Shown here piece by piece: positions 1 through 64,000 of a stretch of 64,000 bases of DNA. Numbering within the stretch: position 1 is the stretch's first letter; the number at the start of each line of letters is the position of its first letter. The notes under the pieces are model-generated. The model did not search any database. It was given only the letters and a program-made list of their open reading frames with translations, and had not been told where the DNA came from. The position numbers and the translations under genes were made by a program. The stretch is from Ancylobacter polymorphus (GTDB lineage Bacteria; Pseudomonadota; Alphaproteobacteria; Rhizobiales; Xanthobacteraceae): assembly GCF_030813495.1 (NCBI RefSeq), contig NZ_JAUSUI010000002.1:496001-560000 (forward strand), in the 5' to 3' direction.

Positions 1-1049
1 CCGGGGCATCCGCGGCGACGGCCTCGCATCCCATCGGCGCGACCCCGCAGCGCTGGCATGGCGACCGCCTGCTCGGCCGCTCGCTGCGCTTCACCGTGAC
101 GGTCATGGCGCCGATGGCGGCCGGGCTGGCGCTGCACCAGAACTACTGGGTCGGCTATGCCCTCCTCACCTGCATTCTCGGCTTCACGCTCGATACGGGC
201 GGCTCGGCCCGTCACCGCGCGGTGCTGTTCGCCGTGGCCGGGGCCGTGATACTCGCTGGCGCCACGCTTGGTAGCGGCGTTGCGGGCCACGTCTGGTTGA
301 CGGCGACGGCGCTGGTCGTGACCGCCGCGCTCTATGCGCTGGTGGAGGCGGTGCATCCGAGCGCCGCCTTCGCGGCACGTTTCTTCTGTCTTGCCACCGC
401 AATCGCCGCGCTCGACGTGCCGTTTCAGCCCGGCGATATCGGCGTGGTGGCCGTGTTCTCGCTCTATGCGTGGCTGGTCTCGGTGGGATGGGATGTGACG
501 ACCGGACTGTGGCGGCCCTCGACCGCGCCGACGCTGGCCGCGATCCTCGCCCATGTCAGGGATACGCAGCAGGAGCGGCTGCTTTTCGCCGGCATCGTCG
601 CGCTGGCCGTGGCGTTCGCCTTCATGACGGGGCGGCTGCTCGGCCTGCCGCATCCGCATTGGGCGGTGTTCGCGGTGGTGATCGTGCTGCGCGACGACAC
701 CCAGTTCAGCCGCCGCATGATGATCGATCTGGTGCTGGGCACGGTGCTCGGCGCGGGGGCAGCGGTTGTCTATGGCGGGCTGGTGACCTCCCCCGCCGGG
801 CTCATGGTCGGGCTCACCCTTGCCGCCCTGGTGCGCTGGCCGGGGCAGAATCTGCACGGTGCGCTGGGCATGGCGGCGATGGCGGCCTTTGTCATCCTGC
901 TGCTGCAGCTGGTGGGCACATTGATGCATGTGCCTATGCACGCGGCAGGGGATCGCGTGGCCGACATCACGCTCGGCTGTGCCTTCGCACTGGCAGCGCT
1001 GGTGATCAATGCGCGCCTGCGCCGCTGGCGCGGCTGGGAGGAGGCGTGA
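1..1049 (+). CDS. FUSC-family inner-membrane protein, 5' end outside window
   Basis: The reading frame is open from position 3, so the first in-frame GTG at 96 is probably internal and the true start lies upstream. The visible part is almost wholly hydrophobic, with repeated membrane helices, a central cytosolic-looking stretch around the HVRDTQQERLLF segment, then a second set of helices containing PHPHWAVFAVVIVLRDD. Two helical bundles joined this way are typical of FUSC/aromatic acid exporter (YccS/AaeB-like) proteins. The family is thought to export organic acids or toxic compounds; no substrate can be read here. The gene ends 116 bases before smc on the same strand. The family call is fairly good, the function only general. 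Confidence 0.7.
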   Translation, partial: GASAATASHPIGATPQRWHGDRLLGRSLRFTVTVMAPMAAGLALHQNYWVGYALLTCILGFTLDTGGSARHRAVLFAVAGAVILAGATLGSGVAGHVWLTATALVVTAALYALVEAVHPSAAFAARFFCLATAIAALDVPFQPGDIGVVAVFSLYAWLVSVGWDVTTGLWRPSTAPTLAAILAHVRDTQQERLLFAGIVALAVAFAFMTGRLLGLPHPHWAVFAVVIVLRDDTQFSRRMMIDLVLGTVLGAGAAVVYGGLVTSPAGLMVGLTLAALVRWPGQNLHGALGMAAMAAFVILLLQLVGTLMHVPMHAAGDRVADITLGCAFALAALVINARLRRWRGWEEA

Positions 1050-1165
1050 CCGCAGCGGGCGCCGCGCCGGCCCGAGGCGCGAAATAGCCAGCAAACCGCA
1101 ACATGTCGTGGATCGGGCGCGCTCCGCCACTTGAACTTGTGGCCGGCGGCCGGCACCTTAGGCCC

Positions 1166-4100
1166 ATGAAATTCACCCGCCTGCGTCTCACCGGCTTCAA
1201 GACCTTCGTCGAGCCGACCGAAATGCTGATCGAGCCCGGCCTTACTGGCATTGTGGGCCCGAATGGCTGCGGCAAGTCCAATCTTGTTGAGGCCATGCGC
1301 TGGGTGATGGGCGAGAGCTCCTACAAGGCGATGCGTGCCGAAGGGATGGACGACGTCATCTTCGGCGGCTCCACCACGCGCCCGGCGCGCAATACCGCCG
1401 AGGTGGTGCTGGTGGTCGATAATGGCGACCGCTCGGCCCCGGCCGTGTTCAACGATGCGGACATGCTGGAAATTTCCCGCCGCATCGAGCGCGAGGCGGG
1501 TTCCTCCTACCGTATCAACGGGCGCGAGGCGCGCGCCCGCGACGTGCAGATCCTGTTCGCCGACGCCTCTTCCGGCTCGCGTTCGCCTTCCATGGTACGG
1601 CAGGGGCAGATCGGCGAAATCGTCGGCGCCAAGCCCACCGCCCGGCGCCGCCTGCTGGAAGAAGCCGCCGGCGTCGCCGGCCTGCATGCGCGCCGGCACG
1701 AGGCGGAAATGCGCCTGCGGGCGGCGGAAACCAATCTGACGCGGCTTGAGGACGTCATCGGCCAGATTTCCGGCCAGCTCGACGCGCTGCGCCGCCAGTC
1801 GCGGCAGGCCTCGCGCTACCGGGTGCTCTCCGCCGATATACGCAAGGCCGAAGCCGCACTGCTGTGGTTACGCTGGCTGGAGGCGGAGGCAGGGCTCGGG
1901 GAAGCGAGCCGGGCGCTTGATCTCGCCGTGCGCGAAGTTGCCGCCCGGACCGTGCAGCAGGGCGAAGCCGCCCGCGCCGCCGCCGTGGCCGCGCACGGCA
2001 TTCCCGCTCTGCGCGAGGCCGATGCGGCGGCCGCCGCCGCGCTTCAGCGGCTGACCCTTGCCCGTGGCGAACTCGACCGTGAAGAAGCGCGGGCCGGAGC
2101 CCGCCGGGAGGAATTGGACCGCCGCCTCGCTCAACTCGGCGGCGACATGGAGCGCGAGCGGGCACTGGAACAGGACGCGGGCGAGATGCTGGAGCGCCTC
2201 GCCCAGGAGGCCGAGGAACTCGCCATCGCCCAGGAGCAGGCGGCGCAGCTGGAAGACGAGGCGCTGGCCCGCAATGGCGAGGCGGTGGCGCGTCTTGCGG
2301 AATCCGAGCGCGCCTTTGCCGATGCGACGGCTGCCAATGCTGAAGCGACCGCGCGGCGCGGGGCGATGGAACGCGCGCTGCGCGAGGCAGGCGAGCGCCT
2401 GTCGCGGCTCGACCGCGATGTAGACGTGCTGGCGGGCCAGAAGCGGCAGCTGGAATCCCATGTCGATGCCGCCCGCCTCGACGAGCGTCGCGAGCGTGCC
2501 GAAGCGGCGCAGGACGCCTTCGCAGCCGCCGAGGCGGCGGCGCAGGAGGCCGAGAACGCCCATGCGGTGGCCCGCGCCGCGCTCGACCAGGCCCGCCGTC
2601 CGCTCACAGAGGCGGAACGGGCGGCCCAACGGCTTGATACGGAAGCGCGCACCCTCGCCAAGCTGCTGGATGTCGGCACGCCGCGGCGTTGGTCGCCGGT
2701 GCTCGACTTCATCGAGGTGGCACGGGGCTATGAGGCCGCGCTTGGCGCCGCGCTCGGCGATGATCTCGATGCACCCTCCGACAGCGAGGCGCCGGTGCAC
2801 TGGACTCTGGTCGCCCCCCTCGGCGACGCGCCGCTGCCCGAGGGCGCCGAGCCGCTTGCCGACCATGTGGTCGCACCCAAGGTGCTCGCCCGCCGGCTGG
2901 GCCAGATCGGCGTGGTCGATCGCAATGACGGCCCGCGCCTCGCCGTCCAGCTAAAGGCCGGACAACGCCTCGTCTCCCGCGAGGGCGACCTGTGGCGCTG
3001 GGACGGCCTCGTTGCCGCCGCCGACGCGCCCACCGCCGCAGCCCGGCGGCTGGCGGAGCGCAATCGCCTCGCCGATATCGAAGCGCAGCTTGAAGGCGCC
3101 CGTCTTGAAGTGACGCGGCATCGCCGCGGCCTGGAGGCGGCGGAGGCCGCGCTGCGCGCCGCCGGTGCCCGCGAAAACGCCGCCCGCGAAGCCCGCCGCG
3201 CGAGCCTGCGGGCGATGGAGGGTGCACGGGACGAACTTGCCCGTGCCGAACGCGCCGCCGCCGAGCAGTCAGCCCGGCTCGCCGCGCTCGGTACCAATCT
3301 GGCGCGGCTGCAGGAAGAGCGCGAGATTGCCGCGATAGCGCTGGAGGAAGCGCGCGCCGATATGGCCGACCAGCCTCCACCGGCGCAAGGCGAGGCGCAA
3401 CTGGCGGAGATTCGCGCCCGCGTCGCTCAGGACCGCGCGGTGCTGGCGGAAACGCGCGTGCGCGCGGATGCGCTGGTGCGCGAGCGTGACCAGCGTCTGC
3501 GGCGCCTCGCGCTCATCGCCCAGGAGCGTGCCTCCTGGGAAGCGCGGGCCGGCGGCACGGGCGCGCGCGTTGCCGCGCTCGAGGCGCGCCTCGCGGAAGC
3601 TGCCCATGAGCGCGAGGAACTGGACGATGCGCCCGTGCGCTTCGCCGCCCGCCGGCGCGCTCTGCTCGACGAGATTGCCCGCGCGGAAGCGGCGCGCCGC
3701 GAGGCGGCCGACCGGCTGGCGAGCGCCGAATCGCTGCAGGTGGAGGGCGACAAGCTCGCCCGTGCCACGCTCGACGCGCTGGCCGCCGCGCGCGAGGAAA
3801 GCGCCCGTGCCGAGGCGCGGGTCGAGGCGGCGCGCCAGCGCCGGGAGGCGCTTGCGCGTGAGATGGCGGAGGCGCTCGACGGCCCGCCTGAGACCGCCCG
3901 CGAGATCGCCGGCTTCGCACCCGATAGCCCGATGCCGGTGCTGGCGGAGCTGGAAACCGAACTCGGCCGGTTGAGGGCCGACCGCGAGCGGCTCGGCGCG
4001 GTGAATCTGCGCGCCGAAGAGGAACTGGCCGAGATCGAGACCCAGCAGAAGGGCCTCACCGGCGAGCGCGACGATCTCACCGAAGCGATAAAGCGGCTGC

Positions 4101-4618
4101 GCCAGGGCATTTACAGCCTCAACCGCGAGGCGCGCGAGCGGCTGCAGGCCAGTTTCAATGTCGTCGACGGGCATTTCCGCCAACTCTTCACCACGCTTTT
4201 CGGCGGCGGCGAGGCGCAACTGGTGCTCACCGATTCGGACGATCCGCTGGAAGCTGGCCTCGACATCATTGCCAAGCCGCCTGGCAAGAAGCCGCAATCG
4301 CTCTCGCTGTTGTCCGGCGGCGAACAGGCGCTGACCGCGATGGCGCTGATCTTCGCCGTGTTCCTCACCAATCCTGCGCCGATTTGCGTGCTGGACGAGG
4401 TAGATGCGCCACTCGACGATTCCAACGTCGAGCGCTTCTGCAATTTGCTCGACGAGATGCGCCGCCTCACCGAGACGCGCTTCGTCACCATCACCCACAA
4501 CCCCATCACCATGAGCCGGATGAACCGGCTGTTCGGCGTCACCATGGCCGAGCGCGGGGTCTCCAAGCTGGTCTCCGTCGACCTTGCGACCGCAGAGCGC
4601 TTCCTTGAGGCGAGTTGA
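1166..4618 (+). CDS. smc: Chromosome segregation protein SMC
   Basis: This ATPase of the SMC-ScpAB condensin complex organises and separates replicated chromosomes. The ATG at 1166 is chosen because MKFTRLRLTGFKTF is the classic SMC N-terminus; an upstream in-frame start at 1103 would add an unrelated 21 residues. The Walker A motif GPNGCGKS is at residues 31-38, followed by long Ala/Glu/Arg-rich coiled coils, a short hinge near residues 500-640, a second coiled coil, the ABC signature LSGGEQALTA and Walker B VLDEVDAPLDD near the C-terminus. The length of 1150 residues is normal for bacteria. No scpA or scpB is visible nearby. Confidence 0.97.
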   Translation: MKFTRLRLTGFKTFVEPTEMLIEPGLTGIVGPNGCGKSNLVEAMRWVMGESSYKAMRAEGMDDVIFGGSTTRPARNTAEVVLVVDNGDRSAPAVFNDADMLEISRRIEREAGSSYRINGREARARDVQILFADASSGSRSPSMVRQGQIGEIVGAKPTARRRLLEEAAGVAGLHARRHEAEMRLRAAETNLTRLEDVIGQISGQLDALRRQSRQASRYRVLSADIRKAEAALLWLRWLEAEAGLGEASRALDLAVREVAARTVQQGEAARAAAVAAHGIPALREADAAAAAALQRLTLARGELDREEARAGARREELDRRLAQLGGDMERERALEQDAGEMLERLAQEAEELAIAQEQAAQLEDEALARNGEAVARLAESERAFADATAANAEATARRGAMERALREAGERLSRLDRDVDVLAGQKRQLESHVDAARLDERRERAEAAQDAFAAAEAAAQEAENAHAVARAALDQARRPLTEAERAAQRLDTEARTLAKLLDVGTPRRWSPVLDFIEVARGYEAALGAALGDDLDAPSDSEAPVHWTLVAPLGDAPLPEGAEPLADHVVAPKVLARRLGQIGVVDRNDGPRLAVQLKAGQRLVSREGDLWRWDGLVAAADAPTAAARRLAERNRLADIEAQLEGARLEVTRHRRGLEAAEAALRAAGARENAAREARRASLRAMEGARDELARAERAAAEQSARLAALGTNLARLQEEREIAAIALEEARADMADQPPPAQGEAQLAEIRARVAQDRAVLAETRVRADALVRERDQRLRRLALIAQERASWEARAGGTGARVAALEARLAEAAHEREELDDAPVRFAARRRALLDEIARAEAARREAADRLASAESLQVEGDKLARATLDALAAAREESARAEARVEAARQRREALAREMAEALDGPPETAREIAGFAPDSPMPVLAELETELGRLRADRERLGAVNLRAEEELAEIETQQKGLTGERDDLTEAIKRLRQGIYSLNREARERLQASFNVVDGHFRQLFTTLFGGGEAQLVLTDSDDPLEAGLDIIAKPPGKKPQSLSLLSGGEQALTAMALIFAVFLTNPAPICVLDEVDAPLDDSNVERFCNLLDEMRRLTETRFVTITHNPITMSRMNRLFGVTMAERGVSKLVSVDLATAERFLEAS

Positions 4619-4789
4619 TCGCGCCATACGCGGCTCGGGTACGGGTAATTTCGGATGCACAGCTGGCATGCCAAAAACATGGCTGCCCCCTTCCCTTGGT
4701 GCGGGAAGCGATCGAAACGCCTGCGACAGAGCGTCCACACTTTGCTTTTGTCATTGTTTTGCAATGACTTAAAAGATGCGATCACATCC

Positions 4790-4818
4790 TTGACACCCCT
4801 AGGGGCGAACACTATGGT
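4790..4818 (+). promoter_or_regulatory. Sigma-70-type promoter of the F0 ATP synthase genes
   Basis: A perfect -35 TTGACA (4790-4795) is followed by a 17-base spacer and a -10 TATGGT (4813-4818). It lies about 50 bases upstream of atpI in the 250-base gap after smc, and is the closest match to the housekeeping consensus noticed in the window. The rest of that gap (4619-4789) is AT-richer and holds no recognisable gene. Confidence 0.7.
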
Positions 4819-4869
4819 GCGCCCGTCTTCGGGGTCGGGAAATCCTTCTCCGGTCAGGCTTGAGTGCGG

Positions 4870-5256
4870 ATGATGGACGACCGAGACAAGACGGACGGCC
4901 ATGGCGACTCGGGGCAGCCGGATGTTTCCGACGCTGAGCTATCCGGCCGGTTGCGCGGGCTGGGCAGTGCGCTGGACAAGGTGCAGGCCGAGCGGCAAGC
5001 CGAAAAGAAGGCTTCCGCCGGTGCGGACAGGGCATCCTCTTCGGCCGGCATGGCGCTGGCGTTTCGGCTCGGTGCCGAATTCGTCGCGGGTGTGCTGGTC
5101 GGCGCCGGTCTGGGCTGGGCGATCGATCGTTTCCTCGGCGTCGCGCCGTGGGGAATGATTGTCTTCATTCTGCTCGGCTTCGGCGCGGGCATTGTGAACA
5201 TGATGCGCGCGGCCGGAGAGTTCGGCCGCAAGGGTCCGCCGCAAGGTGGCGCCTGA
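4870..5256 (+). CDS. atpI: ATP synthase protein I (AtpI)
   Basis: AtpI is an accessory membrane protein encoded ahead of the F0 genes and thought to help assemble the c-ring. The 128-residue product has a charged, Asp/Glu/Lys-rich N-terminal half and then two membrane helices (about residues 60-85 and 95-117) containing GAGLGWAIDRFLG and MIVFILLGFGAGIVNMM, the typical AtpI/AtpQ pattern. Two adjacent ATGs (4870, 4873) and a GTG at 4864 are possible starts and none has a strong ribosome site. It is the first gene of the atpI-B-E-F'-F block and lies directly behind the promoter at 4790. Confidence 0.88.
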   Translation: MMDDRDKTDGHGDSGQPDVSDAELSGRLRGLGSALDKVQAERQAEKKASAGADRASSSAGMALAFRLGAEFVAGVLVGAGLGWAIDRFLGVAPWGMIVFILLGFGAGIVNMMRAAGEFGRKGPPQGGA

Positions 5257-5371
5257 GAGATCTCGGTGACGGCCTGTGCCGGGCGCCAAAGAACAAGACG
5301 GTGCCGCCTCGGCGGTGCTTGAGATGGGGGCGGGCGCCCATGGCGCCGCGTGTTGAGGGCAGCGACCGGCG

Positions 5372-6136
5372 ATGGCCAGCGGCAACGTGATCGATCCGAT
5401 CCATCAGTTCCAGATCCACAAGATCGTGGAATTGGGGCAGCCTGGCGGCGTCGAGCTCGCCTTTACCAATTCCGCCGCCTTCATGTTCGGCATCGTGGCG
5501 CTGGTGTTTTTCTTCCTCACCTTCGCCACCCGCGGCCGCACGCTGGTTCCCGGCCGGCTGCAGTCGATGGCGGAACTCTCCTATGAGTTCGTGGCCTCCA
5601 CCGTGCGCGGCTCGGCCGGCAATGAGGGGATGAAGTTCTTCCCCCTCGTCTTCTCGCTCTTCATCTTCGTGCTGACCGCCAACATGGTCGGTATGATCCC
5701 CTATGCCTTCACCGTCACCAGCCATCTGATCGTCACCGCCGCCCTCGCGCTGCTCGTCATCCTGACGGTCATCATCTACGGCTTCGTACGTCACGGCACT
5801 CATTTCCTGCATCTCTTCGTGCCGTCGGGCGTGCCGGCTTTCCTGCTGCCCTTCATGGTCGTGATCGAGGTCATTTCCTTCCTCTCCCGGCCTATCAGCC
5901 TTTCGCTGCGTCTCTTCGCCAACATGCTCGCCGGCCACATCGCGATGAAGGTGTTCGCCGGCTTCATCGTGATGATGACGGCCTCCGGCGTGGTCGGCTG
6001 GTTCGGCGCCGTGCTGCCGCTCTTCATGGTGGTGGCGCTGACGGCTCTCGAATTTCTGGTCGCCGCCCTGCAGGCCTATGTGTTCGCGGTGCTGACCTGC
6101 ATCTATCTCAACGACGCGCTGCACCCCGGTCACTGA
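5372..6136 (+). CDS. atpB: F0F1 ATP synthase subunit a
   Basis: Subunit a forms the proton half-channels against the c-ring in the inner membrane. The 254-residue protein has at least five hydrophobic segments. The essential arginine is seen in [15 protein letters not shown] (R180), where it would face the c-ring carboxylate. The N-terminus [20 protein letters not shown] is typical of alphaproteobacteria. It is the second gene of the F0 block, 115 bases after atpI. The F1 genes are not in this window, as is usual for this class, where F0 and F1 form separate operons. Confidence 0.97.
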
Positions 6137-6201
6137 GCCGCGCGTCGCGGGACACCCATCCAGCCTTTCAACCAATCTGACTATTCCAACAGGAGAAGAT
6201 C

Positions 6202-6429
6202 ATGGAAGCGGAAGCCGCCAAGTTCCTCGGCGCCGGTCTCGCCACGCTCGGCATGGGTCTCGCCGCCATCGGCGTCGGCACCATTTTCGGCAATTTCCTC
6301 TCGGGCGCCCTTCGCAACCCGTCGGCGGCTGACGGCCAGTTCGCCCGCGCCTTCATCGGTGCGGCGCTCGCCGAAGGTCTGGGCATCTTCTCGCTCGTCG
6401 TCGCCCTCGTCCTCCTCTTCGTGGTCTGA
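6202..6429 (+). CDS. atpE: F0F1 ATP synthase subunit c
   Basis: Subunit c is the proton-carrying rotor ring subunit. The protein has 75 residues forming two membrane helices joined by the conserved polar loop (ALRNPSA). The proton-binding carboxylate is Glu58 in the second helix ([11 protein letters not shown]). No sodium-binding signature is obvious, so proton coupling is expected. A strong ribosome site (AACAGGAGAAG) lies just before the ATG, fitting the high copy number of this subunit. Confidence 0.97.
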
Positions 6430-6516
6430 TGCTTCTCCCCCACCTGCGCGGGCCTCAGCGGGCTCCGCGCGGGCGGGACGAGACGTCATCAGCCCTGATC
6501 GAGGAAGTCTGAACCC

Positions 6517-7119
6517 ATGTCCGAGCCCAACGGTCCGGCCGCTATCATTGTCGCCCAGGCGTCGCCCGGCACACAGCCGGCCGCGAGTGGTGTGGAGATT
6601 GCCGTGCCCGCAGCAGAAGCACACGGTAGCAACTTCCCTCCCTTCGACGTTCACACCTTTCCTTCGCAGCTCCTCTGGCTGGTGATTGCGTTTGCCGCGC
6701 TCTACCTGCTGATGAGCCGCATCGCCCTGCCGCGCATCGCCACGATTCTCGAAGAGCGGCATGACCGCATCGCCGACGATATCGAGGAAGCCGGCAAGCT
6801 GAAGGCGGAAAGCGAAGCGGCGGCCGAAGCCTATGAGAAGGCGCTGGCCAGCGCCCGCAACAAGGCCCATGGCATTGCCACGGAGACCCGCGACAGGTTG
6901 GCGGCCGATGCCGAAGCGCGCCGCAAGGCGCTGGAAGCCGAGCTGAACGTCAAGCTCGCCGCCGCCGAAGTGCAGATCGCCGCCACCAAGACCTCGGCTA
7001 TGGCCAATGTCCGCGGCATCGCGGTCGACGCGGCCGGCGCCATCGTCAACACGCTGATCGGCACCACGCCCGCGCCGAGCGCGGTCGAGGAGGCGGTCGA
7101 CACCGCCATAAAGGGCTGA
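6517..7119 (+). CDS. atpF': F0F1 ATP synthase subunit b' (second b-type subunit)
   Basis: This is one of two different b-type stator subunits that join F0 to F1. The first 45 or so residues are a variable extension rich in Pro and Ala. One membrane helix follows (about 50-72, QLLWLVIAFAALYLLMSRI), then a long Ala/Glu/Lys amphipathic coiled coil reaching the C-terminus. It sits between atpE and the second b gene, the order found in alphaproteobacteria and other photosynthetic-type ATP synthases. Its 200-residue length, longer than the 160 of the next gene, fits the b' role. Confidence 0.93.
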   Translation: MSEPNGPAAIIVAQASPGTQPAASGVEIAVPAAEAHGSNFPPFDVHTFPSQLLWLVIAFAALYLLMSRIALPRIATILEERHDRIADDIEEAGKLKAESEAAAEAYEKALASARNKAHGIATETRDRLAADAEARRKALEAELNVKLAAAEVQIAATKTSAMANVRGIAVDAAGAIVNTLIGTTPAPSAVEEAVDTAIKG

Positions 7120-7129
7120 GGAGCGCACC

Positions 7130-7612
7130 ATGGGTAGCGATACTTTCTGGGTCGCCGTCGCCTTCGTCATCTTCTTCCTCCTGCTCGCCCGGGCGGGTGC
7201 CTTCTCCGGCATAGCCGCCAAGCTCGATTCCCGCGGCGATCGCATTCGCCACGAACTCGAAGAGGCGCGCCGGCTGAAGGAAGAGGCGCAGAAGCTCGTC
7301 GCCGAGTATAAGCGGCGCCAGCGCGAGGCCGAGGAAGAAGCCGAGGCGATCGTCACCACGGCCAAGGCCGAGGCCGAGCGTCTCGCTTCCGAGGCCAAGC
7401 AGAAGCTCGAAGATCTGATCCTTCGCCGCACCAAGATGGCGGAGCAGAAGATCGCTCAGGCCGAGGCGCAGGCGCTTGCCGAAGTGAAGGCCGCCGCCGC
7501 CGACGCGGCGGTTAAGGCTTCGGAAATCCTGCTGGCCGCGCAGCTCACTGGCCGCGACGCCGACCGGGTTCTCGACGCTGCGGTGGCCGAGGTGAAGTCG
7601 AAGCTCAACTAG
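7130..7612 (+). CDS. atpF: F0F1 ATP synthase subunit b
   Basis: This is the stator b subunit. It has 160 residues with one N-terminal membrane helix (about 5-25, FWVAVAFVIFFLLLARAG) and then a highly charged coiled coil with repeated EAE and KAE motifs. It starts 10 bases after b', so the two are almost certainly co-translated and form a b/b' heterodimer. It is the last gene of the F0 block and is followed by an intrinsic terminator. Confidence 0.95.
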   Translation: MGSDTFWVAVAFVIFFLLLARAGAFSGIAAKLDSRGDRIRHELEEARRLKEEAQKLVAEYKRRQREAEEEAEAIVTTAKAEAERLASEAKQKLEDLILRRTKMAEQKIAQAEAQALAEVKAAAADAAVKASEILLAAQLTGRDADRVLDAAVAEVKSKLN

Positions 7613-7635
7613 GCTTTCGAGGCTGTTGAATAGGG

Positions 7636-7664
7636 AAAGCCCGGTTTCGCGCCGGGCTTTTTCT
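7636..7664 (+). terminator. Intrinsic terminator of the atp F0 operon
   Basis: A 9-bp perfect stem AAAGCCCGG / CCGGGCTTT (7636-7644 and 7652-7660) with a 7-base loop runs straight into a T-rich tail, 24 bases after the atpF stop. Confidence 0.9.
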
Positions 7665-7716
7665 TGTCGCGAGAATGGTGCTATGTTGCCACTGCGATTG
7701 GATGCTGGATTGAGCG

Positions 7717-7932
7717 ATGGCCGATTTTTGGGTCTATGAGAACCGGACACATAGCTATGTCCGTGTCCATCGCCGGAACTGCTGCATGTGCAATAATGGG
7801 CGCGGCCTAAAGGCTAGCGCGCCGGATCCCAACGCACGCTGGCACGGCGTCGAGACCCGCGAAGAGGCGGCGCTTCTGGCGCGCCGACTCGGTCAGGCCG
7901 TGATCGCGCAATGCGCCACCTGCGGTGAATGA
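7717..7932 (+). CDS. Small protein with two cysteine clusters (zinc-ribbon-like)
   Basis: This 71-residue protein begins MADFWVYENRTHSYVRVHRRNCCMC. It has a cysteine cluster near the N-terminus (residues 22-25), a CATC pair at the C-terminus, and between them a central NARWHG...TREEAALLARRLG segment. The plan of a VYEN start, a CxxC-like cluster, a WHG turn and a terminal Cys pair is seen in a widespread family of small hypothetical proteins that look like single metal-binding ribbons. The function is unknown. It is a lone gene behind the atp terminator, convergent with the carbonic anhydrase. Confidence 0.6.
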   Translation: MADFWVYENRTHSYVRVHRRNCCMCNNGRGLKASAPDPNARWHGVETREEAALLARRLGQAVIAQCATCGE

Positions 7933-7979
7933 TCGGCCTGGCGGGCGGCGCTGCCGCTGGGACTGCGCTGCCTCGCATG

Positions 7980-8705
7980 TCAGCTGCCCATAAAGGCGAC
8001 GTCGCCCGTGGCGAGATCGTAAACGCCACCCGCTATTCGCACCTTGCCCTCCGACACGGCGCTGGAAACCAACGAGCGCTCCTTCGCCAGCCGCTCCATT
8101 GAATAGACGACGTTCTGCCGTATAGCGGCGGCCACGGGGTCGGCAGGAGCCGCGGCAAGGGCGGTACGGACCGGTACGCCTAGATGCTCGACCAGCGCCG
8201 GAAGATGACCGGGAAGGGTTTCGTGCTTCTGCTCGACGGCTACCGCGGCGGTGAGAGCTCCGCAGCTCGAGTGGCCGAGCACGACGATGACCGGCACGCC
8301 AAGATGCTCGACCGCATACTCCATGCTGGCGAGGCCCTCCTCATCGACGAAATTGCCGGCGACGCGGATGATGAACAGCCGGCCCGGCGCCTGGTCGAAC
8401 ACATATTCGGGGGCGACGCGCGAATCGGCGCAGGCGAGCACGATAGCGACCGGATGCTGGCCCTCGGCCAGTGCGGCGCGGTTGGCGAGGAAATCCGTAC
8501 AGGTCTGCACGCCGCGCACATGGCGGGCATTGCCGGCCGCCAGATCCTTCATCACCTGATCGGGCGATGGTGCAGTCGAGGGGGTGATCGTGGCGGCAGC
8601 CTGGCCCGCCCAAGACAAGGCGCTGGCGGAGAGAGCGATGGAGGTTGCGCCCCACAGGAACGTTCGGCGCGAGAGGGGGGACCGGGTCCGACATTCTTGG
8701 CACAT
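7980..8705 (-). CDS. Beta-class carbonic anhydrase with Tat signal
   Basis: The enzyme interconverts CO2 and bicarbonate. The zinc ligands and catalytic dyad are all visible: Cys92, Asp94 and Arg96 in ACADSRVAPE, and His145 and Cys148 in GHSSCGAL. The N-terminus carries a twin-arginine signal (SRRTFLWG at residues 12-19, a hydrophobic stretch, then an AQAAA-type cleavage site), so the folded zinc enzyme should be sent to the periplasm. Most bacterial beta enzymes are cytosolic. The length of 241 residues is normal once the leader is included. It stands alone, converging on the small gene at 7717. Confidence 0.92.
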   Translation of the reverse strand: MCQECRTRSPLSRRTFLWGATSIALSASALSWAGQAAATITPSTAPSPDQVMKDLAAGNARHVRGVQTCTDFLANRAALAEGQHPVAIVLACADSRVAPEYVFDQAPGRLFIIRVAGNFVDEEGLASMEYAVEHLGVPVIVVLGHSSCGALTAAVAVEQKHETLPGHLPALVEHLGVPVRTALAAAPADPVAAAIRQNVVYSMERLAKERSLVSSAVSEGKVRIAGGVYDLATGDVAFMGS

Positions 8706-8861
8706 GGGATGGCGTCCTTGACGCCGGCCCTGCAGGACGCGGCGCGACTGAGGGTTGGCGCGGACGGCGGTGCCGATCCCAACTCGTCAGGTCACGCCGC
8801 CGTAGCGGCCAAGATGCGCGGCGAGGCTTCCCCTAGGCTGACTTCCGCGCAGAGTGGCGAC

Positions 8862-10163
8862 TCAGCTGGTCCACCGCCGGGGGCGGTAGAAAGTGTGCTC
8901 GCCAATGCGATCAAGCTTGCGCATCTCGCGGATCCAGTTCGGCCGCACCGAGCGCGCATGGTAGTGCGTGGCGCGCCCCACCTTCTCGTCCCAGACTCGG
9001 CCTTCCAGCATGTCGCTGGCGATTTCTTTCGCCTGATCCCACAGCGCCGGCTCGGTGACCACGTCGCGGACATTGTCGCAGGCGAAGGTGAACTGACAGG
9101 CGAAACGACGATGGGCGTTCTGGTAGACGGCCCGGCAGATGTCGGCGGGATAATAGCCGGAGAAGACGCGGTTCATCACCACCTGCGCCACCGCCACCTG
9201 GCCACGATAGGGCTCGCCCCGACTCTCAAAATAGACCGCTTCGGCCAGACATTTCTCCGCCCGCACCCGGCGTTTGCCAGCGAGACCGAGCCGTTCGGCC
9301 GGCGTCGGTCCGAGCATGTTACGCGCGAGCTTGTCCTCCGCTTTCTGCGCCTCGGTGGTGCCGGCGTCGCCGCCGGGCAGCGCGGTCATGTGCAGGAAGG
9401 GCTGCGGCGGCAGGGCATTCTCCGTGAGGCCGAAGATGAAGGCTCTCTGGCGGTAAAGCGGCAGCGCCGGGTCGGCCTCATCGGCCGAAGATGAAACCGG
9501 CGCAGGGCCGTCGAGCGCAGCGGCGACCGCACCATCAGAGGGCAGCGACACTGTTCCTTCGTCCACGGCGCCGAGGAGCGCGGCGTGCTGTTCCAGCTGG
9601 GCGGGATCGCCCGTGGGGTCGCCGGCCGGTACGGCGTAGAATTCCTCGTCATCGGACGACGCCAGCGGGCCGGCGTCATCGGCGTCGAGTGGATCGGTGC
9701 CGGTGCCGGCAAATCCGGCTGGCTCTGTGCCGATGCTGGTGCCGGTAGCGGTGAAGCCGGCGCCTTCGGAGGGCGTTGCGGTGCCGGCCCCGGCGAGGCT
9801 CGCCGGCGTGGCCACGCCGGAGACCGCGAGCGGATCGACATCGAGCGGCGCCATTGGCGTGAGCGCCAGCCGGTCGGCTTTGCGGGCCCGGTTGATGTCG
9901 ATGGCAAGTGCCGCCTGCGGCGGGGAAGCGATCTCGGTAGGGGCCAGCAGGGCGGAGCGGCTCGGCCAGGCGAAGGTGGAGGCCTTCAGCAGCCGCACGG
10001 GCTCGCCGAGGACCGAAATGCGGGCGCGTTCGGCAACGCCGGGCTGGTGAGTTAGTCGGCTCAATATATCCTGACGGCCGATGCTCGTCGCGCCGACGAC
10101 GAAGAGGGCCAGCGCGCACGCACCGGTAACCCCCATCCTGTGAACGCGCGCTGAGAACCGCAT
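8862..10163 (-). CDS. SleB-type cell wall hydrolase with long variable N-terminus
   Basis: The C-terminal 130 residues contain the SleB/Hydrolase_2 fold: AEKCLAEAVYFESRGEP, with the catalytic-type glutamate in the EAVYFESRGE motif, followed by GQVAVAQVVMNRV and YQNAHRRFACQFTFACD. Such enzymes cleave peptidoglycan, probably as lytic transglycosylases. A membrane anchor or signal lies at the N-terminus (GVTGACALALFVVGATSI). The middle 250 residues are a low-complexity, Pro/Ala/Thr/Gly-rich linker. The ATG at 10163 is preferred; a GTG at 10187 is also possible. It is a single gene on the minus strand, 156 bases upstream of the carbonic anhydrase. Confidence 0.85.
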   Translation of the reverse strand: MRFSARVHRMGVTGACALALFVVGATSIGRQDILSRLTHQPGVAERARISVLGEPVRLLKASTFAWPSRSALLAPTEIASPPQAALAIDINRARKADRLALTPMAPLDVDPLAVSGVATPASLAGAGTATPSEGAGFTATGTSIGTEPAGFAGTGTDPLDADDAGPLASSDDEEFYAVPAGDPTGDPAQLEQHAALLGAVDEGTVSLPSDGAVAAALDGPAPVSSSADEADPALPLYRQRAFIFGLTENALPPQPFLHMTALPGGDAGTTEAQKAEDKLARNMLGPTPAERLGLAGKRRVRAEKCLAEAVYFESRGEPYRGQVAVAQVVMNRVFSGYYPADICRAVYQNAHRRFACQFTFACDNVRDVVTEPALWDQAKEIASDMLEGRVWDEKVGRATHYHARSVRPNWIREMRKLDRIGEHTFYRPRRWTS

Positions 10164-10317
10164 GTCCGCCCGCCGCCTTAACGCCACTCGACCCGTCGGA
10201 AGCCTCCGCGTGCCCGCTTTGCCACAGGCAAGGGCGGGTGCGTCCGGCGTCTCAGTTGTCGCGCATTAACCTTGCCCGACCGTTAATGACGCTTTGGGAA
10301 ACGCAGGCGTGTGGCGG

Positions 10318-11298
10318 TCAGCTGTGGCGGGGGGCGGCCGCGCGGCGCAGGCGGTCGGCGATCGCCTCCCCGAGTCCATGGCCGGGCAGAGGCACCACCG
10401 CGATGCCGCGTGCGCCTACACGGTCGAGATCGCGCAGGAAGGCGAAGAGGTTGGCCGCCGCCTCCACCAGGTCTCCGGCCGGGCTGAGATCGCGCACCAC
10501 GGCCGCCCTTTCGCTACCCGCGGGGCGGGCGCCGGCGAACGTGAGCACGGCTTCGCCCGGCAGCACCTCCTGCGCGTCCAGCCGCACCGGCACGGAAGGG
10601 GCATAATGCGAGGCCAGCATGCCGGGGGCGAGCGGCGCGTCGTCATGGGCCGCAGCCTCGGCAGCACGGTCGGCGAGGGGGCTGCCGAGCGCCGCTTCAA
10701 TCGCCTCGCGCGGCAGGCCGCCGGGCCGCAGCATCACAGGGCTCTCGCCGGTGCAGTCGAGAATGGTGGATTCGACCCCGACCGAGCAGGGGCCGGCGTC
10801 AAGAATCAGATCGATACGTCCGTCGAGATCGGCATAAACATGTGCCGCCGTGGTGGGAGACACATGGCCGGAGCGGTTGGCGCTGGGGGCGGCGATGGGG
10901 CGGCCGGCGGCCGCCAGCACCGCCTGCGCGACCGGGTGTGCCGGCACCCGCAGGGCGATGCTGGCGAGGCCGGCGCGTGCAAGGGCGCAGGTGGCCTCCT
11001 CCAGCGCCGGCACGACCAGAGTCAGCGGGCCCGGCCAAAAATGGCGGGCAAGCGTATCCGCTGCGGGGGTAAGGAGCCCGACCTGCCCCGCCGCCGCGAG
11101 GTCCGGCACATGGGCGATCAGCGGGTTGAATCTCGGCCGCCCTTTGGCGGCATAGAGGCTTGCAACAGCGCGGGGATCGGTCGCGTCGCAGGCGAGGCCG
11201 TAAACGGTCTCCGTCGGCAGTGCCACCAGCCCGCCGGCGCGCAGCAGGCGCGCGGCCTCGGCGATGCCGGCGGCGTCCGCCGGGATGACGCGTGTCAT
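10318..11298 (-). CDS. L-threonylcarbamoyladenylate synthase (Sua5/TsaC family)
   Basis: The enzyme makes threonylcarbamoyl-AMP for the t6A37 modification of ANN-decoding tRNAs. The YrdC fold is clear: AARLLRAGGLVALPTETVYGLACDA, AAKGRPRFNPLIAHV, the LTLVVPA strand and APSANRSGHVSPT. A C-terminal Sua5 domain follows (MLASHYAPSVPVRL), so this is the long Sua5 form of about 326 residues. The start is uncertain among ATGs at 11298, 11310 and 11349; 11298 begins just before the conserved fold and has a GGAG 12 bases upstream. Confidence 0.92.
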   Translation of the reverse strand: MTRVIPADAAGIAEAARLLRAGGLVALPTETVYGLACDATDPRAVASLYAAKGRPRFNPLIAHVPDLAAAGQVGLLTPAADTLARHFWPGPLTLVVPALEEATCALARAGLASIALRVPAHPVAQAVLAAAGRPIAAPSANRSGHVSPTTAAHVYADLDGRIDLILDAGPCSVGVESTILDCTGESPVMLRPGGLPREAIEAALGSPLADRAAEAAAHDDAPLAPGMLASHYAPSVPVRLDAQEVLPGEAVLTFAGARPAGSERAAVVRDLSPAGDLVEAAANLFAFLRDLDRVGARGIAVVPLPGHGLGEAIADRLRRAAAPRHS

Positions 11299-11545
11299 GC
11301 GCACGGTCATCTCCGTTTCGTCGCTGCTATTCTCGTCCACCGCTTGCATCTCCCGCTCAGGCGCGCTCCGATAGGACGTCACGCCGGGCCGGTCAACGGC
11401 GGGTCCGGTTCGCTCCCGCGCGCTGGGTCTGCCCGGAATCCGCAGGTGCAAGGCTGGCCCCCCACGGCGCCGTGGCATATCGTCCACCAGCCGCCGGGCC
11501 TGAACAATGAACGGCCGGAACGACCAAGGACGCCAAAGGAACGCC

Positions 11546-12475
11546 ATGACCACGCTGCTGATCGCCCACGACGCCTGCCTTGACCATCTCACGCCCTCCG
11601 GTCATCCCGAGCGGCCGGATCGGGTGCGCGTGCTGAATCGGGTGTTCGAAGGCGAGCAGTTCGCCACGCTGGCGCGCGAGCAGGCGCCGGTGGCCGCGCG
11701 CGAGGACATTGTGCGGGTGCATCCCGAAGATTACGTCGCCGCGCTGGAAGAGGCGATGCCGGATGAAGGCATGGTGCGGATCGACGGCGACACGGTCATG
11801 TCGCCCGGCACCGGCGAGGCGATCTGGCGCGGCGTCGGCGGCGCGGTGCTCGGGGTCGACGAGGTTCTGTCCGGAAAGGTGGACAATGCCTTCGTCTCGA
11901 TGCGACCGCCCGGCCACCACGCCGAGACGCGGACCCCGATGGGCTTCTGCCTGTTCAACAATGTCGCCATCGCTGCCCGCCATGCCCAGAAGGTGTACGG
12001 CATCGGCCGCGTCGCCATCGTTGATTTCGACGTGCATCACGGCAATGGCACGCAGGAGATCTTCTTCTCCGATCCGAGCGTGATGTATGCCTCCACCCAC
12101 CAGATGCCGCTCTTTCCCGGCACCGGCGCGGTGGGCGAGCGCGGCACGACCGACAACATTGTCAACGCCCCGCTGCGCTCCGGCGACGATGGCGTGCATT
12201 TCCGCGAAGCCTTTGAGAGCCGCATCCTGCCGCGCCTGCAGGCCTTCGGTCCGGAACTGCTCATCATCTCCGCCGGCTTCGACGCGCATACGCGCGACCC
12301 GCTGGGCAACATCAACTTGCTGGAAGACGATTATACCTGGGTGACGAAGAAGCTGATGGACATTGCCGACAAGCATTGTGGCGGCAAGATTGTCTCGGTG
12401 CTGGAGGGCGGCTACGACCTCGAAGGTTTGGCGCGCTCCGCCTCTGCCCATGTCATGGCGCTCATGCGCGGCTAA
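11546..12475 (+). CDS. Histone deacetylase-like amidohydrolase
   Basis: This zinc-dependent deacetylase belongs to the class II HDAC/acetylpolyamine amidohydrolase superfamily. Characteristic motifs are RPPGHHAE (catalytic His pair), [27 protein letters not shown] (Asp and His zinc ligands) and [12 protein letters not shown] (second Asp ligand). The substrate is not known; polyamines, acetoin-related compounds or proteins are possible. The ATG at 11546 follows an AAAGGA ribosome site and gives 309 residues; an upstream in-frame start at 11507 adds nothing conserved. It sits 65 bases before xseB, a pairing often seen in Hyphomicrobiales. Confidence 0.9.
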
Positions 12476-12540
12476 CCGCGAGGGGTGAGTGCGGCGCGTG
12501 CGCCCTGTATAAGGGGGCGACTCATCTCAAGGAGAACGCG

Positions 12541-12786
12541 ATGACCGACGCGGCGGACGTGAACGCGCTAAGCTTTGAAAAGGCCCTCGCGGAACTGGAG
12601 ACCATCGTCGCCAAGCTCGAGGGCGGCAATGTCCCGCTGGAGGAGTCGATCGCGCTCTATGCCCGCGGCGAGGCGCTGAAAGCCCGCTGCGATGCGCTGC
12701 TCAAGGACGCCGAAGCGCGGGTCGAGAAGATCACCCTCGGCGCCGATGGCCGCCCGACCGGCATCCAGCCGCTGGACGGTGAGTAA
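12541..12786 (+). CDS. xseB: Exodeoxyribonuclease VII small subunit
   Basis: This is the small subunit of the ExoVII nuclease that trims single-stranded DNA during repair. The 81-residue protein has the family signature [32 protein letters not shown], which forms two helices that pack on the large subunit's coiled coil. The ribosome site AAGGAGA lies 7 bases before the ATG. The large subunit xseA is not in the window. Confidence 0.95.
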
Positions 12787-12814
12787 GCCGAACCCTCAGC
12801 GCGAGGCACCGCCC

Positions 12815-13276
12815 ATGGCTGTGCGCCTGCGCGCCCACCATCTGCTCTGTGTGCTGAGCTTTGTCGGCAGGGGGTATACGCCCGCTTTCACCGCCAATTA
12901 CCTGCGCGTTGTTGCCCGCCTGAATGCGGGCGAGCCGGCCGAGCTGGTGGAGGGGCCGGACGATATCTGCGCGCCGATGCTCAAGGAGCAGGGCTCCCAT
13001 TGCCGCACTGAGAGCGTGGCGGAGCGTGATGCGCAGGCCCGCGCCGCACTCGCGCAACGGCTGGGCCTGGTGCTGGAACAGGGCGGACGGTTCGTCCTGA
13101 CCGCCGAAAGGCTGTCGCAGATGCGCGCGGCCTATGCCGAAGGCGCGGTGCGAGCTGCCTGCACTGGCTGCGAGTGGGCGGCGTTCTGCACAGACATCGC
13201 CGGGCAGGGGTTTGCGGGAACGCGGCTTTCCGGCGTGCGGATCAGCCCGCCCGCCGGCTCTGGCAGTCCGGATTGA
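12815..13276 (+). CDS. DUF1284 protein
   Basis: The 153-residue protein starts with the DUF1284 hallmark MAVRLRAHHLLCVLSFVGRGY, followed by TANYLRVVARLNAG, and ends with a Cys pair region (ACTGCEWAAFC). The conserved His pair and cysteines suggest metal binding, possibly an iron-sulphur site, but no activity is established. It starts 28 bases after xseB and probably shares its transcript. Its last 35 bases overlap the convergent DUF1272 gene. Confidence 0.75.
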   Translation: MAVRLRAHHLLCVLSFVGRGYTPAFTANYLRVVARLNAGEPAELVEGPDDICAPMLKEQGSHCRTESVAERDAQARAALAQRLGLVLEQGGRFVLTAERLSQMRAAYAEGAVRAACTGCEWAAFCTDIAGQGFAGTRLSGVRISPPAGSGSPD

Positions 13277-13493
13277 ATACCCGCACGGATGAGGCCGGGT
13301 GGCGGGCCAGCGCCGCCGGCGGGCGTACCGGGCGGCGCACCAGCTCGCCCGCACAGTTCGGGCAGATGCCGCCCAGTACCGCCCCCGCGCAGTCTGCGCA
13401 GAAGGTGCATTCGAAGGTGCAGATCATCGCCTCGCGCGAGTCCGGCGCGAGATCGCGGTCGCAGCATTCGCAGCCCGGCCGAAGCTCCAGCAT
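13242..13493 (-). CDS. DUF1272 zinc-ribbon-like small protein
   Basis: The 83-residue protein is packed with cysteines: MLELRPGCECCDRDL, then ICTFECTFCADCA, then GICPNCAGELVRRP. Multiple CxxC knuckles show a small metal-binding protein of the DUF1272 family. The function is unknown. Its 3' end overlaps the DUF1284 gene tail to tail by 35 bases, so the two genes constrain each other's C-termini. It starts 16 bases after the end of the ICMT-like gene and may be its downstream partner. Confidence 0.8.
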   Translation of the reverse strand: MLELRPGCECCDRDLAPDSREAMICTFECTFCADCAGAVLGGICPNCAGELVRRPVRPPAALARHPASSVRVFNPDCQSRRAG

Positions 13494-13509
13494 GGGCAGG
13501 TCCTTTCCT

Positions 13510-14097
13510 TCAGTAGACGCCTGGGATCAGCCGTGCCGTGCGGGCGCTGTAGGCACGGTATTCATCGCCGAACGTATCCAGCATCATCTTCTCTTCGCGG
13601 CCGATGCGGAAGGCGTAGAGGATGCCGAAGCCAATGAATCCCGCCGGGCCGGCGACCCAGTTCGGGATCAGGATCAACTGCGCCAGCGCCCACAGGAAGA
13701 AGGCGGAATACATGGGATGGCGCACATGCCGGTAGACGCCGCCGGTGACCAGCTTGTGCGTATCCTTGATCTCCAGCGTCACCGACCAGTTCTTGCCGAG
13801 GTCGCGATGGGTGCGGCGGAAAAGCCACAAGGCCAGCACGAAGGTCAGGGTGCCGAGCGCGAACTGGAGGGACGAATAGGGATAGTTGGCGAAATCGAAC
13901 ACCCGCGAGGTTGCCCACAGCAGCGGCACGATGCCGAGGCCGGCGGTGGAGCAGGAGAGCAGGATGAGCTCGCGCAGCCGATCGCGGGCGTCGACGACGC
14001 GCTCGCGCTTCACCTTGCGTTCGAAGGGCAGGCGGATGACGTACCAGCCGATACAGCCGGCGGCCCACACGATCTTGGCGGCGAGGAGAAGGTTCAT
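13510..14097 (-). CDS. Isoprenylcysteine carboxyl methyltransferase-like membrane protein
   Basis: The 195-residue integral membrane protein has the PEMT/ICMT C-terminal signature: LVTGGVYRHVRHPMYSAFF, then REEKMMLDTFGDEYRAYSARTARLIPGVY. The RHPMY histidine region binds SAM in this superfamily. Four to five membrane helices are predicted. Bacterial members are mostly uncharacterised; the methyl acceptor (lipid, fatty or other small molecule) is unknown. It is the middle gene of three minus-strand genes (lipase-like, ICMT-like, DUF1272). Confidence 0.85.
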   Translation of the reverse strand: MNLLLAAKIVWAAGCIGWYVIRLPFERKVKRERVVDARDRLRELILLSCSTAGLGIVPLLWATSRVFDFANYPYSSLQFALGTLTFVLALWLFRRTHRDLGKNWSVTLEIKDTHKLVTGGVYRHVRHPMYSAFFLWALAQLILIPNWVAGPAGFIGFGILYAFRIGREEKMMLDTFGDEYRAYSARTARLIPGVY

Positions 14098-14112
14098 GAA
14101 GCGTCCGTTGGT

Positions 14113-15444
14113 TCAGGCGATCAGGGAGCCATCCGCCGCGAAGCGGCCGACCGGGCCCTCCGGGCGTGAGGACAGGTCGGCGAAGGTAAGCGGGCCGAGG
14201 GCGAACATAAAATAGTCGTAGGGCGCCTTCTGCTCGTTCGCCAGCAGGAACTGGTAGTGCAGCCGCATGGCGTGCCAGCGCAGCCGCCTCAGCTTGGCGT
14301 GGGTGAGCATTTCCTTGATATTGGCGTTGCGCAGCAGGGGTTGGCTGGCTTCAGGCTGATCGAAGCTGGCGCGGCGCAGCGTCACCGGGTGGAATTTGTA
14401 GAAATTGATCGCGTCGTGCCGCGCCTGATATTCGACCCAGGCAAGCCCCGGGGTCTGCGCGACGCGGGCGGCCTGCCGGCGCACCTTGCCGCCTTTGGCA
14501 TGCAGGGCGAGCTTGGGAATGGTAGCGCCGCAGGTGAGCAGGTTCACCCGCGTCCGCCCCTGCGCCAAGGCGGGTTCGCGGTCGAGGGCCCGGTCGATCA
14601 CGCCGAGTATCAGCGTCGCCCCGAGGCTGTGTCCGACGAGGATGATCTCGTCCTGGTCGCCGGCGCGCACCGCCTCCACCAGAACCTCGGCGAAGCGGTC
14701 AAGCCGTGCATCGACTGCAGGCGTGGCATCGTGAAGGTAGTCGCGGGCAAGGTCCCAATCGTCGAGCGCCTGATGCAGGCGCCAGTCGCGTCCAGGCCGG
14801 CGGAAGAGGCTGAAGAAGGTGGCGATGCCGGCACCGAGCGCAGCGGCCCAAGCGAGCGGGGCCGGCAGGACAAGGCCGGCGCCCCACAGCACGAGCCCGC
14901 CCGCGGCGAGCCCGGCGGTGAGGAACAGCGCGGCGATGAGATAGGGAAAGAAGAAGAAGGCGCCGTAGCGGGGGCTCGCGCGGAAATAGCCGCGCGCCGC
15001 GCCGCCGCGCAGAAAATCCCAGAGCCCGCCGAAGCCGCGCCACAACCGCACCGGGTCGGACCGGGCGTCGAGCGTCTGGATGATGTCCTCCCAGCGCAGG
15101 ATTCGGTAGTCGGTTCGGGTCGACCAATTGGGGCCGTTAGCGTCGACTTCCCAGCGGGCATAGGGCTGCGCGCCATTGTCGAGCCGGGGCGATACTATCA
15201 CCTTGACCGACCACAGTGCGCCGAAGCGCTCGGCCTGATTGGCGAAGCGGCCGTGATGATAGTCCATCTCGGTCGGGTCATGACCGGGGAAGAACAGCAT
15301 CAGCCGGCGAAAGGTCCGGCCCGCCTGCGGGGCGGCGCCGGGCGCCACGACGGCCCCATGGGCGGGGACATCGGGCGCGGCGCCCCCAGCGGCGGCGTCC
15401 GGTCCGTCATCCCTGTCCGTCGTGGCGGTGACTCGTGCTTCCAT
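14113..15444 (-). CDS. Membrane-anchored alpha/beta-hydrolase-like protein
   Basis: The 443-residue protein has a Pro/Ala-rich N-terminus, a first globular part (RTFRRLMLFFPGHDP, WEDIIQTLDARSDPVRLWRG), two membrane helices around residues 163-185 and 190-215, and then a lipase-type nucleophile elbow GHSLG (271-275) in EIILVGHSLGATLILGVID. Ser273 would be the nucleophile; the acid and His partners cannot be assigned with certainty. The helices would place the hydrolase domain at the inner membrane. The substrate is unknown. It starts about 200 bases upstream of divergent dxs and ends 15 bases before the ICMT-like gene. Confidence 0.65.
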   Translation of the reverse strand: MEARVTATTDRDDGPDAAAGGAAPDVPAHGAVVAPGAAPQAGRTFRRLMLFFPGHDPTEMDYHHGRFANQAERFGALWSVKVIVSPRLDNGAQPYARWEVDANGPNWSTRTDYRILRWEDIIQTLDARSDPVRLWRGFGGLWDFLRGGAARGYFRASPRYGAFFFFPYLIAALFLTAGLAAGGLVLWGAGLVLPAPLAWAAALGAGIATFFSLFRRPGRDWRLHQALDDWDLARDYLHDATPAVDARLDRFAEVLVEAVRAGDQDEIILVGHSLGATLILGVIDRALDREPALAQGRTRVNLLTCGATIPKLALHAKGGKVRRQAARVAQTPGLAWVEYQARHDAINFYKFHPVTLRRASFDQPEASQPLLRNANIKEMLTHAKLRRLRWHAMRLHYQFLLANEQKAPYDYFMFALGPLTFADLSSRPEGPVGRFAADGSLIA

Positions 15445-15652
15445 GCCGCTTTTCTAGAGTAAGCCGGGGTGTGAGGCCAATGTCGTCTGGGTGTGTCCGT
15501 CCTGTCTCCACATGCGGTTGGGCGGTTGGCCGGCCTTTGCGGTCGCGCGGGCGTGCGTTGCGCCCCTCGCTATCCTTGTGTATGCCGTTGAACTTCGCTC
15601 GGCGGCGCGCGCGCCTGTGCGCGCCTCGGCGGATGTGTTTTCGGAGCCGTTC

Positions 15653-17575
15653 TTGACCCGTCCCTCCACGCCGCTACTCGACACGATCCGCGAGCCGGCC
15701 GATTTGCGCCGCCTGCCGGAGGACCAGCTGCCGCAGATCGCGGCGGAACTGCGCGAGGAGATGATCGACGCGGTTTCCGTGACCGGCGGTCACCTCGGCG
15801 CCGGGCTTGGCGTGGTCGAGCTGACCGTGGCGCTGCATCACGTCTTCGACACGCCCAATGATCGGCTGATCTGGGATGTCGGGCACCAGTGTTACCCGCA
15901 CAAGATTCTGACCGGACGACGCGAGCGCATGCGCACGCTGCGCCAGGGCGGGGGGCTCTCGGGCTTCACTAACCGTGCTGAGAGCGTCTACGACCCGTTC
16001 GGTGCCGGCCATTCCTCCACCTCGATCTCCGCCGGGCTCGGCATGGCGGTGGCGCGCGATCTCGCGGGCGATGCCCGCAACGTGGTCTGCGTCATCGGCG
16101 ACGGCGCGATGTCGGCCGGTATGGCCTATGAGGCAATGAACAACGCCGGGGCGATGGATTCGCGCCTCATTGTCATTCTCAACGACAATGACATGTCGAT
16201 CGCCCCGCCCGTTGGCGCGATGTCGGCCTATTTGGCGCGGCTTCTCTCCGGTCGCACCTACCGCTCGCTGCGCGAGACCGCGAAGCAGCTCGCCGGCAGC
16301 CTGCCGAAGTTCTTCGGTCGCCAGGCGGCGCGGGCGGAGGAGTTCGCGCGCGGGTTCTGGACCGGCGGTACGCTGTTTGAGGAACTGGGGTTCTATTATG
16401 TCGGGCCGATCGATGGGCATAATCTGAGCCATCTCCTCCCCATTCTGCGCAATGTGCGCGACGCCGAGACCGGCCCGGTGCTGGTCCACGTCGTGACCCA
16501 GAAGGGCAAGGGCTACCCGCCCGCCGAAGCCTCCGCCGACAAATATCACGGCGTCCAGCGCTTCGATGTCGCCACCGGGGCGCAGAAGAAGGCGGCGTCC
16601 AATGCGCCGAGCTACACCCGCGTTTTCGCCGACAGCCTGATCGAGGAGGCCCGGCACGACGACAAGATCGTCGCCATCAACGCCGCCATGCCGGCCGGCA
16701 CCGGGCTCGACCTGTTCGGCGAGGCCTTTCCCGGGCGCACGTTCGATGTCGGCATCGCCGAGCAGCATGCCGTGACCTTCGCCGCCGGGCTGGCGACCGA
16801 GGGCTACAAGCCGTTCTGCGCGATCTATTCGACCTTCCTTCAGCGCGCCTACGACCAGATCGTCCATGACGTGGCAATCCAGCGCCTGCCGGTGCGCTTC
16901 GCCATCGACCGCGCCGGCCTCGTCGGGGCGGATGGAGCGACCCATGTCGGCGCCTTCGATGTGCCGATGCTCGCCACTCTGCCCGGCATGGTGGTGATGG
17001 CGGCCGCCGACGAGGCGGAACTCGTCCACATGGTCGCCACCGCCGCGGCCTTCGACGAGGGGCCGATCGCCTTCCGCTATCCCCGAGGCGAGGGCGTGGG
17101 CGTGGAACGCCCGGCCCGCGGTACGCCGCTGGAGATCGGGCGCGGGCGGGTCGTCCGCGAGGGCTCGAAGATCGCCCTTTTGTCGCTCGGCACCCGGCTC
17201 GCCGCTTGCCTCGGCGCCGCCGACCAGCTCGCCGGCTTTGGCCTGTCGACCACGGTGGCCGATGCGCGCTTCGCCAAGCCGGTCGACCGCGATCTGGTGC
17301 TGCGTCTGGCCCGCGAGCATGAAGTGCTCGTCGTGGTTGAGGAGGGCGCCGTCGGCGGCTTTGGCAGCCATGTCCTGACCTTGCTGGCCGAAGCCGGCGC
17401 GCTCGACCGGGGACTGAAGGTGCGCACGCTCGCCTTGCCGGACCGCTTCATCGAGCAGGATTCCCCGGCCAGCCAGATGCATGAGGCTGGCCTCGATGCG
17501 GAAGGAATCGTGCGCGGTGTCTTCAATGCTCTGGGCCGCGAGGAAGAAGCCGCGCTCGCGCTGCTGCGCGGCTGA
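15653..17575 (+). CDS. dxs: 1-deoxy-D-xylulose-5-phosphate synthase
   Basis: Dxs joins pyruvate and glyceraldehyde 3-phosphate, with thiamine diphosphate, in the first step of the MEP isoprenoid pathway. The motifs are clear: [38 protein letters not shown], the ThDP motif [18 protein letters not shown]...NDNDMSI, and the pyrimidine-domain [15 protein letters not shown]. The first 54 residues of the longest frame are not conserved. A TTG at 15653 preceded by GGAG with a 6-base spacer is the best start and gives 640 residues; a GTG at 15635 is the alternative. It is followed 18 bases later by tlyA. Confidence 0.95.
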
Positions 17576-17593
17576 TCCGGCCGCGCGCCCGGC

Positions 17594-18349
17594 ATGGTGT
17601 CGCCCCCTTCCTCTCCCGCCGGCCGGGACCGCGCCGACCGCGTGCTGGTGGCGCGAGGCTTCTTCGACAGCCGCGCCCGCGCTCAGGCGGCCATTGCCGC
17701 CGGGCTCGTCACCGCCTCCGGCAAGCCGGTCGCCAAGGCTTCGGAAACCATCGCCGCCGACGCCGCGATTGAGGCGCGCGAAGCCTATGAATGGGTGTCG
17801 CGGGCGGGATTGAAGCTGGAGGCGGCGCTGGACGCGGCGGGGCTTTCCGTCGAGGGCGTGGAGGCGCTTGATGTTGGCGCCTCAACCGGCGGCTTCACGC
17901 AGGTGCTGCTGGCGCGCGGAGCGGCGCGTGTGCATGCGGTGGATGTTGGCCACGGGCAATTGCACGCGCGACTACGGGACGAGCCCCGCGTGGTGTCGCT
18001 GGAAGGCACCGACATACGTGGCCTCTCTCCCGGCGCGGTGCCGTCCGCAGGGATGATCACCATCGACGTGTCGTTCATCTCGCTGCAGCAGGTGCTGCCG
18101 GCGGTGCTTCGGCATGCGGCGCCGGCAGCGCGCCTGGTCGTGCTGGTGAAGCCGCAATTCGAGGTGGGACGCGACAAGCTCTCGAAGGGCGGGATCGTGA
18201 GAGATGCTGGTGCCCGCGGCGAGGCGGTCGAGCGGGTCGTCGCACTGTTGCAGGATCACGGCTGGCAGGTGGTGCACCGTCTGCCATCGCCCATTCTCGG
18301 TGGCGACGGCAATGAGGAATATCTGCTCGTGGCGGCGCGGGCGGCGTGA
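17594..18349 (+). CDS. tlyA: TlyA-family rRNA methyltransferase
   Basis: The protein has an S4 RNA-binding domain at residues 13-65 (RADRVLVARGFFDSRARAQAAIAAGLV) and then an FtsJ-like SAM domain (ALDVGASTGGFTQVLLARGA, ITIDVSFISLQQVLPAVL, LVVLVKPQFEVGRD). TlyA proteins 2'-O-methylate ribosomal RNA. At 251 residues it is of usual length. It directly follows dxs, a conserved pairing in this group. The family is often mislabelled a haemolysin; the sequence supports an RNA methyltransferase. Confidence 0.92.
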   Translation: MVSPPSSPAGRDRADRVLVARGFFDSRARAQAAIAAGLVTASGKPVAKASETIAADAAIEAREAYEWVSRAGLKLEAALDAAGLSVEGVEALDVGASTGGFTQVLLARGAARVHAVDVGHGQLHARLRDEPRVVSLEGTDIRGLSPGAVPSAGMITIDVSFISLQQVLPAVLRHAAPAARLVVLVKPQFEVGRDKLSKGGIVRDAGARGEAVERVVALLQDHGWQVVHRLPSPILGGDGNEEYLLVAARAA

Positions 18350-18384
18350 AACCGTCCGCGCCTCTCCCCGGGGAGCGCTACCGC

Positions 18385-18921
18385 TCAGGCCCGGCGCGTC
18401 TGGCTGCCGCTGGCGACCAGCATCCCGGCAAGTTTCTCCGAGACATAGCCGAAGGCGGCGCCTACGATCATCGACAGCACGATTGTCACCAGCGGGTTGG
18501 CGAGGCCGGCGGCCGTGAGGTTGGCAAGCCCGTCGGTGGTGAGCAGCGCGTAGCCTGCGGTCGCCGCGAAGCCATAGACCATCGCTGGAATGGCGGCGAA
18601 GGCCGGGAGGTGGCCGAGCAGGATCATCACCAGCACGCCGACGCCGACGCAGAGGCCGGCCCAGACGGGCAGGCCGAGCGTCTCGCCAAACCCGCCCCGG
18701 CTGACGGCCAGAAGCGTCAGCCAGGCCATGACGGCGCCGGCGATGTTCGCCAGCACCGTTGCCTTAAGACCGGCCTCCTTGCCACCGCAATGGAAGTAGC
18801 AGGCCCAGGCGATGAAGGCGGCCCAGATTTGCAGACCCCCGGCCAGCGGGCCGAGAAACAGCCAGGTGGCGATGCCCCCAAGGACGCCGACACTGATGGC
18901 CAGAGCTGAAACAAGCGACAT
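18385..18921 (-). CDS. DUF1097 inner-membrane protein
   Basis: The 178-residue protein is almost entirely hydrophobic with about five helices. It shows the DUF1097 pattern: GGIATWLFLGPL, IWAAFIAWACYFHCGG, and PAMVYGFAATAGYALLT. The function is unknown. It ends 35 bases from tlyA in convergent orientation. Upstream (18922-19135) is an unusually AT-rich 214-base gap, divergent from the RNA methyltransferase gene, which probably holds both promoters; no clear consensus pair was found there. Confidence 0.8.
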   Translation of the reverse strand: MSLVSALAISVGVLGGIATWLFLGPLAGGLQIWAAFIAWACYFHCGGKEAGLKATVLANIAGAVMAWLTLLAVSRGGFGETLGLPVWAGLCVGVGVLVMILLGHLPAFAAIPAMVYGFAATAGYALLTTDGLANLTAAGLANPLVTIVLSMIVGAAFGYVSEKLAGMLVASGSQTRRA

Positions 18922-19135
18922 GCGTTTCCCCTTTTTTCTGGATTTGGATACTTATTATTATGTGCAGATGCTAAGTAGAAACGGACGACCATCTGGTACG
19001 ATGGAGTCGACCTCTACCAAAATACATGAGTCTCTTTGAATAAGAATGGACCGCGAACGTTTTTGTGCGCTTTTGTCGCATGCCAATAGTTTCAATACAT
19101 TATAACCCATAACGCATGATGGAGTTGCGCCGCGC

Positions 19136-20395
19136 ATGAAGGTCGTCACGCTGGACATCGATCGCCTGGGCCACCGTGGCGACGGCATTGCCGACACGCC
19201 GGAGGGGCCGGTTTTCGTGCCGCTGACCTTGCCCGGCGAAAGGGTGGAGGTGGCGCGCGAGCAGGAGCGGGCGCGCCTGCTCGCCATCCGCACGCCGAGT
19301 CCCGAAAGGGTGGAGCCGATCTGCCCGCATGTCGGCCTGTGTGGCGGCTGTGCGCTCCAACACTGGGCGCCGGCGCCCTATGAAACCTGGAAACGCAGCC
19401 TCGTGGTCGAGGCGCTGGCGCGGGCGGGGCTCGCCACCGAGGTGGCGCCGCTGCTCCCCGCGCATGGCGACGGGCGTCGCCGGGCGACCTTCCACGCCCG
19501 GGGCACTGGCGGCAGCGCGCCGAAAGGGCGTGACACGCTGGCGGTCGGCTTTGCCGGACGGCGCAGCCACGCGGTGGTGGCCATCGACGCCTGCCCCATT
19601 CTGGCGCCGGGACTCGATGGTGCGCTGGCGGCCGCCTGGGCGGTGGCGCAGGAACTGGTGCCGCTGGCCAAGCCGCTCGACCTTCAGGTGACGGCGACCG
19701 AAACCGGGCTCGACATGGATGTGCGCGGCAGTGGCCCGTTGAAGCCGGACCGCGTCGCCGCTCTGGCGCAGATCGCCGGCGCGCACCGGCTGGCGCGTCT
19801 CACCCGTCATGGCGAACTGGTGCTGCAGCGCGAGCCGCCGCTGCTCACCATGGGCCGGGCGCGGGTGGCCCTGCCGCCGGGCTCGTTTCTGCAGGCGACG
19901 GCGGCGGGGGAGGCGGCGCTGGCGCGGCTGGTGATGGCAGCGGTGGACGACGCGCGCGGCGCGGCGCGGGCGGTGGACCTGTTCTCCGGTGTCGGCACCT
20001 TCGCCCTGCGGCTGGCCGAGCGGGTACGGGTGACGGCCTATGAATCCTCCGCCCCCGCCATCGAGGCGCTGAACAAGGCGGTGCGGGGGGCGGCGGGGCT
20101 CAAGCCGCTGGCCGGCGAGGTGCGGGACCTGTTCCGCCGGCCGCTGCTGGCGCAGGAGATGAAAGGCGTGGATGTCGCGGTGTTCGATCCACCGCGCCAG
20201 GGGGCCGAGGCGCAGGCCCGCGAGCTGGCGGCGAGCGCGGTGCCGCTGGTGATCGGCGTGTCCTGCGACCCCGTCACCTTCGCGCGCGACGCGCAGATCC
20301 TCACCGAGGGCGGCTACCGGCTGGAGCGCGTCACCCCGGTCGACCAGTTCCTCTATTCCTCGCATGTGGAACTGGTGGGGGTATTCCTGCGCTGA
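19136..20395 (+). CDS. Class I RNA m5U methyltransferase (RlmD/TrmA family)
   Basis: The protein has an N-terminal TRAM-like part ([20 protein letters not shown]) and an iron-sulphur cluster site formed by [15 protein letters not shown] plus a later Cys (DACPIL). The SAM motif is [17 protein letters not shown], and the catalytic region is [11 protein letters not shown]...[11 protein letters not shown], whose Cys attacks the uracil ring. These are the marks of RlmC/RlmD-type 23S rRNA methyltransferases, though TrmA-like tRNA activity cannot be excluded. At 419 residues the length is typical. It belongs to the dxs-tlyA-RNA methyltransferase neighbourhood, with the DUF1097 gene lying between. 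Confidence 0.9.
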
Positions 20396-20401
20396 ACGGC
20401 G

Positions 20402-21208
20402 TCAATTGCCCCAGCGCTCCATCCACATGCGCTCGCCGATGGAGCAGGACACGCGCGGCTCGGCGGCGGAGGCGGGCCGCAAAAGCGGCGCGGCGGGCGG
20501 GCGGATGCCGGCGATCTCCAGCACCAGCTTGGTCTTGATGGCGTCGGCGAATTCGTGCGTGCCGCGCACGGGAATGACAAAAGCGCCCGGCCCGCCGATC
20601 ACGCAGTCCTCGTAATAGATGTCGAGGTCGCCAATATCGAGCAGCGAGCCACCGGCCTCCTTCAGCATCAGCGGCAGGCCGTTAATGGTGATGCCGCGCG
20701 CCACCACCGCGTCGCGGGTGACATCCACCAGCGGCCCCTGATTATTGGTGCCGTCGCCCGATATGTCGATCACACGTCTCAGGCCACGAATGCCGTTGCC
20801 CTCCATCAGGTCGGCACCGAAGGTCATGGCGCTGGAAATGGAGGTGCGGTAGACGCGCCGCAACGGCGCCCGGCTGATCGCGTCGGCGAAAGCGCGGGCC
20901 TCACCGGGGCTGCCGATCAGCATCCAGTCGACCACCAGCTTCTGCTCATCCGCCCCCGCCCATTCGACATAGGCGATGGCGACGCGGCCATGCGGGCCGA
21001 GCCGCAACGCGCTCAGGAATTCCGGCGAGGTGACGGCGGCGATATAGCCCTCGCGCTGGAGAGCGAGTTCGTCGAGGTCCATGGAGTAGGACACGTCGAC
21101 CGCCAGCACCAATTCGACATCGACGATCGTGTCGGCGCGGGCGGCAGCCGGCGCGCTCACACCCAACAGCGCCGCGACCAGGGCGGCAAAGGCACGCACA
21201 CACGCCAT
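20402..21208 (-). CDS. DUF1194 von Willebrand-A-like exported protein
   Basis: The protein has a signal peptide (ACVRAFAALVAALLGVSAPAAARA) and then DTIVDVELVLAVDVSYSMDLDE, where DVSYS is a MIDAS metal site of the vWA fold. Conserved DUF1194 segments such as VIDISGDGTNNQGP, NGLPLM and DLDIYYEDCVIGGPGAFV follow. It is probably periplasmic and its role is unknown; vWA proteins usually mediate metal-dependent protein contacts. It converges with the RNA methyltransferase gene, leaving only 6 bases between stops. Confidence 0.85.
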   Translation of the reverse strand: MACVRAFAALVAALLGVSAPAAARADTIVDVELVLAVDVSYSMDLDELALQREGYIAAVTSPEFLSALRLGPHGRVAIAYVEWAGADEQKLVVDWMLIGSPGEARAFADAISRAPLRRVYRTSISSAMTFGADLMEGNGIRGLRRVIDISGDGTNNQGPLVDVTRDAVVARGITINGLPLMLKEAGGSLLDIGDLDIYYEDCVIGGPGAFVIPVRGTHEFADAIKTKLVLEIAGIRPPAAPLLRPASAAEPRVSCSIGERMWMERWGN

Positions 21209-21370
21209 CGCGACCTCCGTCCTTGACGGGTCTCGACGTGTCAGAGACGCGTCGTCACGATGGTGACACGGGCCTTTCCCGGCCAGAAGCCGAAAGTGCA
21301 GGCAGAAGCGCCCGGGCGATGCCGTTCGCGTGAGCGGGCTCTACGGGGATAGGGCCGCGCTCGCCGCCGT

Positions 21371-22675
21371 TCAGCCGTCCAGCATCTCCGTGCCCAGAAT
21401 CTCGATGCCGAAGCCGGCGACGCCGACATAGGTGCGCGCGCGCGACGCCAGCAGGCGGATGGAGGAAATGCCGAGATCGCGCAGGATCTGCGCGCCGAGG
21501 CCGACCTCGCGCCAGTTCTGGTCGCGCAGCTTGGCGCTTTCGATCCTGTCCTCGCCGCCGACGGTGGATACCGGCACGCCGGTCGTGCCGTCGCGCAGAT
21601 AGACCAGCACGCCGCGCCCTTCGGCCTTGATGCGCTCCAGCGAGGCGCGCAGCGCCTTGCCGCCGGTGAACACGTCGCCGATCGGGTCGGCCCGGTGCAG
21701 CCGCACCAGCACGTCGCGCCCGTCGCCGATCTTGCCGTAGACGAGGGCGATATGGTTCACCGGCTCGAACGGCGTGACATAGGAAATGGCGTGCATCTCG
21801 CCCACAATGGTGGGGGCGGCGAATTCGGCGGTGCGGCTCACCAGCTTCTCGCGCAGCTGGCGATAGGCGATGAGATCGGCCACCGAGACGCGGGTGAGTT
21901 TGTGCGCGGCGGCGAAGTCCGCGACCTTCGGCCCGCGCATCACCGTGCCGTCGTCATTGACCAGTTCGCAGATGACGCCGACCGGCTCCAGCCCGGCGAG
22001 GCGGCACAGATCCACCGCCGCCTCGGTATGGCCGGAGCGCATGAGCACGCCGCCTTCCCGAGCGATGAGCGGGAAGATGTGGCCGGGGCGCACGAAATCC
22101 ACCGCGCCGGCATTGGGGTTGGCGAGGCCGCGCACGGTGGCGGTGCGGTCCTCGGCGGAAATGCCCGTGGTGGTGCCGTGGCGGTAATCCACCGAGATGG
22201 TGAAGGCAGTGGCGTGGGGGGCGTCGTTATCCGTCACCATCGGGTTCAGTCGCAGCCGCTTGGCGTGCTCGGCGGTGAGCGGGGTGCAGACGATGCCCGA
22301 GGTGTGGCGGACGATGAAGGCGAGCTTTTCCGCCGTCGCGAACTGGGCGGCGACGATGAGGTCGCCCTCGTTCTCGCGGTCGTCGTCATCGGTGACGACG
22401 AGCATCTCGCCACGGGCAAAGGCTTCGATGGCCGCTTCGACGCGGGCCTGCAGATTATCGCTCATGAAGGTCGCTTCCACGCTCGCCAGCCCGAGGAAAT
22501 CGTTCGGCGTCACCGCGCCGCCGGTAGCGGCGGCGATGCGCGCGCCCGCTTCCCGCGAGATCCAGGCCGTCTCGTCCTTGCACAGCGCGGTGATGCTGGC
22601 GGGCGACAGGCCGACGGCGCGCGCGAAGGCGCTCTTGGTCGTGCCTGAGGTGGTGAGCCAGTCCGCGAGTTTCAT
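21371..22675 (-). CDS. ribB: HTH-RibB-pseudoRibA fusion (RibBX-type DHBP synthase)
   Basis: The central part (about residues 72-270) is 3,4-dihydroxy-2-butanone 4-phosphate synthase, which makes the four-carbon unit of riboflavin from ribulose 5-phosphate. DDDDRENEGDLIVAAQ and HGTTTGISAEDRT are diagnostic. Residues 1-62 form a Cro/YdaS-like helix-turn-helix (TKSAFARAVGLSPASITALC...GGAVTPNDFLG). The C-terminal 160 residues resemble GTP cyclohydrolase II, but the three zinc cysteines are missing (RADPIGDVFTGGKALRAS in place of a Cys-rich loop), so that activity should be lost. The start at 22675 lacks a ribosome site. An internal ATG at 22465 with GGAAG upstream could give a product without the HTH. 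Confidence 0.92.
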   Translation of the reverse strand: MKLADWLTTSGTTKSAFARAVGLSPASITALCKDETAWISREAGARIAAATGGAVTPNDFLGLASVEATFMSDNLQARVEAAIEAFARGEMLVVTDDDDRENEGDLIVAAQFATAEKLAFIVRHTSGIVCTPLTAEHAKRLRLNPMVTDNDAPHATAFTISVDYRHGTTTGISAEDRTATVRGLANPNAGAVDFVRPGHIFPLIAREGGVLMRSGHTEAAVDLCRLAGLEPVGVICELVNDDGTVMRGPKVADFAAAHKLTRVSVADLIAYRQLREKLVSRTAEFAAPTIVGEMHAISYVTPFEPVNHIALVYGKIGDGRDVLVRLHRADPIGDVFTGGKALRASLERIKAEGRGVLVYLRDGTTGVPVSTVGGEDRIESAKLRDQNWREVGLGAQILRDLGISSIRLLASRARTYVGVAGFGIEILGTEMLDG

Positions 22676-22682
22676 GACCGAC

Positions 22683-22711
22683 AGGCTAGGCCGCCCCGCT
22701 TTCGTTCGCAA
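22683..22711 (-). promoter_or_regulatory. Predicted ribB promoter giving a leaderless mRNA
   Basis: On the minus strand, -35 TTGCGA (22706-22711), a 17-base spacer and -10 TAGCCT (22683-22688) end 7 bases before the ribB ATG. Transcription would start at or next to the start codon, which fits the absence of a Shine-Dalgarno site. The match to consensus is moderate. Confidence 0.5.
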
Positions 22712-22716
22712 TGAAA
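22700..22716. promoter_or_regulatory. Palindromic operator O2 overlapping the ribB -35
   Basis: The sequence TTTCGTT-CGC-AATGAAA has 6 of 7 arm positions symmetric. It has the same TTTC-N9-GAAA form as the palindrome at 22728 and covers the predicted -35 hexamer. It is a plausible binding site for the HTH domain encoded by ribB itself. Confidence 0.6.
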
Positions 22717-22727
22717 AGATGTGGAGT

Positions 22728-22744
22728 TTTCAGTGATACTGAAA
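22728..22744. promoter_or_regulatory. Palindromic operator O1 upstream of ribB
   Basis: The perfect 7-bp inverted repeat TTTCAGT-GAT-ACTGAAA has its centre 28 bp from that of O2 at 22700. The size and symmetry are typical of Cro/CI-type repressor sites. Confidence 0.65.
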
Positions 22745-22837
22745 GGGGCGCGCGCGGGCAGGCCAAGGCCGCGCGGGCAGCCGGAAGCACCCCGTCGCCG
22801 GTTCGGGCGCGGAGCTGCGGGCCGGCACGTCGCCTGC

Positions 22838-22922
22838 CGCCCCGAAAAGGGGCGTGCGGGGCGCCGGGGCGGAAACCCCGGCGGTCGCCTGCACCATGTG
22901 TGAAAAGGTGGTGCAAGCAGGT
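22838..22922 (+). other. Cluster of three strong hairpins, possible structured RNA
   Basis: Three successive stem-loops occur: CGCCCC-GAAAA-GGGGCG (22838-22854), GCCGGGG-CGGAAA-CCCCGGC (22863-22882), and a third built on TGCACCA / TGGTGCA with GCAGG closing below (about 22888-22922). The loops read GAAA on the plus strand, which favours a plus-strand RNA divergent from ribB. It matches no riboswitch or RNA family I can recognise, and the FMN riboswitch consensus is absent. Confidence 0.35.
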
Positions 22923-23280
22923 CGTCAACCGTCCGACGCGCCGCCTCCGGCGCCCCGCAACGCGGTGTTTCTAGGCTTGCTCCATGCGCGCCCGGGAGGA
23001 CTGTCGCTTTCTATCCTCCCCTGTGGGGTGCTTGACGCGCCGGCGCGCCCTTGTCGGACGGGTCGGCGCGCGTCGCCCCGTGGCCGGTGGGAAGACCGAC
23101 CGGGGACGCATGGCTTGGGCCGCCGGGCCTTGGGGTGCGTTATCCCCGCCGCTCGGCCACCGCCCCCACCCCGCGCGAGCCGGCCGCTCCGGTTGCGCCC
23201 CCTTCGTCGGGATGAGGTGGGGCAAGGATGGCAGAGGAAAACATCCCTGTCTAGGATTTTATTCTTTAATGGGCGCGCGC
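22923..23280. other. Non-coding stretch, nothing recognised
   Basis: This is GC-rich sequence between the hairpin cluster and the repeat at 23281. Reading frames through it are composed of Arg/Pro/Gly-rich low-complexity and match no family I know. A GGGAGGA / TCCTCCC inverted repeat (about 22999-23025) and a short AT-rich patch (23243-23270) are the only structure seen. Confidence 0.4.
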
Positions 23281-23443
23281 CGTCATCCCGGACGGCCGTC
23301 AGGCCGATCCGGGATCGTGCCGATATCGTGCCAACATTGGGCGAGCGATCCCGGCTCTCCGCTACGCTCCGGCCGGGATGACGACGGGCGCATGAGGGGG
23401 AGGCGATCCCGGCTCTCCGCTGCGCTTCGGCCGGGATGACGAC
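23281..23443. repeat. Dispersed repeat family B, copy 1 (with extra right half)
   Basis: The left hairpin CGTCATCCCGGACGGCC...GATCCGGGATCG is followed by two right halves GCGATCCCGGCTCTCCGC...GGCCGGGATGACGACG. Related copies are at 39234, 43651, 53349 and 57532. It lies after the aroC stop (aroC is on the minus strand) and may act as a terminator or mRNA-end structure. Confidence 0.8.
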
Positions 23444-23496
23444 GCTTGGCGATGGATGCTGCCGCTTCGCCCCCGCCCCGCCCGGACGCGCCAGCC

Positions 23497-24609
23497 TCAG
23501 CGCGGGAACGGCCAGGCCGGCGGGGTGCCCACCTGGCCGCGATGGCGCAGGAGATGGTCGGCGAGCACGCAGGCCACCATCGCCTCGCCCACCGGGACGG
23601 CGCGGATGCCGACGCAGGGGTCGTGCCGGCCCTTGGTGACGATCTCCGCATCCTCGCCATGGCGCGTCACCGTGCGGCGCGGGGTCAGGATGGAGGAGGT
23701 GGGCTTGACCGCGAAGCGCACCACCACCGGCTGGCCGGTGGAAATGCCGCCGAGCACGCCGCCGGCATGGTTGGCGAGGAAGACCGGGCGTCCGTCATTG
23801 CCCATGCGCATCTCGTCGGCATTGTCCTCGCCGGTGAGCGTGGCGCTGGCGAAGCCCTCGCCGATCTCCACGCCCTTGACCGCATTGATGCTCATCAGCG
23901 CCGCCGCGAGGTCGGCGTCGAGCTTGCCATAGAGCGGGGCACCGAGGCCCGGCGGCACGCCTTCGGCCACCACCTCGATCACCGCGCCGACCGAGGAGCC
24001 GGATTTGCGGATGCCATCGAGATAATCCGCCATGCGCGCGGCGGCCTCGGCGTCCGGGCAGAAGAACGGGTTGCGGCCGATCTCGGCGCTGTCCCAGTTC
24101 GCCCGGTCGATGCCGATCTCGCCCATCTGCACCAGCGCGCCGGTGATCGTCACATCAGGCAGTACCTTGGCGGCGATGGCGCCGGCGGCGACGCGCACCG
24201 CCGTCTCGCGCGCGGAGGAGCGCCCGCCGCCGCGATGGTCGCGCAGGCCGTATTTCACGTCATAGGCATAATCGGCATGGCCGGGGCGGTAGCTCTCGGA
24301 AATCGCCGAATAATCCTTGGAGCGCTGGTCGACATTCTCGATGAGGAAGGCGATCGGCGTGCCGGTGGAAATGAGCGTGCCGTCGTCCTCGGCCAGCGTG
24401 CCGGAGAGGATGCGCACCTCGTCCGGCTCGCGGCGCTGGGTGGTGAAGCGCGACTGGCCGGGCCGGCGGCGGTCGAGCGCGGCCTGCACCTCCTCCAGCC
24501 GGAAGCGGATGCCGGGCGGGCAGCCATCGATCACCCCGCCAATCGCCGGGCCATGGCTCTCGCCGAAGGTGGTGACACGGAAGAGATGGCCGAAACTGTT
24601 GAAGGACAT
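23497..24609 (-). CDS. aroC: Chorismate synthase
   Basis: AroC converts EPSP to chorismate, the last common step to aromatic amino acids, using reduced FMN. The sequence has the usual landmarks: [71 protein letters not shown] and the C-terminal [18 protein letters not shown]. At 370 residues it is full length. It stands alone, with ribB downstream beyond a long non-coding gap; chorismate synthase needs flavin, but the gap argues against a shared transcript. Confidence 0.97.
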
Positions 24610-24766
24610 AGCGGTTCCGCCGGCGGCAGGGGAGGGGTCACGGCGCTTCTAGGCGCCCGCGCGGCGGGCGTCAAACAGCGCGTTGCGCGTGCCCGAGAGA
24701 CCGGCGCATGGCGAATGGCGGCGTTCGTGCTACATCTCTGCCATTCGTGATTGTCAAACCGAGCCG

Positions 24767-26086
24767 ATGCCCCTTTTTGAAATCGCCGTTGTCGTCCTGC
24801 TCGTCCTGATCAATGGCGTGCTCGCCATGGCCGAGCTTTCCGTCGTGTCCGCCCGCCCGGCCCGCCTGCGCTCCATGGCCGATGCCGGCTCCCGCGGCGC
24901 CCGCATGGCGCTGCAGCTCGCCGCCGACCCCGGCCGTTTCCTCTCCACCGTGCAGATCGGCATCACGCTGATCGGCATTCTCGCCGGCGCCTTCTCCGGC
25001 GCCACGCTCGGCACCATGCTGGGCGAATGGCTGCAGGAACAGGGCATGTCGCCGGGCCTTGCCGGCGGCCTCGGCTATTCGCTTGTCGTGGCGGCGATCA
25101 CCTATATCTCGCTGATCATCGGCGAACTCATCCCCAAGCGCCTCGCCTTGCAGAGCCCGGAAAAGCTCGCCGCGCTGGTGGCGCCGGGCATGGTGATGCT
25201 GGCGCGCATCGGCGCGCCGGCGGTGTGGCTGCTCGACATTTCTTCCCGCCTCGTGCTGCGCCTGCTCGGCGAGCACGGCAAGGGCGAGGAGAACAACGTC
25301 ACCGACGAGGAAATCCGCGCCATCGTGCGGGAGGCGGAGACGGCGGGCGTGATCGACCCGGACGAGCGCAAGATGATCGCCGGCGTGATGCGCCTCGCCG
25401 ACCGTCCGGTGCGCGCGGTGATGACGCCGCGCCCCGATGTCGACTGGATCGACCTCACCGACGACCCCGACGCCGTGCGCCAGACCATACGCGAGACGCG
25501 CCACACCCGCATGCCGGCCTGCGAGGGCACGCCGGAGGAGAGCGTCGGCGTCATCGACATTCGCGACCTGCTCGAAGCCTATCTCAATGGCGAGACGCCG
25601 GACCCGCGCAGCCTGGTCAAGCCCGCCGCCGTGCTGGTGGAGACCGCCGGCGCGCTCGATGCGATGAAGGTGCTGCGCCACGCGGAATCGCCGCTGGCGC
25701 TGGTGGTCGACGAATATGGCTCGATGGTCGGCATCCTCACCCCGGCCGACCTGCTCGACGCCATCGCCGGCACGGTGGTGCTGGATGAGGCCGGCCTTGC
25801 CAAGCCCGATGTGGTGGAGCGGGCGGATGGCAGCTATCTCGTCGCCGGCTCGACCCCGGTGGACGAACTCGCCGAAGTGCTCGGCATCCAGCTGCCGCAG
25901 GAAGCGGGCTTCCACACCGCCGCCGGCCTGGTGCTGCATGAGCTGAAGGCGCTGCCGCAGGAGGGCGCGGCCTTCGAATCCATGGGCTGGCGCTTCGAGG
26001 TGGTGGATATGGACGGACGGCGCGTCGACAAGCTGCTGGTCTCGCGCGCCGTGGTGCCGCGCCGCCGCGCGCCGCTGCTGGGCTGA
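24767..26086 (+). CDS. CorC/HlyC-family membrane protein with CBS domains
   Basis: An N-terminal DUF21 membrane domain (residues 1-170, starting MPLFEIAVVVLLVLINGVLAMAELSVVSARPARL) is followed by two CBS domains (about 205-330, VMTPRPDVDWIDL and LVVDEYGSMVGILTPADLLDAI) and a C-terminal CorC_HlyC domain. The family is linked to magnesium or cobalt export or homeostasis. The ATG at 24767 is chosen because it starts the first helix; the longer frame from 24683 adds polar, unconserved residues. It is divergent from aroC and followed by a palindromic repeat. Confidence 0.9.
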   Translation: MPLFEIAVVVLLVLINGVLAMAELSVVSARPARLRSMADAGSRGARMALQLAADPGRFLSTVQIGITLIGILAGAFSGATLGTMLGEWLQEQGMSPGLAGGLGYSLVVAAITYISLIIGELIPKRLALQSPEKLAALVAPGMVMLARIGAPAVWLLDISSRLVLRLLGEHGKGEENNVTDEEIRAIVREAETAGVIDPDERKMIAGVMRLADRPVRAVMTPRPDVDWIDLTDDPDAVRQTIRETRHTRMPACEGTPEESVGVIDIRDLLEAYLNGETPDPRSLVKPAAVLVETAGALDAMKVLRHAESPLALVVDEYGSMVGILTPADLLDAIAGTVVLDEAGLAKPDVVERADGSYLVAGSTPVDELAEVLGIQLPQEAGFHTAAGLVLHELKALPQEGAAFESMGWRFEVVDMDGRRVDKLLVSRAVVPRRRAPLLG

Positions 26087-26092
26087 CCGGCC

Positions 26093-26193
26093 TTAGATCA
26101 TTTCACTGTTTCACGGAAACAGTGAAATGATCTAATTCGTTGTTTTATCGCGTTTTCTTCACGCGAACCGGTATCCACTTCGCTCGAAAACGC
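26093..26193. repeat. Palindromic repeat family A, copy 1
   Basis: A perfect 20-bp stem (26093-26112 with 26116-26135) carries the loop ACG. It is followed by a conserved tail from TTGTTTTATCGCG to CTCGAAAACGCT. The same unit recurs at 49609 with changed stem bases that keep pairing. It lies between the convergent CorC-like and pilin genes. Confidence 0.85.
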
Positions 26194-26194
26194 T

Positions 26195-26437
26195 TCAGCG
26201 CACCATCACATCGACCGACAGCGCCGGGGCCGACGCCGGCAGCCCGCCATAGCGGGTGCCGACGCCGACGACGACGGTGACGATGGCGACCGCGAGCGCG
26301 GCGGCGATCAGGCCATATTCAAGGCCTGTGCCCTGGGGGCGGCGTGCGACGGCGGTGCGACGGCGCGATGCCATCGACTGTCCGACCATTTCCCGTTCCA
26401 CCATTTCGCGCATGGGCCTGTCTCTGCTTGAAATCAT
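26195..26437 (-). CDS. Flp-type IVb pilin
   Basis: This is a small protein with the prepilin signature of tight-adherence pili: a basic leader (SRRRTAVARRPQ), then GTGLEYGLIAAALAVAIVTVVVGVGT, with the conserved Glu five residues after the cleavage glycine (GTGLEYG) and a single hydrophobic helix. Starts at 26437 and 26413 are both possible. No tad/cpa assembly genes are nearby, so it would depend on a system elsewhere. The short C-terminal tail is poorly conserved, as usual. Confidence 0.75.
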   Translation of the reverse strand: MISSRDRPMREMVEREMVGQSMASRRRTAVARRPQGTGLEYGLIAAALAVAIVTVVVGVGTRYGGLPASAPALSVDVMVR

Positions 26438-26541
26438 CCACGTGACATCTGTCTTGGGACAGATTTTGTTGTGGGGTCAGCTTGCGCCTCACACCTTGAC
26501 CACGCGTTAAAGCCAGCCTTGCGCGCTCATCCTCTTGGTCT

Positions 26542-26573
26542 GTGGTTAATGTTTGCCGGAACGGCATGGTTAA
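26542..26573 (-). promoter_or_regulatory. Two CtrA-like half-sites upstream of the pilin
   Basis: On the minus strand TTAACCAT (26566-26573) and TTAACCAC (26542-26549) occur as direct repeats 24 bp apart, about 105-135 bases before the pilin start. TTAACCAT is the CtrA half-site known from alphaproteobacteria, where CtrA drives pilin genes. No full TTAA-N7-TTAA site was found. Confidence 0.4.
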
Positions 26574-26596
26574 TACTTTGTCGCGGCGGGCACTCA

Positions 26597-26709
26597 GAGC
26601 CTGATCCGATCGGGTTGGATCAACCTGATCGGTGAATCAGTCTCTAAAATATTGATAGAGAACGCTTTACCGATCGGATTGCGATGCAATCAGATCGGAA
26701 CGTGCTCTA
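26597..26709. repeat. Palindromic repeat family D overlapping the hrpB stop codon
   Basis: Three hairpins lie in tandem: CCGATCGGGTT / AACCTGATCGG, TCTCTA / TAGAGA, and CCGATCGGATTGC / GCAATCAGATCGG. The unit ends GTGCTCTAG. It resembles the GATC-rich palindromic units ending in GCTCTAG that are scattered through Hyphomicrobiales genomes. Its last bases form the hrpB stop codon (plus-strand CTA at 26707-26709). Confidence 0.7.
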
Positions 26710-29193
26710 GCCGCGCGGCTTCGCCCGCCGGGTGGGTTCGGCCTGCGCCGGGTCTTCCGGCCAGGGGTGGCGCGGGTAGCGCCCGCGCATGTCGGCGCGC
26801 ACATCGCGCCAGGAGCCGGCCCAGAAGGCGGGCAGGTCGCGGGTGAGCTGGATCGGCCGGTGCGCGGGGGAGAGCAGCGACAGGATCAGCGGCACCCGCC
26901 CGCCGGCGATGCTGGGGTGGGTGGTGAGGCCGAACAGTTCCTGCACCCGCACATGCAGCGTCGGCCCGCCCTCGGCGGCGTAGTCGATGGGCAGGCGCGA
27001 GCCGGTCGGCACCTCGTAATGGGTGGGCGCCGCCGCCTCCATGCCGCGCGAGAGTTCCCACGGCAGCAGGCCCGACAGCGCGCGGCCGAGCCGGTCGGCG
27101 TCGAGCGCGCCGAGGCTGGTGATGTCGTCCAGCACAGGCGCCAGCCAGTCCTCGACGCTCTCCGCAAGCGCCTTCCACGACAGGTCCGGCCAGAGGTCGG
27201 GCGCGCTGGCGTGGAGGAAGCGGGCGCGGTCGAGAAACTGCCGCTGCGCCTCCGACCAGGTGAGCCGCTCCAGCCCGCGCGCGGCGGCGGCGCGGGCCAG
27301 GGCGCGGGCGGTCTCCGGGCCCGGCTTCAGCGCGGCAGTGCGTTCGGCCAGCACCAGCGCGCCGAGCCGGCGGATGTGGCGGGCGCGCAGGGCGCCCGCG
27401 GCGGCATCGAAGGCGGTCTCCACCCCCTCGGTGATGGCGTCGCCGAATTCGGCCTCGATCTCCGCCTCGGTGAGCTCGGCGGCGAGCAGGATGCGGGCCT
27501 CATCCGCCGTGCCGGTGAGTTCGGCGATGGCGAGAAAACGGGCGCGGGCGAGGGAGGTGGCGGGGTCGATCGCCGCGCCGCGCCCATTCGCCAGCACGAA
27601 GCGCCGCCCGTCGCCGCGCCCGCGCGCCACCCGGTCCGGGAAGGCGAGCGCCAGCAGCACGGCGGGGGAGGGGGTCTCGCCCGCCGCCCGCGTCCCAGCC
27701 CTCCGCGTCCCGGCCACCTGCCGTTCCGCCTCGCCGGCCCAGCGCTCGGCCAGACGGCGCGCCTCCTCCGCGCGGCGGGAGCGGTCGCGGGAAAAGTCCA
27801 TCAGCCGGTGCGCGAGGTCGGGGGCGTCGCCGCCGAGGCCGCGCTCGGAAACGAGGGCGGCGATGCGCGCGGCCTCTTCCCCCGCGCCGCGCCGCGCGCC
27901 CTCGATCACCATGCGGGCAAGGCGCGGCTCCAGCGGCAGCCCGGCCATGGCGCGGCCGAGCGGGCTCACCTGACCGTCGGCGTCAAAGGCGCCGAGCGCC
28001 GTGAGCAGCGCCTTCGCCTCCTTCACCGCCGGGGTGGGGGGCGGGTCGAGAAAGGCGAGGCTGGCGGGATCGCGCACGCCCCACACCGCGAGGTCGAGCA
28101 CGAGGCGCGAGAGGTCGGCGGCGAGGATTTCCGGCGTGGCGAAGGCCGGCAGGCTGGCGGTTTCCGGTTCGCTCCACAGCCTGAGGCAGACGCCGGGCTC
28201 GGTGCGCCCGGCGCGGCCGCGCCGCTGGTCGGCGGCGGCGCGGGACACACGCACCGTTTCCAGCCGGGTGAGGCCGACGCCGGGCTCGAAGCGGGGCACC
28301 CGGGCGAGGCCGCTGTCGATGACGACGCGCACGCCCTCGATGGTGAGGCTGGTCTCGGCGATGGAGGTGGCGAGCACCACCTTGCGCCGGCCCGGCGGGG
28401 CGGGGGCGATGGCGCGGTCCTGCTCGGCCGGGGGGAGGGCGCCGTAGAGCGGGGCGATGTCGAGGGCGGGGTCGTGCACCGTCTCGCGCAAAAAGCGCTC
28501 GGTGCGGCGGATCTCAGACGCGCCGGGCAGGAAGGCGAGCAGGGAGCCGGTCTCCTCGCGCAGCGCGCGGGCGATGAGATCGGCCATCTGCCGCTCCACC
28601 GGCGCGCCCGGCAGGCGGCCGGCATAGCGCGTTGCCACCGGGAAGGCGCGGCCGAGGCTCTCGATGACCGGCGCGCCGGCGAGCAGCCGGGCGACACGGG
28701 CGCCGTCCAGCGTCGCGGACATCACCAGGAGCCGCAGATCCTCGCGCAGCGCGCCCTGCGCGTCGAGGGCCAAAGCGAGGCCGAGATCGGCGTCGAGGCT
28801 GCGCTCATGGAACTCGTCGAACAGCACGGCGGCGACCTCGGAAAGCTCCGGGTCGTCCAGCATCATGCGGGTGAAGATGCCCTCGGTGATGACCTCGATA
28901 CGGGTCGCGCGCCCGATTTTCGAGCCGAAGCGGGCGCGGTAGCCGACCGTCTGCCCGGCCTCCTCGCCCAGCGTCTGCGCCATGCGGGTGGCGGCGGCGC
29001 GGGCGGCGAGGCGGCGCGGCTCCAGCACAAGGATTTTCCGCCCCGCCACCCAGGGTTCGCCGAGCAGCGCCAGCGGCACCCGCGTGGTCTTGCCCGCGCC
29101 GGGCGGGGCGACGAGCACGGCGGACGCGCCCGCGCGCAGGGCGGCGGTGAGTTCCGGCAGGGCGTCGTCGATGGGGAGGGGATTTGGCAGCAT
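26707..29193 (-). CDS. hrpB: ATP-dependent helicase HrpB
   Basis: This is a DEAH-type RNA-helicase-family protein of uncertain cell function. Motif I is APPGAGKTTRVPLALL and motif II is LFDEFHERSLDADLGLA (DEFH). Motif III SATLDGARVARLL, the EGVRVVIDSGLAR region and QRRGRAGRTEPG (motif VI) follow. The C-terminal half holds the helicase-associated and HrpB-specific domains, ending LPAFWAGSWRDVRADMRGRYPRHPWPEDP, the usual HrpB tail. At 828 residues it is full length. The downstream repeat supplies its stop codon. Confidence 0.95.
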   Translation of the reverse strand: MLPNPLPIDDALPELTAALRAGASAVLVAPPGAGKTTRVPLALLGEPWVAGRKILVLEPRRLAARAAATRMAQTLGEEAGQTVGYRARFGSKIGRATRIEVITEGIFTRMMLDDPELSEVAAVLFDEFHERSLDADLGLALALDAQGALREDLRLLVMSATLDGARVARLLAGAPVIESLGRAFPVATRYAGRLPGAPVERQMADLIARALREETGSLLAFLPGASEIRRTERFLRETVHDPALDIAPLYGALPPAEQDRAIAPAPPGRRKVVLATSIAETSLTIEGVRVVIDSGLARVPRFEPGVGLTRLETVRVSRAAADQRRGRAGRTEPGVCLRLWSEPETASLPAFATPEILAADLSRLVLDLAVWGVRDPASLAFLDPPPTPAVKEAKALLTALGAFDADGQVSPLGRAMAGLPLEPRLARMVIEGARRGAGEEAARIAALVSERGLGGDAPDLAHRLMDFSRDRSRRAEEARRLAERWAGEAERQVAGTRRAGTRAAGETPSPAVLLALAFPDRVARGRGDGRRFVLANGRGAAIDPATSLARARFLAIAELTGTADEARILLAAELTEAEIEAEFGDAITEGVETAFDAAAGALRARHIRRLGALVLAERTAALKPGPETARALARAAAARGLERLTWSEAQRQFLDRARFLHASAPDLWPDLSWKALAESVEDWLAPVLDDITSLGALDADRLGRALSGLLPWELSRGMEAAAPTHYEVPTGSRLPIDYAAEGGPTLHVRVQELFGLTTHPSIAGGRVPLILSLLSPAHRPIQLTRDLPAFWAGSWRDVRADMRGRYPRHPWPEDPAQAEPTRRAKPRG

Positions 29194-29242
29194 CGCCGCT
29201 GCTTAGCAAATCGAGGGTTCGCGTGCGATCCCGCCCGTCGGT

Positions 29243-29656
29243 TCACGCGCGTGGAAGAAGCTCGGCACTGGCCGCGTGCACTCTGATCGTTGCGCGCGCG
29301 CCTTTGGCAGTCTCACCGATAAAGACCATGTGCTGTCCCGGCTCCGGCGTCTCTCCCGCCGGCAGATCGTCGTAGCCGCGCTCTGCCGCAGCCATGAAGA
29401 CGACCTCATGAACGCAGAAGTCGGTCAAATCGGCCGGTGCATCAGTGATTTCGAGGGTGTCGACCTCGGTGAACCTGATGTCAAAGCCCTTCGGCCCAGT
29501 TGGAAGGAGATATTTGTTCCCCGCAAAGGTCATACGGAAAACGCGGCCATGTGAGCTCAACTCATAGGAGGCGAGGTCATAGGCATTGTGGATGTCGATC
29601 TCTCCGAGATCGCCACGCAACAGGATGAAATCTCTGACCGTAAAGTTGCAGCGCAT
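29243..29656 (-). CDS. Hypothetical protein in a lower-GC island
   Basis: The 137-residue product is MRCNFTVRDFILLRGDLGEIDIHNAYDLASYELSSHGRVFRMTFAG and onward, mostly beta-strand-like and acidic, with no signal peptide or membrane segment. I recognise no family. Its G+C is visibly lower than that of hrpB and the aminotransferase, and it is flanked by repeats, so recent acquisition is possible. The ATG at 29656 is chosen because the longer upstream frame runs through repeat DNA and is Arg/Pro-rich. Coding status is likely from composition but not certain. Confidence 0.55.
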   Translation of the reverse strand: MRCNFTVRDFILLRGDLGEIDIHNAYDLASYELSSHGRVFRMTFAGNKYLLPTGPKGFDIRFTEVDTLEITDAPADLTDFCVHEVVFMAAAERGYDDLPAGETPEPGQHMVFIGETAKGARATIRVHAASAELLPRA

Positions 29657-30075
29657 CTCGTTCTCATCGGCCTTAGTCCATGGGAGCGATGATGGACGGC
29701 GACGCGGAGGGCGGCAAATTGGAAGCGTCGCAGGCAGGGCGATACGGCCTGTTGCCCAGCGCGGGAACGGGCGCCACCCAATACGCCTGCTGCCCCCTGT
29801 GCCCTCAGGACCGGGCTTGACCCGGCCACCTAGGCCTTCAGCGGTGTAAGGCGGGAGCGCTGGATCCCCGGGGCAGGCCCGGGGATGAGGGCGGCTGGAA
29901 GGCCGGCCCATCGCCGGCCACCTCAGCATGACGTTGGTCGAGTTGAGAGGCTGGCCGCGCCAAATGCCCTCATGGCCGGGCTTGACCCGGCCACCCAGGC
30001 TTTTCAGCGGCGCAAGCCGGGACCGCTGGATCCCCGGGACAGGCCCGGGGATGAGGGAGGCGGCAGTCCGCCCGC
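29657..30075. repeat. Intergenic region with two copies of repeat family C
   Basis: Copies at 29811-29889 and 29971-30057 share CCGGGCTTGACCCGGCCACC, a variable middle and GCTGGATCCCCGGG..GGCCCGGGGATGAG. Each end is itself a hairpin. A third copy is at 39124. The first 150 bases (29657-29810) hold nothing I recognise. No gene is seen. Confidence 0.8.
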
Positions 30076-31413
30076 TCAGAAGATCGCGTCGAGCGTGCGG
30101 CCGATCTTCTCGACGATCTCGCCCATCTGGCTCTCGCTGACGATGAGCGGCGGGCTGACGGCGAAGGTGTCGCCAGCGGTGCGCACCAGCATGCCCTCGT
30201 CGTGGAACAGCCGCTCCATGCCCTCATAGGCGCGGCGGCCGACACCGTCCTCGCGCGAGGCGAAGTCGATGGCGCCGACGAGGCCGACCGTGCGGATGTC
30301 GAGCACGCCGGGCTTGGAGCGCAGCGAGTGGAACGCATCCGCCCATACCGGCTCGATCGCGCGCACCCGCTCGAACAGGCCTTCCTCGCGGTAGAGGTCC
30401 AGCGTCGCCAGCGAGGCGGCGCAGGCCAGCGGGTGGGCCGAATAGGTGTAGCCGTGGAACAGGTCGATGACCGGCGCGTCGCTCTTCACGAAGGCGTCGT
30501 AAATGTGCTTGCGCACCAGCACGCCGCCCATCGGCACCGCGCCCGAGGTGACGCCCTTGGCGAAGGTGATCATGTCGGGCACCACGCCATAGCGCTCGGC
30601 GGCGAAGGCATAGCCGAGGCGGCCGAAGCCAGTGATGACCTCGTCGAAGATCAGGAGGATGCCGTATTTGTCGCAGATCTCGCGCAGGCGCTTGAGATAG
30701 CCGACCGGGGCGGGAATGGCGCCGGTGGAGCCGGCCATCGGCTCGACGATGACGGCGGCGATGGTGGAGGCGTCGTGCAGGGCGACGAGGTTCTCCAGCG
30801 CGTCGGCGCGCTCGGCGCCCCACTCCGGCTCGCCCTTGGAGAAGGCCTGCTTCTCGCGATTATAGGTGTGCGGCAGATGGTCGACGCCCGGCAGCAGCGA
30901 GCCGAACATCTTGCGGTTGGGCGACATGCCGCCGACCGAGATGCCGCCGAAGCCGACGCCGTGATAGCCGCGCTCGCGGCCGATGAGGCGGGTGCGCGTC
31001 GCGTTGCCCGTGGTGGCGTGGTAGGCGAGCGCGATCTTCAGCGCGCTGTCGCCGGCCTCGGAGCCGGAATTGCACAGGAACACATGGTCGAGATCGCCCG
31101 GCGCCAGCGCGGCGATGCGGGCGGCGACGGCGAAAGCCTTGGGGTGGCCGTACTGGAAGGGCGGGGCGAAATCCATCTCCGCCGCCTGGTTCTGGATCGC
31201 CTCGACGATCGGGTCGCGGTTGTGGCCGGCATTGGCGCACCACAGACCGGCGGTGGCATCCAGCACCCCGCGCCCTTCGGGCGTGTAGTAGTGCATGTCC
31301 TTGGCGCGGGACAGCAGCCGCGGCCGCGCCTTGAACGCCCGGTTGGGCGTGAAGGGCATGAAGAACGCCTCAAGGTCGTTCGGGCTGGCAATGGCGGACG
31401 AAGAGGAGGGCAT
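30076..31413 (-). CDS. Class III (omega) aminotransferase
   Basis: A PLP enzyme that moves an amino group from an omega-amino acid or amine to pyruvate or a similar keto acid. Typical motifs are GRGVLDATAGLWCANAGHN, CNSGSEAGDSALKIA, LLIFDEVITGFGRLG (cofactor Asp) and ITFAKGVTSGAVPMGG, whose Lys forms the Schiff base. At 445 residues it is full length. The beta-alanine/taurine:pyruvate group is the nearest guess; the substrate cannot be read. The 279-base gap upstream has an AT-rich imperfect dyad CATAGATA-T-TATACATG (about 31466-31482) that may be part of its promoter or a regulator site. Confidence 0.9.
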   Translation of the reverse strand: MPSSSSAIASPNDLEAFFMPFTPNRAFKARPRLLSRAKDMHYYTPEGRGVLDATAGLWCANAGHNRDPIVEAIQNQAAEMDFAPPFQYGHPKAFAVAARIAALAPGDLDHVFLCNSGSEAGDSALKIALAYHATTGNATRTRLIGRERGYHGVGFGGISVGGMSPNRKMFGSLLPGVDHLPHTYNREKQAFSKGEPEWGAERADALENLVALHDASTIAAVIVEPMAGSTGAIPAPVGYLKRLREICDKYGILLIFDEVITGFGRLGYAFAAERYGVVPDMITFAKGVTSGAVPMGGVLVRKHIYDAFVKSDAPVIDLFHGYTYSAHPLACAASLATLDLYREEGLFERVRAIEPVWADAFHSLRSKPGVLDIRTVGLVGAIDFASREDGVGRRAYEGMERLFHDEGMLVRTAGDTFAVSPPLIVSESQMGEIVEKIGRTLDAIF

Positions 31414-31692
31414 GGAAAACTCCGTCAGGGGACGACGATCAGGGCAGGCCGCGCTTTTTTATTCATGTATAATATCTATGCAGGATCTGCTCACGAGAAA
31501 TAATCATGATGTGATCACTTTCCTTTCTGCCGCCCGACGGACCTTGACCCCGCCGCCTCATCGCGGCCATCAAGGCGCGGCAGAGGGGAAAGTGGTCACG
31601 TTGCGTCATGCGGCGCGCGGCATACTTTCCGTGGAGCGTTTCGGCCGTTGCGGGAGGGGGGACCCCGGGGCGGCGCAGGATAGGACGTTGCA

Positions 31693-33576
31693 GTGCCGGA
31701 GAGCACGACAATCGAGATGCCCGACGCCGGTGCCGCCACCCCGGAAGCGGTACGGCACGCGCTGGCGCTCGTGCTCGGCTCCGACGAGCTGCGCTCCTCG
31801 CCGCAGCTTGGCAACATCTTGCGCTTCGTCGTCGAAGCCACATTGGAAGGACGGCGCGAGGCGATCAAGGGCTACACCATCGCCGTCGAGGCTCTGGGCC
31901 GCGACGCCTCCTTCGACCCGCAGGCCGACCCGATCGTGCGGGTGGAGGCCACCAGGCTGCGCCGGGCGCTGGAGCGCTATTATGCCGGCGCCGGGGCGGG
32001 CGACGAGATCGAAATCGCCATTCCGCGCGGCAGCTATGTGCCGCAGTTCCTGCCGCGCCTGCCGGCCGGGGAGGGCGAGGACGAGGCGTTTGTCAGCGAC
32101 GGCGAGGCCGGGGCGCGCGCCCCCGCGAATGCCGGCCTGCCGGACGGATCGATGCCCGCACCCGCCGCCCTGCCGCCGCCGGGCCGGCCGCGCCTCGGCC
32201 GTGTCCTTGGGCTCGCCCTGCTGCTGCTGGCGTGCGCCGTCGTCGTGGCGGGCCTCGTCACCGGCAGCCATGACCCGCTGGGCCTGCGCGGCCTGATCGC
32301 CGGTTCGGGCTGGCAGCCGCTGGAGCGGACCAACCGGCTCGGCATTCCGATGATCGAGGTGCGGGGTTTCGAGACCACCGGCGGCGCGGCCAGGGCCCCC
32401 GGCGCTGCCGCCAGCGGCGATTTCACCGCCGAGGGGATCGAGGTGCGGGTGCGCGACGCGCTGGCCCGGTTCGACCTGCTCGACGTGCTGGCGAGCCCGG
32501 ATGCGCGGCCGGCGCTGCGCTGTTCCGGCGAGGGCGCGTCTGCCAGTTCCGCCTTTGCGCTCGGCGGGCTGGTGGAAAACCATGACGACGGCACGCTCTC
32601 CGTGCTGCTGCGGCTTTCCGACCTGTGCGACGGCACCATCGTCTGGTCGCGCGAGTTCGACAGCCTCAAGCGCGGCGGCGACGCCACGGCACTGGAAATC
32701 GGCCTGGTGCGCGACATCATGGCGGCGATCGCCGAGCCCTATGGCGTCATCCAGGCGCGGGCGCGGGCCCGTGTCACCGCCGCCGGCGGCCCGGCGGTGG
32801 CGGGGCCTTATGGCTGCGTGCTCATGGCCTATTCCTATTGGCGCTCCTATCGCCCGGCCGAGCATGAGGCGGCGCTGGCATGCCTGGAAAAGACGGTGGC
32901 GGAGGACCGCACCTTCGCCCTCGGCTATGCGCTGCTCGCCGAACTCTCGCTCGACGAAATCCGCGCCGGCGCTCCGATGCGCGCGGCCACCCCGACGCTC
33001 AACCGCGCCCTCGCCGCCGCCGAGCAGGCGGTGGAGCTGGCGCCCACCAGCGCTTTCGCCCGGCGTGTGCTGATGGATGTGCATTTCTTCCGTGGCGAGC
33101 GCGCGGCGACACTGGCGGCCGGCACCGCCGCGCTGGAGCTGAACCCCTATGATGTCGACATCATCGCCGATTTCGGCGGCCGGCTGATCGCGCTGGGCGA
33201 GACCGCGCGCGGCGAGGCCATGCTGGCGCAGGCGGCGCAGGCGGCGCCGGGCATGCCGCCCTGGGTGGAGTATCACCGCGTCATCGCCGCCTATGTCCGG
33301 GGCGACGCGGTGGCAGCAATGGCGGCGGCGGATCACCTCATGGGCGAGGGCTATGCGCCGGGGCTGCTGGCGCGGGCGCTGGCCAGCCATCTCGCCGGCG
33401 AGGATGAGGAGGCGCGGGCCGATGTGTCCAAGCTCGTCGCGCTCGCCCCCGCCTGGGGCAGCGACCCCGACACCATGATCGCCCGCTTCTTCCCCGATGC
33501 CGGCGTCGCCCGCAAGGTGCGGGCCGATCTTGCCGATCTCGGCCTGAAGCACACGAATTCCGCGGCCGCGAATTGA
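31693..33576 (+). CDS. Adenylate-cyclase-like membrane protein with TPR repeats (no cyclase domain)
   Basis: Residues 15-120 match the N-terminal domain common in Hyphomicrobiales regulators (PQLGNILRFVVEATLEGR, IKGYTIAVEALGR, DPIVRVEATRLRRALERYY, IPRGSYVPQF). A single membrane helix follows at about 168-189, then a periplasmic alpha/beta domain and C-terminal TPR-like helices (YGCVLMAYSYWRSYRPAEHEAALACL onward). The cyclase catalytic domain is absent, so it is probably a sensor or scaffold. Translation appears to start at a GTG. It is divergent from the aminotransferase and may regulate it, which is inference. Confidence 0.7.
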   Translation: MPESTTIEMPDAGAATPEAVRHALALVLGSDELRSSPQLGNILRFVVEATLEGRREAIKGYTIAVEALGRDASFDPQADPIVRVEATRLRRALERYYAGAGAGDEIEIAIPRGSYVPQFLPRLPAGEGEDEAFVSDGEAGARAPANAGLPDGSMPAPAALPPPGRPRLGRVLGLALLLLACAVVVAGLVTGSHDPLGLRGLIAGSGWQPLERTNRLGIPMIEVRGFETTGGAARAPGAAASGDFTAEGIEVRVRDALARFDLLDVLASPDARPALRCSGEGASASSAFALGGLVENHDDGTLSVLLRLSDLCDGTIVWSREFDSLKRGGDATALEIGLVRDIMAAIAEPYGVIQARARARVTAAGGPAVAGPYGCVLMAYSYWRSYRPAEHEAALACLEKTVAEDRTFALGYALLAELSLDEIRAGAPMRAATPTLNRALAAAEQAVELAPTSAFARRVLMDVHFFRGERAATLAAGTAALELNPYDVDIIADFGGRLIALGETARGEAMLAQAAQAAPGMPPWVEYHRVIAAYVRGDAVAAMAAADHLMGEGYAPGLLARALASHLAGEDEEARADVSKLVALAPAWGSDPDTMIARFFPDAGVARKVRADLADLGLKHTNSAAAN

Positions 33577-33672
33577 TAACCCGCCTGCGCACAGGAACGC
33601 GTGGCAGGACGGGCCGGGAGGGGTTATAGGCTTTGTCCGCCCGGATACCCTCCTTCCACGCGGACCCCTCTC

Positions 33673-34788
33673 ATGTCGGACAGTTTCGATCTCGCCATTG
33701 TCGGTGCGGGCGTCGTCGGCCTTGGCCATGCCCTTGCCGCCCGCCGCCGCGGGCTGAAGACGGTCGTCATCGACCGCGACGCGCAGGCCAATGGCGCCTC
33801 GGTGCGCAATTTCGGCTTCGTCACCGTCACCGGCCAGCAGCGCGGCGAATGCTGGCGCCGCGCCATGCGCTCGCGCGACATCTGGGCCGAGGTGGCGCCG
33901 AAGGCGGGCATCGCGGTGGAGCATCGCGGCCTGCTGGTCGCCGTGCGCCGGCCGGAGGCGATGCCGGTGCTGGAAGCCTTCCGCGCCACCGAGATGGGCG
34001 AGGGCTGCGAACTGCTCACGCCCGAGGCGGCGCGCGAGCGGCTGCCCGCGCTCACGGGCGCGCTTTCCGGCGGCCTGTGGAGCCCGCACGACATGCGGGT
34101 GGAATCGCGCGACGCCATTCCCCGCCTCGCCGCCTGGCTGGCGAGCGAGGGCGTGGCGTTCCGCCGCGAAAGCGCGGTGACCGCCGTCGAGCCGGGCCGC
34201 GTCGTCACCTCCTCCGGCACGATTTCGGCCGCGCGCATCGTGGTGGCGCCGGGCGACGATTTCCACACGCTGTTCGAGGACCGTTTCAAATCCTATGGCG
34301 TCACCCGCTGCAAGCTGCACATGCTGCGCGTGACCGACCCGGCGCTCGGCCGGCTGCCGGGCTCGGTCATGACCGACCTCTCTCTGGGGCGCTATCTCGG
34401 CTATGCCGAACTGCCCGAAGCGGAGGCGCTGAAGCGCGTGCTGGAGGCCGAGCAGGCCGAACATCTCAAGCACGGCGTGCATCTCATCGTCGTGCAGTCG
34501 GCCGATGGCTCGCTCGTGGTCGGCGACAGCCATCACTACGCCGCGACGCCGGACCCCTTCGCCCCGGCTTTCGTCGATGAGCTGATCCTCGACGAATATG
34601 AAGCCCTGTTCGGCCGCCGGCCTGCGGTCGCCGAGCGCTGGATCGGCACCTATGCCTCCGCCGCCGACCGCCTCGCCTTCATCGACCGGCCGCACGACCA
34701 TATCCGGCTCGTGGTGGTGACCAGCGGCACCGGCGCCTCCACCGGCTTCGCCATTGCTGAGGAAGCGGTGGCGGAGCTGTTCGACTGA
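33673..34788 (+). CDS. TIGR03364-type FAD-dependent oxidoreductase
   Basis: The N-terminal Rossmann dinucleotide motif is SFDLAIVGAGVVGLGHALAAR, followed by the DAO-type body SVRNFGFVTVTGQQRGECWRRA and the C-terminal VVVTSGTGASTGFAIAEEAV. These match the TIGR03364 subgroup of amine/amino-acid oxidases, which is often found in phosphonate (2-aminoethylphosphonate) utilisation loci. No phosphonatase or C-P lyase gene is visible here, but an omega-aminotransferase lies 2.3 kb upstream. The ATG at 33673 gives 371 residues, the usual length. Confidence 0.8.
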   Translation: MSDSFDLAIVGAGVVGLGHALAARRRGLKTVVIDRDAQANGASVRNFGFVTVTGQQRGECWRRAMRSRDIWAEVAPKAGIAVEHRGLLVAVRRPEAMPVLEAFRATEMGEGCELLTPEAARERLPALTGALSGGLWSPHDMRVESRDAIPRLAAWLASEGVAFRRESAVTAVEPGRVVTSSGTISAARIVVAPGDDFHTLFEDRFKSYGVTRCKLHMLRVTDPALGRLPGSVMTDLSLGRYLGYAELPEAEALKRVLEAEQAEHLKHGVHLIVVQSADGSLVVGDSHHYAATPDPFAPAFVDELILDEYEALFGRRPAVAERWIGTYASAADRLAFIDRPHDHIRLVVVTSGTGASTGFAIAEEAVAELFD

Positions 34789-34884
34789 AGCGCCGCCATT
34801 GCCGGCAAGCCACAGCCTCCAAGCCATTGCCGCACGTCGCCCCATCCTCTAAACCCGCGCCGTACTTCGAGAAGGACGGCGCCC

Positions 34885-36486
34885 ATGGCCAAGGACAAAC
34901 CCACCAAGCTTCGCGCCCGCATGCCGCGCGGCTTCGCCGATCGCGGGCCGGGCGACCTCGCGCCGACGCGGGCGATGCTGGAGACCATCCGCAAGGTCTA
35001 TGAGCTCTACGGCTTCGAGGCGCTGGAAACTCCCTTCATCGAATATACTGACGCGCTGGGGAAGTTCCTGCCCGACCAGGACCGGCCGAATGAGGGCGTG
35101 TTTTCCTTCCAGGACGATGACGAGCAGTGGCTGTCGCTGCGCTATGACCTGACCGCCCCGCTCGCCCGCCATGTCGCGGAGAATTTCGACAAGCTGCCGA
35201 AGCCCTTCCGCAGCTACCGCGCCGGCTGGGTGTTTCGCAACGAGAAGCCCGGCCCGGGGCGCTTCCGCCAGTTCATGCAGTTCGACGCCGACACGGTGGG
35301 CGCCCCGACCGTCGCGGCGGACGCCGAGATCTGCATGATGATGGCCGACACGCTGGACGCGCTGGGGCTTGCCGGCAAGTTCGTCATCAAGGTGAACAAC
35401 CGCAAGGTGCTGGACGGCGTGCTGGAGGCGATCGGCCTCGGCGGCGATGAGAATGCCGGCCGCCGGCTGACCGTGCTGCGCGCCATCGACAAGTTCGACA
35501 AGGTGGGCATCTCGGGCGTGCGCGACCTGCTGGGCGAAGGCCGCTGGGAGAACCCCGAGGCCAAGAGCGGCGACTTCACCAAGGGCGCGGGGCTGGATGA
35601 GGGGCAGATCGATACGATCCTATTGGCATTCGTTGTACGGCCGACTCCCATGGAGAACGTTCCTGCAGATGCCATCGGTGCAAAACCATTCGGTAAAGAC
35701 ACGGATGGAGAGCCTTGGTTCGTTCGATACTCCAACGCCGAAACGATAAAGGGGCTTCGCTCCAGTTTGCCGTCCTACCCGCTTGTGCAGGAAGGTATCC
35801 GCGAGTTGGAAGAGATTGTTCTCTTAACTGAAGCCGCTGGCTACACTTCCCAGAAGATTTGCGTCGATCTTTCCGTCGTGCGTGGTCTCGAATATTACAC
35901 CGGCCCGGTCTTCGAGGCCGAGCTGACCTTCGAGGTGAAGGACGAGAAGGGCCGCCCGGTGCGCTTCGGTTCGGTCGGCGGTGGCGGGCGCTATGACGGG
36001 CTGGTCGGCCGCTTCCGGGGCGAAGCGGTGCCGGCTACGGGTTTCTCCATCGGCGTCTCGCGGCTGGCTTCCGCGCTGTCCTACCTCAAGACCGACGCCA
36101 AGCCGGAATTCGGGCCCGTGGTGGTCGTGGTGATGGATCGCGACCAGACGGCGCACTATATGGGCCTCGTCGCCACGCTGCGGCAGGCCGGCATCCGCGC
36201 CGAGATGTATCTCGGCAACCCGAAGAATCTCGGCAACCAGTTCAAATATGCCGACCGCCGCAATTCGCCTTGCGTCGTCATCCAGGGTTCGGACGAGCGC
36301 AATGCCGGTCAGGTGCAGATCAAGGATCTGATCGAAGGCGCCAAGGCCGCCGCCGCCATCACCGACAATGCCGAATGGCGCAGCGCCCGCCCGGCGCAGT
36401 TCGCCTGCGCGGAGGCCGAGCTGGTGGAGAAGGTGCGCGAGCTGCTCGACCATCACGGCGTGCCGCACGGGGCGGCGCGAGGCTGA
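34885..36486 (+). CDS. hisS: Histidyl-tRNA synthetase
   Basis: This class II synthetase charges tRNA-His. Class II motifs and the histidine-binding motif [15 protein letters not shown] are present, as are [17 protein letters not shown] and a C-terminal anticodon-binding domain ([35 protein letters not shown]). The N-terminus [23 protein letters not shown] is typical of alphaproteobacteria. The 533 residues are rather long. Residues about 243-332 are encoded by a stretch of much lower G+C (see 35611). It is one of three his-related genes here, with hisZ and hisG. Confidence 0.95.
35611..35880 (+). other. Low-GC mosaic segment inside hisS
   Basis: Hand counts of four 60-base lines (35641-35880) give 52-55% G+C against 72% for the line at 35401. 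Codons otherwise rare in this DNA appear (TTA, ATA, AGT, GTT). The reading frame is intact. The encoded segment ([19 protein letters not shown] onward) lies between the insertion domain and the histidine-binding motif. Confidence 0.8.
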
Positions 36487-36578
36487 GGGCGGCCTGCGTG
36501 CGTCGACGCCCGGCTGTGCCGGGCACCTCGGCATGACGGGCGTGCGGACGGGCGGTCATTGCGCGCACCGTCATCCTA

Positions 36579-36806
36579 TCAGAAGCCGTGCAGCGGGCCT
36601 TCGACGGAGATTTCCACCCCGTTCAGCGTGCCCTTGCGGTGGGGCGCGGCGGGGGGCGCGAGGTGGGGCTCGACCTCGGTCTTGAACGCTTTGAGCGCGT
36701 CGCGCTGGGCGGTGATGGTCTTCGCCTCCAGCCGCAGGCGGAAATCGGCGGGGTTGAGGCCGTTGGCCTGAAGCCAGGCGGAGAGTTCGCTGAGGGCGCC
36801 TTTCAT
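36579..36806 (-). CDS. Small conserved-looking hypothetical protein
   Basis: The 75-residue protein begins MKGALSELSAWLQANGLNPADFRLRLEAKTITAQRD and ends NGVEISVEGPLHGF. A good ribosome site AAGGA lies 8 bases before the ATG. A helical N-terminal half and a short beta hairpin tail are likely. I do not recognise the family. It lies between hisS and hisZ on the opposite strand, so the two his genes are not one simple operon. Confidence 0.6.
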   Translation of the reverse strand: MKGALSELSAWLQANGLNPADFRLRLEAKTITAQRDALKAFKTEVEPHLAPPAAPHRKGTLNGVEISVEGPLHGF

Positions 36807-37014
36807 CGCGGAAGTCCTTGGCAGTAAACACAATGCGGCGAGGAGATAGGCGCGGACCCGCCGGGATGCCAGAGGGGCGAGAGGCGCACGGGAACGGGCG
36901 GCGCCTCGCCCACCCCGAAACCATCTCGCCGCCCGCGCATGGACCCGCGCGCGGGGCTTTGCTAGAAGCGCGCAGCTTCTCGACGCCCCGTTTCCCGCAG
37001 ACCGGACCCGCCTC

Positions 37015-38133
37015 ATGCCCGCCGACCAAAGCCACGCCGAGGAACTGCTCGCGCTCTATGCGCGCGCCGGTTTCACGCGCGTCGAGCCGCCGGTGCTCCA
37101 GCCCGCCGATGCCTTTCTCGACCTCTCGGGCGAGGAAATGCGGCGCACCATGTTCATCACCATGGACCCGGAAGGGCGCGAACTGTGCCTGCGCCCGGAC
37201 CTGACCCTGCCGGTGTGCCGCCATTACATCACTGAGGGCGCCGCCCAGCCGCGGGATTTCGCCTATCTCGGCCCGGTGTTCCGCTCGGATGTGGCGGGCG
37301 GCGAGCTGCTGCAGGCGGGCGTCGAATCCCTCGGCCGGCACGACCGCGAGGCGGCGGACGCCGATGTGCTGGCGCTGGGGCTGGAGACGGCGGCGCTGTG
37401 GGGGGTGATCGACCCCACCATCCGGCTCGGCGATGCCGGCCTGTTCGCCACGCTGCTCGACGCGCTGGCCCTGCCACCCGTGTGGCGGCGGCGCCTCATC
37501 AAGGATTTCGCCCGCTCCGGCGATCTCGGTGCCGATCTCGCGCTGCTGAAGCAGCGCCCCGAGGCCGGCGGCGTCACCGCCCATGCCGGCGTGCTCTCGG
37601 CGCTGGCGGGCTCGGACCCGGCGGCGGCGCGGGCGCTGGTGACGGATTTGCTCTCCATCGCCGGCATTTCCACTGTCGGCGGGCGTTCCGTCTCGGAAAT
37701 CGCCGAGCGCTTTCTCGAACAGGCCGCGCCGGGCGATGCCGAGGGGCTGTCGGCGGAGAAGGTGGCGGTGATCGAGCGCTATCTCGCCATTGCCGGCACG
37801 CCCGACCAGGCGGCGGCGCGGCTGCGGGCGCTGGCGGAGGAGGCGGGGCTGGAGCTGGACGGCGCGCTCGACGCCTTCGAGACCCGCACCCATTTCATCG
37901 CCGCGCAGGGCATCGAGCCCGAGCGCCTCTCCTTCGCCACCGCCTTCGGCCGGCCGCTGGATTACTACTCCGGCATGGTGTTCGAGCTGCATGAGAATGG
38001 CGCGGGTGCGCCGCTCGTCGCCGGCGGGCGCTATGACGGGCTGCTCGGCCGGCTCGGCGCCGGGGAGCCCATTCCCGCCGTCGGTTTCGCCGTCTGGCTC
38101 GGCCGGCTCGATGCCGTGGAGGCCCGTCTATGA
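37015..38133 (+). CDS. hisZ: ATP phosphoribosyltransferase regulatory subunit
   Basis: HisZ is a catalytically dead histidyl-tRNA-synthetase relative that activates HisG and carries histidine feedback. Class II-like motifs remain: [57 protein letters not shown] (compare RGLEYYTG in HisS) and [13 protein letters not shown]. No anticodon domain follows, as expected for HisZ; its 372 residues fit. Its stop overlaps the hisG start by 4 bases (ATGA), which shows translational coupling of the two partners. Confidence 0.94.
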
Positions 38134-39101
38134 GCGCGCTGATCGTCGCCGTGCCGTCCAAGGGCCGGCTGCAGGAAAACGCCACCGGCTTCTTCGCCCG
38201 CGCCGGCATGTCGCTCACCCAATCGCGCGGCGCGCGCGACTATCGCGGCACGCTGAACGGGGTGGAGGGGGTGGAAGTCGCCTATCTCTCGGCCTCCGAG
38301 ATCGCCAGCCAGCTGGCGGCGGGCGCCGTGCATCTCGGCGTCACCGGCGAGGATCTGGTGCGCGAGAGCATCCCGGACGCCGATTCCAAGGTGCTGCTGG
38401 TGGAAGGGCTCGGCTTCGGCCATGCCAATGTGGTGGTGGCGGTGCCGCAGGCCTGGATCGACGTGCGCACCATGCGCGACCTCGACGATGTCGCCACGCA
38501 TTTCCACGCCACGCGCGGGCGGCGGGTGCGGGTGGCGACGAAATATCTCAACCTCACGCGCGGCTTCTTCGCCCGCCACGGCATTGTCGACTACCGCATC
38601 GTGGAGAGTCTCGGGGCCACCGAGGGCACGCCGGCGGCGGGCACGGCGGAGCTGATCGTCGACATCACCACGACCGGCTCGACGCTGGCGGCCAACGCGC
38701 TGAAGGTGATCGACGACGGTGTGATGCTGCGCTCGGAGGCCAATCTGGTCGCCTCGCTCAACGCGGACTGGAACCCGCAGGCGCGGGCGGCGGCGCGGGC
38801 GCTGCTCGACCGGGTGACGGCGGCCAAGCGCGCCGCCACCATGCGCGAGGTGAAGACGCGCTTTGCCGCCTGCGATGCCGGTGTGGTGCAGGAGGCGGTG
38901 CGCCGCTTCCGCGCCGTGGCGCCCTTCGGCGCGCCGACCTCGTCGGGCATGGTGACGCTGCACTGCCCGCCGGACACGCTGCACGCTCTGGCGGTGTTTT
39001 TGCGCGACCAGGGGGCGGCCACCGTCTCGGTCGGCCCGCTCGACTATGTGTTCGCCGCCGAGAACCCGCTTTACGAGAAGCTGGCAGAGCGGATCGGGTA
39101 G
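38130..39101 (+). CDS. hisG: ATP phosphoribosyltransferase catalytic subunit
   Basis: This is the first enzyme of histidine synthesis; it condenses ATP with PRPP. The periplasmic-binding-protein-like fold shows as [36 protein letters not shown] and the PRPP loop region [24 protein letters not shown]-terminal extension makes the protein 323 residues, longer than the short 230-residue HisG that usually needs HisZ, but similar to other alphaproteobacterial hisZ-linked forms. It is coupled to hisZ by a 4-base overlap. Confidence 0.95.
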
Positions 39102-39123
39102 GTCTTCGCCACCCTTGCCTCCT

Positions 39124-39228
39124 CATGGCCGGGCTTGACCCGGCCACCCGGAAACGGCGCCGCCGGAAAGAGAGCCGCTTTGACGGCTCCAAAGGCTGGA
39201 TCCCCGGGGCAAGCCCGGGGATGGGGGA
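39124..39228. repeat. Repeat family C, copy 3
   Basis: CATGGCCGGGCTTGACCCGG opens the copy, then CCACCC, a 50-base middle, and GCTGGATCCCCGGGGC-AAGCCCGGGGATGG. It matches the copies at 29811 and 29971. It lies between convergent hisG and cysG, directly beside a family B copy. Confidence 0.85.
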
Positions 39229-39233
39229 GGGAG

Positions 39234-39322
39234 TCGTCTTCCCGGCCGAGCGGAGCGAGAGCCGGGATCGCTCGCCATTCCGGTAACGATCCCGGATCGG
39301 CCTTCGGCCGTCCGGGATGACG
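39234..39322. repeat. Repeat family B, copy 2 (inverted)
   Basis: CGTCTTCCCGGCCGAGCGGA...AGAGCCGGGATCGCTC, then ACGATCCCGGATCGGCC...GGCCGTCCGGGATGACG. It is the reverse orientation of the copy at 23281 and sits at the 3' ends of hisG and cysG, where it could terminate both. Confidence 0.85.
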
Positions 39323-39333
39323 ATGTTCGGGTA

Positions 39334-40836
39334 TCAGCCCCGCGCGGCCTGCGCCGTCTCCGCCACTTCCGGCTGCGCGAACGCCGCCGCCTCGCCAATG
39401 GCATGGCCGAACAGGATAAGGCAGGGCCCGCTGGCGCCGTCCGCCACCGCCGCTTCCAGCGCCGCCTGCAGCGTGGCGACGGTGGCGGGAACCTGCCGTT
39501 CCTCCGGCCGCGTGGCGGAGAACAGGGCGATGGCCGGCGTCGCCGGATCGAGCCCCGCCGCCATCGCCTTGCCCGCCAGTTCACCCCAGGTGCGCTGGGG
39601 CATATAGACCACCGTGGTGGCGGCGGGATCGGCGAGCGCCTGCCAGTCGAGATCGCGCGGCAGCTTGCCGTCGCGCGCATGGGCGGTGACGAATTGCAGC
39701 CGCCGCGCATGGTCGCGATGGGTGAGCGAGGTGGTGAGCCGGCTCGCCGCCCCCTGCGCCGCGGTGATGCCGGGCACCACTTCCACCGGCAGGCCGGCAT
39801 TGCGCGCGGCGGTGATTTCCTCCCCGGCGCGGCCGAACACCATGGGGTCGCCGCCCTTGAGGCGCACCACGCGCTTGCCCTGCCTGGCCAGTGAGACCAT
39901 CAGCGCGTTGATGTCATCCTGCTTGCAGGAAGCCTTGTAGCCGGTCTTGCCGACCAGCATCTTGCGGGCCTCGCGGCGGGCGACATCGAGCACTGCCGGG
40001 GCGACGAGGTCGTCATAGAGCACGACATCGGCGGATTGCAGCACGCGCACCGCCTTCAGGGTGAGCAGTTCCGGGTCGCCCGGGCCGGCGCCGACCAGCG
40101 CGACGGAACCCTGGGGCGTGTCGGAGCGCTCGACCTCGGCGCGGCCGAGCAGGCTCTCGCGCAAAGCCTCCGTCGGTTCGGCTTCCGGCGTCTCCAGCGC
40201 GGCGCGGGTGAAGCGCTCCCAGAAGCCGCGGCGGCCCTGATAGGAGAGGGCGAGGGCGGACACCGCCGGGCGCCAGCTGCGCGCGGCTTCCGCCCAGCGC
40301 TTGAAACCCTGCGGGATCACCGCCTCGATCTTGGCCCGCACCGCCTGCCCGAACACCGGGGCGGCGCCGTCGGTGGAAATGCCGACCACCAGCGGCGAGC
40401 GGTTGACGATGGCGCCGAAGGCGAAATCGCAGAAGGCGGGCTTGTCGACCACATTCACCGGCACGCCCGCGCGCCGCGCGGCCTCGGCGAAACGCGCGCA
40501 CTCCCCGTCCTCCTCGATCGCGCCGATGGCGAGCGCGGCGCCGTCGAGGTCGGCCGGCGACCAGTCGCGGGCGATGAGCAGGAGCGGGCCGTCGGGCGGG
40601 GCGGCGGCGAGTTCGACCAGATCCTCGCAGAAGGCGGGGGCAATCACCTCCACCCGCGCCCCGGCGGCCGAGAGCAGCTCCGCCTTCCACGCCGCCGCCT
40701 CCGAGCCGCCGGCCAGCACGACGCGGCGCCCGGCCAGCGCGAAGAACACCGGCAGACGGGCGAGCGGGTCCATGCGCCCGGAAGCGCGGCGGGCCCGGCG
40801 CTCGCCGGGCGGGGTGGGGGAGGCGGAATCGGTCAT
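39334..40836 (-). CDS. cysG: Siroheme synthase (three activities)
   Basis: CysG turns uroporphyrinogen III into siroheme, the cofactor of sulfite and nitrite reductases. The N-terminal part (ARLPVFFALAGRRVVLAGGSEAAAWKAELL) is the NAD-dependent dehydrogenase/ferrochelatase. The C-terminal part (VALVGAGPGDPELLTLKAVRVLQSADVVLYDDLV, RLKGGDPMVFGRAGEE, VVPGITAAQGAASRLTTSLTHRDHA) is the SAM-dependent uroporphyrinogen methyltransferase. Starts at 40836 and 40773 are both reasonable; 40836 gives 500 residues. A 13-bp inverted repeat lies just upstream. Confidence 0.95.
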   Translation of the reverse strand: MTDSASPTPPGERRARRASGRMDPLARLPVFFALAGRRVVLAGGSEAAAWKAELLSAAGARVEVIAPAFCEDLVELAAAPPDGPLLLIARDWSPADLDGAALAIGAIEEDGECARFAEAARRAGVPVNVVDKPAFCDFAFGAIVNRSPLVVGISTDGAAPVFGQAVRAKIEAVIPQGFKRWAEAARSWRPAVSALALSYQGRRGFWERFTRAALETPEAEPTEALRESLLGRAEVERSDTPQGSVALVGAGPGDPELLTLKAVRVLQSADVVLYDDLVAPAVLDVARREARKMLVGKTGYKASCKQDDINALMVSLARQGKRVVRLKGGDPMVFGRAGEEITAARNAGLPVEVVPGITAAQGAASRLTTSLTHRDHARRLQFVTAHARDGKLPRDLDWQALADPAATTVVYMPQRTWGELAGKAMAAGLDPATPAIALFSATRPEERQVPATVATLQAALEAAVADGASGPCLILFGHAIGEAAAFAQPEVAETAQAARG

Positions 40837-40875
40837 CGCGGCGGTTGTCCGAAAGGGGCTGGATGACTTATCACA

Positions 40876-40915
40876 CAAAATTCCCGTCGATTAAAGTCAA
40901 TGGACGGGAATTTTG
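40876..40915. promoter_or_regulatory. 13-bp perfect inverted repeat at the cysG promoter
   Basis: CAAAATTCCCGTC (40876-40888) pairs with GACGGGAATTTTG (40903-40915) across a 14-base loop. On the minus strand the loop holds TTGACT, a possible -35, and TGTGAT follows after 19 bases. It may be a cysG operator, or a terminator for the upstream minus-strand gene ending at 40925, or both. Confidence 0.55.
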
Positions 40916-40924
40916 CGGAAAATG

Positions 40925-41422
40925 TCAGTGCGCCTTTTCCGACAGCTTGTCGGTCCAGGCCAGCACCACGCCGGAGAGCACGAACACGACATGGATGATG
41001 ACGAGCCACATCAGCTGCTTCTCGTCGACGCCGCGGTCGAGATTCATGAAGGCTTTCAGGAGCGCGATGGCGGAAATGGCGACGATGGAGGCGAGCAGCT
41101 TCTGCTTGAGGCCGGAGAAATCGACCTTGGTCATCCATTCCGGCCAGTCGGAATGGCCGGACGCGTCGATCTTGGAGACGAAATTCTCATAGCCGGAGAA
41201 GATGACGATGATGACCAGCGAGCCGGTGAAGGTGAGGTCGATCAGCGCCAATATGCCGAGAATGGTGTCGGCCTCGTCGAACTCATTGGCGTGGGTGACG
41301 AAATGCAGGAGTTCGACGCCGAATTTGAACAGAAGCACCGCGAGCGCGATCACCAGCCCGAGATAGAACGGCGCCATGATCCAGCGGCTGACGAAGATGA
41401 AGCGTTCGATGACCTTTTCCAT
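40925..41422 (-). CDS. UPF0114/TIGR00645 membrane protein
   Basis: The protein starts MEKVIERFIFVSRWIMAPFYLGLVIALAVLLFKFG, the signature of the YqhA/TIGR00645 family. It has about four membrane helices and the conserved LIDLTFTGSLVIIVIFSGYENFVSKID loop. It has 165 residues with the ATG at 41422; the longer frame upstream is Arg/Ala-rich and not conserved. The function is unknown. It is separated from cysG by the inverted repeat at 40876. Confidence 0.88.
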   Translation of the reverse strand: MEKVIERFIFVSRWIMAPFYLGLVIALAVLLFKFGVELLHFVTHANEFDEADTILGILALIDLTFTGSLVIIVIFSGYENFVSKIDASGHSDWPEWMTKVDFSGLKQKLLASIVAISAIALLKAFMNLDRGVDEKQLMWLVIIHVVFVLSGVVLAWTDKLSEKAH

Positions 41423-41602
41423 GCGTCCGTCGCCTTGAGCTGACCCCGCCTCTCGCGGGTGCGAGAGGGGTGCCACGGCGCCGCGACGGCGGCAAGGGGG
41501 AGCGCAAAGGGCGCGCGCCGGCGAAGACGCATGCGGGCGTGCGCGAAGGGGCGCGAGGGGCGCGCGCGGGGCGTCGCGCACCCCTCGCTGGGTGACGGAG
41601 CG

Positions 41603-42340
41603 TCAGTTCGCCGTCACTTTCTGATAGGTGTTCTTCAGCTCGTCCTGAATGACGATGGCGGTACCCTTGGCGGCGAGCAGCAGGTCCTGCTGCGGCGTGC
41701 GGGTGCTGTAGCTCCAGCCCGCCGGCAGTTTGAGCCGGCTGCCGAGGCCGGCGAGGTCGGCATAGCTGAGCGTCGGGTCGACGATCTGGGCGTAGGACTG
41801 CATCACATAGACCGCGCCGTCCGGGGCGGTGAGCTGGAACACCGGCTTGCCGGCGTCGAAGCGATAGGTGGTCTCGCGGTCGATGGTCTGCTCGGTATAG
41901 GAGGGGCCCATCGCCTGATGCAGCGACAGCGACACTTCCGCCCGCTTGGCCATCACGATGCCGCCCACCGTGATGACCTCGCCGGTCTTGGTGTCGCCGG
42001 TGGCGGTGATGCCGTCCATGATGAAATGGCGCGGGCCGTTCATGACCACGGCGAGCGTGTCAAACTCCCGGAGCAGTTCGCGCCGGGTCAGCGCGTCCCA
42101 TTTGTCGGCGGGGCAGTCATCAAAGCCGAGCGTGTTGAACACCGAGGCCTTGAGGCCGTCCAGCGTGAGATGCACCGCCACCAGCTCGCAATAGCGCGCG
42201 TCGCGCAGCACCGCCGGCAGCTTCGGCGTGACATCCGGCGTCGGCTGCTGCGCCAGCGCCGCCGTCGCGCAGAGCGGCAGAACGAGGGCGAGAAGGGCGG
42301 AGCGGGTGAGCGTGGGAAGCCGGGCGAACATGGGCAACAT
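41603..42340 (-). CDS. Exported hypothetical protein
   Basis: A signal peptide (RLPTLTRSALLALVLPLCATAALAQQ) is followed by about 220 residues, including RYCELVAVHLTLDGLKASVFNTLGFDDCPADKWDAL and GPRHFIMDGITATGDTKTGEVITVGGIVMAKRAEV. Two Cys in the mature part could form a disulphide. No family is recognised. Starts at 42340 or 42331 both precede the signal peptide. It is probably periplasmic. Confidence 0.75.
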   Translation of the reverse strand: MLPMFARLPTLTRSALLALVLPLCATAALAQQPTPDVTPKLPAVLRDARYCELVAVHLTLDGLKASVFNTLGFDDCPADKWDALTRRELLREFDTLAVVMNGPRHFIMDGITATGDTKTGEVITVGGIVMAKRAEVSLSLHQAMGPSYTEQTIDRETTYRFDAGKPVFQLTAPDGAVYVMQSYAQIVDPTLSYADLAGLGSRLKLPAGWSYSTRTPQQDLLLAAKGTAIVIQDELKNTYQKVTAN

Positions 42341-42500
42341 CCTCGGTCGGGGCAGGTGGCGGGAAGCTACCCCCACCTGCGCACCGGGCGGAAGACGCGC
42401 CCGGCGATGCGACCAAGAATAGACAGGCAAAGAACAGACAGGCACACGCCGCCGACGGGCGCGAAGGGAGCGGCGGGAAAACCCGCCGCGCCAGGCCTCG

Positions 42501-43154
42501 TCAGGCGGTGACGCCGGTGCCGATGGGGCAGGAGACGCCGGTGCCGCCGAGCCCGCAATAGCCGTTCGGGTTCTTGGCGAGGTATTGCTGGTGGTAATCC
42601 TCGGCGAAGTAGAACACCGGGGCGTCGACGATCTCGGTGGTGATGGGCGGGAAGCCCTTCGCCTTCAGCGCCGGCTCATAGGCCGCCTTGCTCGCCTCGG
42701 CCTCCGCGCGCTGCTGGGCTGAGGTGACATAGATGCCGGAGCGGTAGGTGGTGCCGACATCATTGCCCTGGCGCATGCCCTGGGTCGGGTCGTGGCTCTC
42801 CCAGAACAGCTTGAGCAGCTGCCCATAGCTGACCTTCGCGGGATCGAACACGACCAGCACCGCCTCGGCATGGCCGGTGAGCCCGGTGCAGGTCTCCTCA
42901 TAGGTCGGGTTCGGGGTGATGCCGTTGATGTAGCCGACGGCGGTCACATACACGCCCGGCGTCTGCCAGAACTTGCGCTCCGCGCCCCAGAAGCAGCCAA
43001 GCCCGAAAATCGCGGTCTCCAAGCCCTCGGGGTAGGGGCCCTTCAGCTTGTGGCCATTGACGAAATGGGTCTCGGCGGTGGGCAGCGGGCGGGCGCGGCC
43101 GGGCAGCGCCTGCGCGGGGGTCGGCAGGTCGATACTCTTCTTGAAGAAGAACAT
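42501..43154 (-). CDS. msrA: Peptide-methionine (S)-S-oxide reductase
   Basis: MsrA repairs oxidised methionine in proteins. The catalytic motif [11 protein letters not shown] is present, with [22 protein letters not shown] downstream and a C-terminal [14 protein letters not shown] carrying the resolving cysteines. The ATG at 43154 gives 217 residues. There is no signal peptide, so it is cytosolic. Confidence 0.96.
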
Positions 43155-43247
43155 GGGGCAAATCCCTTGCTGGAATGGCGGCAATATGGGGATTGACGCC
43201 GCTTCGCGCGAGGGCGGAGCCGTGCCGCGCTGTTCACGCGCGCGGCA

Positions 43248-43547
43248 TCACGCCGCCGGGCGGCGGCCGATCAAGAGCAGCAGCGCGCCGGCGACGCCGA
43301 GCACGAGAAAGAGCGGGGCGCCCAGCACCGGCACGGCGAGATGATCCCACACCGTGGCGGAGAGGGTGCGGGTGACGAAGGCCTGAAAGCGCGTCAGCGA
43401 GTCCGGTCCCACGGCGAGCCAGGTGACGCCGAGCGGAGTGGTGACGATCTCCGCCGAGGCGATGGAGCGCACGCCGTCCAGCACCAGCGCCACGAAGGCC
43501 CCGGCCAGAACCCACAGGCCGACGAAGCGGAAGAGAAAGCGGATCAT
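43248..43547 (-). CDS. Small two-helix membrane protein
   Basis: The 99-residue protein begins MIRFLFRFVGLWVLAGAFVALVLDGVRSIA (first helix), has a polar middle (EIVTTPLGVTWLAVGPDSLTRF) and ends LAVPVLGAPLFLVLGVAGALLLLIGRRPAA (second helix). I know of similar small proteins in related bacteria but no function. The ATG at 43547 is chosen; the frame upstream passes through repeat DNA. Confidence 0.7.
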   Translation of the reverse strand: MIRFLFRFVGLWVLAGAFVALVLDGVRSIASAEIVTTPLGVTWLAVGPDSLTRFQAFVTRTLSATVWDHLAVPVLGAPLFLVLGVAGALLLLIGRRPAA

Positions 43548-43650
43548 GAATGCCGGTCTCCTGACCCCGCCTCGCCGGCGGCATGCCCGTCTTAGACGCC
43601 ATCGCCGAAAGGCTGCAAGGGCGCAGGTCCGCGAGGGGTGTCCTGCGGGC

Positions 43651-43740
43651 GTCATCTCGGACGGCCGCAGGCCGGTCCGGGACCGTTTCCCCAATGGGAG
43701 AGCGATCCCGGCTCTCCGCCTCGCTCCAGCCGGGATGACC
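43651..43740. repeat. Repeat family B, copy 3
   Basis: GTCATCTCGGACGGCCGCAG...GGTCCGGGACC, then GCGATCCCGGCTCTCCGCC...CAGCCGGGATGACC. It lies in the 379-base gap upstream of ccoN, which otherwise holds the FixK box and no gene. Confidence 0.85.
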
Positions 43741-43829
43741 GGTGCGCGAGGCGAGCGGCCGGCCGGTGAGTGGCCCTGTGCGCGCGGCATTGCGCCGCCG
43801 GGCTCTCGCGTCCGTGAAGACCCTTAGCC

Positions 43830-43843
43830 TTGATGTGGATCAA
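43830..43843 (+). promoter_or_regulatory. FixK/FNR box of the cbb3 oxidase operon
   Basis: The perfect 14-bp site TTGATGTGGATCAA (TTGAT-N4-ATCAA) is centred 90 bases before the ccoN start. FixK2/FnrL-type regulators use exactly this site to switch on cbb3 oxidase at low oxygen. It is the only perfect copy I found in the window. Confidence 0.9.
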
Positions 43844-43926
43844 GGTTGTCGCTCGCCCGCGGCGCGAAAGCTCCCTCCACATCATGGAGTCGTTCCAGAT
43901 CGGCCGATCGGAACGTGGAGGGTCGA

Positions 43927-45636
43927 ATGACGCAGCTACAAAGCTCCGCTGGACGCGGCTCGGGTGCCACCGAGCCGGGCGTCGATCAGAGCGGAAAGAA
44001 GATGACCTTCGGCGAGGGCGGCCTCGCCTTCGTCTTCGCGGTCCTGGCGCTGTCCTGCATCACCGTCGCGGCAAAGACGCACGATGCCGCCTATGCCTTC
44101 CACGCCTATCTCTCGGCCTTCGCCAGCCTGGCGGCGGTGTTCGTCATCCTCAACCGCTATGTGGACCGCCCGGCGGCCCTGCCGGCGCTGGAGATCGACG
44201 GCAAGCCGAACTACAATTTCGGCCCGGTGAAGTTCGCCACCATTGCGGCGATGTTCTGGGGCATCGCCGGCTTTCTGGTCGGCGTCATCATCGCCTTCCA
44301 GCTCGCCTTCCCCTGGCTGAACCTCGACCTGCCCTGGACCGCCTTCGGCCGGCTGCGGCCGCTGCACACGTCGGCGGTGATCTTCGCCTTTGGCGGCAAC
44401 GTGCTGATCGGCACCTCGTTCTATGTGGTGCAGCGCACCTCGCGCGCCCGCCTCGCCGGCTATCTCGCGCCGTGGTTCGTGGTGCTGGGCTATAACTTCT
44501 TCATCGTCATCGCCGGCACGGGCTATCTCCTGGGCATCACCCAGGGCAAGGAATATGCCGAGCCGGAATGGTACGCCGATCTGTGGCTGACCGTGGTGTG
44601 GGTGACCTATCTGCTCGTGTTCCTCGCCACGCTGTGGCGCCGCAGGGAACCGCACATCTACGTCGCCAACTGGTTCTATCTCGCCTTCATCGTCACCATC
44701 GCGATGCTGCATCTCGGCAACAACGCGACGATCCCGGTCTCGGTGTTCTCGCCCAAATCCTACATCGTCTGGGCGGGCGTGCAGGATGCGATGGTGCAGT
44801 GGTGGTACGGCCATAACGCGGTCGGCTTCTTCCTCACCGCCGGCTTCCTCGCCATCATGTACTACTTCATCCCCAAGCGGGCCGACCGGCCGGTCTATTC
44901 CTACCGGCTGTCGATCATCCACTTCTGGGCGCTGATCTTCATCTATATCTGGGCCGGCCCGCACCACCTGCACTACACCGCGCTGCCGGACTGGGCGCAG
45001 ACGCTGGGCATGACCTTCTCCATCATCCTGTGGATGCCCTCCTGGGGCGGCATGATCAACGGCCTGATGACGCTCTCGGGCGCCTGGGACAAGCTGCGCA
45101 CCGACCCGGTGCTGCGCATGATGGTGGTGTCGGTCGCATTCTACGGCATGTCGACCTTCGAAGGCCCGATGATGTCGGTGAAGGCGGTGAACTCGCTTTC
45201 CCACTACACCGACTGGACCATCGGCCATGTGCATTCCGGTGCGCTCGGCTGGGTCGCCTACATCTCCTTCGGCGCCATCTACTGCCTCGTGCCGTGGCTC
45301 TGGCAGAAGCGGGAACTGTATTCGCTCCGCCTCGTCAACTGGCACTTCTGGATCTCGACCATCGGTATCGTCTTCTACATCTCGGCGATGTGGGTGGCGG
45401 GCATCCTGCAGGGCCTGATGTGGCGCGCCTACACCTCGCTCGGCTTCCTCGAATACTCCTTCATCGAGACGGTCGAGGCGATGCACCCCTTCTACATCAT
45501 CCGCGCGGTGGGTGGCGTGCTGTTCCTGATCGGCGGGCTGATCATGGCCTTCAACCTGATCATGACCATCCGCCAGCCGGATCTGGCGGAAGCCGGCACC
45601 GGCGTCCCCAACCCGTCCCTCGTGCCGGCCGAGTGA
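43927..45636 (+). CDS. ccoN: Cytochrome cbb3 oxidase catalytic subunit I
   Basis: CcoN (FixN) is the haem b/b3-CuB subunit that reduces oxygen at high affinity. The haem and copper ligands lie in [44 protein letters not shown] and [15 protein letters not shown], and the cbb3-type Tyr is expected in the [11 protein letters not shown] region. Twelve or more helices are seen. The ATG at 43927 follows GGAGGG and gives 569 residues; the frame upstream of it overlaps the promoter. It is the first gene of ccoNOQP. Confidence 0.97.
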
Positions 45637-45648
45637 GGAGGCAAGATC

Positions 45649-46404
45649 ATGGCTGAAGCCGTCGCTCCGAAGAAATCCCTCTGGGCCAAGCACGCCTTTC
45701 TCGAGAAGAACTCGATCTGGCTGGTCATCGGCATCCTGCTCGTGGTCGCCATTGGCGGCCTCGTGGAGATCGTGCCGCTGTTCTACCTCAAAAGCACCAT
45801 CGAGAAGGTCTCCGGCATCCGTCCCTGGACGCCGCTGGAACTCGCCGGCCGCAACATCTATGTCCGCGAGGGCTGCTACAACTGCCACTCGCAGATGGTG
45901 CGCCCGCTGCGCGACGAGGTGGAACGCTACGGCCACTACTCGCTGGCGGCCGAGAGCATGTATGACCGCCCGTTCCAGTGGGGCTCCAAGCGCACCGGGC
46001 CGGACCTCGCCCGCGTCGGCAACAAATATTCCGACGAATGGCAGCGCCAGCACCTCGCCGATCCGCGCTCGGTGGTCCCGGGCTCGATCATGCCCGGCTA
46101 CCCCTTCCTGGCGCAGACCCCGCTCAAGACCTATGAGGTCGCCGACGACATGAAGGTGAACGCCGTGCTCGGCGTGCCCTATTCCGAGGCGATGGTCACG
46201 GAAGCGCTGGCGGACCTTCGGGCGCAGGCCAACCCCGACGCCGATGCCGACGGGCTGAAGGAACGCTATCCCGGCGCGCAGCAGCGCGACTTCGACGGCA
46301 ATCCCAAACTGCTGTCGGAAGCGGATGCGCTGATCGCCTATCTCCAGGCGCTCGGCACCATGGTCGACTTCAAGCTCTACGACGACAAGGCAAACATCCG
46401 CTGA
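45649..46404 (+). CDS. ccoO: Cytochrome cbb3 oxidase mono-haem subunit II
   Basis: This is a membrane-anchored cytochrome c subunit. There is one N-terminal helix (about 22-45, [26 protein letters not shown]), then the haem c site CYNCH (76-80) in [20 protein letters not shown]. The expected axial Met is in the [11 protein letters not shown] segment. The 251 residues are the usual length. It begins 12 bases after ccoN. Confidence 0.97.
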
Positions 46405-46414
46405 GGAGGCTGGG

Positions 46415-46570
46415 ATGAACGAGACCTATCGCGCCCTCGCCGAATTCGCTCAGACCTGGGGGCTTCTCTACTTCGTCGGCATCTTCCTCTGCGTGCTCGC
46501 CTATGCGCTCTCGCCGCGGCGCAAGGCGCAGTTCGAGGACGCTGCCCGCATGCCGCTGCGCGAGGATTGA
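46415..46570 (+). CDS. ccoQ: Cytochrome cbb3 oxidase subunit CcoQ
   Basis: This 51-residue protein begins MNETYRALAEFAQTWGLLYF, continues VGIFLCVLAYALSP and ends RRKAQFEDAARMPLRED. It has one membrane helix followed by a basic and acidic tail, the standard FixQ/CcoQ form, which stabilises the oxidase. The ribosome site GAGGAGG lies 7 bases before the ATG. It was found by reading between ccoO and ccoP. Confidence 0.93.
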   Translation: MNETYRALAEFAQTWGLLYFVGIFLCVLAYALSPRRKAQFEDAARMPLRED

Positions 46571-46572
46571 TC

Positions 46573-47457
46573 ATGGCCGAGCATCACAAGAACGAAGTCG
46601 ACGCCGTCACCGGCGTCTCGACGACCGGCCACGAGTGGGACGGCATTCGCGAACTGAACAACCCGCTGCCGCGCTGGTGGCTGTGGACCTTCTACGCCAC
46701 CATCGTGTGGGCCTTCCTCTACTGGATCGCCTACCCGGCCTGGCCGCTCGTCTCCGGCTACACGTCAGGCGTGCTCGGCTGGAAGTCGCGCGAGGCGGTG
46801 CAGGTGCAACTCGCGGACCTGCGCGTCCAGCGCGGCGCCTTCGCCGAGAAGCTGGAAGCCGCCTCGCTCGAACAGATCGAGGCCAGCCCCGAACTTCTGG
46901 CCTTCGCCCGCGCTCAGGGCCGCGCCGCCTTCGGCGACAATTGCGCCCCGTGCCATGGCTCGGGTGCCGCCGGCTCCAAGGGTTATCCGAACCTGAATGA
47001 CGACGACTGGATGTGGGGCGGCTCGCTGGAACAGATCCAGCAGACCATCCTGCACGGCATCCGCTCCACCGATGCCGACGCCCATGTCGGCGACATGCCG
47101 GCCTTCGGCCGCGACGGCCTGCTGCAGCGTCCGGAAATCGTGGCGGTGGCGGACTATGTGCGCTCGCTCTCCGACCTGCCGGTGCCGAAGGGCGTGACGC
47201 CCGACCTCGCCAAGGGCAAGGAAGTGTTCGCCGCCAATTGCGCCGCCTGCCACGGCGCCGACGGCAAGGGCAATATCGAGCTTGGCGCGCCCAATCTCAC
47301 CGACGGCATCTGGCTCTACGGTTCGGACCGCGACAGCATCATCGCCACCCTGACCAATGGCCGCGCCGGCATCATGCCGGCCTGGGCGGGGCGTCTCGAC
47401 CCGACCACCATCAAGGCCCTCACCGTCTATGTGCATGCGCTCGGTGGGGGACAGTAG
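46573..47457 (+). CDS. ccoP: Cytochrome cbb3 oxidase di-haem subunit III
   Basis: This di-haem cytochrome c feeds electrons to CcoO. An N-terminal cytosolic tail with HEWDGIRELNNPLPRWWLWTFYAT leads into one membrane helix, then come two haem c sites, CAPCH (124-128) and CAACH (223-227), with axial Met residues in GDMPAFG and GIMPAWAG. The ATG is at 46573, two bases after the ccoQ stop; the TTG at 46567 would overlap ccoQ and is not needed. It has 294 residues. Confidence 0.97.
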   Translation: MAEHHKNEVDAVTGVSTTGHEWDGIRELNNPLPRWWLWTFYATIVWAFLYWIAYPAWPLVSGYTSGVLGWKSREAVQVQLADLRVQRGAFAEKLEAASLEQIEASPELLAFARAQGRAAFGDNCAPCHGSGAAGSKGYPNLNDDDWMWGGSLEQIQQTILHGIRSTDADAHVGDMPAFGRDGLLQRPEIVAVADYVRSLSDLPVPKGVTPDLAKGKEVFAANCAACHGADGKGNIELGAPNLTDGIWLYGSDRDSIIATLTNGRAGIMPAWAGRLDPTTIKALTVYVHALGGGQ

Positions 47458-47485
47458 CGCGCGCACCCTGACGGGTTGAGGCCAT

Positions 47486-47527
47486 GCGGCGGGGCGTCTC
47501 AGCGGCGTCCCGCCGCATAAGCATTTT
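47486..47527 (+). terminator. Intrinsic terminator between ccoP and ccoG
   Basis: An 8-bp GC stem GCGGCGGG / CCCGCCGC (47486-47493, 47509-47516) with a 15-base loop is followed after a short A-rich gap by five T. It probably ends or attenuates the ccoNOQP transcript before the assembly genes. No second FixK box was seen before ccoG. Confidence 0.6.
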
Positions 47528-47618
47528 TCCGCCCGGCAAGCCCCGGATCAACGCTCCCCGCGCACGGGTTTAGAAAGCCTCCATGAGAGGCGCAGAGCGC
47601 ACGGTTTCGGGGACCGAC

Positions 47619-49088
47619 ATGAACATGGCGACCAAGGTGGAACGGCTCGACGAGCCCGAATATGACGACGATGCCCCGCTTTACGAGGCCCGGCGCAAGA
47701 TCTACCCCATCGCCGTCCACGGCACGTTCCGCAAGATCAAGTGGACGCTGCTCATCGTCACCCTCGGCATCTATTATCTCCTGCCCTTCCTGCGCTGGGA
47801 CCGCGGGCCCAACGCCCCCTCGCAGGCGGTGCTGGTCGACCTCGCCAATGGCCGGTTCTATTTCTTCTTCATCGAAATCTGGCCGCAGGAAATCTATTAC
47901 GTCACCGGGCTTCTGATCCTGGCCGCCCTCGTGCTGTTCCTGATGAACGCGGTGGCCGGGCGGCTGTGGTGCGGCTATCTCTGCCCGCAGACCGTGTGGA
48001 CCGACCTGTTCCAGGCCATTGAGCGCATGGTGGAAGGCGACCCGCGCGAGCGGCGCGAGAAGCTGAAGACCGCCTCGCGCGGCCGGCGCGCCTTTGAGGC
48101 GGCGTCCAAGCACACGCTGTGGCTGATGGTGGCGTGGTGGACCGGCGGCGCCTGGGTGCTGTATTTCGCCGACGCGCCGACGCTGGTGTGGCAGCTGTTC
48201 ACCGGCACCGCGCCGATGGTGGCCTATCTCTGGATCGCCATACTGACCTTCACCACCTATGTGCTCGCCGGCCATATGCGCGAGCAGGTGTGCACCTATA
48301 TGTGCCCCTGGCCGCGCATCCAGGCGGCGCTCACCGACGAATACGCCTTCAACGTCACCTATCGCTACGATCGCGGCGAACCGCGCGGCTCGTTCAAGAA
48401 GACCGAGGCGCTGCGCGCGGCGGGCGTGCCGGCGGGTGACTGCATCGACTGCAAGCAATGCGTCGCCGCCTGCCCGACGGGCGTCGATATCCGCCTCGGC
48501 AGCCAGCTCGCCTGCATCCAGTGCGGCCTGTGCATCGACGCCTGCGACACGGTGATGAACAAGGTGGGCCGCCCCACCGGGCTGATCGCCTACGACACCG
48601 AGATGAATGTCGAGCGCCGCATGAAGGGGCTGGCACCCGTCACCAAGGTGCTGCGCGCCCGTACCCTGCTCTATGCCGGCCTGATCGTCATCGTCGGCGG
48701 CATCATGGTGGCGACGCTGGCGATGCGCGGCTCGGAAGGCGTGTCAGTCATCCATGACCGCAACCCGCTGTTCGTGCGGCTCTCCGACGGCTCGCTGCGC
48801 AATGCCTACACGCTGCGCATCGTCAACAAGCAGTCGCTGCCGCGCCGCTTCGCCATCGCGGTGGACGGCGTGCCGGAGGCGCGGCTGGAAGTGGTGGGCG
48901 GCATTTCCGTGACCGAGAACGGCCATCCCGTGGTCGAGGTCGGGCCGGACCAGACCTATGAGCTGCGGGCGCTGGTTTCCACCTCCGCCAAGCTGCCGGC
49001 CAATGCCTCGCTGCCGGTCACTTTCTCCGTCACCGACGTGGTCGGCGGCGAGACCACGACCGCTCCCGACCATTTCAAGGGCCCCTGA
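47619..49088 (+). CDS. ccoG: Cbb3 oxidase assembly protein CcoG (FixG)
   Basis: This membrane iron-sulphur protein reduces Cu(II) for CuB-centre assembly. It has five or so helices; NapH-like motifs RLWCGYLCPQTVW and VCTYMCPWPRIQ; two ferredoxin-type clusters, CIDCKQCVAACPTG and CIQCGLCIDACD; and a C-terminal periplasmic Ig-like domain (IVNKQSLPRRFAIAVDGVPEARLEV). The ATG at 47619 with GGGGA upstream gives 489 residues; upstream in-frame starts are less likely. Confidence 0.95.
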   Translation: MNMATKVERLDEPEYDDDAPLYEARRKIYPIAVHGTFRKIKWTLLIVTLGIYYLLPFLRWDRGPNAPSQAVLVDLANGRFYFFFIEIWPQEIYYVTGLLILAALVLFLMNAVAGRLWCGYLCPQTVWTDLFQAIERMVEGDPRERREKLKTASRGRRAFEAASKHTLWLMVAWWTGGAWVLYFADAPTLVWQLFTGTAPMVAYLWIAILTFTTYVLAGHMREQVCTYMCPWPRIQAALTDEYAFNVTYRYDRGEPRGSFKKTEALRAAGVPAGDCIDCKQCVAACPTGVDIRLGSQLACIQCGLCIDACDTVMNKVGRPTGLIAYDTEMNVERRMKGLAPVTKVLRARTLLYAGLIVIVGGIMVATLAMRGSEGVSVIHDRNPLFVRLSDGSLRNAYTLRIVNKQSLPRRFAIAVDGVPEARLEVVGGISVTENGHPVVEVGPDQTYELRALVSTSAKLPANASLPVTFSVTDVVGGETTTAPDHFKGP

Positions 49089-49109
49089 CGCCCCGACCGG
49101 AGAACCCGC

Positions 49110-49607
49110 ATGGCCACGCTCATGACCGCGCGCGACGACGGCAAGGTCCGGCCGCTCACCGGCCGGACGGTGCTGATGTGCTTCATCGCCTTTTTCGGCG
49201 TGGTGTTCACCGCCAATTTCTTCCTGGTGCGGGCGGCGCTGAGCACCTTCGGCGGCGTGGAGACGGAAAGCTCCTACAAGGCCGGGCTCGCCTTCAAGGC
49301 CGAGAGCGAGGCCGCCGCCGCGCAGGCCGCGCGCCACTGGCAGGTCGACGCCCATGTCGAGCCGGGCCGGCTCGATGTCGCCGCCCGCGACGCCGCCGGC
49401 CGGCCGCTCACCGATGTCGCGCTCAGCGCCACGCTGCGCCACCCCACCGACCGCCGCTTCGACGTGACGCTCGATCCGGTCAAGGTCGGCGCCGGCCAGT
49501 GGCGGGCGAGCGACACCATCAATGCCGGCCAGTGGGAGCTGGTGATCGAACTCTCCCGCGACGGCGAGCGGCTGTTCCGCTCCACCAACCGCGTCGTCAT
49601 CCGTTAG
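49110..49607 (+). CDS. ccoH: Cbb3 oxidase assembly protein CcoH (FixH)
   Basis: CcoH is a small membrane protein needed for stable cbb3 oxidase. One helix at about 20-42 (RTVLMCFIAFFGVVFTANFFLVRAAL) is followed by TESSYKAGLAFKAESEAAAAQAARHWQV and a periplasmic beta domain, the FixH pattern. It has 165 residues. It starts 21 bases after ccoG and is followed by a palindromic repeat before ccoI. Confidence 0.93.
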   Translation: MATLMTARDDGKVRPLTGRTVLMCFIAFFGVVFTANFFLVRAALSTFGGVETESSYKAGLAFKAESEAAAAQAARHWQVDAHVEPGRLDVAARDAAGRPLTDVALSATLRHPTDRRFDVTLDPVKVGAGQWRASDTINAGQWELVIELSRDGERLFRSTNRVVIR

Positions 49608-49608
49608 G

Positions 49609-49710
49609 TCGCTTCACCGTTTCGCGGAAACGGTGAAGCGATTCTCGTTCTTTGTTTTATCGCGTTTTCTTCACGCAATCCGGTATTCACTTCGCTCGAA
49701 AACGCTCCAG
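49609..49710. repeat. Palindromic repeat family A, copy 2, inside the ccoGHIS operon
   Basis: TCGCTTCACCGTTTC / GAAACGGTGAAGCGA is a perfect 15-bp stem with loop GCG (49609-49641), followed by the same tail as the copy at 26093 (TTGTTTTATCGCG to CTCGAAAACGCT). Stem bases that differ from copy 1 are changed on both arms. It fills the gap from the ccoH stop almost to the ccoI ribosome site. Confidence 0.88.
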
Positions 49711-49724
49711 GCCGGAGGCATCCC

Positions 49725-51983
49725 ATGGGCGCGCAGGCTCTTTCTCTCCCGGCGACCGCTTCCCTGCCCGCCACGCCGGTGGCGCAGGACTATTCGCTGT
49801 TCCTGCGCCGCGATCCGGCCGGGCAGGCGGAAATGGCCTTCGCGGTGGAGGGCATCGACTGCGCCGCCTGCATCGACGAGATCGAGGATGGCTGCGAGGC
49901 GCTGCCCGGCATCGCCCGGGCGCGGCTGAACTACACTACCCACCGCCTCACCATCGGCTGGGAGGCGAAGGCCGAGCCTGCCCCGGCGCGGGTGCTGGAG
50001 GCGCTGGCCAAGGCCGGCTACCGCGCCTATCCCTTCGAGGCCGACCGGCTGGAGGAGATCGACAACTCCACCTCGCGGCATCTGCTGCGCTGCCTCGGCG
50101 TCGCCGGCTTCGCGGCGATGAACATCATGCTGCTCTCGGTGTCGGTGTGGTCGGGCAATGTCACCGACATCACCCCGGAGACGCGCGATTTCTTCCACTG
50201 GCTCTCGGCGCTGATCGCGCTGCCCGCCGCCGCCTATGCCGGCCAGCCCTTCTTCCAGAGCGCGTTGCGGGCGCTGAAGGCGCGGTCGCTCAACATGGAT
50301 GTGCCGATCACGCTCGGCGTGCTGCTGGCGCTCAGCGTCTCGGTGTTCGAGACGCTGCACCATGCCGAGCACGCCTATTTCGATTCGGCTGTCATGCTGC
50401 TGTTCTTCCTGCTGGCGGGGCGCTATCTCGACCACGCGATGCGCCGGCGCACGCGGGCGGAGGCGGGCAATCTCGCCGCGCTGAAGGCGGTCACCGCCAA
50501 CCGCATCGAGCCGGACGGGCGGCTCGTCACCGTGCCCGCCGCCGCGGTGAAGCCGGGCGACGAGGTGATGCTGCGGGCGGGCGAGCGCGCGCCGGTGGAC
50601 GGCATCGTGCTGTCCGGCACGGCGGCGGTGGATGAAAGCCTCGTCACCGGCGAGACGCTGCCGCGCAGCCTCAGCGTCGGCGCCACGGTGCATGCCGGCA
50701 GCCTCATCCATGACGGCGTGCTGCGGCTGAAGACCGTCGCGGCCGGCGAGGACACCTTCCTCGACGAGATCGAGCGGCTGCTCGACAAGGCCTCGACCGC
50801 GCGCGGGCGCTATATCCGCCTCGCCGACCGCGCCGCCCGGCTCTACGCGCCGATGGTCCACACCACGGCGCTGCTGGCGCTTTTCGGCTGGCTCATCGCC
50901 GGTGCCTCGCTGCACCAGGCGGTGCTGATTGCGGTGGCGGTGCTCATCATCACCTGCCCCTGCGCGCTGGCGCTGGCCGTGCCGGCGGTGCAGGTGGTGG
51001 CGGCGGGCACGCTGATGCGCGCCGGCATGCTGCTGCATTCCGGCGACACCTTCGAGCGCCTCGCCGAGATCGACACCGTCGCCTTCGACAAGACCGGCAC
51101 GCTGACCCTGCCGGAGCCGAGCCTTTCCGACGCGGGCGATGTGCCGGCGCCGCTGCTCGCCGCCGCCGCCCGGCTGGCGCTGGCCAGCACCCACCCGCTG
51201 GCGCGGGCGATCGCCGCCGCGCACCCCGACGCACGGCCGCTCGACACTGTGCGGGAAGTGCCCGGCGCGGGGGTGGAGGCGGAGATCGACGGGGTGACGG
51301 CCCGGCTCGGCAGCCCGGCCTTTTGCGGCTGCGAGGCGCTCGCGGCCGAACGTGCCGCCCTGAGCCCTGAGGCCTCGCTGGTGGCGGTGCGGCTGGGGGA
51401 AGCCTGCGCCGTGCTCGACATTCGCCAGGCGCTGCGCCGCGATGCCAGGGCGGTGATCGACGATTTGCGCGTCGCCGGGCTGAAGGTGGTGCTGCTCTCG
51501 GGCGACCGGCGCGCGGCGGTGGCAGCGGTGGCGGGCGAACTCGGCGTCACCGACTGGTGGGCGCAGATGCGGCCGGGCGACAAGATCGCGGTGCTGGAGA
51601 GCCTCGACGCCAAAGGGCACGGCGTGCTGATGGTGGGCGACGGCATCAATGACGCACCCTCGCTCGCCAGCGCCCATGTCTCGCTTTCCCCGATCAGCGC
51701 CGCCGATGTGACGCGGGCGCAGGCCGACGCGGTGTTTCTCGGCGAGAAGCTGGCCCCTGTCGCCATCGCGCTGAAGGTGGCGCGCCGGGCGCGGCATCTG
51801 ATGCGGCAGAATTTGATGATCGCCGTGGTCTATAATCTCATCGCCGTGCCGCTGGCGGTGGCGGGCTACGTCACCCCGCTGGTGGCGGCGCTGGCCATGT
51901 CCGGCTCGTCGGTCATCGTCACGCTGAACGCGCTCCGCGCGCGGCAGGGCGGCTTTGCCGCCGGGGAAAAGGAGGCGGCATGA
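49725..51983 (+). CDS. ccoI: Copper-transporting P-type ATPase CcoI (FixI)
   Basis: CcoI pumps copper across the inner membrane for the oxidase CuB centre. An N-terminal heavy-metal domain with CAAC at 46-49 (GIDCAACIDEIEDG) is followed by six to eight helices, the transport motif CPC (411-413) in IITCPCALALAVPAVQ, the phosphorylated Asp455 in DKTGTLTLPEP, and GDGINDAPSLASA. The HMA-P1B class is clear. The ribosome site GGAGG is 6 bases before the ATG. It overlaps ccoS by 4 bases. Confidence 0.95.
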   Translation: MGAQALSLPATASLPATPVAQDYSLFLRRDPAGQAEMAFAVEGIDCAACIDEIEDGCEALPGIARARLNYTTHRLTIGWEAKAEPAPARVLEALAKAGYRAYPFEADRLEEIDNSTSRHLLRCLGVAGFAAMNIMLLSVSVWSGNVTDITPETRDFFHWLSALIALPAAAYAGQPFFQSALRALKARSLNMDVPITLGVLLALSVSVFETLHHAEHAYFDSAVMLLFFLLAGRYLDHAMRRRTRAEAGNLAALKAVTANRIEPDGRLVTVPAAAVKPGDEVMLRAGERAPVDGIVLSGTAAVDESLVTGETLPRSLSVGATVHAGSLIHDGVLRLKTVAAGEDTFLDEIERLLDKASTARGRYIRLADRAARLYAPMVHTTALLALFGWLIAGASLHQAVLIAVAVLIITCPCALALAVPAVQVVAAGTLMRAGMLLHSGDTFERLAEIDTVAFDKTGTLTLPEPSLSDAGDVPAPLLAAAARLALASTHPLARAIAAAHPDARPLDTVREVPGAGVEAEIDGVTARLGSPAFCGCEALAAERAALSPEASLVAVRLGEACAVLDIRQALRRDARAVIDDLRVAGLKVVLLSGDRRAAVAAVAGELGVTDWWAQMRPGDKIAVLESLDAKGHGVLMVGDGINDAPSLASAHVSLSPISAADVTRAQADAVFLGEKLAPVAIALKVARRARHLMRQNLMIAVVYNLIAVPLAVAGYVTPLVAALAMSGSSVIVTLNALRARQGGFAAGEKEAA

Positions 51984-52180
51984 GCGTGCTGCTCTATCTG
52001 GTGCCGGCGGCGCTGAGCCTCGGCCTGCTCGGGCTGGTGGCCTTCCTCTGGTCGCTGCGCAGCGGTCAGTATGACGATATCGAGGGCGCGGCGGTGCGCG
52101 TGCTGTCCGATGACGATCTGCACGAGGCGGCGCATGAGCGCCCGGACCGCAACGCCCTGACCGGCGAGCCGCGGGCATGA
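51980..52180 (+). CDS. ccoS: Cbb3 oxidase maturation protein CcoS (FixS)
   Basis: The 66-residue protein has one N-terminal helix (MSVLLYLVPAALSLGLLGLVAFLWSLRSGQYDDIEGAAVRVL), with the family's SGQYDDIEGAA motif directly after it. It is required for cofactor insertion into CcoN. It is coupled by ATGA overlaps both to ccoI upstream and to the MFS gene downstream. Confidence 0.95.
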   Translation: MSVLLYLVPAALSLGLLGLVAFLWSLRSGQYDDIEGAAVRVLSDDDLHEAAHERPDRNALTGEPRA

Positions 52181-53334
52181 GCGCGAGTGATTTTTTCGAC
52201 GCTGAAGCGGAAGCGGCCCGCGCCGGCCGGCTCGGCTGCGCCTGCCCGGAAGACGCGCCGCGCGCGCTGCGCCGTTCGCTCGGCATCGGGCGGCTGGCCG
52301 GCGGCTTCGCCCTCATAGTGCTGGCGCAGGCGCTGACGCTGGGCGCGCTGCCGCTCGCCGGGGCGATGCTGGCCCCGCGCCCGGAGCTCGCCGCCCTGCC
52401 ACTCGCCGCCCTGCTGCTCGGCGCGGCGCTGGCGAGCCTTCCCGCCAGCTTTCTGCTCGACACGTTCGGCCGGCGTGCCGCCTTCGCGCTCGGCGCCAGC
52501 CTCGGCGTCGCCGGCGGGCTGATGGCGGCCTATGCGATGGCGCTCGGCGCCTTCCCGATGCTGGTGCTGGGCGCCGCCTGGCTCGGCGCGGCGCAGGGTT
52601 TCGGCATGTTCTACCGCCACGCGGCGGCGTTCGGCGCCGCGACCGGGGCGCGGGCGGGCATGGTGGCGCGCCTCATCGGCGCCGGGGCGCTGGCGGGCCT
52701 TGCCGGGCCGCTGCTGGCGGGGGCGGCGGAAGCGGCCTTCGCACCCTACACCTTCGCCGGCACGCTGCTGCTCGCCGCGCTGGCGCAGCTCGGTGCGCTG
52801 GCTTTCGCCGTGCTGCTGCCCGAGGCGCGCTTTTCCCATGCCGATCTCACCGTGGAGGCGATGACCGTCGCGGCCCCAGCCCCGCGCCCCGCGCCGCTGG
52901 CCTGGCGGGCGCTGATCCTGCCGACGCTGATCGGCGCGCTGGCTTGGGGGGCGATGACGTCAGCCATGGCCGGCGCGCCGCTGTCGCTGGCCGGCTGCGG
53001 CGTCGGCGTGCCGCTGATCTCGGGCGTCGTCGCCTGGCATGTGGTGGCGATGTATGCGCCGGCGCTGGCCGGCGGGGTGCTGGCGCGGTGGATCGGCGCG
53101 CCGCCGCTGGCACTGCTCGCCTTGGCGCTGTGCCTCGGCGCGGCACTCGCCGTGGGGTGGGCGACCGACGCGGTGATGATCTCTGCCGCCTTTCTCACGG
53201 TCGGCGCCGGCTGGGCGCTGGCGAGCCTTGCCACCACGTTGATGCTGCATGGCGCGGGCACGCCGTCCCGGCTGCAACTCGCCGCCCATGACGGCCTGCT
53301 GCTCGGCGCCGCGCTGCTCGGCGTGCTGGTCTAG
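52177..53334 (+). CDS. MFS transporter, CcoA-like copper importer candidate
   Basis: The 385-residue protein has about 12 hydrophobic segments and the MFS loop motif LLDTFGRRAAF. CcoA, the MFS copper importer needed for cbb3 oxidase in Rhodobacter capsulatus, depends on an MxxxM motif and an HxxxM motif 28 residues later. This protein has MTSAM at 260-264 and HVVAM at 288-292, exactly the same spacing. A CAC motif at residues 21-23 adds thiols near the N-terminus. Its start overlaps ccoS by 4 bases, so it is co-translated with the copper-handling genes. The importer role is inferred from motif and context. Confidence 0.8.
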   Translation: MSASDFFDAEAEAARAGRLGCACPEDAPRALRRSLGIGRLAGGFALIVLAQALTLGALPLAGAMLAPRPELAALPLAALLLGAALASLPASFLLDTFGRRAAFALGASLGVAGGLMAAYAMALGAFPMLVLGAAWLGAAQGFGMFYRHAAAFGAATGARAGMVARLIGAGALAGLAGPLLAGAAEAAFAPYTFAGTLLLAALAQLGALAFAVLLPEARFSHADLTVEAMTVAAPAPRPAPLAWRALILPTLIGALAWGAMTSAMAGAPLSLAGCGVGVPLISGVVAWHVVAMYAPALAGGVLARWIGAPPLALLALALCLGAALAVGWATDAVMISAAFLTVGAGWALASLATTLMLHGAGTPSRLQLAAHDGLLLGAALLGVLV

Positions 53335-53348
53335 CCCTCACAGCTCCC

Positions 53349-53383
53349 ATCATCCCGGACGGCGCCGGCCGATCCGGGATGAC
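53349..53383. repeat. Repeat family B, half copy
   Basis: ATCATCCCGGACGGCGCCGG followed by CCGATCCGGGATGAC forms one long hairpin, matching the left half of the other family B copies. It lies right after the ccoNOQP-GHIS-MFS gene block and may terminate it. Confidence 0.75.
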
Positions 53384-53419
53384 GGCCGTTTTCGCGATAT
53401 TGACGCCCGCGATGCTTTA

Positions 53420-53441
53420 TGTAAGTGATCGTTCACTGACA
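53420..53441. promoter_or_regulatory. Palindromic operator upstream of aas-tetR
   Basis: The symmetric arms TGT-N-AGTGA and TCACT-N-ACA flank the centre TCGT (53420-53441). A possible -35 TTGACG at 53400 would place the palindrome over the -10 and start point. It ends 19 bases before the aas start. Its size suits a TetR-type repressor, and a tetR gene is the second gene of the operon. Confidence 0.6.
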
Positions 53442-53460
53442 TTGCGGTGAGGGATCGGGC

Positions 53461-56400
53461 ATGTTCACGCGGCTGATGACGGCACGGCGCTTCGCGCCGC
53501 TGTTCTGGTGCCAGTTTTTCGCGGCGTTCAACGACAATTTCGTGAAGAACGCCATGGCGCTGCTGATCCTTTACGGTATCGCCCATGTGAATGGCGGCGC
53601 GCTGGTGACGCTGGCGGGCGGCGTGTTCATCCTGCCCTTCTTCCTGTTCTCCTCGCTCGGCGGCCAGCTTGCCGACCGCTACGACAAGTCGCTGATCGCC
53701 CGGCGGGTGAAGTTCGCCGAAATCTGGATCGTGCTGATCGCCAGCGCCGGCTTCGTCATCCAGTCGATCCCGCTGCTGTTCGTCGGCCTGTTCCTCATGG
53801 GCACGCTGAGCGCGCTGTTCGGGCCGGTGAAATACGGCATCCTGCCCGACCACCTCGCCAAGGACGAGCTGGTCTCCGGCAATGCGCTGATCGAAATGGC
53901 GACCTTCGCCGCCATTCTCGGCGGCACGGTGGGCGGGGCGCTGGCCTTCACCCATACCGGCGAATGGGCGGTGGCCGGCTTCACCTTCGTGCTCGCCGTC
54001 ATCGCCTGGCTGTCCGCCCGCGCCATCCCCCCGACGCTGGCCGGCGCGCCGGACCTGAAGATCGACCCCAACATCTGGCGCAGCACGATGACGCTGCTCG
54101 CCGATATCCGCGCCGAGACGCCGATCTGGCGCGGGGCGCTGATCGTCTCCTGGTTCTGGCTGGTCGGCGGCGTGGTGCTCTCGCTGCTGCCCACCCTGGT
54201 GAAGGACAATATCGGCGGGCTGGAAAGCGTCGTCACCCTGTTCCTGGTGCTGTTCACCATCGGCGTCGCCATCGGCTCGACGCTGGCGGCGAAACTGTCG
54301 GAGGGGCGCATCCTGCTGGCGCTGGTGCCGGCGGCGGGGCTGCTGATGGGCGTGTTCGCGCTCGATCTGGCGCTGCTCATGGGCACGCTCGCCCCCGCCG
54401 CGCAGCCGATCGGCTGGTACGACTTCCTCACCTCGGGCGCGGGCGTGCACGCCGCCATCGGGCTGATCGGCCTTGCGGCGGCCGGCGGCGCCTTCGTGGT
54501 GCCGACCTTCGCCTTCGTGCAGGCGGCGGCGGGCGAGGACCGGCGCGCCCGGGTGATCGCCGGCAATAATGTGCTCAACGCCGCCTTCATGGTGGCGGGG
54601 GCGGTCATCGTCGCCGCGCTGCAATTCGCCGGCTTCACCGCCCCGGCGCTGCTCGGGCTGATCGGCGCGGCGAGCCTCGTCGTCGCCATCCTCGCCGGCC
54701 GCGCCTTTCAGGGGCAGGTGCTGCGCGACCTGATCAAGCTGGTGTTCCGGGTGCTGTTCCGGGTCGAGGTGACGGGGGCGGAGCATCTGAAAGCCGCCGG
54801 CCCCGGCTCGGTGATCGCCATCAACCATGTGAGCTTTCTCGATGCGCCGCTGATCATGGCGCTACTCGACAATGACCCGGTCTTCGCCGTCGACCGCGCC
54901 ATTGCCGAAGCCTGGTGGGTGAAGCCCTTCCTCAAGCTGGTGCGCGCCTTCCCGCTCGACCCGACCAAGCCGATGGCGACCCGCGACCTGATCCGCCAGG
55001 TGCAGCAGGGCGAGCAATTGGTGATCTTCCCCGAGGGGCGCATCACCGTCACCGGCTCGATCATGAAGATCTATGACGGCTCGGCGCTGATCGCCGACAA
55101 GGCGGACGCCCCCGTGGTGCCGGTGCGCATCGAGGGGCTGGAGCAGACCTATTTCTCCCGCCTCGACGGCCACCAGACCCGCAAGCGCCTTTTTCCCAAG
55201 GTCCGCGTCACCATCCTGCCGCCGCGCAAGCTGAAGGTCGACAAGGAACTGTTCGGCCGCAAGCGCCGGCGGGCGGCGGGCGCGGCGCTGTATGACGTGA
55301 TGAGCGATCTCGTCTTCGAGACCAGCCACACCAATGTCACCATCTATCAGGCGGTGGAGGACGCGGCGGTGCGGCTCGGCATGAAGCGCATCGTGCTGGA
55401 AGACCCGCTCGGCACCATCCTGTCCTATCGCAAACTGCTGCTCGGGGCGAAGATCCTCGGCGACAAGCTGGCGCGGGAGACCGCGCCGGGCGAGAAGGTC
55501 GGCGTGCTGCTGCCCAACGCCGCCGGCATCGCCGTGGTGCTGATGGGGCTCTCGCGCCATGGCCGCGTGCCGGTCATGCTCAACTACACCGCCGGCGCCA
55601 CCAATCTCGTCATCGCCTGCAAGGCGGCGCAGGTGAAGCTGGTGGTCGCCTCGCGCGCCTTCATCGAGAAGGCGCGGCTGGAGGCGGAGGTGGCCGAGCT
55701 GGAAAAGCATGTGCGGGTGCTGATGAGCGAGGATATCCGCGCTTCCGTCACCACGCCGGACAAGATCCGCGCCATGCTGCCGCTGCCCGCGCCCAAGCCC
55801 GCCCACCCTGATGACCCGGCCTTCGTGCTGTTCACCTCAGGCTCGGAAGGCACGCCGAAGGGCGTCGTGCTCTCCCACCGCAACATCCTCACCAATGTGG
55901 CGCAGGTGGCGGCGCGGATCGACTTCTCCCCCGCCGACATCATGTTCAACGTGCTGCCCGTGTTCCATTCCTTCGGCCTCACCGGCGGGCTGGTGCTGCC
56001 GATGGTGTCGGGGCTGAAGACCTATCTCTACCCCTCGCCGCTGCACTACCGGATCATCCCGGAACTGGTCTACGCCACCAACGCCACCGCCATTGTCGGC
56101 ACCGACACCTTCCTCATGGGCTATGCCCGCACCGCCAACCCCTATGATTTCCGCTCGCTGCGCTTCGTGGTGGCCGGCGCCGAGCCGGTGAAGGCGGAAA
56201 CGCGGCGGGTGTGGATGGAGAAGTTCGGTCACCGCATTCTGGAAGGCTACGGCGTCACCGAATGCGCGCCGGTGCTGGCGGTGAACACGCCGATGTTCAA
56301 CCGCGTCGGCACGGTGGGCCGCATGCTGCCGGGCATCCATCACCGGCTGGAGACCATGGCCGGCATTGAGGAAGGCGGGCGGCTGCAGGTGCGCGGGCCG

Positions 56401-56868
56401 AATGTGATGCTGGGCTATCTCCGCGCGGAGAAGCCCGGCGTGATCGAGCCGCCGGAGCATGGCTGGTACGACACCGGCGACATCGTCAGCTTTGACGAGG
56501 AAGGCTTCGTCGCCATTCGCGGCCGGGTGAAGCGCTTCGCCAAGATTGCCGGCGAGATGATCTCGCTCGCCGCCATCGACGCCATGGTGGCGACACTGCG
56601 GCCCGATGCCGAGCATGTCGCCGTGGCGGTGCCGGATGCGCGGCGGGGTGAGCGCATCATCCTCATGACCACGGCGCCCGACCTCACCCGCGCCGCGCTT
56701 CAGGCCTATGGCCGCGAGCGGGCGGTGACCGAGCTGATGATCCCGGCGGAAATCCTGCGCATGGACGTGTTGCCGCTGCTCGGTTCGGGCAAGGTGGACT
56801 TCACCAAGGCGCGCGGCATCGCGCTGGAAATGCTCGCCGCCCGCGCGCCGGCCGGAGACGGGGCATGA
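53461..56868 (+). CDS. Aas-like fusion: MFS + PlsC acyltransferase + acyl-ACP/CoA ligase
   Basis: Three domains are joined in 1135 residues. An LplT-like MFS transporter (1-400, FAAFNDNFVKNAMALLILYGI, KYGILPDHL) comes first. It is followed by a 1-acyl-glycerol-phosphate acyltransferase (about 430-620, INHVSFLDAPL with the HX4D site, and IFPEGRITVTG). An AMP-forming ligase follows (650-1130, FVLFTSGSEGTPKGVVLSHRNI, YGVTECAPVLAVN, GWYDTGDIVSFDEEGFV). Together they could import lysophospholipid and re-acylate it with an activated fatty acid, that is, membrane lipid repair. A TetR gene overlaps the 3' end by 4 bases. Confidence 0.92.
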   Translation: MFTRLMTARRFAPLFWCQFFAAFNDNFVKNAMALLILYGIAHVNGGALVTLAGGVFILPFFLFSSLGGQLADRYDKSLIARRVKFAEIWIVLIASAGFVIQSIPLLFVGLFLMGTLSALFGPVKYGILPDHLAKDELVSGNALIEMATFAAILGGTVGGALAFTHTGEWAVAGFTFVLAVIAWLSARAIPPTLAGAPDLKIDPNIWRSTMTLLADIRAETPIWRGALIVSWFWLVGGVVLSLLPTLVKDNIGGLESVVTLFLVLFTIGVAIGSTLAAKLSEGRILLALVPAAGLLMGVFALDLALLMGTLAPAAQPIGWYDFLTSGAGVHAAIGLIGLAAAGGAFVVPTFAFVQAAAGEDRRARVIAGNNVLNAAFMVAGAVIVAALQFAGFTAPALLGLIGAASLVVAILAGRAFQGQVLRDLIKLVFRVLFRVEVTGAEHLKAAGPGSVIAINHVSFLDAPLIMALLDNDPVFAVDRAIAEAWWVKPFLKLVRAFPLDPTKPMATRDLIRQVQQGEQLVIFPEGRITVTGSIMKIYDGSALIADKADAPVVPVRIEGLEQTYFSRLDGHQTRKRLFPKVRVTILPPRKLKVDKELFGRKRRRAAGAALYDVMSDLVFETSHTNVTIYQAVEDAAVRLGMKRIVLEDPLGTILSYRKLLLGAKILGDKLARETAPGEKVGVLLPNAAGIAVVLMGLSRHGRVPVMLNYTAGATNLVIACKAAQVKLVVASRAFIEKARLEAEVAELEKHVRVLMSEDIRASVTTPDKIRAMLPLPAPKPAHPDDPAFVLFTSGSEGTPKGVVLSHRNILTNVAQVAARIDFSPADIMFNVLPVFHSFGLTGGLVLPMVSGLKTYLYPSPLHYRIIPELVYATNATAIVGTDTFLMGYARTANPYDFRSLRFVVAGAEPVKAETRRVWMEKFGHRILEGYGVTECAPVLAVNTPMFNRVGTVGRMLPGIHHRLETMAGIEEGGRLQVRGPNVMLGYLRAEKPGVIEPPEHGWYDTGDIVSFDEEGFVAIRGRVKRFAKIAGEMISLAAIDAMVATLRPDAEHVAVAVPDARRGERIILMTTAPDLTRAALQAYGRERAVTELMIPAEILRMDVLPLLGSGKVDFTKARGIALEMLAARAPAGDGA

Positions 56869-57500
56869 GGGCGGCCCCCGCCCGGCGCGGGCGCGAGGGC
56901 GGGGCGGCCCGCGCGCGGGGACCCGACCCGCGGGCGCGGGGCGCCGATACGCGCGCGCGCATCGAGGCGGTGGCGCTGGAACTCTTCGCGCAGAAGGGCG
57001 TCGCCGGCACCTCGGTGCGCGACATCGCGCTCGGCGTCGGGGTGAGCGAGGGGGCGCTCTACCGCCATTTCCCCTCCAAGGAGCAATTGGCGCGCGAGCT
57101 GTTCCTCACCCGCTATGCCGGGCTTGCGGCGCAAATCTGCCAGCTCGACGCCGCCGAGCCGCAGCTGGAGCCGAAGCTGCGGGCGGTGGTGCGGCTGGCC
57201 TGCGGCCTGTTCGACGCCGAGCCGGCGCTGTTCGCCTATCTGCTCATCCACCAGCACGAGCATCTCGGCACCGTGCCGGATGCGCCGGACGCGAATGTGG
57301 TGGAGGCGGTGGCGCAGATGCTGCGCGGCGCCGGGGTGCCGCCCGCGCGCGTCACACTGGCCAGCGCCATGGCGCTCGGCTGCGTGGTGCAGCCGGCGGT
57401 GTTCGCGCTCTATGGCCGGATCGAAGGGCCGCTGGCGGCGCAGGCGGAGGCGATCGCGGCGGCGGTGCTGGGCGTGGTGGAACGGGCGAAGGCGGGATAG
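56865..57500 (+). CDS. TetR-family transcriptional regulator
   Basis: An Arg/Gly-rich N-terminal tail is followed by the TetR helix-turn-helix (TRARIEAVALELFAQKGVAGTSVRDIALGVGVSEGALYRHFPSKEQLARELF) and an all-helical ligand-binding domain of about 130 residues. It overlaps the aas-like gene by 4 bases, so it is co-translated with it. The natural guess is that it represses the operon through the palindrome at 53420 and senses a fatty acid, acyl-CoA or lysolipid; the ligand is inference. Confidence 0.9.
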   Translation: MRAAPARRGREGGAARARGPDPRARGADTRARIEAVALELFAQKGVAGTSVRDIALGVGVSEGALYRHFPSKEQLARELFLTRYAGLAAQICQLDAAEPQLEPKLRAVVRLACGLFDAEPALFAYLLIHQHEHLGTVPDAPDANVVEAVAQMLRGAGVPPARVTLASAMALGCVVQPAVFALYGRIEGPLAAQAEAIAAAVLGVVERAKAG

Positions 57501-57531
57501 GGCGGCGCGAATGCGGGCCGTTTCAGACGTC

Positions 57532-57626
57532 CGTCATCCCGGACGGTCCGCAGGACCGATCCGGGATCGCGCGCAGGAAGGGCGGGGAGCGATCCCGGCG
57601 CGCGCTTCGCTTGGCCGGAATGACGG
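57532..57626. repeat. Repeat family B, copy 4
   Basis: CGTCATCCCGGACGGTCCGC...GACCGATCCGGGATCG, then GCGATCCCGGCGCGCGC...TTGGCCGGAATGACGG. It lies between the convergent tetR and ybaB genes. Confidence 0.85.
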
Positions 57627-57639
57627 CCAATGGATGGCC

Positions 57640-57756
57640 CGCTCGCCTCACCCCAGCCCTCTCCCCCGTCGGGGAAAGGGGGCGGCGGCGCCCGGCGTCG
57701 AAACGGGCCCTGCCGTTCTTCACCTCACCCCGTCGGGGAGAGGTCGCCGGCCCGTC
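57640..57756. repeat. Two CCCCGTCGGGG hairpin units
   Basis: CTCACCCCAGCCCTCTCCCCC-GTC-GGGGAAAGGGGG and, 60 bases on, CTTCACCTCACCCCGTCGGG-GAGAGG are related GC hairpins, a type common in intergenic DNA of many proteobacteria. They lie immediately downstream of ybaB on the minus strand. Confidence 0.5.
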
Positions 57757-58077
57757 TCAGAACAGCTTCATGCCGGGCGGGATCGGCAGGCCGGCGGTGA
57801 TCGCCTGGGTCTTTTCCTGCACGATGCGCTCGCCCTTGGCGCGGGCATCGGCATGGGCGGCCACGATCAGGTCTTCGAGGATTTCGGCCTCGTCCGGGTT
57901 GAGCAGGCTCGGGTCGATATGGATCGCCTTGAGCGCGCCCTTGGCGGACACCCGCACCGTGACCATGCCGCCGCCGGCGGCGCCCTCGACCTCGATGGCT
58001 TCAAGCTCCGCCTGGAGCTGCTCCATCTTGGACTGCATTTCCTTCACCTTGGACATGATGCCGAGAAGGTCTTTCAT
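57757..58077 (-). CDS. YbaB/EbfC-family nucleoid-associated protein
   Basis: The 106-residue protein begins MKDLLGIMSKVKEMQSKMEQLQAELEAIEVEGAAGGGMVTV, followed by IDPSLLNPDEAEILEDLIVAAHADA and a C-terminal GLPIPPGMKLF tail, all standard for this DNA-binding family. It starts 16 bases after dnaX, the conserved dnaX-ybaB pairing. recR, which usually comes next, is absent; repeats and a convergent tetR follow instead. Confidence 0.95.
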   Translation of the reverse strand: MKDLLGIMSKVKEMQSKMEQLQAELEAIEVEGAAGGGMVTVRVSAKGALKAIHIDPSLLNPDEAEILEDLIVAAHADARAKGERIVQEKTQAITAGLPIPPGMKLF

Positions 58078-58093
58078 CGGGAAACTCCTGTCA

Positions 58094-60058
58094 TCAGAAT
58101 TCGATCTCGTCATCCGCGCCCGGCCCGTCGTCGCGGGCGGCCATCAGATCGGCGTCGGTCATGTCGGCATCGCCGGTGAAGCTGGCCGGTTCCTCCGGGG
58201 CGAGGGAGCGCACATCGACGATGGTGGCGCCGGGAAAACGCGCCAGCGCCGCCGCCACCAAGGGGTCGGCGCGCACGCCGGTCATCATCGCGTCGCGCTG
58301 GGCGGCGGCCTTCTCGGCCAGTGTCGGCTCGCCCTCTTCACGCGAAAGGGCGACCAGCCAGCGCCGGCCGGTCCATTCCGACAGCTTGGACTGCAGTTCC
58401 TGAATGAGGTTCGGCGCCCCGCCGGGGGCGAGGGCCACTTCCATCTGCCCGTCCTCGAAGGCGACGAGGCGCACGCTGTTTTCCAGCGCGAATTTCAGCT
58501 TGAGGTCGCGCCGGGCGGCGGCGAGGGCCACGAGATCCTCGAAGCTCGCCACGGCGAGGCCGGGCGTGGGCGCGGGTGCCGCTGCGGCCGGGCGCGGCGT
58601 GGCGCGCGAGGCGACGGACAGGTGGCTGGCGGCAGTGGGCGCGGCGGAAGGGGCGTTCGAGGGCGCGGGGAAGCTGCGCGGCGCGGTCGCCGCCATCGCC
58701 GAACCGCCACCGCCCGAACCGCCGCTCATCGCGGTGCCGCCGCCGGAAGGCCGGGCGGCGGGCGCCTCGGGTGCCCCGTCGCGCAGGCGCCGCAGCGCCT
58801 CGTCCGGGGTCGGCAAATCGCTGGCATAGGCGAGGCGCACCAGCACCATCTCCGCCGCCTGCATGGGCTTGGCCGCCTGCTGCACCTCGCCGAGGCCCTT
58901 GGTGAGCATCTGCCAGGCGCGCGAGAGCACCCGCATGGACAGGCCACGGGCGAACTCCCGCCCGCGCAGGCGCTCGGCCTCCACCAGCGCCGCGTCGTCC
59001 GCCGTCTCGGGCAGGATCTTCATCCGGGTGACGAGATGGGTGAATTCGGCGAGATCGGCGATCACCACCGCCGGGTCGGCGCCGGAATCATATTGCTCGC
59101 GCAGTTCGGTCAGCGCCTGCGCGATGTCGCCCTGCATCAGCGCCTCGAACAGGTCGATAACCCGCCCGCGATCGGCGAGGCCGAGCAGGGCGCGCACCTG
59201 CTCGCCATGCACCATGCCCCCCGTCGCCTGGCCGCCGGAATGGGCGATGGCCTGATCGAGCAGCGAGAGCGCGTCGCGCACCGAGCCTTCCGCCGCGCGG
59301 GCGATGAGGCTCAGCGCCTCGGCGTCGATGCCCACCCCTTCCGCCGTGCAGATGCCCTGGAGATGGCGCGCCAGCGTGCCGGCCTCGACCCGGCGCAGAT
59401 CGAAGCGCTGGGTGCGCGAGAGCACCGTGACCGGCACCTTGCGGATTTCGGTGGTGGCGAAGATGAACTTCACATGCTCGGGCGGCTCTTCCAGCGTCTT
59501 CAAGAGGCCGTTGAAGGCCGCCGTGGAGAGCATGTGCACTTCGTCGATGATGAACACCTTGTAGCGCGCCAGCACCGGCTTGTAGCGCGCCGCCTCGATG
59601 ATCTCGCGGATGTCGCCAATGCCGGTATTGGACGCGGCGTCCATTTCCTGCACGTCGACATGCCGGCTTTCGATGATGTCGCGGCAGTGGCGGCCGAGCA
59701 CGGGCATGTCGAGCGTCGGCGCGCCGCCGCCCGCCGGGCCATCGGCCGGCTCGTAATTGAGCGCGCGGGCGAGGATGCGGGCGGTGGTGGTCTTGCCGAC
59801 GCCGCGCACGCCGGTGAGGATATAGGCCTGCGCGATGCGCCCGGAGGCGAAGGCGTTGCCCAGCGTGCGCACCATCGCCTCCTGGCCGATCAGATCGGCG
59901 AAGGTCTGCGGCCGGTATTTGCGGGCGAGCACGCGATAGGGGGCGGCGGCCGCCGCCGGGGCCACGGCCGGCACGTGCGGCGCGGGCCCAAGGTCGAAGG
60001 CCGGCCCGTCATCGCCGGGGTGCGTCAGGTCGGGCATGTCGGGGGTGTCGGCGCTCAT
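58094..60058 (-). CDS. dnaX: DNA polymerase III subunits gamma/tau
   Basis: This is the clamp-loader ATPase. Walker A GVRGVGKTTTARILARAL, Walker B KVFIIDEVHMLSTAAFNGLLKTLEEPPEHVKFIFATTE and sensor VTVLSRTQRFDLRR are all present. The four-Cys zinc module that normally follows Walker A is reduced to a single Cys in the MPVLGRHCRDI segment. A Gly/Ala/Pro-rich linker (about 420-500) precedes the tau-specific C-terminus that binds polymerase. No slippery A-run frameshift site was noted. It has 654 residues. Confidence 0.96.
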   Translation of the reverse strand: MSADTPDMPDLTHPGDDGPAFDLGPAPHVPAVAPAAAAAPYRVLARKYRPQTFADLIGQEAMVRTLGNAFASGRIAQAYILTGVRGVGKTTTARILARALNYEPADGPAGGGAPTLDMPVLGRHCRDIIESRHVDVQEMDAASNTGIGDIREIIEAARYKPVLARYKVFIIDEVHMLSTAAFNGLLKTLEEPPEHVKFIFATTEIRKVPVTVLSRTQRFDLRRVEAGTLARHLQGICTAEGVGIDAEALSLIARAAEGSVRDALSLLDQAIAHSGGQATGGMVHGEQVRALLGLADRGRVIDLFEALMQGDIAQALTELREQYDSGADPAVVIADLAEFTHLVTRMKILPETADDAALVEAERLRGREFARGLSMRVLSRAWQMLTKGLGEVQQAAKPMQAAEMVLVRLAYASDLPTPDEALRRLRDGAPEAPAARPSGGGTAMSGGSGGGGSAMAATAPRSFPAPSNAPSAAPTAASHLSVASRATPRPAAAAPAPTPGLAVASFEDLVALAAARRDLKLKFALENSVRLVAFEDGQMEVALAPGGAPNLIQELQSKLSEWTGRRWLVALSREEGEPTLAEKAAAQRDAMMTGVRADPLVAAALARFPGATIVDVRSLAPEEPASFTGDADMTDADLMAARDDGPGADDEIEF

Positions 60059-60181
60059 GGCCCCTTCATAGCATCGCGGGCGGTGCCGGGCACAACGGCG
60101 CAGTGACGCGCGCGGGAAATTTCCGGGGACGGGACGGCCGGCGTGCCGGCCTTTCCCCGCCCGGCAGGCGCGTGCGGCGCG

Positions 60182-62161
60182 CTACAGCCGCCATTTCACC
60201 GCGAGCGAGCCGGTCTGGTTGAGATAGTCGGAGGGGCTCGCCTCAACGTCATAGCGGGCTTCAAAGGTCAGTGTCTCGGAATGGCGGGCCTGAAGGCCGA
60301 GCCCGGCGGTGAACAGCCAGGGCGACAGGTCGGCGCCGGGCGTGACGAAGGGGCTGCCGCCGCCGGCGAAGGCGGCGGTGACGCCGCCGGTGTCGCCGAT
60401 GAGATCATAGCCGACGCTGCCGCGCGCCGTCAGCGCCAGCGTCTCGGTGAGCGCGTAGCGCAGAGCGAGTTCGCCGGAGAGGAAGAGTTCGCGATACGTC
60501 GCGCCGTCCACCGCGAGGCTGAGCGGGCCGGCGCCGGTCTCGCGGTAGTTGTCCGTGTCGACGCCGAGGAAATCCAGCCTTAGCGCCGGCATCAGCGTCA
60601 GCCCCTCGCCGGCCGGCAGGGTGCCGCGCAGCCGCGCGCCGAGCTGCAGCACGCGGCTCTGATAATCGGCCTGCGCCTGCGTGCCCATGAAGCCGATGCT
60701 GCGGGTGGTGTCGGTGTCGACCAGCCCGGCATTGGCCTGCGCGCTGAGGTCGAGCGTCTCCGTCAGGGCGTAGGAACCATAGGCGCCGAGCGTGTAGGCA
60801 TGCAGATTCGCCGTGCCGGTGGCGAGATTGGCCCGCGCGGCGTCGGTGTCGGCGGAAACGCTGGTGGAGGTGAAGGCGAACAGTGCGCCGGCGCGGAACG
60901 GTCCATCGAAATGGCGGTCGACGCCGAAAGCGGCGCCGCCGCCGTCGAAGCTGTAGCCCGGCACGCCGCCGATGGCACCCTGATGGCCGCCGCCGCCGAG
61001 CGGGCGCACCCAGGCCTGGCTGGTCTCCGGCGCCGTGTCCAGCCGGTCGGTCACGACCTGCCCCAGCATGCGCTGGACGTTCGCCGTCGCCTCGGTGGTG
61101 GCGCCGGCCAGAACCGGCAGCGTCTGGCTGATCGCCCCCGACAGAGCGGGGCCGGCGAGATCGTTGAGGGTGAGCGTCACCGGCGCCATGGCGCCGAACA
61201 GCCCGTCCGTGGTGCCGGCGACGGCATAGAGCGTGCGGGCCGCACCGAGGGCGGCGGTGGTGCCGGTCGCCGCCACCGTCTGCGCATAGGGCCGCACCAC
61301 CCTGGCATTGGTGATGTCGCCGGTGAAAATGGCGGAGGAATCATAGGTGCCGAGCAGCATGTGCGCGCTCAATGCGTCGCCCTCGATGCCGCCATAGAGG
61401 CTGGTGAGCTCGCCATTCGTGATGGTGTTGAACAGCACCCGCCCTTCCGGCGTGATCGAGCCGAGCAGGGTGAAGGCGGTGCCGTCCGGGCGCAGCCCCT
61501 CGCCCCAGAAATAGCCGCTCTTGTAGCCGGTGATGATGAAGGTGCCGGGCTGGGTGGTGCCGAAGGCCTCCGGGCTGACGATCCGCCACGGCGTGCCCTG
61601 CGACCACGCCCATTGCGGCGAGAGATTGCTCGGCACCACCTGCGCTTCCGGCGGGGTGAAGACGTCGGGATCATAGGGCAGCATATAGGCCCAGTGGCTC
61701 ACCAGCAGGTCGGTGCCGATGATCATCTGCATTTCCATGCTGATCGTGTCGCCGATCGGCACCATCCGCCCGAGACCGATGGTGCCGGGGCCGCCATCGG
61801 TGGAGGTGAACACCATGGAAATCTGTCCGGCCGGCGTCACCGTGCCCTGAATGGTCAGTTCCGAGGTGGAGACGATGGGGCCGATGGCCAGCGTGCCGGT
61901 GCTGGTGCCGGTGAACACGCCGTCGGTGGAGGTGCCCAGCGCCCACAGCGTCTGGTCGCCGATGGGGAACGGGTTGGCGAAGCTGGTGCTGGGTGCGGCA
62001 TAGGCCAGCATCTGCGGTACGGTCACATACCAGTAGCTGTTGCTGAGGAGCGGGTCCCAGATCGACTGCGCCTGCGCCGCCGGGGAGAGGAGGAGCGCGC
62101 CGATGAGAGCCGCCAGCCCGCCCGTCGCACACGCGCTACGCCGTTCCCTGTCTTCCCGCAC
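60182..62161 (-). CDS. Autotransporter-type outer-membrane protein
   Basis: A signal peptide (CATGGLAALIGALLLSPAAQAQS) is followed by a Thr/Gly/Ser-rich passenger of about 350 residues (SIWDPLLSNSYWYVTVPQMLAYAAP onward), a linker, and a C-terminal autotransporter beta-barrel of about 270 residues starting near QAWVRPLGGGGHQGAIGG and ending YLNQTGSLAVKWRL. The start is taken as the GTG at 62161, which has GGGGAG 6 bases upstream. The longer frame runs back through the SRP RNA and cannot be real. The passenger function is unknown. The gene sits between ffs and dnaX. Confidence 0.82.
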   Translation of the reverse strand: MREDRERRSACATGGLAALIGALLLSPAAQAQSIWDPLLSNSYWYVTVPQMLAYAAPSTSFANPFPIGDQTLWALGTSTDGVFTGTSTGTLAIGPIVSTSELTIQGTVTPAGQISMVFTSTDGGPGTIGLGRMVPIGDTISMEMQMIIGTDLLVSHWAYMLPYDPDVFTPPEAQVVPSNLSPQWAWSQGTPWRIVSPEAFGTTQPGTFIITGYKSGYFWGEGLRPDGTAFTLLGSITPEGRVLFNTITNGELTSLYGGIEGDALSAHMLLGTYDSSAIFTGDITNARVVRPYAQTVAATGTTAALGAARTLYAVAGTTDGLFGAMAPVTLTLNDLAGPALSGAISQTLPVLAGATTEATANVQRMLGQVVTDRLDTAPETSQAWVRPLGGGGHQGAIGGVPGYSFDGGGAAFGVDRHFDGPFRAGALFAFTSTSVSADTDAARANLATGTANLHAYTLGAYGSYALTETLDLSAQANAGLVDTDTTRSIGFMGTQAQADYQSRVLQLGARLRGTLPAGEGLTLMPALRLDFLGVDTDNYRETGAGPLSLAVDGATYRELFLSGELALRYALTETLALTARGSVGYDLIGDTGGVTAAFAGGGSPFVTPGADLSPWLFTAGLGLQARHSETLTFEARYDVEASPSDYLNQTGSLAVKWRL

Positions 62162-62356
62162 GCCGATCTCCCCAAGGTTTCCTTCTGTGGTTCCTCGGCG
62201 CCGAAAATGACGGCGGGCGCGGCAAGGCGCAACCCGGTTGCGGGCGCACTTCACACGTTCGGCGCTATCGAATTTTGGCTGAAGCCGAAGGGTCGCCCGG
62301 CTCCGCGTGCCGGGAAAGAGCGGCTGGCATCTTTCCCGAAGGAGGCGGCGTGGGGT

Positions 62357-62451
62357 GGGAGGCTGGACAGAGACCCGATCCGGGCTCGTTGGGGCTGCTT
62401 CCTTCCGGACCTGACCCGGTTGGCGAGTGGCTCGTCCACCGCCAACCTCCC
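62357..62451 (-). ncRNA. ffs: 4.5S signal recognition particle RNA
   Basis: The SRP core GGTCAGGTCCGGAAGGAAGC (then AGCC) is on the minus strand around 62393-62416, including the GGAA tetraloop and the symmetric and asymmetric internal loops that bind Ffh. Outer arms GGGAGGTTGG (62442-62451) and CCAGCCTCCC (62357-62366) pair to close a rod of about 95 bases, the usual bacterial small SRP RNA. The ends are estimated from this pairing. Confidence 0.93.
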
Positions 62452-62455
62452 GCCG

Positions 62456-62486
62456 CCTATATCGTCCAGATGCGCGGGGGATGCAA
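62456..62486 (-). promoter_or_regulatory. Possible promoter of the SRP RNA
   Basis: On the minus strand, TTGCAT (62481-62486) is followed 17-19 bases later by the overlapping -10 candidates GATATA/TATAGG (62456-62463), ending about 5 bases before the predicted RNA 5' end. Confidence 0.45.
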
Positions 62487-62706
62487 GGGGGCGACGTTTG
62501 TGCGGGCGGCCTGTGTCGGGGCGGGGATTGGGTCTTCGAGGCGAGGCGCCTAGGGCGTCGCTGCGCTGCGGAAAGTGCTCGCTCAAACCGTTGTGACCCC
62601 TGGGGCGTCAAGGTTAATTGAGTGGTCGCGTTGAATATCAGATGTTACCAAGAGGAAGGTATCTGTAGGAGTCGATAGAGCAAGTATCAACCGAAGGAGA
62701 GGTAAG

Positions 62707-63663
62707 TTGCTACGTGCATTCGACGAGAATTCATCTGATTGTCATCATTCGGCGCGGCTCGTTGTGTCATCGTTCGCCAATGCGGGACAAAGCCAGGAGC
62801 GCGCGGCGCGGCGGAGATACGTCACGGCCGCCGGCCTCGCCGCGCTGGTCGCCGCCAGTGCGCTCGCTCTGGACGGCCCGGCCGCGGCGCAAACGGCACC
62901 GCCGGTGAACTCCCCGCCCGAGGTCACGACCTCGGCCGAGGAAGGCTATGCGCCCCAATCCGGCCAGCCGGGCAAGGATGTGGTGTGGGTGCCGACGCCC
63001 GACACGCTGGTCGAGCGCATGCTCGACATGGCCGAGGTGACGCCGCAGGACCACCTCATCGATCTCGGCTCCGGCGACGGGCGCACGGTGATCGCCGCCG
63101 CCCAGCGCGGCCTCACAGCGCATGGCATCGAATATAATCCCGAACTGGTGGAGCTCGCCAAGCGGCGGGCCGAGGCGGCCGGGGTCGCCGACCGCGCCAG
63201 CTTCGAGCAGGCCGACATCTTCGAGACCGATTTCAGCAAGGCGCAGGTGCTGACCCTGTTCCTGCTGCCCGAACTGAACGAGCGGCTGCGGCCGCAGATT
63301 CTCGACCTCGAACCGGGTACCCGCGTCGTCTCCAACAGCTTCGACATGGGTGACTGGGAGGCCGACCGGGTCGATCGTCTCGACGACAATTGCGCCCGCT
63401 GGTGCACGGCGCTGATGTGGATCGTGCCGGCCAAGGTGGAGGGCGCGTGGCAGCTCGGCGAACAGCCGCTGCGGCTCAAGCAGAGCTACCAGAAGGTCAC
63501 CGGCGACCTCGGCGGCACGCCGATCGAGCAGGGCCGCGTCGTCGGCAAGGAACTGCGCTTCACCGTCGACGGTATCGACTATGTCGGCACGGTGGTCGGC
63601 AACAGCCTGTCCGGCACCGCCTCGGACGGGCCGGTGAAAAACTGGACCGCCATCCGCAGCTAG
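62707..63663 (+). CDS. Exported class I SAM-dependent methyltransferase-like protein
   Basis: The methyltransferase fold is clear: VERMLDMAEVTPQDHLIDLGSGDGRTVIAAAQRGL with SAM motif DLGSGDGR (119-126) and acidic Glu142 (GIEYNPELVELAKRRA). It is preceded by a basic region (ARRRYVT, 34-40), a hydrophobic core (41-56) and an AAAQ cleavage-like site, i.e. a Sec or Tat-like signal. A C-terminal 100-residue domain (KQSYQKVTGDLGGTPIEQGRVVGKELRFTVDG) is beta-rich. Translation most likely starts at the TTG at 62707, preceded by AAGGAGAGG. Substrate unknown. Confidence 0.78.
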   Translation: MLRAFDENSSDCHHSARLVVSSFANAGQSQERAARRRYVTAAGLAALVAASALALDGPAAAQTAPPVNSPPEVTTSAEEGYAPQSGQPGKDVVWVPTPDTLVERMLDMAEVTPQDHLIDLGSGDGRTVIAAAQRGLTAHGIEYNPELVELAKRRAEAAGVADRASFEQADIFETDFSKAQVLTLFLLPELNERLRPQILDLEPGTRVVSNSFDMGDWEADRVDRLDDNCARWCTALMWIVPAKVEGAWQLGEQPLRLKQSYQKVTGDLGGTPIEQGRVVGKELRFTVDGIDYVGTVVGNSLSGTASDGPVKNWTAIRS

Positions 63664-63745
63664 ACCCTGCGCGCGAGTGTCGCCCCGGCCCGCGCCGCCG
63701 GCCGGGCGCCGCGCCCGCGCCATCCCTTCCGACATGGAGAGCCCC

Positions 63746-64000
63746 GTGAAGCCCCTCGCGATCGCGCGCGATTCCGCTGTGGCCGCCGGCCGCGCCCCCG
63801 TGCAGGGCATGCCGAAACCGGCCCTTTCCGCGCTCGACGGCATCGCCATGCTGGTCGGCATCGTGGTGGGCATCGGCATTTTCCGCACCCCGCAGATCGT
63901 CGCGCTCAACGTGTCGAGCGAATGGGCCTTTGTCGGCTTCTGGGTGATCGGCGGCCTGGTCACCCTCATCGGCGCCTTTGTCTATGCCGAACTCGGCTCG
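63746..64000 (+). CDS. APC-family permease, 3' end outside window
   Basis: The first 85 residues are visible: KPALSALDGIAMLVGIVVGIGIF, then RTPQIVALNVSSEWAFVGFWVIGGLVTLIGAFVYAELGS. The GIVVGIGIFRTP first helix with its unwound Gly motif and the following YAELG are typical of amino acid/polyamine permeases (APC superfamily). The GTG at 63746 has GGAGAG 4 bases before it; an ATG at 63734 in the same frame is possible. The substrate cannot be told from this fragment. Confidence 0.85.
   Translation, partial: MKPLAIARDSAVAAGRAPVQGMPKPALSALDGIAMLVGIVVGIGIFRTPQIVALNVSSEWAFVGFWVIGGLVTLIGAFVYAELGS

Follow-up and report, generated by a model that had tools for sequence, protein, structure and literature searches.

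In Rhizobiales, CcoA-like proteins without TM12 that carry both copper motifs and adjoin ccoNOQP-ccoGHIS were described by Khalfaoui-Hassani et al. (2018), and the joint working of importer and CcoI was already suggested at that time (PMC5829832). Zhang et al. (2019) named the same Rhizobiales group cluster 11B and placed it apart from CcoA (PMC6362234). In R. capsulatus CcoA, the copper motifs are M233xxxM237 and H261xxxM265; M233 and H261 are essential, and C247 matters for function (PMC8406296). Although CalT-O, CalT-R, and CalT-A are copper importers, a ccoA mutant is not rescued by any of them (PMC6362234); the presence of a copper site is therefore no proof of service to the cbb3 oxidase. 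Here, a 64,000-nucleotide stretch of the 4.7 Mb genome of Ancylobacter polymorphus (Xanthobacteraceae, Hyphomicrobiales), referred to below as the window, was compared with these systems. On its plus strand, ccoNOQP, ccoG, ccoH, ccoI, and ccoS are followed by calT, which is the location described for cluster 11B (Table 1).

Table 1. Features of the cbb3 gene cluster and of calT in the window
Feature	Coordinates	Strand	Basis
Perfect FNR/FixK-type box TTGATGTGGATCAA upstream of ccoN	43830..43843	+	Only exact match in window
ccoNOQP structural genes; ccoN start inferred at 43927	43927..47457	+	ORFs; gene order as in relatives
Terminator-like hairpin, 15 pairs, between ccoP and ccoG	47484..47518	+	Hairpin scan
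ccoG	47583..49088	+	TIGR02745, E 1.8e-151
ccoH (FixH)	49110..49607	+	Profile match
Terminator-like hairpin, 17 pairs, T-rich tail, between ccoH and ccoI	49607..49643	+	Hairpin scan
ccoI, copper P-type ATPase, one HMA domain (CAAC)	49725..51983	+	Profile matches
ccoS	51980..52180	+	TIGR00847, E 1.1e-23
ATGA, overlap of ccoS stop and calT start	52177..52180	+	Sequence
calT, 11B-type, MFS protein, 385 aa	52177..53334	+	ORF; Pfam MFS_1; model with 11 predicted TM helices
Codons of C21-A22-C23 within the conserved N-terminal GRLxCxCP stretch	52237..52245	+	Sequence, alignments
MTSAM, residues 260-264, TM7 copper motif	52954..52968	+	Residue positions, alignment
C274, TM7-TM8 loop, place of R. capsulatus C247	52996..52998	+	Alignment
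HVVAM, residues 288-292, TM8 copper motif	53038..53052	+	Residue positions, alignment
Stable hairpin after calT, few T after stem	53350..53383	+	z -3.5

Family placement and copper motifs of the window protein

The window protein scored barely above the cut-off of the Pfam MFS_1 family (33.8 versus 33.4 bits), no NCBIfam model matched it, and a search by sequence for a solved structural relative found none. Its closest named relatives, with 86-91% identity, come from Ancylobacter species, in keeping with membership in Rhizobiales. To place it more closely, a profile (A1) built from 23 close relatives was run on genomes at three taxonomic levels (289 from the class, 397 from the order, and 199 from the family). 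The scores split into two clear groups, with complete close relatives at E < 1e-90 and the rest mostly between ca. 1e-40 and 1e-65. When the host genome was searched with the 11B profile at E up to 0.01, the window gene alone was recovered, although the genome contains 34 MFS_1 matches; there is no second CalT in this genome. With a profile built from 53 ordinary CalT proteins, the window protein scored 173 bits, and none of eight other MFS proteins from this genome exceeded 27.6 bits.

In the tree, the close relatives (11B) formed one clade (support 99/100) and the ordinary CalT proteins another (95/90). Their union stood apart from other MFS proteins in the best tree with support of 48/26, which is weak owing to the very long outgroup branches. 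The cysteine fingerprint of CcoA was matched by none of the sampled CalT proteins, and the tree is thus one without true CcoA. An AlphaFold model (pLDDT 83.5, pTM 0.84) had an MFS fold, matched by comparison with the PDB, with 11 TM helices instead of the 12 of CcoA, and in the alignment the ordinary CalT proteins extended ca. 37-59 residues past the C-terminus of the window protein, where TM12 is missing. The periplasmic C49 and C367 of CcoA are likewise absent: the window protein ends at residue 385, and the position of C367 would be 394 (first motif Met +134). The gene had originally been predicted to encode a CcoA-like copper importer. Profile scores, motifs, and genomic context uphold the relation to CalT, but identity with CcoA itself is not supported, since a separate clade and the lack of TM12 agree with cluster 11B and not with cluster 1, which holds CcoA. 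Judged by the published description of cluster 11B, the window protein appears to match that Rhizobiales group.

The copper motifs were found as predicted, with MTSAM starting at residue 260 in TM7 and HVVAM at residue 288 in TM8, an offset of 28 residues that equals that of R. capsulatus CcoA. Shuffling the window protein 200,000 times produced M-x3-M-x23-H-x3-M in 26 cases (ca. 1e-4, or about 1 in 7,700), and eight other MFS proteins encoded in the host genome lacked the M/M/H/M pattern even when loose spacing was allowed. M260, C274, H288, and M292 were invariant in 85 homologue rows, and M264 was present in 84 of them. The four motif residues are conserved in the 11B clade and in ordinary CalT proteins alike, both motifs being present in 53 of the 53 ordinary proteins compared. 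The G-R-R motif of the TM2-TM3 loop is also retained in the alignment.

Linkage to the cbb3 genes and the question of a single transcript

The 11B relatives were gathered by protein alone, with genomic context disregarded. All 36 members with flanks from the profile searches lay behind ccoI-ccoS, versus none of 52 ordinary CalT genes (of the 53 compared, the remaining one came from another set of loci), and a protein-pattern scan placed 48 of 49 relatives behind ccoS, the contig of the remaining one being cut; the two counts are not independent, since the pattern-scan and profile sets overlap in some genomes. The proposed 4-base overlap of calT with ccoS is present as ATGA, and ccoI and ccoS overlap in a similar way. 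A start codon overlapping the stop codon upstream of the 11B gene (ATGA, GTGA, or TTGA) was retained in 45 of 50 loci, which supports translational coupling to ccoS. We conclude that calT is clearly tied to ccoI-ccoS. The linkage as such is not new, since the location of 11B genes beside ccoNOQP-ccoGHIS has been published (PMC5829832, PMC6362234).

Two further observations concern gene neighbourhoods. On a metagenome contig (L045), an 11B gene lies close to one for an ordinary CalT, which is on the opposite strand (approximate positions 3-1037 and 2426-3700). Downstream of calT in the window (53461-56868), a 1135-aa protein is encoded whose sequence suggests an MFS domain joined to an acyltransferase and an AMP-binding ligase in a single chain; it is followed by a TetR-like gene, and the apparent pair is retained in Ancylobacter relatives.

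The original prediction also put copper import, reduction by CcoG, and delivery by CcoI on one transcript. As stated, this is not supported for this genome: the cluster contains two terminator-like hairpins, one in the ccoP-ccoG interval and one in the ccoH-ccoI interval, which weaken the claim. Terminator-like sites numbered 13, versus 4.4 in shuffles, so single sites are weak evidence; these two hairpins are by far the strongest of the 13. The ccoP-ccoG hairpin was also found in 4 of 42 relatives (loci L009, L010, L013, and L015). The ccoH-ccoI hairpin, a perfect-looking inverted repeat, was found in none of the 42 relatives, and the gap that contains it measures 117 bases, versus ca. 10-80 in the closest relatives. 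It may lower the expression of ccoI-ccoS-calT in this A. polymorphus strain. The idea that it is a dispersed repeat was dropped, its core occurring once in the genome. A palindrome at 26103-26125, TCACTGTTTC...GAAACAGTGA, resembles the core with one change per arm. The stable hairpin after calT is the probable end of the unit.

A conserved cysteine pair at the N-terminus

Residues 15-24 of the window protein read RAGRLGCACP, and C21 and C23 within this stretch are two of its cysteines, the others being C274 and C319. R15, G17, C21, and C23 are invariant across the 11B clade in alignments A1 and A2, and in a wider alignment all 83 clade rows that reach this far have Cys at both positions. Among 53 ordinary CalT proteins, Cys was found in the first of the two columns in no case and in the second in two, and no C-x-C pair was present. 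The CxC stretch was not used as a seed in the pattern scan that supplied part of the alignment. A simple regular expression caught the CxC context in 64 of 85 rows only, because the residues preceding the pair vary, and the aligned columns are the better count. The earlier suggestion that the N-terminal CAC is a possible copper site is plausible, and this conservation gives it considerably more support. The cysteines studied in R. capsulatus CcoA lie elsewhere (PMC8406296), and the term "CxC" is absent from the main text of PMC6362234 and PMC5829832; the conserved pair thus appears to be undescribed.

Further columns that separate the two clades in the alignment are H148 for Phe, W257 for Tyr, and H371 for Asn. 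In the standard MFS topology, the N-terminus is inside. By this topology, C21, C23, H148, and H371 would all be on the cytosolic side and, facing the cytosol, may form an exit path; in the model, the CxC tail falls in a low-confidence part (pLDDT < 50). CopZ of R. capsulatus explains only part of the copper loading of CcoI, and another donor has been proposed (PMC8475189), which makes a donor role for the CxC tail of the importer attractive. In its full form, the proposal is that 11B proteins are an 11-helix CalT-related variant whose invariant GRLxCxCP tail relays Cu(I) from the inner exit straight to CcoI; uptake and re-export of copper for cbb3 would then be one physical unit with no soluble chaperone. 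We regard this as possible but doubtful.

Two replacement ideas were set aside. Three HMA domains occur in the host genome, each within a long frame (772-914 aa), and a free-standing CopZ-like HMA gene was not found in it at E up to 0.01. Among the matches listed, judged by eye, free-standing HMA genes were about equally rare in genomes with ordinary CalT only; the presence or absence of CopZ therefore does not separate the two groups, and replacement of CopZ by the CxC tail was rejected. Replacement of the second N-terminal metal site of CcoI (N-MBS1) by the tail was rejected as well: CcoI beside 11B genes has a single CxxC wherever the locus is readable (a few are not), and N-MBS1 is also missing from the most similar CcoI proteins in genomes that have no 11B gene.

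Proposed function and comparison with known systems

The window protein is best explained as a Rhizobiales 11B-type, CalT-related copper importer that would serve the adjacent cbb3 oxidase together with CcoI, a reading to which we assign a probability of ca. 80%. The sequence, the clade, the motif conservation, the linkage, and the predicted 11-helix MFS fold are results of the analysis; from them we infer that copper is the substrate, that it moves inwards, that the protein is dedicated to cbb3, and what the CxC pair does. In the proposed scheme, periplasmic copper would pass through a site formed by M260 and M264 of TM7 and H288 and M292 of TM8 to the cytosol. There, C21 and C23, most likely facing the cytosol, could take up Cu(I) as it leaves the importer and transfer it to the CAAC site in CcoI. 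CcoI would pump cytosolic copper back out for insertion into CuB of the cbb3 oxidase, whose genes, ccoNOQP, are adjacent, and the start/stop overlap that couples calT to ccoI-ccoS would match the supply by the importer to CcoI.

Of the alternatives, the one that survives best, albeit as an unlikely one, is that the protein imports copper for cuproproteins generally and that its position beside ccoGHIS reflects shared low-oxygen regulation. In R. capsulatus, ordinary CalT proteins bring in copper but do not serve cbb3, and such proteins also occur in genomes without cbb3 (PMC6362234); as the only CalT of its genome, the window protein may have to serve every cuproenzyme. Yet all members of the clade with readable context lie behind ccoS, a closer association than general copper import would call for. 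Loss of ca. 40 C-terminal residues relative to ordinary CalT, the 11 helices of the model, the added CxC tail, and the constant linkage to CcoI and CcoS could instead point to a protein that no longer transports alone and acts as a copper-binding assembly factor or a docking partner of CcoI. We consider this quite improbable, since the G-R-R motif, both copper motifs, C274, and the MFS fold are all retained. Transport of some other substrate for cbb3 assembly (a different metal, or a compound related to haem or thiols) is hardly credible: the protein is far removed from the CalT proteins that have been tested (mean identity 27%, no tested CalT being equally distant), but the M/M/H/M ligands and their spacing are those required for copper in CcoA (PMC8406296).

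The arrangement of calT with the cbb3 genes is thus already known, and what is added here is the conserved N-terminal CxC and a caution about the transcript. An importer that is co-translated with CcoI and bears a conserved CxC tail offers a direct mutational test of the hand-off from importer to ATPase, and such a test would have little background in this genome, since neither a second CalT nor a free-standing HMA chaperone was found in it.

Among the known systems, the RfnT-like proteins CalT-O, CalT-R, and CalT-A share the copper motifs with the window protein, and copper import has been demonstrated for them; they differ in having 12 helices and other gene neighbourhoods and in not restoring cbb3 in a ccoA mutant. 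R. capsulatus CcoA (CalT cluster 1) has the same offset between MxxxM and HxxxM, and its C247 corresponds to C274 of the window protein, both being at first motif Met +14; service to cbb3 is the supposed common function. However, CcoA has 12 TM helices, its gene lies elsewhere in the genome, in an alkA/ypfH neighbourhood, its functional C49 and C367 have no counterpart in the window protein, and its cysteines (49, 109, 225, 247, and 367) include no N-terminal CxC. From the published description of Rhizobiales cluster 11B no difference was found, the published main text being silent on the N-terminal CxC, and the window protein shares with this cluster the gene position, the order Rhizobiales, the C-terminal truncation, and both copper motifs.
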